DNA of 64,000 nt. Origin: Leuctra nigra. Its lineage: Eukaryota > Arthropoda > Insecta > Plecoptera > Leuctridae. Every line of letters begins with the position of its first letter. Position 1 is the stretch's first letter. Shown one piece after another: positions 1 through 64,000 of this stretch. The notes under the pieces were generated by a model, which ran no database searches, was not told the origin of the DNA, and worked only from the letters and a program-made list of their open reading frames with translations. The DNA lies in the NCBI GenBank assembly GCA_934045905.1, contig OW203762.1, positions 43,983,411-44,047,410 on the forward strand, in the 5' to 3' direction. Position numbers and translations under genes: made by a program.

Positions 1-411
1 GTGGAATCTCTTAGATTTAAACTTGGAAAAGAGAGGCTAAGATGGTACGGACATATGAAGAGGATGGGAAAAGAGAGGATACCATGTAGAGAGGCAGAGC
101 GTGCAGCCATGGGTGGCAGAAGAAAGGCAGGAAGACCTAGAACTAAATGAATCAACGGAATAGAGGCAGCCGCAGAAGAAAGAGGAGAGTGTTGGGGAGT
201 AATTACAACAGAGAAGTGGTGGGAAGACAGAGAGAGATTGAGGGAGCTGATGGAAAGAGAGGAGGCTGAAGAACTGGAAGAAGAGATTGAAGAAGTGTGG
301 AGTGTCGGACTTGGCAAGTCGGCTCTGAGAACACAAGTGCCCTAGAACATTGGTGGGATCATCCCACCCCCTGACCCGACAATAGTTGGAAGCAGGGTCG
401 CGATATTTATT
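1..411 (+). mobile_element. 3' end of a non-LTR retrotransposon (LINE), defective
   Basis: Frame 1 from base 1 reads the extreme C-terminus of an endonuclease/reverse-transcriptase polyprotein (segments RLRWYGHMKRMG and GRRKAGRPRTK). It is the same family as the minus-strand copy at 26443-27249. The frame is broken by TGA at 148-150, where the other copy has TGG. A non-coding 3' tail follows with a short perfect hairpin GGTGGGATCATCCCACC (about 351-367) and an end near TATTTATT. The 5' part lies outside the window. The element sits inside an older dispersed repeat whose sequence resumes at about 412. The LINE clade is not determined; RTE-like is a guess. Confidence 0.8.
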
Positions 412-1640
412 ATCTCCTGATAGGCTGAAAATGAAAACGGTCTTCGATAATTCTGATCAAACTCATATTTTGCATGATCATTAAGACCAACGACCAACAT
501 TGTCTCTTATTTTACAAAATTTCATCCCAATCTGTTAAGATCGTATGAACTTATTGACATTTTTAATATCTGTCAGTAATGAAGTATCGAAATGAATGTT
601 TTCCAGTGCCAATTGAATTGAATCTGATTTGCTATATTTACCACGGTGCTAAGATGCTATTTTCAAGTTTCGATGATAGCGTAATAATATACTTTTATGT
701 TGATTAAATGATCATATTTCAATTCAATATGGATGTTTATGTTTTCTGTGCGTTGTGTACGCATTTCCGGTTCAAGAATTTGCACGCACCCCGTGCTCGC
801 TCATCAACGCGTTACACTGAGCGTTTTCCTAATATGATTCATAACTTGTGACTAGGGTGTCCATTCGTCCCGATTTTGCCGGGACAGTCCCGTTTTCTAG
901 CAACCTGTCCCGCTGTCCCCAGGACCATCAAGGGGGAAGCCTTTAGTCCCGATTTTTGACATGTTACCGTGTTTTCGTAAATTCATAATTTGCCGCACGG
1001 CGAATAGTCGGCTGTGCCTCTTTGAATGAACAGTTTGTTCACAGCCGTCTCGAGTCTCGACAGCCACAAAGCCAGCTGACTTTGTCCAACAGCGTTAGTT
1101 ACGATTAGCTCTCACGTGACGCAACAATATTCAATAGGTCGGACAAGCGATGCTAAAAAATTAAAAATAGCCAATCAATAAAGAAATTTGTGTCCGACTT
1201 TCCACTGCACACTTGAGTTGTCAATCTATTTATAGATTCGTAACTAACGCTATTTGCTTTGACAGTTATGGACATCAGGGTTGCCAGATTGGGTGACTTT
1301 ACAATATCCTTCCATAAAGCAAATTTTTGAGAATACGTATATACGGAAACTAATACTTTGAAACATAATTTTTATAATTGTGAACTAGCAATTTTAGGTG
1401 ATCGAAATCGCTGAAAATTCAAGTCCAAAACGCATAAAAATGGCTCTATTTCATTCTTAAGTTTCAAAATTTTCCCAGGCCTGCGCGGCCCGGACCCGCG
1501 TGTTGCTGGGGGGCCCTCCCCCCAGGCCCCCCATTGTAACCCAAAACTGTCCCGATTTTAAAATTTCTAAATATGGACACCCTACTTATGGCGTGATAAC
1601 TTTTTCGAGAATAAGCCCCCTGGTTCCTTGACAATAAATG
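412..1640. repeat. Dispersed repeat family A, interrupted by an hAT-type element
   Basis: Bases 412-852 match, in inverted orientation, the segment 16690-17400, and the sequence around 711-840 also matches 28489-28590. Shared landmarks include GATGAGCGAGCACGGG and the stretch before the word AAAACGCTCAGTGTA. The family has no open reading frame of its own. It is split here by the element at 853-1584 and resumes briefly after it. The class of repeat is unknown. Confidence 0.6.
853..1584. mobile_element. Non-autonomous hAT-like element, 732 bp
   Basis: The terminal inverted repeats begin TAGGGTGTCCAT on both ends. Flanking octamers CTTGTGAC (845-852) and CTTATGGC (1585-1592) look like an 8-bp target duplication with two transitions. 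Both ends also share the word TCCCGATTTT internally. The interior has no transposase frame but a GC-rich patch around 1480-1540. An 8-bp duplication plus a TAGGG terminus is typical of hAT elements; the superfamily call is inferred from that. Confidence 0.75.
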
Positions 1641-4193
1641 CTTGTTATTATAAATGAAATCAGAGCTCACTACTACAGTTGTGCAGTTCATGGGATGCTG
1701 CCATCAAACCGTAATAAGCCAATCATTTTCTTTCAAATACCTACCGTTTATTATTGGTTCCAGTGCACCTTCCTAAAACATGATTTTTTTCATGAATCGT
1801 TTTTACTTTTTTCCTTAAAATCCTTTTTAATATACCTTAAAATTGCTCTAATTTAAATGACACAGAGAGAAAATTTTCTTGGAAGACCCTTTTTCTTGGA
1901 ATAGAAGTGGTTTTGGAGTTCACCCCAAAAATCATTGAAGTGGACTTCTGGGGGCCTATTCTCGAATCGAAACCGCTTGCGAAAATGTTCGACCATGCAA
2001 AATCATTTGTTTTGTAAATGATAAAGTAGTTGAATCCATTGTGCGGCTCATTTATAGATGGTGAACATTTTCTACAAACTCAAGAATAGGCGAAAACCTT
2101 AGGAAACCTCAAGAAAAACCTTAGAGGTTTTTACCTCTTAAGGTACAGAACTGGACATTCAAAATGTACTACTGGGCAAAACACGGGACCTAGTATCGTA
2201 TATTTGACAGAATTGTGCTACACTGACCTTGAACTCGCACCATCGTAGCCCCAAACAAATGTGGTATTAGGTGAGGATCCAGGGCATTAGCTATACTAAC
2301 CAAGTGAGAGTTAAAAGGGTGAAAACGCAAATCAGAAGAAAGTACCTACCAAAAAATGCTAGCCAAAAAGCACGGAATGTGTTTGAATTTCGAAAATGAA
2401 TAATATGAGTGCATTCTGCTTTAGTTGTTAAAAAGAGCCCACGCTCATCCTCCCTTCATGCGATCACATTAAAAAACTAAGACATAGATATTTACATCTA
2501 GATCCGGCTACGATTATTTGTAGCAAGTTTGATCAATGTTCGTTTCATGAGAAATAAACATGTGAAAGTATGGGACAAAATCAGGGAGCCCTGATCAAAA
2601 TAAGAAATTCAAGTCAATTAAGCTGGATTCACACAGACCATTTTTTTCCCTTTTTACCCTCCAAGGATCAAGGCTAAAAAGTGTAGTGCCAGGCTGCCAG
2701 CCCTATTTAGCAGAAATGTGGACATATTTGGGAAAATTATTTTGAAGATGAAATAATTGTTCAACAATATTGGGATCAGTTTTAAAAGTTTCAGAAGAAT
2801 CTTAAAAATCTACGAGTGCTTGACATTTTTATATTTTTCAAAATATCAATTGATTAAAATCAATACATCGATTTCAGTTGATGCACATGTGCAATTGCAC
2901 ACATGGTAACAATAGGCAAGAATTCACCGCCATATTTATGAATCCCGTTTCATGGCATTCTAAAGGTAATTTTATCGACTGATCCAAATACTCTGTGCGC
3001 CCTTAAATAAAATTCAGGGCCCCAAATTTACGAAGTGTCGAAAAAAATAAAAAATCGACAGTGGCCCTAGAAATACAGGTTCAAGTGTCGAAAAAATCGA
3101 CAGTGGCACTTGGAGGGTTAATAACAAGTACCAATTACTAGCAATTACTTCACTCGCGTTTGGTTATAACAAAAATAACACAAAAACAGTCCATGTGCAC
3201 GCGCTTGAGGCATCAAAATGAAGTTAAAACAAAACTTAGCCTTATTGCTTTATATACCCACCCAAAAACAATACTAATGTGAAAATAAACTGAAAGGTAT
3301 GGTGGCTTCTCCTCAAGCATAGTAAGCCACAAGCGAAATTGGTTGAAACACTTGGTTTTCTGTATTCGGCTGAGAGCTACCGACACAGCCTTCAACAGAC
3401 CATCCCAAACCCAGCTTTCTAAGGGACATACAAAATGTTGCGAAAGTACACTCGCAGCAGTATTACTATAGGTATGAATTTGGTAATTCATTACAATTAG
3501 TCACATGGAAGTGGTCAGGAAAGGTTCTGAACACATTCGGTGCAATATGATATGTTGAATGGTCTGTATATTATTAATAAAATCATACTTTATAAATATT
3601 ATTTGTAAAGATAATGCATATGCTAGGTACAGTACTGTTATTACATGATTTCTTAATCAATTAACATGTGACTGAGGTTGGAACTTCAATGTATGCTCTC
3701 TACAGCCAGTCAATGACCGTACAAAGCCTCCTCATATTCAAATTACATTAATTGACAATTTGGCCAGTATACAATTTGACGTAGGTTTTAGAAACAATTG
3801 TCTAGTTCTAAATGCAACATTCTAGAATGATCTTTACTGTCAGAGGTATGTACCAGTCTTCGGTAAAAGCTAAGTTCATATTCTGATTTAATGAATTCCA
3901 TATTATCTCTTGCATTTCACAGCTTGGTCAGAGAGTGAAAAGACTTAATTATCAAGGTGTCTTTCCTTTCCTTGTTCTGTCCAAATTCCATGTTTATTGA
4001 CCCTTTGAAGAAGTTTTTGGAACCAGCAGGTGTCAAATTGGTATGTAGATATTTCAGCAAGTGTTATTATACTTCTTTTACTCACATACGTTTTTACCAG
4101 AAAAAATATATCATAATTTTAGTTATAGAACAGCTCAAGTCTGGTGACAGTAAAATGTTGGAATTGTTAATACCACAACACAGGCGTCGAGAT
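1641..4193. other. Intergenic stretch, no gene seen
   Basis: AT-rich sequence with only short open frames and no recognisable protein on either strand. The region around 2620-2660 resembles the end of the small inverted-repeat element at 15251-15395. I see no RNA gene or convincing promoter. Confidence 0.5.
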
Positions 4194-4201
4194 GTATCCA
4201 T

Positions 4202-4836
4202 TAGGGATGGCGGCGGGTACCCGGGTGGTTCCGGGTAATCAATTACTCAGGTAATAAATAATAATCACGGGTACCAAAAAAAAAAAAAAAAAAAAAATTT
4301 AAATGTAGCTGAAATACATTTGTTTACGCACAGTTATCAGCTGCGTCTCAAGGGGAAGCTCAACGACCTTGCTTGCTCTGGGGGGTGAGAGAGGAATGCT
4401 GAAGGAGAGGTGAAATCATGTGTCGGGAGTAGGAAGCATGGGAAAAATGCGTCTGTATTTTTTTTTTCAATCACACTGAAGCACAGTGAAATAGTTGAGT
4501 TCTGGGTAGAAAGGTGCACAAATTCGTGTTTTCTTATGATTGAAGTTGTTAGTTATCAAAGAATGTTATCATGTCCTGTCCTGTTTTCTCAAATTCTTTT
4601 CAAGGACAAGCACACAGATGGCCCTGAGAGAGGGTAATTTTCTCCTCTCACGCAGCTAAGTGCCACGTGTTCTTTTTTCCTAAACCCCTACCCCCTTACC
4701 TAGCCCCCTTCCCTCCACCAAAAAAATAAATAATTTTTTATTTTTTTTTTTTTAGGGGGTTTTAGTTACCCGATTCCGACCCGAGTATTTATGACGGGTA
4801 CCCGATTCCTGATTTTTGGATCCGCCGACATCCCTA
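4202..4836. mobile_element. Non-autonomous hAT-like element, 635 bp, perfect 8-bp duplication
   Basis: The octamer GTATCCAT occurs at 4194-4201 and again at 4837-4844. The element begins TAGGGATGGCGGCGG and ends with the complement of TAGGGATGTCGGCGG. Subterminal words GGGTACCCG and GGGTAA recur at both ends. Two homopolymer tracts (poly-A about 4268-4298, poly-T about 4739-4753) lie inside. No transposase is encoded. Confidence 0.85.
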
Positions 4837-4844
4837 GTATCCAT

Positions 4845-6524
4845 TCAATGTTCGATGCTTGCCTTTGCATGGTTTTCTAAGTTGGCTCCGATTGGTTGAA
4901 AAGAGTCTCATGCAATGAAGCGCCATTGAAGTCAGGAAAGACACCTTTAATCCAAGACAGTGATCCAAAGGTTTCCGTAAAACATAGCTCTTTTATAAGT
5001 AAATGTAACAAAAATATAGTACAATTCTATCTAATAGAATAGGTAGGTAATAATATATAAATTAAATATATGCACATTTTCCAAACATATACTACACATT
5101 TACCAACATGAGCACAACCAAATGCACAGTCAAATATGAAAGTTTCATATTTATTTTTATTTTTTACTAATAATGTGGTGTTCAGAGCCGGGGTGATTGT
5201 CATCACTATAATATTAATCTTAACAATACATAATACATAGTTCATTATTGTATCCATTTTGCTACAATATATACACATTATTTTTATCAAAAGTAAGGTA
5301 AATGAGCAAATATTTAATACTAATGTTAATGTTCAATAGACATGATGTCTTATTCCATATCAAGACTAAATGATAATGCACAGCAAGGATGAATGGCGCT
5401 TGGCTATCTTTACCATCTCCAGAATTGGTCAGCACTCGCTATTCTTGAGGCAGCGGATTCCAAACCTCAAATTCTTTGAAGCGTCAGTTTCCAGGAGAAA
5501 AGAAACGTTTAATTTTCATATGATTTGAGATACGTACACTGTATCCAAAGCCCATAACTTAATTTTGATTGATTTTCACAAGTGATCTGTTTACTTCGCA
5601 CTAGCAGTGAAAAGCAATCACACGAAAGGACAACAAAATTGAGTTTCATAATCATGATCCTTCAATCAACTCTTTCAATGAGCTCTCTCTTCACTTCAGT
5701 CAATGTTATCAGTATAGGAGTGAGAGAACCATCATGCTAGTATGAATGTAGTAATGAAGTCCATGAATCTTGCTTGTAGTAGGCAAAGTTGCAGGCAAGT
5801 GAAAGATAAGAAAGCTATCTATGCAATTTCTTTTGCTATACGAACAGGGACATGTGTTAACTTCACATCAGTCCGTGAAATTGATTATTAAAATGATGCA
5901 TGCTACGATGCTTTTTTATAACATTTTAATAATGTGAAGATTTAAATATATATATTTAGAATTCGACTTAAATGTATGCCCCATCCCCAAATAAGACAAA
6001 TAGAAGGACAAAGACAATGTATTATGGCCTGGAGATGAAGCAACTACGCATTACATAATATGCCTACTGATATGACATTTTATTATTTTACAAATAAAGT
6101 AGGTAAATAAGTTATGTACTAATAAGTATAAGTGATCTTTACAATCTATGCTCTGTACATACAATTCAATTGTAACAGTAGTACACTCTCTATATCAATA
6201 CAATATTCATATGAAAATAATGTCATTCAATGCCATTATTGAAAGTAGTAATTATATTTTTGTGTGTTAATAATAATAATTATAATGTTAGTACTTTAAC
6301 AAGCACAAGCTTAGATAAGTTTAGAAACATTTTTTATAACAGCATTAATTAACACTAGTGGCCTAATACTAGGTATGTGTGCAAAGCACATTATATCAAA
6401 ACTTTTGGCAACTTTTAGAAGACATCAGTACCTACATAGTTAACAGTCAATCACACTGCATTTTGATGCAGAAACAAACAAAAGATAATCACCCAAGAGA
6501 CGAACCTTAGGTGGTCTTTGTATG
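4845..6524. other. 3' flank of the kinase gene, distal terminus
   Basis: No open frame with recognisable homology. The stretch nearest 6524 is the likely 3' untranslated region of the short kinase isoform. AT-rich with simple repeats, for example a TAA run near 6268-6290. Confidence 0.4.
6079..6084 (-). terminator. Candidate poly(A) signal for the short SLK isoform
   Basis: The minus strand reads AATAAA here, about 440 bases downstream of the stop codon at 6527-6525. In AT-rich DNA this hexamer is frequent, so the assignment is weak. Confidence 0.25.
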
Positions 6525-6671
6525 TCACCCTTCCGACACCGAGGAGAGACTGCTCCGTGTGGACCCGCGCCCTGTCCGTGGCATGTCAACTAGGTCCGAG
6601 GGTAGTGGAAGTGTGGGGCCATACAGTTGCTCCTGCTCTTCAAGCTGGAAGGCAAATTGTTCTTCCAATCT
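6525..6671 (-). CDS. SLK-type kinase, alternative terminal exon 15b
   Basis: The minus strand shows a polypyrimidine/CAG acceptor just before 6671, then a 48-codon frame ending in TGA (6527-6525). It begins RLEEQFAFQLEEQEQLYG and ends in a Ser/Arg-rich tail. It is phase 0, so it joins in frame to exon 14, which ends LKPRKQ. Vertebrate SLK continues at this point with a very similar LEEEFARKLQEQE segment, so this looks like the ancestral C-terminus. It is a paralogue in position and sequence of exon 15a (9927-9544). Use of either last exon gives proteins of 1358 or 1437 residues. Confidence 0.8.
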   Translation of the reverse strand, partial: RLEEQFAFQLEEQEQLYGPTLPLPSDLVDMPRTGRGSTRSSLSSVSEG

Positions 6672-7497
6672 CTGGGAAAATGGAAAGAAACCAAGTTAAT
6701 TAAAACTATGAAGAGACCTTGCAGAAGTTGCAACCCCCAAGAATTGCAGTATTATAATTTATAATATAATAAAGCATTAATTTAATATTATATCCCTTAC
6801 CAATTACACGGTGTGGCAAATTAATCTCAGTACGGAGGAATATGGAGAGGAGGGTGTTTTTAGAAGCAAGTTATGGATCAGTAGATTCCTGGAGTGACAA
6901 AACTTGTGTATTACATTTTCACAGCACCGAAACAACTAAGGACAGTTGGATTCTATACAATCGTTATTAATTACATACCTACATTGTTGTTAGTTAGATT
7001 GAAGAAGTTGTGAAGTGAATTATATTCAGACATTAAACAAAAAGCACCTTGGATCTTTTTCTATGTCATGTACTACCTATTTATTATCCATTCCACAATG
7101 GAAAGGAAATTGATTAAATGGGGAAGAAGGGTGTGATTGTGAAGATATCGCCGAGCTACGACAATTGTGTGATATGAAACCTAGCGGAAAAAGACTCTTC
7201 TCCAGTCACTTTCTCTCATGAAATAGATACAAGTTGATTTTAAAGTCTACAATCGGAGGTATTACATAAATGACATAATCTGAGTTTTCAATCTGTAATT
7301 AATTACCCTTCAATTCGAAATTACCCCATTTTCAAATACATATTACCCCATACTTGTCAGTTGTTTTCCTGCAACTATGAGCGAATGGGTCCCTTCACCA
7401 TTAGAGTGAATCATATTCATCTTGGATGACAACTTCCAAAGTCCGAGACATATTCCGGCCATATTCAATGCATATGGAATATTAAAAGTTAAAACTA

Positions 7498-7723
7498 CAG
7501 TACGTTCTACAAGGAATTTGCAACAGCGAAAAATCTATTTTCCATATAGAATTCCTAGTTTCCACACTACTTTTGGCTAGTTTTCTGACACTACCTATTC
7601 CTCACCTCATAACAATAGAGCACCAAAGAAAATCCAAATTTCTGAGGTGTATACAGCATTTTATTGGCGTTTGTATTTTGACATTTGCCCTCAGGCGCTG
7701 AAAGGTCCTTGTAGAACGTACTG
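7498..7723. mobile_element. Mariner-like MITE, 226 bp
   Basis: The ends are inverted copies of CAGTACGTTCTACAAGGA, 18 bp, and both are flanked by TA (7496-7497 and 7724-7725). TA duplication plus CAGT ends is the pattern of Tc1/mariner-type non-autonomous elements. No coding capacity. Confidence 0.75.
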
Positions 7724-8286
7724 TAATTTAAAACTAATTCTGATGGAATCAATATTATGGCAACATCTACCTACTCTTCCATGAGACCTGGGGGACAATG
7801 GCGTAAGTTTTGATTCTATAAATAGATTGCAAACGCGAAGATGCAGTGAAATTTCGGACAAGCATTAATTTCTTGATTGGTTATTTTTAATTTTTTAGCA
7901 TCGATTTTCGGACATTGTGGTATTTGTTGCGTCACATGAAGGCTAATCAAAACTTACGCTATTCTTGAGATTCAGGTTTTGAAACAATAGGTTTTCATTG
8001 CTTTTAAGAAGTTAAAAGTTAAAGAGTTGAAGTTTCAACTGTTCAAGATTTATACAATGCAAACGTAAATGGTTTCAAATGCCTGAAAAGTGAAAACTGA
8101 AGAGTTGGCCTCCAGGTTGTGTTTTGAATTTTGGTGTTTGGTTCTACTTCTATTGTGTTAGGTAGGTACTAATACATAATGTCTACTAATAAAGGACCAA
8201 ATATTTACAGGTGTAATATTACTCCACCCACTACAACCCTTACCCATAATTTGCAATTAACTCTCCATACACAGTGTAAATGCTTA

Positions 8287-8584
8287 CGCCTGAATTACAC
8301 GGTTCAAGTTTCCTTGAAGGGATTGAATTCAACCCTTGATTTTCAAAGAAACTTGAAGGAGAATTTAGATGATTTAATGTTTTTTGTTGATTGAAGTTGC
8401 AGTGAAATTAACAATTTGTTGAAGTATTTCAAGACTTGAAGGAAAATAGGACATGTTCTAATTGAAAAGGCTGAAGAGACGCGTGTTAAATGCTTCGATG
8501 TTTTCATTTGGACGGTCCAAGTCTTGAATTCAACCCCCTTGAAAGGGTTGAATTCAAGAAAACTTGAATCAAGTAATTCAGCCT
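8287..8584. mobile_element. Harbinger-like MITE, 298 bp
   Basis: Flanked by TTA on both sides (8284-8286, 8585-8587), with inverted ends sharing GCTGAATTAC-type sequence followed by TTCAAGTTT. Repeated subterminal words such as TTGAATTCAACCC give the element extra self-complementarity. A 3-bp TTA/TAA duplication suggests PIF/Harbinger; the assignment is inference. Confidence 0.65.
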
Positions 8585-9014
8585 TTAGAATTACATACTA
8601 CCATTGGCCAATAGAAAAATAACTTCAAATAGTGTCATGGAAAGTAAGTACCTCTAATAAATTAGTTAATTTAGATGCTTCATGATTACCAATCTTCATT
8701 AAAGATATTATAAAATGGTGAATACTGATTAAAAATGTAGGTATTTAAGTGGTATCACATCACTAAAATAGCAACTCTTCGCTAAAGAGCTTTTCATGTT
8801 GCATGAAACAGGCAAGTATCTCAATTATCAACGGGATAAACATAAATCTGACATAACTTAGTAAATTATAAGCTGAAAAAATACCAAACAATGTCTCATC
8901 TTATGACAAGCTACAAAGCCAGGAACAGATATTCTCTCATTAACATAATTATTTAGAATTGATCCCAAGTATGACAACATTAATTACGAAGACAGACGAG
9001 TGACGACACATCTA

Positions 9015-9286
9015 TTCGAACAAATAAGCGATACGTGATGGAGCCACTTCTGGCAGGAAAATTTTTAGATGCACTTTTTTGTTTTGATGTTCGTGTTTCC
9101 ACAAGGCAGTGGAAAAGGAGAAACAAATGAAATGTAGATTTAGTTACAAGTTTACTTTTTCAGCCGTAACAAACAACTAAAGCAAATTTTATATAATTTA
9201 TTTACATAAATAAACCCTTTACAACCGCCATTATCGTAGTACCAAAGAATCCACCAGAGGTCAGTCGTGTTCCTTATTTTCTCGAA
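9015..9286 (-). mobile_element. MITE family 1, full-length copy (272 bp)
   Basis: Ends are TTCGA(A/G) followed by AAATAAG in inverted orientation and both flanks are TA, as for Tc1/mariner-type elements. Other copies lie at 16905-17190 and 18250-18522, with a split copy around 17641-18790 and a truncated one at 35831-36015. Shared landmarks are CCAGAAGTGGCTCCATCACG and GACCTCTGGTGGATT. This copy lies in the 3' untranslated region of the long SLK isoform. Confidence 0.85.
9197..9202 (-). terminator. Candidate poly(A) signal for the long SLK isoform
   Basis: The minus strand reads AATAAA about 340 bases after the stop codon of exon 15a, within the MITE copy at 9015-9286. If used, the transposon supplies the 3' end of the transcript. 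No transcript data are visible here, so this is a candidate only. Confidence 0.35.
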
Positions 9287-9543
9287 TAGAGTAGAGTTCT
9301 AAAAAGCTACACACTACTAGTACAGTCACCCGAATTTTAAGTAAAGTAGAACGTTGTAGTGTAGTGTGTAACTTTGTAGACAGTTACCGATTCACTCCCC
9401 GACATTGAATAGCTAATTATCTAATACCTACTTAAAGCTGTCGAAGAAAACATTTAGCACACAAATTAAAGAATTGGAACAAACACAATCAAATGGCACA
9501 AGCAACATGTAACGGCAGAGTACAACACAATAAAAGAAGAGTT

Positions 9544-32046
<22,503 letters not shown>

Positions 32047-32295
32047 AGCAAATAGACCAAAACATAATATACTAAACGCGCATGCCCAATCCGCCATTTT
32101 CTCTTCCAGCTATGTGTGACATTCAGGCAAGGCACTTATATGTCAATCGTATAACGATAGTTCAGTAATAGCTATAATTACATCGCGAAATAACAGAAAT
32201 TGATTCTTACCTCAGTGTCAACATTCAAATACAATCGGCATATTTCATTTCAGCACATATTCATACACATTCTTTCTTGTGAAAACTAGATGTCT

Positions 32296-32444
32296 ATTCA
32301 CCAAAATCACCATTTGACATATAACGCAATTTGTTTTTATCACGGCCTTCTGAACCTTTTCTGAATGAGAACACCACATTCAGAAAAGGTTCAGAAGACC
32401 GTGATAAAAACAAATGCGTTTGTCAAATGGTGATTTTGGTGAAT
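32296..32444. mobile_element. Foldback element, ~149 bp
   Basis: ATTCACCAAAATCACCATTT at 32296 onward is complementary to the segment ending at 32444; the inner arms CCTTCTGAACCTTTTCTGAA pair exactly. It sits in the left arm of the large palindromic element; the matching right-arm position lacks it. Confidence 0.7.
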
Positions 32445-33065
32445 GGGCTTCTAAACTCCAAGCTAGAATAGAGCGCGCTACGGGGGATCGTACCTGGTTG
32501 CTATGGCAACAGTAAAATATTTGTTGATTTGTCTAAATTGAAAACAAAAGAAGTTGTTTGACAAAAAGTGAAATTCTAGTATGAAAAGTAAGTAATTGAA
32601 ACTATGTCTACATTTAAGTAGTATATTACATTTGAAAACAATTACCTTCACTCCGAACACAACAGTTTGGCATTATATTTCAAATACAAGAAGTTTAATC
32701 TATCTGTCATTTTGTACAGACGCATGCATAGAAGGAAAAAGGAACAATTCTCACTAGCGCTCCGTAGTGAGAGCAACTGGCAGCGTGGAAGCCCATTAGT
32801 GCAGTCCATAAACCGAACAATAGTGCAAATAGCGATAGAAACATGAAAATTTGAGTACTTACTAATTCGACCATGAGAAATCCAAAAATTTATGGCCCCA
32901 AGCTGAATTCCTGCAACTTTCGGAGTTATTAACTGATTAAATTAAATAACTAAATGTCAAATGACAAAAGAAATTTGCGACTTTTTGGAAATTTTAAAAT
33001 TGAATATTATATATAAATGTTATTTAAAATATAAACCGTCAATTGTTTCATAAAAATTTGATTAA

Positions 33066-33763
33066 TAGCGCTTTCCACTGACTGCACTAGTGCTGCACTG
33101 GGTTGCACTGAGAGCGGGTGTCGTTTTCCACTGGGAAATCCAGTGTGAACTGGGCTGCGATCGTGTAAAATGACAACTTACTTGTCGCAGTGAAAGCTTC
33201 GCATCTCAATGTTATTCACGGCCTTCTAGGGTCTTGTCACCGTGACAAGGAAGTTGTCATTTTACACGATCGCAGCCCTGGAGTGGTTTTTTCGTTTTTC
33301 ACTGGCAAAGTTGCACGCTCTGAGGGCACATTTTTAGCACGGAGAAAATTCTCAGGGCAATCGAGTGCTCTCGAATATTCCAAGATGGACGCTTGAAAAA
33401 TGGTTGCTGTTTATAACCTATTTGAATCTTCAAATAACAGTTGGTCTGTTCGTTTACCCTGCCAAAAGCTACAGCAAACTGCCACAAGCTACAGAGGAAC
33501 GATCTGATTGGATGATGTGTGATTGTGGCAGTTTGCTGTAGCTTTTGGCAGGGTAAACGAACAGACCTAGTGATAGTTTAATTGGTCAACAATGGATGAT
33601 CTAAAACGAATTCTATGAAATGCTTTGCTATTTTTAGGTTATGTTAGCACTGGAAATGTCCTTGTTTTCCACTGGGGTTGCTTTTTTTGCCGCACTAGTG
33701 CAGAGCATGACGTCACAGAGCAATTCTTTGCTCTCATTCAGTGCATGCCAGAGGAAAACGCTA
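33066..33763. mobile_element. Harbinger-like foldback element, 698 bp
   Basis: Ends TAGCG(C/T)TTTCC in inverted orientation, with TAA on both flanks (33063-33065, 33764-33766). It contains two perfect internal stem-loops: arms 33152-33179/33251-33278 (28 bp) and 33443-33486/33524-33567 (44 bp). Words such as CACTAGTGC repeat near both ends. Non-coding. Confidence 0.75.
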
Positions 33764-33770
33764 TAATTCA

Positions 33771-34325
33771 TACTTCAATTGACCAATGAAGGTGGGCGTT
33801 GCCTTATGAAAAACAAAAGTATTACCATGGTAACTCCAGCTTTCTTAGAAAAATAACAATTTTTCATTCAGACAAATGAAATTCAAAAAGATCAAAGAAA
33901 TAGCTCACACGTGTTTAATAGTTTAATTTACTACTGTAAATAGTACAATCAATATATTTAAACTCATATAAATCATGTTTAATGATATGCTGGACAATTA
34001 CTAAAGTGGTACAACGAAACAAATTATATTTTGTCAGGTATGTTGCCAAAGTGTTTCCTTTTTAATGGCTTCTGTTACTGGATAGTTTCGTCAACTTAAA
34101 AAGGCCCTACCTCTCTTATGATAAGTTAATTGAGACTGAACAAGATTAAAGTAGATAGTTTAAATCATTGCTATTATTAATGGTAATTTGTAGATTGTAA
34201 AACTGTTAAATTCTGTAAGAAACAGCTGATTAGCTGTTAACTGACAGTTGTTTGGACACTGACAGCATCCAAACATTGACTTTGTTTTTATGACGTAGTG
34301 GTGGGAGGAGATCTACATTGGTTAA
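33771..34325. mobile_element. MITE family 2, copy without its ends
   Basis: Closely matches the interior of 17681-18664 (TTACCATGGTAACTCCAG, CAATCAATATATTTAAA, GGCAATTTGT-like blocks) but the terminal 23-bp repeats are absent on both sides. It lacks the nested MITE-1. Confidence 0.75.
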
Positions 34326-34663
34326 GAAATTAAAATCAATCTCCAAATCCTTAATTTGGTTTTTTATTCAAAATCTAGAAGGCCTGATTGAATCAAGGTC
34401 TAGGTACTTATATTATGTGTTTGAATTACTTGAAAACAACATGTTATTTGAGAATTTTACTAAAAAGTATGACTTAATTTATTAATTACTCCAAAAGTTG
34501 CAGGAATTCAGCTTGGGCCCATAAATTTTTGGATTTCTCATGGTCGAATTAGTAAGTACACACATTTTCGTGGTTCTATCACTATTTGCACTATTGACCC
34601 CTAAATTGCGGTTTATGGACTGCACTAAATAGACATCTAGTTTTCACAAGAATGTGTATGAAT

Positions 34664-34848
34664 ATTGAATACAGTCTGTTTTTTTACTGTATGAACTCTC
34701 AACAGAATGCGCTGATTGGCAGCTTTTCTGCTAGGCCGAGAAAGACTTCATTGCGCGCTCACCTTGCAATGTTGTCTTTCTCGGCCTTACAGAACAACTG
34801 ACGGTGTCACGGTCTGTAGAGAGTTCAAACATAGGAAAAACGAACTGT
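34664..34848. mobile_element. Foldback element, copy 2
   Basis: Shares GGCCGAGAAAGACTTCATTG and the loop GCGCTCACCTTGCAATG with the copy at 19984-20166; the arms here are slightly diverged. Sits in the right arm of the large palindromic element. Confidence 0.75.
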
Positions 34849-34968
34849 ATGTGCTGAAATGATATATGCCGATTGTATTTGAATGTTGACACTGAGGTAA
34901 GAATCAATTTCTGTTATTTCGCGATGTAATTATAACTTTTACTGAACTCATTAAGATTGACTTTTAAG

Positions 34969-35389
34969 CTACGATCACCACACTTTACAGGGATTGGAAA
35001 CCGTCTGCGTATTGTGACGTCACTCCCATAAGACCAATGCTAAATGATGCCGGCCCAGGGTTTGGGCCGCCGTATTGCACCCAATTACTTCCTGCACCCG
35101 TTTACTTCCGGCCGGTAACCCGCGAAATTTAAAAAAAGTAAGCTTTTGGAGTGTTTAAATTTGATTCACACAATTGCCGCCAGGTTTGAAAGAGCTTCTC
35201 AATCTTGCCGCTGCTAAAGATGATAGCGCATTGTCGAATATTTGAATTCTGTTCTGGCGGGAGATAAAGACATGTGTCATATGAGCGACATCACAGCCGC
35301 TTGTTCTATGCTTGTTGTGTTCAAGGTGACCAAACCCATGGCCAGCTAGTCAGGCAGTTTCTAATCCCTGTAAAGCGTGGTGATCGTAG
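34969..35389. mobile_element. Small TIR element, intact copy (421 bp)
   Basis: Inverted ends starting CTACGATCACCAC and extending about 38 bp; flanks TTTTAAG and ATTTAAG suggest a 7-bp duplication with one mismatch. Second copy of the element at 12213-12976. Confidence 0.75.
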
Positions 35390-35486
35390 ATTTAAGTGAC
35401 TTGGAACAGGCGCACTAAGAGTGGTCACACATAGTGACACGCCCTTTTTTAGTTTGCTTTGAGGGAGCCACTAGTTTATGTTTTGG

Positions 35487-37153
35487 TCTATTCTATTTCA
35501 ATCTGAGGCGACACCCTCTCAATTGTTTTAATTGAAAGTTACACAATTCCATTAAGCAGTGAGTCAGTTCAAGAAAGCACTGGAAACAAAAATAATTCTG
35601 TGAGCTGTCATTACATGACCAAAATATCATTATTACACTAGGTATCCACTCTTTCGCTAAATAACCAAATATCAACATTAATTCTTATAATATAACATGA
35701 AAATACGGACTGTGGGGTAAGAAATATGTTGATTTGAAAAGTACAGCCTCGACGCTAGCGCCAAAGGGGCCGATCCTGTCGTCCTAGCTTGGCATCGGCC
35801 ATTGATACGACAACAAGATAAATTATATTAAATTTGCTTTAGTTGTTTGTTATGGCTGAATATTAAGTAAACTTGTAACTAAATTTCAATTTCAATTGTT
35901 TCTCCTTTTTCACTGCCCTATGGAAACATGAACTTCAAAATAAAAAAGTAGGTACCTGCATCTAAAAAGTTTCCTGCCAGAAGTGACTCCATCACCTATC
36001 GCTTATTTGTACGAATGAAATAAAATAGTCGAGATTCGACAAGATATTGAGACCTTGGCAAGATTTTTCAGCAGGGAAGTCCTTCAGTTACCTAGTCCTA
36101 TTTTATGATGTCACGTGCCAGATATACTTTTGTATAGGCCTCCGAAATAGCCATAGGCGCGCCACTAGCACGACAATTAGCGCTTACCTGGTGGATGAAA
36201 TGCGAATGAACTGATAGGGCGAAGTATTGAAAATGATATGGCCGCCGTGTTAAATTGTAGAAATATAAATAAAGAAATAAGAATATTGGCTTGTGCTGAA
36301 GTAACACTGACTAAAGTGCGTTTCTTACTGATTTTGTTTTAAAATATTTATAATGCCCGATTATGCCACAGCCCACTGGATTCATCAAAGTTTACATAAA
36401 AAAACCCGATATTTTCGTGTCACTTCAACACTTGACTTTGCATTCAAGTCAAACATTTTATTTTCTCTGTCTAAGAAACTTCATTTGGGAATAAATACGT
36501 CGAAGGATTAGCAGCTTTGCGAAATGAATTCAAGCGTACCACAATGCAGCAAACGGTTTTACTTAGGAACAAGCTAATATTACGTATGTCTTTATTCATA
36601 TTTCTGATTTTTACACGGTGGCCATAGCGTTACAAGGCAATGTTCCCTATCAAAAATTTCGCCATTCCACCACACAGATGGCGCGTCAGTCTACTTCGGA
36701 GGCGTATTGAACATAGTGGAAGTGTGTGCCACGACCTAATTGCACGCTAGTAGTAGCGGAGATTTAATGCAGCGGTCGCCAACCGGTTGTCCGCGAGAAA
36801 ATCTTGGTGGTCCGCAGAGAAATTTAGAAGTTCACTTTTAAAATTCCATGCAATTTATTTTATTTAGAAAAATGGCAATCCAATACAAATGTACTGCATT
36901 CTGACATGTTTCAATACGTAAATATGCCATTTACAAAGTATATACCTACATATTCACTAGTTCTATAATGAAAATAATATCAGTTTTCGATTTTTTTTCT
37001 AAAACCTAAAAGTCATATTAAACGCTTTTTCTCGAAATAAAAGTCGGCTGAAATCGGGAAGAAACGCGACGGAACCGGAAGAAAGATTATTATTATAAAT
37101 ATTAGGTACAATTAAAAAAATTGAGAGGGTGCCGCCTCAGATTGAAATAGAAT
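35487..37153. mobile_element. Candidate TIR element, ~1.7 kb
   Basis: The segment TCTATTTCAATCTGAGGCG at the left is repeated in inverted form near 37130-37150, giving about 38 bp of terminal complementarity. Inside are a truncated MITE-1 and an hAT-like end at 36770 (CAGCGGTCGCCAACCGG). No target duplication or transposase identified. Confidence 0.45.
35831..36015 (+). mobile_element. MITE family 1, 5'-truncated copy
   Basis: Starts in the family's internal TTTGCTTTAGTTGTTTG and ends CTTATTTGTACGAA. It shows the uninterrupted AAACTTGTAACTAAATTTC sequence that serves as empty site for MITE-2. Confidence 0.75.
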
Positions 37154-37328
37154 CCGTTTTAGATATTGCGCTACCTACTTATCTTCTTATTTTTACACAT
37201 TTTATTATATTAGAGTAAAAAATACATTAACCTAAACAGTAAATACATCTTCTTACGCCTGTCAAAATAAAGTTTCGCGAGTTTTAATTTTGAGTGGCAC
37301 GAAGAGCTTATACCCAATCGCGAGCAGC

Positions 37329-37694
37329 GGTAGTGACTAAAATCCCGACAGCCGGGATTTTCAGGTTAAAAAAATAGTCCCGACTGGCCTTGTTTATTTA
37401 TATACTGGTTAAGAACGGCTTTCAGTATGACCGTCCAGATGGCGCTATGGATAGCGTACTGGACCACGGTGCAAGAGGTCGTCGGTTCGAATCCGGCCGG
37501 GAGCACATTTTTTTTTATTTGTAATTTTCACAAGTTTTAATTTTGCCTAACCATAGAGTTATTTTTTTTTAAGTTGCCCAGTTCGAATTTGTCTACCCAT
37601 AGAGAGTTTTATTCCTTAGGCTGCCCAGTAAAACCTACGGTCGGGACTATTTTTTTAACCTGAAAGTCCCGGCTGTCGGGATCGTAGTCACACC
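37329..37694. mobile_element. Long-TIR element (MULE-like) carrying a tRNA-like sequence, 366 bp
   Basis: Bases 37342-37384 and 37640-37682 are 43-bp inverted repeats with a single mismatch (start ATCCCGACAGCCGGGA). Outer parts GGTAGTGACTA and TAGTCACACC continue the symmetry. CGCGAGCAGC is duplicated exactly at 37319-37328 and 37695-37704; a 9-10-bp duplication with long TIRs is the Mutator pattern. Between the arms lies the tRNA-Arg-like sequence listed next. The superfamily is inference. Confidence 0.78.
37429..37507 (+). pseudogene. tRNA-Arg(ACG)-like sequence
   Basis: ATGGCGCTATGGATAGCG matches the D-arm/A-box region of animal tRNA-Arg. CCACGGT carries the ACG anticodon in the expected loop position, and GTCGGTTCGAATCCGGC is a complete T-arm with perfect B-box. 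The anticodon stem is imperfect and the 5' and 3' acceptor halves do not pair, so it is a decayed or captured copy rather than a working tRNA. A poly-T run follows at 37508-37516 and could terminate RNA polymerase III. Confidence 0.7.
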
Positions 37695-37794
37695 CGCGAG
37701 CAGCACCCTAGCGGGTTATAGTTTGGCTAGTACATCAAGAAAGAAATTTGTGTCCACTTTCCATTGCACACCTGAGTTATCAATCTATTTATAG

Positions 37795-38912
37795 AATTAA
37801 AGTAGGCATGGAACTTCAATGCCTGAAAGTGACTGCCAAGTACCTTGGTACAATGACTTTTTGATACCTATCTCTAATATTACTTCAAGGTAGGTACCCT
37901 ATTGGTACAGGTAGGTAACTAGGTGGTAATTACAATAAATGTAGGTAACCTCCTAGGTAGGTAGGACCTATACCTACTAACAACTGGAAAGTTTGTCAAA
38001 TGACTAACAACCTGTCAAATGATTTTGTTGTGTCCAATTATAGAAGACATAGAGGGCCTAGCGCACTTGTATGGCTACAAGTATTTGCTTAGCCTATAAA
38101 TCCTTTGCCTACACAAATACCGAGATATAGGTAGTACCTACCTAGGTAGCTTAGGTACTACCTACTCTTTATGTAGGTCCCTAGCCTACTTAGTAAGCTA
38201 CCTAGGTATGTTGAACATCATCTGTCAAAGTATTTTTCTTAAGTGTCCTGTGCCTACAGGAACGGAGCTGTTCTGAAGCATTGTATTATTTAAACCAAGT
38301 TCAATGTCAATTAGTAGGTATACGGATTCCACGTTCACCTCTTATGTAGTAGGTATTTTGACATTGTGAACGCCAATTTGACGGGCAAGTGTATGTAGGA
38401 CCTCTATGTAATAAAACTCCATTATGGATAAGTAATGGTAATCTCAGAGATCCAGACTCACATCGCGATTCCCTTAGACATATTTCACCAATCTAAATAA
38501 AACACTGCTAATGTTTCACGCACTTCCGGGGATGTAATGATTACCTTTTTAACAAATAATAACTATTGAACCAAACTGCAGACTTTCTAATCACAGTATG
38601 AGAGGAAGTACGATAAAGGCATCTTCACACCACGCCTGGAAATGACGTCACTACTCTCTTCGTGGTTTGGCAGAGTGCGCCAGCTAAAAGGCGCAAGCGC
38701 AGGAAGTTAACATGCCTTTGAACATGGCGGCGCCACAAGTGCTTGCGTAATTTGTGTGTCATGGCAAGTTGGGTTGGTGAAGCACGCACTTGTCAGTGTC
38801 ATTGTTAAATTTTAAACAGCTGTTATTTGGGTCTCGTCTCACAGTCGCTTGTGTAGTTCTGGATGTTTTTGTGGGGAGTTTTAATCTTTATTGATTGTTT
38901 TTTTAACGTAAA
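37795..38912. other. Upstream region of DNLZ, rich in GTAGGTACCTAC words
   Basis: Between 37840 and 38230 the palindromic word GGTAGGTACCTACC and its parts recur many times. No gene seen. The DNLZ transcription start probably lies within the last 150 bases before 38913, where there is no obvious TATA box. Confidence 0.5.
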
Positions 38913-39524
38913 ATGGCACTTACGCCAATAATTTCATATTTTACGTACTGTGTCAACAAGTCGTTTATTAGAAATGTGAGAAGTATGTTGACACTTTCAA
39001 AAGCTTCTGCTGGACACCTCGTGGTTTCACCGGTACCGCTGGTACTTCAAACTCAAGCTCAACTTTATTTCACACCAAAACGGACCCTGCTGACAACTTC
39101 CATATCCCATTTGCTGTTCAAGCATCAGCACGTTCACTGTAACCTGAAAACCTTTCCATTACGGATTCAGGCTGGTAGAAAATTGTCCGAGTCAACTGTG
39201 GACGAAACCAATGAAGATGATCCAAATAGAAAACTTCAATTAATTTTCACATGCAAACCATGTGGATCAAGAAACCAATACATGATTTCAAAGCTAGCTT
39301 ATAAGAAAGGGGTTGTAATTGTACAGTGTAAGCAATGTACAAATCGCCACATAATTGCAGACAATCTAAATTGGTTTTCGGATCTTGAAGGGAAGAGAAA
39401 TATTGAAGAAATTTTGGCTGCCAAAGGTGAAACCGTGAAAAAAAACACTGATGTTGTGGCAGAAGATGTGATTGAAATTTTAGAGCACTCAAAAATGCTG
39501 CTGGGAGATAAAGATAAACATTAG
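38913..39524 (+). CDS. DNLZ: DNL-type zinc-finger protein (Tim15/Zim17/Hep1), mitochondrial
   Basis: Single exon, 203 residues, ATG at 38913 in context GTAAAATG. The N-terminal ~90 residues are basic and poor in acidic residues, as a mitochondrial presequence would be. The DNL domain follows: C114-K-P-C117, [17 protein letters not shown] with C139/C142, then [20 protein letters not shown]. The four cysteines form the single zinc site and D150-N151-L152 is the family signature. Homologues bind mitochondrial Hsp70 and keep it soluble during protein import and folding; that role is inferred. Human DNLZ is slightly shorter. Intron-free here, while flanked by genes with many introns. It is transcribed divergently from SLK and in tandem with PUF60, 825 bases upstream of it. 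Confidence 0.95.
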
Positions 39525-39580
39525 TCATTAATTTAAAAAAATTTAAAATGTACCTATAAGGTGCATTTAATTTAATGATC

Positions 39581-39586
39581 AATAAA
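39581..39586 (+). terminator. Poly(A) signal of DNLZ
   Basis: AATAAA 57 bases after the stop codon, followed by a T-rich stretch. Good position for 3' end formation. Confidence 0.7.
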
Positions 39587-39658
39587 CAAATTTTTTGTAA
39601 GCCGAACTTGTTGATTTCATATTTTCATCTTTCGACATTTTGTATTACTTGCAGAAAA

Positions 39659-39862
39659 ATTATCTCGGTGGCTCTGCTTTATTTTCATATGCAGTTTGAT
39701 TTTGATTTCCAGGAACCTTAGTGGGGGGTTCAACAGGTTCAACCTAGGGTTCAACCATAGGTTCAACAATGTAACAGCCCCCTCAAACCATAGCTCAAAC
39801 CATGGAGATCAACTGCATAATTATGAAAGAAAGCAGAGCCACCGAGATAACAAATACAGAGA
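39659..39862. mobile_element. Foldback element, relative of the hairpin at 62018
   Basis: TCTCGGTGGCTCTGCTTTA at the left pairs with AAAGCAGAGCCACCGAGATA at the right; CATATGCAGTT pairs with AACTGCATAAT. The loop holds repeated GGTTCAAC/CTCAAACC words. It shares its arm sequence with 62018-62209. Confidence 0.7.
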
Positions 39863-40348
39863 TAATTTTTAAAATTGCCTAAAACCAATGACATAACCCC
39901 TATACTTTATATGTCATTGCCTAAAACAAAACAAGGAGTGACGGACGGACCGGACTGTTGGACAAGAATTTCTGAACGTGCCCCGCTCCCAGATTTCTCC
40001 GTTGTTGCCTGACTGATTGATTGTAGAACTTGTTGGAACACGACTCTATACTTCTATAGTAAACTTATAATAATTAAGGTACTATAAGATCAAAGTTAAG
40101 AAGTCTGAATCTTCTTGCAACAATCAAAAGTCCTCAGCCGCACCACTGATAGCCGCACTCACTCGCTCCGCGCAAGCAAACGAGCGGAGCGGAGTTGCAT
40201 TCATAACTTATGGACAGCAACTCCTCGCTGCCGACATTAAAATTAAGTTTTAGACGTACCTATATAAAATGCATGATTGTCGTTTGTCGATTTCAACGCA
40301 ATAATGTGTCTTTTTCTTAAGATCATCACATTTTAATTATACGTCAAA

Positions 40349-40396
40349 ATGTCTACAGAAGAAAACTTCACGGCAATGAATGGCTCAGTTCCTGTG
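40349..40396 (+). CDS. PUF60: PUF60 exon 1 (start codon)
   Basis: ATG in context GTCAAAATG, sixteen codons ending SVPV, then a GTAGGT donor. The frame is fixed by the downstream exon, which is open only when the donor follows GTG at 40396. The 5' untranslated region extends upstream without a visible core promoter. Confidence 0.82.
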
Positions 40397-43300
40397 GTAG
40401 GTAGATTTTAACTCTGTTGTTTGTACCTAGGTTAGCATTCCCATGAACGAAAGTCGACGCTGGTCGCTGGTTTTCCTCAAACTGTCCCTGATGTATGATA
40501 TCGAAATATGAATTTTCCTTTACTTATTTTCTTTCATTGTTCTTCGCAAGATTTTTAACACGGTTAATAAGTTCCACACAAATTCAGGTTTTCTAAGTAA
40601 GTCATAAGCCGCATGTTTGCTTGGCGGCGGCCGTAGGTCCTGATTCTGAACAATGTTTAATGTTAGCGATGGCTAGGTAGTCTCCGCCATTTTGTTCGAT
40701 TCGTCGAGTTAGGTAGGCTACATAGTAGATTCTTATTTCTTGCCCATGCACAATTGACGCGAACGCAAATGATGTTGGTTATTTGACTGTGTTATTCACA
40801 ATTCTGACGAGAACGAAAAAAATGTTAAGCAAAATCCAACGCTGTGTAGGTACGCGTCAATCCTGCAGGGCGCCTTGTGAGCCTGATGCTTGATTGACTA
40901 CCTAGGTAGGGGAAAGCGGTACATAGTGGGTCACGGGGGTTTTCTGACAACCGATTGGAGGAAAAAAATCAACAAAAATTCTATGTGCATTTCATCCCAT
41001 TTGGGATCATACAATCGTGTTTTAGTTACCTACCCCGTTCCATTGAAGAAATTGGTGTAACACTACCTTGCTAACAGTGGCGGTTTGTGGGGTCGAAAAG
41101 TGGGGAGGCACACACATATTTTTATACCAAAAATAATAGAGAAAAAATGTGGAATTCGTGCACGAATTATAGCATGTTTAAAAATTCGTATAATTTGAAC
41201 TAAAATATTTGGTGCGATTTCATATGCATTGATGCCTTTCGAAATGTGTTTTCAAGTACCTGTAATTTTGTCAAAATTTTATTTTAATAACTTTCGGAGT
41301 TAAAGAATTTTAAATGAGGTGGAAAAATATCTGTTAATAATGGCTTTGATTTACTAATTTTTAATGTAACTTCCGATTTATGAATTTTGCTAAATTATGT
41401 AGAAAAGATGTGTAAGGTAGTTTTGAATATGTGTGCAAATTTTCAGGCCAATTGGACAATTTGAACATTTTCTCGCACGTGATTTCCATCCTCTGTGCGC
41501 TGTGATCCAGCCGAGAGGCCAGCCTCCACTCAAGTCACGTGACCCTGCATGCTGTTCGCTGGCGTGTGTGTTCCCCCCGCTTCCCCGCCTAGATGAATTC
41601 ATAGGCTGTGAGCGGCTGTCCGCTGATGTGCCTCCCTTGCAGTCTGCGTACAACGTGTATTTGGGGCTCTATATCAAACCAATTAGCCAAGTGAAATACT
41701 TATATAAACGGGCAATATTTTAAATGTAATAAAACCTCACATTTATATATAATTCTAAGTTTTGTAATACGATGCTTTCCCTTTTTCCTCTAAAATTTTG
41801 AGGAGGCACAGCCTCCCTTGCCTCATGCACAAACCGCCACTGCTTGCTAAGATTTTTCTTTCATTATGCAGCTTTGTGTTTTCACTAATTGTTGAATATC
41901 TTCACTATTATACAAAACTTTTCACTTTTAAAAGTTAGGTCATGTAGATCCATGGGTGTGTTTGATAAGTATTTTCAGCTTGCGCGCTGGGACGTCAGCA
42001 GATTGTTCGGCGCGCACTCGAAAATGTGGACTTATCAAACAAACTTTGCTGGCGGCGCGTTTGAACCTTTGAACAGCCCGCGATATTTTAAATGGCGGCC
42101 ATCAACCTAACCTCATATAATGCATAATTAATCATAAATACCTATTACATATAGACCAGGTTATTTTAAAACTTACGAGATTCATCTGTATGCTCATTCA
42201 TGTGTGTTATACAACATGAAGCTCTGTAGAAGTAAATTTAAACACGTTGAACACTGATAATGTCAGTGTCAGTCGCCATTTTTTCCAGAGTGCAATCTGT
42301 CCCTCGCTCGATTTTGACCGCGCGATTGGATTGCGCGCTGCCAGTACCGCGCGGAGTTATCAAACACTCGAGAGCGCAAGCCAAAAGAGTTATCAAACAA
42401 AAAAGAGCAGATCGCGCGGAATGAGTATTCAAACACACCCTAAGTTTTAGGCAATGATTAGGCTCGAGTTTCATAACTCATGTGTGCCAACATAAGAAAA
42501 AAGAAAATTGAAAGTAGTTTAGGTCTAGCGGTCTATACTGGGTCACTTCTCCATGGTCTTTAGTGGGTTACCATTTAACATTGACCCACTGTATAGTACC
42601 ATCTTGTAAAACCTAAACAATAAAACGTTATGAAATAATTTAATAATGAACCAAATGATTAAATTATAATAATATCAAAGTAATATGAGGCGTTGAGAGC
42701 TAATGTGGCCTAACTAGTGATGGGCAAATTTCGGAAATGTATAAAATTGAAAGTTTCGATTGAAAGTTTCGTGAAATTTATGAAATTTACGGAAATTTAT
42801 GAAAATTTATGAGAATACGCCGATGTTTTTTTTGGTGGTATTTTATTTGAAATTGGGTTATTACAGTTGGGTATGTACAGTGACTTTGTCTTACCAATGT
42901 GCAGAAGTGAATAATAAGGAAACACAGTTCGACAACAGACCTGTTGAGGCTCGACTCACGGCTCGGCTCAAAGCTGAACCGCAAACAAACATTGTTCCCT
43001 GCTCCTCAAAATACCGCCATATCTTTTGTCTTTGGAATTACCATTGCACTTTGAATCATAAAAACATTGGTACTAATAATAACAAAGATATTTGACTGAA
43101 TTATTGACTTACCTAACCTAACACGATTCAGTCGGAAAATTCACGATCATATGTGTTCCACATAACCTCCAAATCATGAAATCCTTCAAGACAGGGCAGC
43201 AGGTGACACTTATACCCTGTTCTCACTACAGTCTCAACCGCGGTTGACTTCAACTGCAGTTCAAATAAAAATGGCGTTGATCTGTGTTGATCTACCAAAT

Positions 43301-46300
43301 TTGACACTTGCGTTCACACACAGAATCAAGCTCAACTGCAATTGAACCCTGTAATCTACGCAACCCGCCTGACAACCAGCTGTTTTTGAACAATAAACAA
43401 CATGGCGCTCACCGAAAGTGAAAGTATTTATTTATTTGCTTTGAAGCAAATTATCAACGCCAATATAATCAACAAATTACTAAGTAAACACAGGAGTAAA
43501 CTTACAATACCTACGGGAATGTCGGCAATGACGAAAATGTCAGGTAGGACTAGGTTAGCTGTCAAATGTCCAAAGATTTTATAGTAGTGCGCGCATATTT
43601 CCTGTGAACTGCTTTGGCTAACTGCAGTTCAGATCTCAACTGAGTTGTAGAAACACGATCGAGTTTTCGATCGCGGTTGAACTCGATTGTGTTGCGTTCA
43701 CACTGATGTTCAACTGCGATTGAGATTCTCAACTGCGGTTGAAACTTGTAGTGGGAACGGGGTATTAGTGGTGATTTCTTGAACAATAATGATGGAAACT
43801 ATTGCCCAGTCAGTAAGGGATGAAGTGGAGGCAAATATTCAAACAAGAAACATTGAAATTTTATAAATTTCATAAATTTCGGAAATTTATGGTCCTCCGT
43901 CAAAAGTTTCCGAAAGTTTTGGAAATTTATGAAAGTTTCGAAATTGAAAGTTTCGCTGCCCATCACTAGGCCTAACCCACAAAAATTCAAAAGTGCCGCT
44001 TGATGCACCAGCCTATCAAAGAAAGGGTGCTCTACAACGCTAAAGTGGCTCAAGTCGTAGTTCCATAGTTTCCGCTAGGTGGAGCCAAAAGTTTCTTTTA
44101 GCAATTATTTTTTGTGTCAAGTTTTCAATTCCAAAGTGGCTTAACCCACATTTATCTTGGATGTCGCCGTGCGTATCACGAATTTAAAATTATGAATAAC
44201 CAAGATAAGTAAAGAATAGTAAATAAAAAGTACAAAATTAAAAAAAAAAAGTAAAAAATAATATATTTAATTACGTTAGAATTTTAAAATATTATCAATA
44301 AAATAATGTAAACAAAAACTTGCAATTAAGGGAGCAAAATTCCTAATAAATATATAATTTTGTTATCATCAGTAAAAAATTAAGTTTCAAGCCATATGTT
44401 GCTCCACAATATTTTTTATTAATAATTTTACTAAATTAAGAAATTAGCAAATTACTGTTGCTATAATCATGAACTATTACTGCTATACAGTGATAGATAA
44501 CGCCGTATCAATTACATGCTAAACCACAGTCCCTATCCGTGTCCTGTTTTCAAATAAAATTCACAGAAATAAAACATGGCCGACCACTAAAAGCCCAATA
44601 TTATGAGGTTTCTTGTCAAGCTGACACAATGCCTACACCAATATATTACCAAAACATGATGTATATAGGAACGCCAATACAATATCGACTTAATTAAACC
44701 AGACAAACCTTAATAAACAACTTATGTACAGAGAAAGCCATGTCAACACGAAGGCGGGTTTTCAGATTCTTAAATATGAACGGAAAAATTGAATAGTTTC
44801 ATTCTGATGTCTTGCTAATTTACATATCTCTGCTTCATTGGCAATTAAACAAACACTGATTCTTCTTCTTTGGCGTGTGAGTATTCACAGTATTGTCAGT
44901 TATTTTACGGATGAAGAAACAATTAAAGAAAATCACAATAAATACGACAAAAGCACGTAAAATATGTCAAAACATTTTTGTATCAGCTGTTTCAATGAAG
45001 TGACTTTCAGAAGTCTGTGGTTTATATTACGTTTACTGCATGCATGAAAACTGCATGAAAACGAAAGTAGAAATGTTTAGAAGGCTAAGGTGAACCGGAT
45101 AATTCAAATGAAACGCGAAGTTATCTATCCCTGTATAGCAGTATTAATTCATGCTATAATCAATACTGAATAATTACTTATGTTTATTATTTGTAATACA
45201 TAATGTTTTAAGCCATATTTTCCAATAAAATAATAATTTTGTACGATTCTGTTCAGTTCATAAACAGCCCAACCCACAAATTTTAACGAAAATGCAACAA
45301 AACCCCCGATTCCAAAATGGCTTAACCCACTTAAGGGCTGTTAATTTAAGTTAGGGGTTGAAACAAAAATGTGAATTATCAACTTGACCATATTGTACAT
45401 TTAATTATTTTATCACCATCTTGCTATATCTAACAGGCACTGAGATATTTAATCCCAAAGTTTTGCACATTTTCAAACGCGATTTGCGGCGAATCACTTT
45501 TTTGGGGTTAGGCCACTTTAGCTCTCAACGCCTCATATAATGATCTTAATTTAATATAATTACTGATTTTGATGATTAATTATTGAAATCTCAATATTCA
45601 TATTATTTTACCTTTTTCTTGAGCAATTTGCTGTTTTACATGCTCATGACAATCAAATGTTTGTTGACATCTTGTAGCAACATTCTCTAAAGCTTTTTTT
45701 ATGTAGGTACCTACCAATTTTTAAGTCCATTCCTATATATATATTAGAAAACTTCAATAAAATCGATTAATCTTTATCTACAGTCGTCTTTTACATATTC
45801 TTTGATAATTGATATTTACATGTGTAGGTTTACAAATGCTCGCTTGACTACAGTAGTACACGGGCTTGCTATTCTAATCGTGAAGGAACTTTATCTGTTA
45901 TTTCGCGATGTAATAGACCATTTGGCAGAAACTAGTGGCGCCCTCAAAGCAAACTAAAAGGGGCAGGGCTTTATGTGTCACCACTCTTAGCAGGTACGCA
46001 TGCGGGCATGGCACTTTTATGTCAATCTTAACGAGTTCAGTAAAAGTTACCATAAAAAACACTTCGTGTAAAAATACCAGCCAAGTCTCTTCAACTAAAA
46101 AAAAATATGAAATCTAAAAATTCTGCACTGAAAAGTAGTGATATCAAAAAATTTGCCAAGTCAAAACTTTATTTGAAAATCAAAAAATACTTGGCGCATC
46201 GTGTACATAAATAGCTTGGAAGTATAAGCCAATTATAAATTATACATGAAATATACATATACATAGTATACCTATAATGCCCTAAAAAAAACGATGCGCC

Positions 46301-49300
46301 AAGTATTTTTTGATTTTCAAATAAAGTTTTGACTTGGCAAATTTTTTGATATCACTACTTTTCAGTGCAGAATTTTTAGATTTCATATTTTTTTTTAGTT
46401 GAAGAGACTTGGCTGGTATTTTTACACGAAGTGTTTTTATGGGGATATCACTCCTTTTTTTAGTTTATTCTAACAACTTGTGACACATATGAAATGAACA
46501 ATTACTAAATTCTTTTAAAAAATCATCACCCTTTACAATTTCGTTACCACTAATGAATAGCAGCGTATGGTCCTAAATAATTGCTTTAAATGATCTTTCA
46601 CGAAGAATAGCAAAGGTTTCATTCCAATCAGTCAACCCAGTTCCGAGATATGGAAACACTTCGGTTTTCAAAATGGCTGCTGAACTTTCTGCAATACCAC
46701 ATAGAATTTATTTCTATAAATGATGTGTATCATTTTAAGCTTTCTGAATATGTATTTATTGTATAGGAGGGAATTATAATAATTTATACATTTGAATGAC
46801 GTCATTTCCAGTCTCATAAATAGGAAAATTCTATTTGTACTGTTCATATTCCATAGAGATGGCCATCCGAATCGTTTGGCGCTAGTTTCATACCGATTTG
46901 TCTACCAGTTTTTGAGATATGACGTTACTTCCGGTTTAAAAATGGCGGCTGAAATCTCTGACCCCTTGAAGTATACTTGAAACATGATTATAATTTTATA
47001 AGCTGTCTCAAATAGTATATTTATTGCATCAAAATAAAAATTTGTGAGATTATTAAAATGTGTGACGTCATTTCCGGTTTAGGTATGGGAAACTGCAAAT
47101 ATTATTGATGATAATACATAAAGTTGACCGTCTAAATTGTTTTGCGCTGGTTTCGTTGAAATCTATTTAGCCGTTATTGAGATATGATGTCACTTCCGGT
47201 TTCAAAATGGCGGCTTCCGGTTGGTTTTATAACAAGTCACATGAGACGTCAAAAGTACATACGTTACATAAATATCAAAATAATCGGATCAACCTTTGTT
47301 GCCAAAAAGCCAATCGATGTATTTCAAATTTCATTACGTCATCTCCGGTTTCTTTAACATAATGTTTAGTCTTTTGCTACTTATCATGCATATAGATGAC
47401 CGTCTGGATCGTTTGGCGCAATTTTCGTTCCATTCGGTCCAGCCGTTGACGAGATATGACGTCACTTCCGGTTTCAAAATGGCGGCATAAAGCCAGTTTA
47501 GCAAAAGGCACCTCAGACGCCAAAAGTGCATATGTGGTAAAAATTTTAAATCAATCGGTTCAGCCGTTTAGGCTGTGGCCTGTTTACCGGATTTAAATTC
47601 CAGGAGACTACTACTACTGAGATTATTATTATTATGAAAACCGCCCTTAAACACTGTTTTCACGGCCCTCTAGCGCGCAAAAGGCGTAACCTATTGTTCC
47701 CAAATTTGGTATATATGTTGTAGCTCGAAATTAAGATATATCGCAACAATGTGAGATTTTCCAATTTTAAGATCCAGTAGGCCGAAAATGCCACTTTGAT
47801 GCTTACAGTAAAAGTGGGTTTGCTCCAGCCTTTATATGAGAGTGTGCGCGCGCCGTACGACTTGGCTGGCGTGGAGCGACCGCTCCACTAGATAATAACA
47901 TCGCGAAATAACAGTAGGTAATTGATGCTTACCTCAGTGTCAACAATCAAATACAATCGGCATATTTCATTTCAGCACATATTCATACACATTCTTGGGA
48001 AAACTAGATGTCTATTCAACACTCTATTCAACAAACACTTATGATTGACCATAGGATTACTCTCTCATGGTCATGGTCAAACTCAACTCAAAGATCATAT
48101 ACATCATCAGGATCATGTGTAGAAAGAAAGGAACAGGCTTTGACTACTACAAATCTGCCACAAATGTCAAATCAAGTGCTGCGACAAGTTACTAAAAGTC
48201 CAAAACTAGGTACTAACTCACTTTTTGTTTTGTTTGTTGTAGCCGGAACCGCTCCAGATTTCTGCTCCTACGAATGGGGAAACTCCAATGAAAAAGATGA
48301 AGTTAGAAGGTAAGTGATAATAGTTATGTTGAATGAACACCATATTGTGTTGCTATTTGTGCCCAATCTCATGTGGATTTCCATTTCTGAAATACGGGTT
48401 GATATTACAGAGAAAAAAGAGGAACAAAATCAATCTCTTTGGTAGACTCATTGATGCTACCATAATGATTTTAAAAAAAATAAAAAAAAATAAATCTCTA
48501 GTCATATCTTGCATATTTTGGGAATATTTAGTAGAATGTGTGGATTCTGTTGTACCTACCTAATAATATTGGATTGAAGTACATTTTCATACAATGGTAT
48601 AAATCACAGCAATTTTGGTATTGTTTTTGCAACATTTTTGTTGAATTCAAGTCCTTTCCAATGAAGGATGTCCTCTAATTTAGAGGATTGATACACCAAC
48701 AAGTGGGTATAAACACCTTGAGTATACATGGTATACTACTACTCTGTAATGGCCTTGTTTACACAACTTCTAGAAGGCAGGAATAGTGCAGTGTGAAAGG
48801 CATGATATGAAAAATTCATCAAAATCTGATTTATTGATGAATTTCTCTATTATTTCTATGTATGCACTAACTTCCATAATGCAATACATGCTTAAACCAT
48901 CTCTGTCTGAATGATCAATATCATCTTGCATCATAGAATGCACAGCTAAAAGAGCTTACTTTCTCTGACTATGCACTGCATCAATATGAAACTTGTAAAT
49001 ATTACTCTGTTCTTAACATGCTACATTCAGTGGCTAGAGGTTACCTTGAATACCTAAGTACTCTACCTACCTAATCTGTTTGTAAATTGTATGCATTATT
49101 TTATGTTACCTAAATTTTATGTTAAAGTACTACATACTTTATACTTAAATTTATAAGAAAGCAAATTATTAGGTACTTTTTGTAATTCTGCATTCACCGT
49201 CTACTACTCTATTAGCTGCCCTCCAGGCTCCACCCAAGATATCTAAACTAACCAGGTATGCTCATCTCGGAAAACTGCCCTCATTGGTCGTACGGTGACA

Positions 49301-52300
49301 TCAATGGAAGCGCATGAGGAGGGACATTTAAAAGCGCTGCTTCGGAGTAAATTACACGTTTTGTTTCCCCTATTAGAATGTTATTTCAATGTATGACGAG
49401 TGTCACTACTGGGTTAAAGAGAGAAAGGAATATGATCTGAATAGACATCAAAAACCTACTGCGCATGCACGGAAACTTAAACATGGACGTGCATTTGGCG
49501 TGACATAGCAATAGCCTACAGCTCCAGAACAGACAACCCCGCCTCTCATTGGCTGAGGAGCGTAATTCAAAGGAAATTCGGTCATTATTTCATAAATTGC
49601 AGTGGAAATGTCCTGCTTATATTTTATTTGCCTAATTAAAATGGATTTGTTTAAACAACTTGTTCAAATAGTTTTCATTTATTCAATGGCGTACAGAATT
49701 GATGAGAATGTAGGTTTCTGTGGAAAACTTCCATGGAGTCAGGATGATATGAAGGGATGTGTGTTGTGAAAAATATCCGACCGAACCGGGGCTCGAACCC
49801 GGGACCTCTAGCTCAGTTGGTAGAGCTCTCGCCGGGCAAGTGAGAGGTCCCGGGTTTGAGCCCCGGTTCGGTCGGATATTTTTTACAACACACATCCCTT
49901 CATATCGTACAGAATTGAATTTATTAATGATATGAGATGGTTATATAAACTACACGTAGAGACTGCAGTTAGATTGAACCAGGTACACAGTAGGTAAAGG
50001 CCCATGCACAATTGACATAACCCGCAGCCGCAACCCGTAAGCGCAACTGCGTGAAAAGTTGAAACAATGCATACCAATGCACCCGCGCACAATCGACATA
50101 CCCGCAACACGCAACCCGCAGCCGTAGCCCGTAGCCCGCAAGACTTGACCAAGATTCAACAATTTTACGTAAGCTACGTCAGGCCACGCCCACATTCTGA
50201 CGGGCAGGGCAGCCAATCAGAATGAGATAACAAAACCGGAAACGGAAATAGACAAATATCACACGTTAAAATCAAAGTCAAACTACCATACAACAGCATA
50301 ACCTAACCCAGCCGCCAAAACTGTGTTGTCATTATTTTTCCTAGATTTTTCGTTCTTTTCTTGTTTATTTATGTCTGACGAAGAGGAAGCCGTGCCTTGC
50401 AAACAATGATGCCGTGATGTGTGCGTCGTATTTTTTCACTCTATATGCTTTGGTTTCTTTGGTCCGTAACGTCTTGGTTATGTCAATTGTGCACTGATAG
50501 TGATAGGGGTTGCGTGTTGCGGTTGCGGGTTACGGGTTGCGGCTGCGGGTTATGTAAATTGGGCATGGGCCTTAATGCTCGCCGATATTTCTCCCACCAG
50601 AGGTCTCTGATGGTTTATGATGTTGTCTGTAACGTAATAATTGGGTAGGATTAGTGTTGGGTCATAAAAAATTTCAATGCCTGTTGAAAATTTTCAATTA
50701 TTTTTAAAAAATATCTAAATAGCCTACTAATTATTTTCAGTAAAAATGGTAGCAGGTACCTATTTTTATTTTCGGCTTACTTGGCGTTTGAGTGTCACTT
50801 GTTGTGAGTGTGACCCATTGTAGTGTTAAATAAATTGAAACTTGCAATTTTGTCCGACCAACTTTACTAAAACCTTTATAAAACCATAGACATAAAACTG
50901 TATAAATTTCCATTCTTTACAATTCATGTTCAGTTTAATCCATGTTTACTACTACATATTCATGTTTAGTTTAGAAAGTATAAAATTTCATTATTCTAAC
51001 ACTGCCTTGAAAATGTATCTGCATCTTCAGTTGTATCTAGATACACATTTTTTTAATTTGTATCTTTATCTAGATACGATTTATAGTTTGTATCTAGTAT
51101 ATCTGTGTACAAATATCCACCTGCATCTGTATCTCTAGAGATACAAACAAAATTGTCTGACCCAACACTGGCACTAAACATTAAGGTAGCACAACTGATA
51201 TCTCATATCTTCCAAATAAGCCTATTTTTGGCAGAGGTATCAATAATCACTATTTACACGATACTGTGAAATATGAACAACTTCTCGTGTCTAGATTTTG
51301 AGATATTGTAGTTATAAATTCCTATTTTTAACATGTAGTTTATGGGGGCCATTAAAATCATGGCGATTTCCATGCTATTTTTGAGTTTTGAATTTTACTG
51401 AGGTTCAACGTTTTTTCAAAAAAACTGATTTCTAGATAGATAGTTGGACATTCTATTAGAAAAAAAATTGAAAACAATACCAACGTGTGCTATTTTAAAA
51501 GTTATCAGCCAAAAACTACATTATTTCCCTATACCTCCTGTGTTACAGTTTTGTTCATTCTCGGAAGGCAATAAATTGAAACCTCGCTATACGACAGGGG
51601 TTGCAAGTTAAATGACATTTTATGATTCATTTTATACTTAAATATAGTTGAAATGTAGGAAAACGTTTTCTGAACTTGTAATTTCAAGATTTTTTTTTTG
51701 TATGTATGATGGTACTACCTTAAACCACAAACATTAGGTAGGTACCTACCTACTCATTATGATGATGATTGTGGTCTAACCTTAAAATACAATATGGTAC
51801 TAAGTGTATTAAATATTAGTGATCTATTACACACTGAATTGGAACATTCCATTGAGTAGGTAACGTACAAATATTTATATATACAATTATTTTAAACAAT
51901 TCTCACTTTAAAATATTTTCGTCACAGCAAACGTAAATTAGTTTACCTAAATCAGAAGAACGAATCATCGCCTATCGATTCTCTCGGCATTTGTTTATAG
52001 CCAGCTGATTGTTCTCTGCCAGTGACATCACTAGAGCCCCGGAGCATAACCGCGTCTATTGGCTGATGAGCATACCTGGATAGTTTAGATATCTTGCCCT
52101 CCACTTATCCATTTATACACTGGCTCACATGTGAATATGTCTTAAGCCGCGTTTACAACAAAATTAACGTTCTAAAATTAACGTTGCAAAATTAACGCAA
52201 TTTCATCTCATTCACAACCACTTTCGAAACGTAACAAATCGTAAAGTAAGGTTATGTTGTTGAGAGCGCGATCGGATTTAACATAACATTATAATATCAC

Positions 52301-55300
52301 AACCTCCTCACACACATCTGATAACCTACAACTTGTCTTTGTACACTAATATACACTTTTCTTACAAAATACTCTCGAAACTGAGTCTCTGTAATTAATT
52401 TGGAGTCATTCATTACGAAATAGTAAATGCATCACACTGAAAACAAGATGGCGCCGCCAGCTGGAGTCGAGGTGGAGATGAAGTGAGAGGGTGACTGTGC
52501 GCATGCGCCACTTAACGTTCGACTTGAAAGTAGGAAGTAGGTCTACTTTGAGGTGAAATTGGCGTACGTTAATTTACCAAATTTCGTTGTGAACGAATCC
52601 ATAAGTTTACATGGGCTTGAAAATTGAAATTGCGTTAATTTTCTTAATTTTCGAACGTTAATTTTGTTGTAAACGCGGCTTTAGGCCCAGTTGTTAAATG
52701 GCCCTATAGGTAAGTAAAAATTCGCTTAACCTCAAGTGGATGTTAAGTGGTCTATATGGCTGTGTTTCCTTGTCTGTTGCCAAGGTTTCAACCAATAAAT
52801 CCTACTGCTAACTTTATTGGGTCATTGTACAACCAGGCCTTAGATTAATCATTTGTAGTTTCCAATTCAGCCACCAGTTGTTGAGGAACTTAGAAATTAC
52901 CTCTGTACATGACATTACATCTTTATTTATTTATTTGACTTAGCTAAACATTGGTGTGCATTTAAATTAGGTACATGATTGATAAATTAAATTGACAAAC
53001 TTCTGCTTTATTGACAAATGACAAGATTAAACTGCTGTATCAATTAGATCTGATAGTCAGAAAATGATTAATTTAACATTGATGCAGATTGCGGGGAAGA
53101 TCTGTAGAATGTCGGTAAAGCAACTTCACCTTAAAAGTGCTGGCAACGTACATGGGGGAGAGTTAATCGAGTAGGTACTACCTAGTTACTGTTATTCAAC
53201 ATTATTTATTATTATTTAATATTATTATAATCACAGATTCAATTGTGGAAAAACTTGATTTGACTTGAACTTTGCAGGGACTTGATTTTTTGGGGGTATG
53301 AAGGTCTTCGAATAAGTAAATTAAATATTAATCATAGTTAATGTTAAATGTAACTGGAGTAACCTTTACACAAGATTTTATTTCTAATTATTGGTTATTG
53401 TTGTTAATTTGTTAGGTGTTAGCTAATACCTATTATACAATAGGTGTTACTGCAGTGCAGAAGTAATTTAATGCTCAAAACTAATGTGGATGTTCTCTCT
53501 TCTGTTTCTGAGTGATTACAGGATACTATCTGTGATGGCACATACGAAGTGATCCAATTAACCGTCCAATGGAGAAATTGTCACCTCACCTTTAGGTTTT
53601 GATCTGTTGGTTTCAACTTGTATTGTACTTGCTGAAATGCAAGAAGGGAGTGGGGTTTTACATTTCATCAATACATGCCACCTAAGGTTGTTTAACTGTA
53701 CCTATGTAAAGCTGTCACACGTGGGCGGCATGGGTACCTACATCGGTTTAAATTAATTTCATAAATAAAATCCATTCACTATAAGGCTAGTTATTTTGCT
53801 ACAACTTCTGACTTTTAAAAGCAGCTAATATCAAACAACACAGTCAATCTCTAGCGTAAACAGCATGCCATCACATCAGTCAGTAGTAACACACCAATCT
53901 ATAGGACATCTGTATTCTGTGTGTTGTTGAATAATCATTGATTTTAGATAAGTATAGCATACCTTATAAACAGTTATTGAATGCAATGAAAAATTAAAAT
54001 AGTATTAAATTCAGTTTTATGGTCGTTCTAGTTTATCAAAATTGTGCTAAGCTTGACTTAAGATTTTAGTTCGGAGCACTCTTACACCCTGTCTACACGC
54101 TCACTTTAGTAGAGTACGTTGAAGGTAATTCAAATGACGACTCATGTTAAAACATGAGGCTTGTACACACACACTGTGCATTTTAAGTGGGAGGCAACTA
54201 AAGTGATCCCTTAAAGTGAGCATGTAGAAAGGGTATTAGTGTGAATGGATTTTAATTTTATTAGTCCGTCCCTAGACAAATGCTCAACAATAACAAAGCA
54301 AAGAAGAAAATGAAACACATTTCTTGATAGGAGGTTAAATGTTAGTTGGTGTGTACATGTACAACCAAAGGGCGCTAAATGCAGTGATGATAATCTCATT
54401 GTATTGTTGTTATGCATGTACTACATCTACTATCATAGAATATAATTTATAGTTTGATATTGTAGCGATATTTCGAGATCAAGACAAATTTAAGTGATAA
54501 CTTAGTGACTACAAATTTCATACCTCTGTTTACAAATTAATGCTTATTTATTTACTATTTAGTTCACCTTATTGATATTAATAATAGTAGGTATACTACT
54601 AGATAATAATAATCTCAGTTAGGTTCCTTCCTTCAAATTAAATTTTTATGTATTGATCAAATTAAGTCTCCTGTTGGGAATAAGTTAAAAACTTATGGTC
54701 ACATGAGGTAAGAATCATAAAATGATACCCAATTTATTTGCTAAAAATTATATAATTATATTATTGAAACAGCCAGAAAAAAACAAATGACAATAGGATT
54801 ATTTCAAGGGATCTCTAATTTCATTTCATTTTAAATAAAATTTATACTACATGCAGAATCATTTTGGCCAATAAATTGGCTATCGCTTCTACCTCAAAGT
54901 GACCCTGTGAAATGGCTAGTTGTCATAGCATAATTATTGTATGATACCTATAAAAAAAAGTGGTCTTCTTCGTAATATTTTGGGCAGTTACAATTTTAGA
55001 AGGATCTTAGTTCAATAATAATCTTTTCTGAGTAGTACTGTATCAACACAACCAAATGAAAATGGACAAAATATATTCAAGAAGTTTTGAACTACCAACA
55101 AATGCTAATTTAATAATTTAAACCAAAATCTGACTTTTTTCCTACTTTCTTGTGTAAAATTTGTCGACATAATTGAAACCTCAGTATCATTTACAGTTGC
55201 AATTTACAAGATGGTGCACAGAGGTTTGATAAACTGCCGTGATAAACTGTGATAGAAATTGTGAAAAAGAAAATCTCATTAACCTTCAGTCTGAATTACA

Positions 55301-58300
55301 CTATGAACCATACGTCTATTTGAAACAAGTGTTTGAATTTAGTCTGCTGAATACCTAACTTGTTCCTAACAGACATGTGGTACCTACTGGTATGTAGTGT
55401 GATACTATAGCCAGGTAGGTAGCTTTATCACAGAGGGTAGCGCAACTCAAGTCTCTGGCTAGATTATTAGAAAAGTGTAGTGGTAAGTTTTAAACATTTT
55501 AGTTCTGTCAAAAGTTCATTACAACCACTATTTATCTAGTGGAGCTGTCGCTTCACTCAGCCAAGTCGTACGGTCCGTAAACTCTCACACAACATACTGT
55601 TGGGGACTGAGGAGGTTCCAAACATAAACAAAACCTCAAAATGGCAATTTTGGCCTTTTGGATCATAAAAATGGAAAATCTCACATTGTTGTGAATTACT
55701 TGAATTTGGAGCTTTGGCTTATCCTACCACCCATTTGCCAACAATAAGTTATGCCGTTTGCGAGCTTGAGGGCCGTGAAAATCGAGAAATTACTTCACTT
55801 CTATCTTCTGATATCAGAAAATGTTGCTATCGCCGCCACAGCCTAAATGGCTGAACTTATTGAAATGATATTTTTATCACATGTGCTTGTTTGGTGTCGG
55901 AGGTTACCCTTTGACTTCTTTGATGCCGCCATTTTGTAACGGCAAGTGACGTCATATCTTGAAAACGTCTGGACTGATTGGTACGAAGCTAGCGCTAATC
56001 GATTCGGACAGTCATCTAAAATCATCAATAGTTAAACTAGAATATTCCTACCTATTTCCAAACCCAGAAATGAGTTCATGCCACCGTTTAAAAACCGGAT
56101 GTGATGCCATATCTCGCAAATGGCTAGACCGGTTGGAACGAAACATTCGCTATTCTCTTCGAATATCAGTTTAAGCAATTGTTCAGTAGGTAGGTACTAC
56201 CAATTGCAAATTTTCTGGGTAGATAACCAAGAGTAAAAAGCATATTTTTTTTTAAGGAATTTTAGTCATTGGTGCTCCGAAATTGTTGTAAATGGTATAT
56301 ATGTAAACTACAGAAGAAATTGATATCCTCATATAAACCATCAGTACAAGTACTAGCAAAGTCACATCAACTAAAAGAATAAAACAAATTAAAATCTTAT
56401 AGATAAATTCAGCACTGAAAAAAGTAGGTAGGTAGATAGGTCAAAAAATGGGAAAGTCAACACTTGATTTAAAACTAATTGGTGCATCGATTTTTAGTGC
56501 GTAGGTACCTATACTATTGGTATGTTTTATTTGTGGTTTATTATATCTTTACTTCTATACTTTTATTTTATACATGTTGTGCCGAGTATTTTTATGTTGA
56601 CTTGGCTCATTTTTTGATATCCCTTTTCAGTGCTGAATTGTTCGATTGGATTGGTAATTTATTTGGACTTGGCTGGTATTTTTACACATAATGTTTATTA
56701 TGGGGATGTATAATTTTCCAAGACAAATTTCCAGACTATTTCAAACATCACATGTCACATGGAAACATGTTTAAAATAGACGAAAGTATGTAAATGCAAT
56801 TTGAAATACTTATTTATTATTTGCTAACAACCTGTCTTGACACGTATTGTTTTATATCATACATTTTAAAATGAGATAATGCCTAAGGTACTTGGAAATA
56901 TCTTAGACATAGTCGATATGAATTATAAATCATTGTAGCTACAAACTGATTTACGAACTTGGTGGTTTGCTTATTGTGTTTGCAGATACTAGTTGGCGGC
57001 ACTGAGCTGTAATGGGTTCGTTCGGTTTAACCTAAGTATGAGGAAGATTTTGAGGTGGGCCAAGTCATCACATTTGCGATTGTCCATAATATTATATTCA
57101 TTGAAGCCGAATATAACCTACTTTTTCTTTGATTGCCTCAATTTCCTACTCCTTCAATTTCTTCAGAAGGTGTAAAAATTCCTATAATCATTCGGTAAAT
57201 TAAGTCTCGTTTATTCCAGAAATTAGTCAATATGTGGAATGTAACACCATTATTATATTTGTTGTGCTGAAGAGTGCTACACTGGAGTTACGCTGCCAAG
57301 TCGGACATGCACATTGAAAACTATATCTTGTAAAGGTAGTGTTTTGGTTTCAGAAGTACGTCTTGATGATTGCTGAAAGTGCTCTTAAGTGGAGCACATA
57401 CATATTAATGTGTAATACTGCATATTTGTTTTTCTTGATTTTTTCCCTCTTTTTTCTGTGTTGTTCCATGAGTAAGAGTTGCGCAGGCTAGCAGTCTAGT
57501 GATGGTGTTTAGTCAACGAGCGGGCGAACGGATCAGGGGCCAACCTTACCCTGACCGCCTGCCATATCCCTTGGTAAAGGTCAACTTAAGTGATGCCTGT
57601 GTCTTCAGAATATTGAATAGCAAACTGTTTTTCCCAAGGTGTTTTAGTAGTAGGTAGTATTAAATTTTTTGGTGGAATGCCTCTTCTATCTTCTGGAAAA
57701 TTCCAGTTAATGTATGGTAAACAATTTACTTAACAGGTGGAAGGTGGATTTGGTAATCCTGTTCCTGATCAAAAGCTAAGATACCTTCTTATTTTTACTG
57801 ATCACTCAATCTATTGCCAATTTTAAATTTCGGTGCAACTCATCCTATAAGTATATATTTGTATTTCTAATACCTACTATCTTTTCTCCAGTGAGTACAA
57901 TATTGTACTTAGCTTTATATTTCTAGCAAATAAACTTGACAATTTAGGAAAATTATTAGGTACCTACATGAATCTTACGCTCCTAGCCCTCAGTTTGTGC
58001 AGTAACGAAGTTATAAATGGAACAATTTCATATTTTCTTTAATTTATTTGATATATTAAATTTAATACTAACTGTTTTACAAATTGATTGTATAAATTGT
58101 TATTAATCATAAGTAATGAAGTTAACTATAATATTGTAATCTTCGCGGGCTTCCAAATATCTACCTATTTGCCACATTTCCATGGTCAGAACAGTTTGCT
58201 TTTTAAAATTATATCATAATTGTGTTATCCCCACCTTGCCTTTATTCCTTCTCAGTCACAGTTTACCTGTGTATATTCACATCAAAGCAGTTATAGCTGT

Positions 58301-61300
58301 GCTGGATGATCACCATCTAATATTCATATTGTCTGAATGAGACTGCACATACTTCCTGGACTTGCAAAACGCGTTTCCACCACATATATATGCCAAGCTT
58401 ATTGCTGCGACCATAAGTGCTTCACATTTGTTTCCACTATTCAGATCTAGTAATTCTCAGTTGTTCAGAGAAGCAGAATTTGAAGAAATGGGGTAAAAAG
58501 AAATGCATACTGCACTTGTAATATGGACAAATATGAACCGCCATTACTTTGCTCCTAATGGTATGTGTGGTCTCTTTATAACTCGCAGTTTAGCTAACGA
58601 TTGTCTCTGGATTGTTTTAGACGAACAGGGTGAGCCACCCGCCCCTGGCACAGGGATGGAGTATTCGTCTGGACCAGTTTATGACATCTCGCAAGCAGGC
58701 CAGCTTGTGGCAGGTTAGTTCAATTTATGGTACCTAACTACTTAATTGTTTTGGTTGAAATTTTACTTACAACATGGGTTGAAACCACCAGTTGGTGACA
58801 AACCAATTGCAGGCAGCCAGACCTAGAGGAGATGCATCTTGTAAATGCAATAGAGTTGTGCTTATTTTAAGGTCTCTTCTCTTCAGAATGTGAAATTAAT
58901 TTTGAAAACTACTTTAAATGGGGGAAGTTGTCGACCTGACAACTCATATTAAATGTTTAATGTTTTTCTGCAAACAGTGCAGAAACCGATGTGAAATGGC
59001 TTAAATTTTAGGGTTGTTTAAATTTCGACCAACCCATAATAACATTTTACTAAAGAACCTAGAAAAAGATATATGTAAAACCAAAAATACGCTCTGTGTT
59101 TAAGCATCATCAAGCGAGCAGAGCAAGGGTTTCCTCTTGAAACTTATGGCTTGAATCTCTGTTTTTTTTTGTCTGTGTGTGTATTATTCATCTCTTGCCA
59201 AAGGAAGTAACGGATCAGGCCAATTTTTACACAAAACTTGAATGGCATTCAGCAAGATCGGTCCATTGGTTTCATTGGAAATTGCATTTAGGAACCATAG
59301 CAACGAAGTCTTTTACAAATTACCTAGTACTATGATCACTGCAAATTTCTGTAGTTGGTACTTCCTGGAGACAGTGACATTTATTTTCAACATTGACAAT
59401 TCGTCTTTGACATTGAATGTACACTCCTGAACACTGAAATTGGCCCGCGGTCAATGTTCGGCCCTAAACTCACACAAGCCATCCGGTCTTTGTGGCAAAA
59501 ATTACATTAAAATAAATGTTAAATACTAGCGTGTTTGCAACTTCACTGAAAATCTGCACGGTAGCACAACAAGATGACAAATAATTTGTTTTTCATGTGT
59601 TTTTTCTATTACCTAGAAGGGGTGAATGGATTCAATGGAAACAACTTATGATGGACTGTAGAACATTTGACAGATTTTTGTGAAAATATCATCTTTTTCC
59701 CATTACAATTAATTTTTCTAACAAATATTGAAATTTTTAAAAGCTTGTGAATACCTATACCGGGTGTTGCAAAAAAACGCACAATGGGTGAGACATCGCT
59801 GTGACGAAACTACTGCATACATTGTGTTGAAAATTTCACATAATATAAACAACATACTATACACATAACATATTGTGTGAAAGTTTCAAAAACATTACTT
59901 TTGTTCGAAAAAAGTTACAGCTGCTCGAATTTGGTTGCCGAAAAATCGATTATACGAAGCTCAAATAGCCCGCGCATAAAAAAACGTCCATTAGCCGGGA
60001 CGCTGTTTCATCAAAACTGCTTACGATATCATTCTGAAAAATTTTAATTTTTAGCAAAATATATTGCTATAAATTAAAAAAAATTTAATAAATGGGGGTC
60101 AATGGAACAAAAGTTATGGTGTCTTCAAGTTGAGCCAAAAAACAGAATATAATTTTTAAGTTTTATTATACCTACGCGCAATAATTTAAAAAGTGTAATT
60201 ATCTCGCGCTAGTTCTGCTTTTAATCTCAAATTCAAGGAACCATAACTGCCGTTCAATTTATTCAAATTTATTCAAATTTTTACACCAATGATGGCAATA
60301 TATTGTGCATAAAATTTGAAATTTTCAGCTTGTTATCATGCGCAGTTTTGAATAAACAGCGACCCAATCAATGCACGTTTTCTGGACGCGCCCTATTTGA
60401 GCTCCGTATAGTAATCGATTTTTCGACAACCAAATTCGAACTGCTGTAACTTTTCCCACAAATGTTATGTTTTTGAAACTCTCACACATTAAAGATCAGT
60501 AAGTTGTTCAGAATAATAATCTATCCGCTGGTTCTAATTTAATGGGTCAGGGGGTGGGTGTTCCCACCAACACTAGGGCCGCAGGACTACTGGAGACCGG
60601 CTGGCCACGCCTGGCGTCTCCTCCTCGTCTTCTTCTTCTTCCTCCATTTCCAATTGTTCCACAAATTGCCTCCACCTTGTTCTGTCCTCCCACTGTCTCT
60701 CAGCCTCCAACTCATTCCAACTTCCTCCTCTCTCCAAAACATCATCCTTAATAACTCCAATCCACCTCTCTCTTGGTCTTCCTACTCTACGTGGTCCCGA
60801 AGTAGCCGACTCAAACACCCGCCGTGGCACTCGCCCTGTTCCCATCCTCTTCATGTGGCCAAACCACCGAAGCCTCTCTCTGCCCAATTTAAACCCCAAT
60901 CTCTCTACCCCCAGCTCACTTCTTATCTTCTAACTTCGGATCTTGTCCATTCTTATGACTCCCTTCACACTCCTCAAGAAGGGAGTCGGGGGGAAGGTTG
61001 TTTATATTGTGTCAAATTTTAAGCCCAATGTATGCAGTTGTTTCGTCACAGGGATGACTCGGCCATTGTGCGTTTTTTATGCGCCACCCGGTAGATATCT
61101 TTTAAGCATATGATTCTACAGTTCTATAATAATAAGCTAGTTTCATCTTTCTGAGATCATCAGTTTTCTTGGAAAAAAATAATTGCGAAACTGAAATTTC
61201 CCATTCGAACGGCCTTGATTCACTAGGTAGCGCTATCTATTGGTTTGGTACGTTTAGGGTCAAATGTTGTCTTCATAGCTGTTTCCAAGGTCTATACGAG

Positions 61301-63080
61301 ACTTAAAATTAGGATTCGGGATAGGAAATGTGTTTCAAGCACAAGTGCTTTGTACCATGGTCATAATACCACAGAGTGTTTTGAACAACTCTTCTGACCA
61401 CCCACCACAAGTGTGTGCTAGAATTATATCTTCCTCGCAACATTTGGTGTCAGAAGTAGGATATTCGGTAAGATGTTATAATGTGTGAGAGTTGGGTGGC
61501 CGTTACACAGAGGCATAATGGTGCTTTGTACAACTGGTGTGACTTTGTTATTGTTATACTTGTAACTTAACAAGAGCTTATTGAAGTACTTATTATTATC
61601 TATAATAATAGTAGGTACCTAGTACTGTTATTTTATTTTAACGAAAGGACATAAAATATAAAAAATCATTCTTTTAAAGTGGGTATCGCACTGGGTTGCA
61701 ACCCGTGACTGGAAACTTTTGTTGCATAAAGAGGCAAAAGCCTATCACAAGCAACGCTTTGGTTTAATGTTGTTTGGTTCACAATTGACACCCTGAGTTG
61801 CGCAGGAAGCAACGTTTCTGGATACTCACTATTGTTCGGATCACATCTTGTGGTACCAGAACAAATTGTTGGAACTCTCAGAATAGAGAAATCACTATAA
61901 CCAAATTCAGTCTGCACATGCGTGGACAACCACGATTTCTAGCCGCGTGCTCCAATCGCGGTTTGCAATGCAGTCTTCTTCCAAGTAGTTCTTGACTTTT
62001 TTCGAATCTCAATTTGTCAATAGACCATTTTAAATATTATCTCTGTGGCTCTGCTTTCTTACAAAAATCATATGCAGTATTATTTCCAGACACCTTAGTC
62101 CCTGTTTTACCTATTGTTGAAACAGGGACTAAGGTGTCTGGAAATAATACTGCATATGATTTTTCTTAGAAAGCAGAGCCACCGAGATAATATTTCAAAT
62201 GGTCTATTGCTTCTCTTGGCCATTTCCATTGAAATGGGGTTCGTCTATAAGTTAGTCTTCTCATCCCCAGGTCCCGGAGCTCGGAACAACATCACCATTC
62301 CAGGCCTCCTCGGTGCTGGGCTCAACAAGCTTAGCTCCGAGCAGCAGGAAGCCGTCACCCGAGCGAAGAAATATGCCATGGAGCAGAGCATCAAGATGGT
62401 GCTCATGAAACAGACCCTTGCACATCAGCAACTTGTAAGACTTCTTTCATTCTATCTAGCTCACAAAGTAGGACTAGTTCAAGCGATAAATGATTCACGA
62501 AAAATACATAGATTTTGATTGTTTTTTTCAATTTATTCCCAAGTACATAGATTCCAGAAACAATCATTTTAAGTACAAACTAGATAATAGGTTGGTACGT
62601 ACCTATCTCAAAATATATTTTCCGGCCTTGAAAGGAAGTTAGATTGTGAATATCCATTAAAATGCTTAATATCCACACTAATACAATCATTACTGTTCTA
62701 CTGCAGTGATGCTTTTTCTAGTGGGAAGCATTGGTTTTTTTATATCCTGATCTCATGTTATGGCTGTTTCGAGTATGTACATGTAATTGTACTCCTTAGT
62801 CTTGTTTTAATTTGTACTTGTGTTTCACAGCAAGCGATGTCCTTCCAGCGTCACCAAGCCATTGCGCTGATGTGCAGGTTAGTGTGGGTGGTCAGGTAGT
62901 CAAGATGATTGTGTGTTTCCCCAGGTGTTGGCAGATCGGCAGTGTATGGGCGGGGGTGGGCCCTCTTATAAGCAGTACTATCGCGTTCTAACGTCGGGTG
63001 ACGCTTTGTCTCTTGTTGCAGCAAATGGCTAGTCAAAGGAGTCAGGTTCAAAGACAGCAGGCCCTCGCCCTTATGTGCAG
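40349..63080 (+). CDS. PUF60: PUF60 / half pint splicing factor, 5' part (gene-level entry, runs off the window)
   Basis: Exons 40349-40396, 48243-48309, 58621-58713, 62271-62434 and then either 62831-62877 or 63022-63080 join in phase. The predicted N-terminus starts [16 protein letters not shown], continues with a short basic MKKMKLE motif and contains [20 protein letters not shown], close to vertebrate PUF60 [20 protein letters not shown]. It ends IALMC or LALMC, just before RRM1, whose exons lie beyond base 64000. In the family the protein binds U-rich tracts near 3' splice sites together with U2AF and also acts as a transcriptional repressor (FIR). Introns 1-3 are 7.8, 10.3 and 3.6 kb and filled with repeats. 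Confidence 0.9.
41075..41842. mobile_element. Non-autonomous hAT-like element, 768 bp
   Basis: CTTGCTAA is duplicated exactly at 41067-41074 and 41843-41850; the ends are inverted CAGTGGCGGTTTGTG. The interior contains open frames in both strands without recognisable protein. Confidence 0.88.
41954..42440. mobile_element. Candidate TIR element, ~490 bp, GCGC-rich ends
   Basis: Inverted ends GGGTGTGTTTGA with nearby GCGCGC-type words (TTGCGCGCTGGG, CGCGCGGAGTTATC). No clear target duplication, so superfamily undetermined; GGGTGTTTG-type ends occur in PIF/Harbinger elements. Confidence 0.55.
42715..43968. mobile_element. Non-autonomous hAT-like element, 1254 bp
   Basis: GGCCTAAC duplicated exactly at 42707-42714 and 43969-43976; inverted ends TAGTGATGGGCA followed by repeated GAAATTTATGAAA/TTTCGAAA words. 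Contains the nested element at 43213-43764. TAGTGATGGGCA is a classic hAT-type end. Confidence 0.9.
43213..43764. mobile_element. Harbinger-like MITE, 552 bp, nested in the hAT-like element
   Basis: TTA on both flanks (43210-43212, 43765-43767); inverted ends TACCC(T/C)GTTC(T/C)CACTACA. Subterminal copies of CAACCGCGGTTGA/CAACTGCAGTT. The 60-residue frame at 43402-43584 lies inside it but has no recognised homology. Confidence 0.8.
45905..46049. repeat. Arm of the large palindromic element, left half
   Basis: Matches the end region seen near 35400-35490 and 32090-32180 (ACTAGTGGCGCCCTCAAAGC, GTCAATCTTAACGAGTTCAG). The other half resumes at 47892, so the sequence between is an insertion. Confidence 0.65.
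46050..46442. repeat. Near-perfect inverted repeat, two ~151-bp arms, 90-bp loop
   Basis: 46050-46201 and 46292-46442 are complementary along their whole length; the only difference I find is one extra A in a homopolymer at the outer end. Landmarks are TACCAGCCAAGTCTCTTC and TACTTGGCGCATCG. It would fold into a long, almost uninterrupted RNA stem when transcribed as part of PUF60 intron 1. Confidence 0.92.
46600..47640 (+). repeat. Tandem array, four units of about 270 bp
   Basis: The motif ACTTCCGGTTT(C/A)AAAATGGCGGC or a close variant occurs at about 46657, 46926, 47192 and 47464, spaced 266-272 bases. Each is preceded by GAGATATGACGTCAC-like and CGTTTGGCGC-like words. Units have diverged noticeably. 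Confidence 0.78.
47892..48025. repeat. Arm of the large palindromic element, right half
   Basis: Continues the arm broken off at 46049: ACATCGCGAAATAACAG, CAATCGGCATATTTCATTTC and ACTAGATGTCTATTCA match 32175-32300. Confidence 0.75.
48243..48309 (+). CDS. PUF60: PUF60 exon 2
   Basis: 67 nt between TTGTAG and GTAAGT. In the frame set by exon 1 it encodes [20 protein letters not shown] then LE; the basic KKMK could be a nuclear-localisation element. The other two frames give either a stop or an implausible peptide. It ends in phase 1, matching exon 3. Confidence 0.75.
49746..49906. mobile_element. tRNA-like palindrome (64-bp arms, 33-bp loop)
   Basis: 49746-49809 and 49843-49906 are complementary with two mismatches in 64. 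The plus strand across loop and right arm reads as a tRNA: TAGCTCAGTTGGTAGAGC (D-arm, perfect A-box), anticodon stem CTCGC/GTGAG with GGC anticodon, and T-arm CCGGGTTTGAGCCCCGG. Position 33 is G instead of the near-universal T. The minus strand of the left arm carries a perfect B-box (GGTTCGAGCCC). The 5' acceptor half has been replaced by the palindrome, so a functional tRNA is unlikely; SINE-type origin is possible. Confidence 0.82.
49998..50572. mobile_element. Harbinger-like MITE, 575 bp, with GGGTTGCGG-type repeats
   Basis: TAA on both flanks (49995-49997, 50573-50575). Ends are about 45-bp inverted repeats starting AGGCCCATGC; both contain AACCCGCAGCCGCAACCCGT. Further copies of GCAACCCGCA/GCCGTAGCCCG sit just inside each end. 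Non-coding. Confidence 0.82.
50652..51170. mobile_element. Candidate hAT-like element, ~519 bp
   Basis: Inverted ends (C/T)AGTGTTGGGTC; interior rich in TATCTAGATACA-like words. No clean 8-bp duplication, so boundaries are tentative. Confidence 0.5.
51185..51719. mobile_element. TTAA-flanked MITE, copy 2 (535 bp)
   Basis: TTAA at 51181-51184 and 51720-51723; ends GGTAG(C/T)AC inverted. Interior matches 24101-24624, notably CTTCTCGTGTCTAG and AATACCAACGTGTGCTATTT. Confidence 0.78.
52145..52680. mobile_element. Harbinger-like MITE, 536 bp
   Basis: TTA on both flanks (52142-52144, 52681-52683); about 28-bp inverted ends starting AGCCGCGTTTACAACAAAAT. The motif AAAATTAACG is repeated just inside each end. 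Non-coding. Confidence 0.85.
54085..54235. mobile_element. Small Harbinger-like MITE, 151 bp
   Basis: TTA on both flanks (54082-54084, 54236-54238); inverted ends ACCCT(G/T)TCTACA(C/T)GCTC. A diverged copy is at 25167-25312. Confidence 0.7.
55541..56702. mobile_element. Composite element, decayed inverted copy
   Basis: Read on the minus strand it repeats the order of 46050-47891: a decayed hairpin region (about 56355-56702, with GACTTGGCTGGTATTTTTAC), two diverged tandem-unit fragments (TGACGTCATATC at about 55945) and the end CAGCTCCACTAG (complement at 55543-55554). The hairpin arms here are heavily mutated, so this copy is much older. Confidence 0.7.
58621..58713 (+). CDS. PUF60: PUF60 exon 3
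   Basis: 93 nt between TTTTAG and GTTAGT; encodes [18 protein letters not shown] then [14 protein letters not shown], the glycine codon being split with exon 4. This linker is not part of the shorter mammalian N-terminus I know, so support rests on phase, splice sites and proline/acidic composition. Confidence 0.75.
59760..61091. mobile_element. Foldback, TA-flanked element, 1332 bp, with inserted LINE
   Basis: Flanked by TA (59758-59759, 61092-61093); ends CCGGGTG inverted, followed by AAAAAACGCACAATGG and TGTGACGAAAC on both sides. Long arms continue inward, for example ATCGATTATACGAAGCTCAA near 59948 and its complement near 60390-60420. The right arm is split by the LINE fragment at 60541-60985. 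Confidence 0.75.
60541..60985 (-). mobile_element. LINE 3' fragment, divergent third copy
   Basis: The minus strand encodes [16 protein letters not shown], a stop, then [19 protein letters not shown] and [14 protein letters not shown], clearly related to the copies at 1-411 and 26443-27249 but well diverged. It shares the 3' GGGTCAGGGGGTGGG motif near 60543. 5'-truncated. Confidence 0.82.
62018..62209. repeat. 90-bp inverted repeat with 12-bp loop upstream of PUF60 exon 4
   Basis: 62018-62107 pairs with 62120-62209 with about four mismatches, the inner 45 bp being perfect (ending ACACCTTAGTCCCTGTTT). It ends 61 bases before the 3' splice site at 62270. Arm sequence is shared with 39659-39862, so it is a mobile foldback. 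Confidence 0.88.
62271..62434 (+). CDS. PUF60: PUF60 exon 4
   Basis: 164 nt after CCCCAG, donor GTAAGA. Encodes [20 protein letters not shown] then [20 protein letters not shown] and [12 protein letters not shown]. The block [10 protein letters not shown] is identical to vertebrate PUF60, which continues SVLVKQTIAHQQ. This is the conserved N-terminal helix preceding RRM1. Phase 0 at its 3' end. Confidence 0.95.
62831..62877 (+). CDS. PUF60: PUF60 exon 5a (alternative)
   Basis: 47 nt between TTCACAG and GTTAGT; encodes [15 protein letters not shown] plus a split arginine. Vertebrate PUF60 has QSMAAQRQRALAIMCR here, directly before RRM1 (VYVG). It is homologous in place and sequence to exon 5b, 144 bases downstream. 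Confidence 0.85.
63022..63080 (+). CDS. PUF60: PUF60 exon 5b (alternative)
   Basis: 59 nt between TTGCAG and GTTAGC; encodes [19 protein letters not shown] plus a split arginine. Same entry phase (0) and exit phase (2) as exon 5a, and both end ALMC-R. Lengths 47 and 59 are each 2 modulo 3, so using both exons would shift the frame; they should be mutually exclusive. Confidence 0.85.
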
Positions 63081-64000
63081 GTTAGCATTACCCATTTCAT
63101 TTGCCATCAGGGAGGGGTGTGCATACAAAAATTTAGTTGATCAAAATGGGGTGCGTCTATATTGAACCGATGTAATGCTGCTAGTAAAGCCTCCCCGGGG
63201 ATTTACGTTACATAAAACTGCATTTTCTGGTTTGCCAACACTTATCGGATTCCCACTTGTTTTGCACTTGATTGACGAGTTTTTGCCAGTCGTATGCACA
63301 CCCCTTCAGGCTCATTTACTTTTTTTGCAGTGTGATGTAAATTTTTTCTGTGAACAGATGGTTGAGCACCAAGTTGTAACTTGTTGTTGACTCCCAACTT
63401 GAATGAGCATTTTGCTGATAAGATCTGACTGCATAATAGAAGTACCACATTTCCTTTTGTACTGCATGCCTAAAATAAGTTTATAAGTTTGTTAATTTAC
63501 ATACTTAACCTATCTGGCAATGTCTGGGAATTATGTTAATCATACATATTAAATTGTAAGTTCTTATTACTTTATAAGACATTAAGTATTAAGGATTTGT
63601 TATTCTGTATTTGTTCTACGCTCTTTGTCTTGTCTATATTTTCATCAAATTATTGAATTCTATGCGATATTGATGCCTGATCAATAAGGTCCAGCTAATT
63701 TCTTGATAGTGGTGAATGGGTTATTAATTATTGATAATCCATATAATTTACTTGCCATATGCCTAGGGTTCTTAATTGGTATCATATTAGACATTGTCTT
63801 CCAAATTCATCAGAATATCAATTTATTAAAAATAACTTTGTGCAAATTTGTTACTAAATAATATGTAGTAAGATGCACACTGAGAAGCATGAGATGAAAT
63901 TGTTGATTCCTCTGAAACTACAAGTAACAAACCAATCGAGTACCTATTCGGATCTTGTGACATGAGATACCTACTTGAATGGAGTGTGTTCTGCATTTAT
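63081..64000. other. PUF60 intron 5 (partial)
   Basis: No exon is recognisable before the window ends; RRM1 should begin further right. Open frames at 63175-63390 and opposite have no homology. Confidence 0.55.

Follow-up and report, generated by a model that had tools for sequence, protein, structure and literature searches.

Does the stonefly Leuctra nigra carry, in its PUF60 (half pint) gene, two versions of the exon that precedes RRM1, of which each mRNA receives only one, and, if so, how old is this arrangement and what could it change in the protein? We addressed this question in a window of 64,000 nt, the whole stretch of DNA analysed here, which by sequence match belongs to L. nigra chromosome 2. 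The two exons, denoted 5a and 5b, are tandem versions of one PUF60 exon and are very likely (probability about 0.85) mutually exclusive, and it is also likely that they form a functional, conserved pair that alters the helix before RRM1.

The PUF60 gene and the exon pair

The PUF60 protein assembled from the window and the species' own genome assembly scores 740.8 bits against the half-pint family profile TIGR01645 (cut-off 443.95) and contains three Pfam RRM_1 stretches, arranged as the tandem RRM1-RRM2 and a C-terminal UHM-type RRM. The structural model of the homologue from Periplaneta matches the human RRM1-2 and UHM chains. Duplication of the gene, rather than of the exon, was considered and rejected: there is no second PUF60 among the matches listed, where 5 of the 49 best candidates scored are the locus itself and the other 44 show at most 45% identity. 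No Rfam match at the gathering score was detected in the window.

Table 1. Features of the PUF60 locus around exons 5a and 5b (window coordinates; exon numbering is our own)
Feature	Position	Strand	Remarks
PUF60 coding exon 3, upstream of the pair	58621..58713	+	In-frame translation into the next exon, ...LVAG; AG/GT boundaries
PUF60 coding exon 4	62271..62434	+	Encodes the beginning of the predicted helix; last codon complete; conserved in homologues
Intron before 5a	62435..62830	+	U-rich 3' end tttgtacttgtgtttcacag
Exon 5a	62831..62877	+	47 nt, 15 residues; form of ancestral length
Intron between 5a and 5b	62878..63021	+	144 nt
Candidate pairing site that would loop out 5b	62918..62947	+	Duplex with 63216-63245, weak; single sequence
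Exon 5b	63022..63080	+	59 nt, 19 residues; seen only in Neoptera among the matches listed
Intron after 5b, part inside the window	63081..64000	+	Intron ends at 64043 (extended coordinates)
Site in the intron after 5b that would pair with 62918-62947	63216..63245	+	Best local duplex -30.4 kcal/mol
RRM1 exon, beyond the window	extended 64044-64257 = G000:C2:44047454-44047667	+	Gene assembled from the window and the assembly

Either exon begins with a whole codon, CAA, and its last two bases, AG, are completed to a codon by the first G of the RRM1 exon. When the remainder of the gene is supplied from the assembly, the frame remains open to the stop codon when either 5a or 5b is included alone; when both exons or neither are included, a stop appears early in the RRM1 exon of the same assembled gene. 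Thus, exactly one of the two exons is expected in each full-length mRNA, and the frame test rules out double inclusion as a normal product. Identical splice phases, combined with a frame that is kept by one exon alone, are among the features of mutually exclusive exons. The original prediction, made from the sequence of this region, had given the exon lengths (47 and 59 nt, both 2 modulo 3), the spacing of 144 nt, the end of the upstream exon at 62434, the identical entry and exit phases and the break of the frame on double inclusion, and all of these were confirmed. The lengths of the two exons are similar yet not fixed, although both lie inside a predicted helix.

Homology of the two exons

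The two exons had also been described as homologous, which holds at the protein level: the local alignment of the 5a and 5b peptides scores 45, a value that was reached in 0 of 50,000 shuffles. At the DNA level, the likeness is confined to 31 nt at 81%, comprising the exon end and the first bases of the donor, and the exon-to-exon score of 22 was reached by 33 of the 12,790 scanned windows (11 of these coincide with the two exons, the other 22 are outside them). Because this score is reached elsewhere as well, and because the introns flanking 5a and 5b are dissimilar, DNA alone would not reveal the homology. Judging from these comparisons, the duplication is old. The lack of significant similarity in the DNA itself is what could be cited in favour of a chance resemblance or an assembly artefact; however, the peptide score argues against chance, the differing introns leave no room for a recent or artificial copy, and the same two forms recur in many insects. 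Chance resemblance and assembly duplication are ruled out by this recurrence together with the unlike introns, and the probability that we would still assign to them is negligible.

Distribution and constraint across arthropods

Homologues were drawn from the best 120 of 1980, 1331 and 506 protein matches. Among the matches listed, the segment before RRM1 fits either the 15-residue (5a) or the 19-residue (5b) form in 283 of 286 homologues. The species table covers 175 of the 286 proteins, from 112 species, most of which were placed at the level of orders from general taxonomic background. Both forms are on record, one form per record, in 20 of these 112 species, namely, Periplaneta americana, Photinus pyralis, Gryllus longicercus and 17 Hymenoptera, the records being database gene models or proteins. 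Two of the 286 database models, those of Gryllus bimaculatus and Habropoda laboriosa, hold both forms, in the order 5a then 5b and with extra residues. The mutually exclusive use proposed originally is thus supported by database proteins with one form each in 20 species, and the proposed search for the pair in related insects gave a positive answer, with recurrence across many of them.

The 15-residue form, which has the length of the human segment, is also found in crustaceans, springtails, odonates, a mite and a millipede, whereas the 19-residue form is, among the matches listed, confined to Neoptera; a 5b-type segment is presumably also present in Drosophila hfp. Given this difference in spread, 5b probably arose by tandem duplication early in Neoptera. 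Within the same set of matches, 5b is nearly invariant, with only 8 distinct sequences in 135 proteins; 11 homologues carry exactly the 19 residues of the Leuctra 5b. The diverged 5a of Hymenoptera, KNKLVLRQQVLLLMC, is likewise constant, in 28 proteins. Such near-constancy of 5b and of the hymenopteran 5a is expected if both forms are under selection.

The 5a segment of Leuctra matches best, among the 15-residue forms, that of a cockroach (14 of 15 residues), and carries M at position 3, where each of the 27 distinct 15-residue forms among the matches listed has K or R. This substitution could hint at relaxed constraint in Leuctra. It would be compatible with an old pair of which Leuctra uses 5b only (or 5a only), the other exon being a relic on its way out, and some lineages are seen with a single form, for example, all 13 tabulated Lepidoptera with 5b only, most such single-form records having come from the 5b query. 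Decay of one exon is nevertheless distinctly improbable, considering that 5a is open and in frame, is otherwise identical to the cockroach form and has a donor that scores above the donor of 5b (9.0 vs 7.4).

Splice sites and the basis of exclusion

The splice sites of both exons, originally described as good, are canonical GT/AG, and the two donor scores, calculated with a general consensus matrix, fall within the range of the nine other donors scored in the gene (4.4-10.7). The donors of exons 4, 5a and 5b (GTAAGA, GTTAGT and GTTAGC, respectively) are ordinary and do not follow the minor-type donor consensus, so that U2/U12 incompatibility was rejected as the cause of exclusion. Proximity of the branch point to the upstream 5' splice site is not supported either: the sequence-predicted candidate in the intron between 5a and 5b, TTCTAAC starting at 62986, has its A at a distance of about 113 nt from the 5a donor, whereas the threshold is about 50 nt (PMC6093180).

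The choice could instead be set by RNA structure: the intron between 5a and 5b would pair with the intron after 5b and loop 5b out, making 5a the default exon for as long as the pairing stays closed. Taken as one long duplex, these introns beat 100 of 100 shuffle pairs, and the best local duplex between them reaches -30.4 kcal/mol; however, this local duplex was equalled in 7 of 200 shuffles of what is a single sequence, the intron pair is the best of three tried, of which the other two are ordinary (13 of 100 and 28 of 100 shuffles as good), and the partner site is flanked by the two arms of a 16-nt inverted repeat, possibly left by a mobile element. We regard such pairing as rather improbable.

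A different role for the pair would be control of dosage, where PUF60 would limit its own level by acting on the 3' splice sites of the two exons, which are U-rich, by way of a controllable share of unproductive transcripts, with both exons or with none, that are channelled to nonsense-mediated decay. This would be the autoregulation suggested in the original prediction. Both wrong products, with their early stops and further exon junctions downstream, would fall under the rule for such decay. The tract before the 5a acceptor is rich in U and UG (U 0.62 over positions -25 to -5), and UG-rich tracts precede mutually exclusive exons that are activated by PUF60 in human cells (PMC7969005); the duplicated exons of U2AF1 and OGDH are reportedly influenced by PUF60 as well (PMC5224494 and PMC7969005). 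In the Leuctra gene, however, the 5a tract is unexceptional, with the U content of the 12 acceptors scored ranging from 0.43 to 0.71 (the exon-10 value being three bases out of register), and a pure dosage device would not need the near-constant sequences of both forms across insects. A dosage switch as the main purpose appears unlikely.

Predicted helix before RRM1

AlphaFold predicts one long helix into RRM1, spanning residues 103-149 with 5a and 103-153 with 5b, that is, four residues longer, with the RRM1 strand starting one residue past the end of the helix. Confidence is low for the whole models (pTM 0.36), and the helix blocks have pLDDT of 72-87. The 5a model can be superposed, from residue 135 on, on the human crystal chain 7q8a, with 194 of 194 residues aligned and an rmsd of 1.4. 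A query made up of exon 4 and 5a without RRM1-2 retrieved no solved structures at E up to 1; with RRM1-2 added to the query, human chains match, beginning at or near the 5a segment. The RNP2 tyrosine of RRM1 follows three residues after the end of the swapped segment. The original prediction had the RNA-binding region itself being switched, and this wording is not supported: the segment is predicted to be the end of the helix leading into RRM1 rather than part of the RNA-binding sheet.

In the proposed mechanism, exon 5a or 5b would encode the last part of this helix, running straight into the first strand of RRM1, and the choice of 5b would lengthen the helix by four residues, or about one turn, and alter its surface. 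By the arithmetic of an ideal helix, this would shift the N-terminal part of the protein outward from RRM1 by about 6 angstrom and rotate it by about 40 degrees. The most likely effect would be tuning of the contacts of PUF60 with its partners at the 3' splice site and, through these, of the sites that are favoured. That the change in helix length affects splice-site choice is suggested by analogy with human PUF60 exon 5, and we place its odds somewhat below even.

Comparison with known systems

Like the clusters of Dscam1, Mhc and the Kassiopeia set in insects, the PUF60 pair consists of homologous neighbours that share phase and frame and are, very likely in the case of PUF60, used one at a time. 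Kassiopeia expects a fixed length for exons that encode helices (PMC3923563), whereas the PUF60 forms differ by four residues within a predicted helix. No description of the pair was found among the matching papers listed from the open-licence literature; the main texts of PMC3303723 and PMC3923563 do not mention hfp/pUf68, nor does that of PMC9741552 mention PUF60.

OGDH exons 4a/4b and other pairs enforced by branch points are also neighbouring homologous exons, with PUF60 as a known regulator (PMC7969005, PMC6093180); however, exclusion in these pairs is enforced by a distant branch point close to the 5' splice site, which the PUF60 candidate is not. The vertebrate gene U2AF1 likewise encodes a 3' splice-site factor and has tandem homologous exons, Ab and 3 (U2AF35b and U2AF35a), that are used one at a time (PMC5224494). 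It is a different gene in a different lineage, its exon choice has been tested in cells whereas the Leuctra pair is known from sequence, and the PUF60 forms, unlike those of U2AF1, differ by four residues.

A further parallel is the alternative exon 5 of human PUF60, which lies in the same gene and at the same place, just before RRM1. The human exon holds S112 and S116, and, depending on the form, the RNP2 tyrosine is numbered Y132 or Y115. In the study of PMC6093180, omission of human exons 2 and 5 raised the use of a cryptic 3' splice site in UBE2F, with both exons apparently contributing, and had no visible effect on OGDH. Exon 5 is a cassette, in or out, whereas the insect exons are a homologous pair, and, on present evidence, the two are independent events. 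A more speculative generalization, which we consider doubtful, is that insects, where a duplicated exon lengthens the helix by one turn, and vertebrates, where exon 5 is a cassette, independently came to splice the same PUF60 junction alternatively, such that changes in the length or continuity of the helix feeding RRM1 would be a general means of adjusting which 3' splice sites are chosen.

The pair is not peculiar to stoneflies. PUF60/Hfp acts at 3' splice sites, and, if both of its forms have persisted since early Neoptera, two versions of this factor operate in many insects; bees, cockroaches or stoneflies could then reveal the role of the segment before RRM1. At a position that is alternatively spliced in human PUF60 as well, the insect pair offers a natural experiment with two states for a little-understood part of the protein.

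The PUF60 locus in the Leuctra nigra genome

Both PUF60 exons, 5a and 5b, lie at the positions originally predicted, and eight more coding exons were found in the sequence beyond the window, down to the stop codon. The assembled product matches the curated half-pint profile with 740.8 bits (cut-off, 443.95). The published Leuctra nigra genome comprises 536.3 Mb, with 13 chromosomal pseudomolecules and 174 scaffolds (PMC10280035). Among the 49 protein matches in this genome, 5 represent the PUF60 locus and the other 44 show at most 45% identity; thus, no second PUF60 copy was seen among them.

Features of the PUF60 locus (window numbering, continued beyond 64000 into the same contig)
Feature	Position	Description
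PUF60 coding exons covered	58621 to stop codon	
Apparent inserted element	59760-61090	intron before exon 4; ends are inverted copies (gcacaatgg ... ccattgtgc), by eye
Foldback	62018-62209	near-perfect; two 90-nt arms, 96% complementary, 12-nt spacing; stops 61 nt upstream of exon 4
Direct repeat, 18 nt	62232-62249; 63144-63161	before exon 4; after 5b
Exon 4	62271-62434	
Exon 5a	62831-62877	47 nt; 15-residue form
Exon 5b	63022-63080	59 nt; 19-residue form
Inverted repeat, 16 nt	63111-63126; 63292-63307	intron after 5b; both outer edges read TCAGG, by eye
RRM1 exon (exon 6)	64044-64257	first of the eight downstream exons
Exon 6/7 junction	64257/66177	NIKVGRP or NIKVVGRP, differing by one residue, among the homologs listed

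The introns contain several repeats. The element before exon 4 looks like an inserted mobile element, and the inverted repeat after 5b may be a small mobile-element remnant. As RNA, the foldback would make a very stable hairpin near a splice site. The direct repeat, AAATGGGGTKCGTCTATA, has two matches in the window versus 0.08 expected, and two matches occurred in none of 100 shuffles. The difference at the exon 6/7 junction is possibly a further small alternative splice.

Reading frame and mutual exclusion

The last codon of exon 4 is complete; 5a and 5b each open with CAA and close with AG, and the G completing the last codon comes from the RRM1 exon. When translated with 5a alone or 5b alone, the frame stays open to the gene end. 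With both exons included, a stop appears at nt 30-32 of the RRM1 exon and, with both skipped, at nt 19-21 (read from the translations and the sequence). The frame argument for one-exon use is solid. As a general rule, a stop codon upstream of exon junctions leads to mRNA decay; several junctions remain downstream of each of these stops, and therefore both-exon and no-exon mRNAs should be decay targets.

Three protein searches (best 120 of 1980, 1331, and 506 matches) yielded 286 different proteins. Among the matches listed, the pattern of the segment preceding RRM1 fits 283, namely, 148 with 15 residues (27 distinct sequences) and 135 with 19 (8 distinct sequences). Both forms are on record, each record carrying one, in 20 of the 112 named species tabulated (175 records): Periplaneta americana, Photinus pyralis, Gryllus longicercus (the 5b record starts within 5b), and 17 Hymenoptera. 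Together with the frame, these species make the predicted mutual exclusion well supported; the autoregulation suggested along with it is hypothetical. Both forms occur together in two database models (Gryllus bimaculatus and Habropoda laboriosa), separated by extra residues and in the same order as in the window, 5a then 5b.

All 25 tabulated species outside Neoptera (18 crustaceans, 3 springtails, 2 odonates, 1 mite, and 1 millipede) have the 15-residue form only, and the human chains likewise have 15 residues; in Ischnura elegans, this holds for 5/5 isoforms, although these were retrieved with the 5b protein as query. The absence of 5b outside Neoptera is unproven because most of the other records there were retrieved with the 5a segment; generally, the counts of one-form-only species mirror the query used and are not to be taken as losses. 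The hymenopteran 5a has changed to KNKLVLRQQVLLLMC, constant in 28 proteins, and 5b varies little anywhere among the matches listed; judging from this conservation, the two forms appear to be under constraint, each for a sequence of its own. The Leuctra nigra 5a carries M where all 27 distinct 15-residue forms among the matches listed show K or R.

Two records, P0045 (Gryllus longicercus) and P0276 (Polistes fuscatus), start at a methionine within 5b (MASQR...), so 5b may also be an alternative translation start, which might remove the upstream helix. P0181, labelled as the moss Sphagnum jensenii, bears QQKSLQRHQALVLMC, a segment identical to that of the mite Tetranychus urticae, and is probably animal contamination of the moss assembly.

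As for enforcement, the two proteins would be the only visible products even if nothing more than the lost frame and mRNA decay acted on wrongly spliced transcripts. The candidate branch point lies approximately 113 nt from the 5a donor, farther than the limit of roughly 50 nt quoted for steric exclusion (PMC6093180). A candidate pairing of the 5a-5b intron with the intron 3' of 5b is stable (-30.4 kcal/mol); as a local duplex in a single sequence, the best among three intron pairs tried, it is only weakly unusual (7/200 shuffles were as good).

Homology and age of the duplication

The 5a and 5b peptides align without gaps across 15 residues with a score of 45, equalled in 0/50000 shuffles, which bears out the proposed homology. 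At the DNA level alone the two are ordinary, with a score of 22 that 22 other scanned windows of the 64 kb also reach, and no likeness was seen on comparison of the introns around them; the duplication is thus old.

A helix leading into RRM1

AlphaFold models of two Periplaneta isoforms, built with own-type alignments of 33 (5a) and 30 (5b) chosen sequences, contain a single helix, at 103-149 with 5a and 103-153 with 5b; in both, the first RRM1 strand begins one residue later. The helix block has pLDDT of 72-87, but overall model quality is poor (pTM 0.36). Starting at residue 135, the 5a model matches the human crystal chain 7q8a over 194/194 residues (rmsd 1.4), a range that includes the swapped segment (residues 136-150), and thus the place of this segment beside RRM1 is experimentally supported by the human protein; the distal part, encoded by exon 4, is predicted. 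Under these models, the exon choice would determine how long the helix feeding RRM1 is and which face it presents. The original suggestion that the RNA-binding region itself is switched is not borne out: the swapped segment is part of a predicted helix outside the RNA-binding sheet.

Parallels with human PUF60 and known systems

In human PUF60, S112 and S116 lie in the exon 5 peptide (PMC6093180), and the long and short forms number the RNP2 tyrosine as Y132 (PMC7703929) and Y115 (PMC10229228), respectively, an offset of 17. Back-counting along the human chain places S116 at the serine of LQSMAAQ; therefore, human exon 5 stops immediately ahead of the 5a-matching segment or reaches into its first residues. 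Overproduced human PUF60 without exons 2 and 5 increased cryptic UBE2F 3' splice site use, with both exons appearing to contribute, whereas OGDH showed no such effect (PMC6093180). Insects and vertebrates thus use different means to vary one and the same PUF60 junction, and on this ground we propose that the 5a/5b pair might act as a helix-length switch.

Database isoforms of PUF60 already differ by the 5a/5b form; no published description of the insect pair was found in the open-licence literature searched. The insect PUF60 pair belongs to a known kind of system, the closest known case being U2AF1 exons Ab/3.
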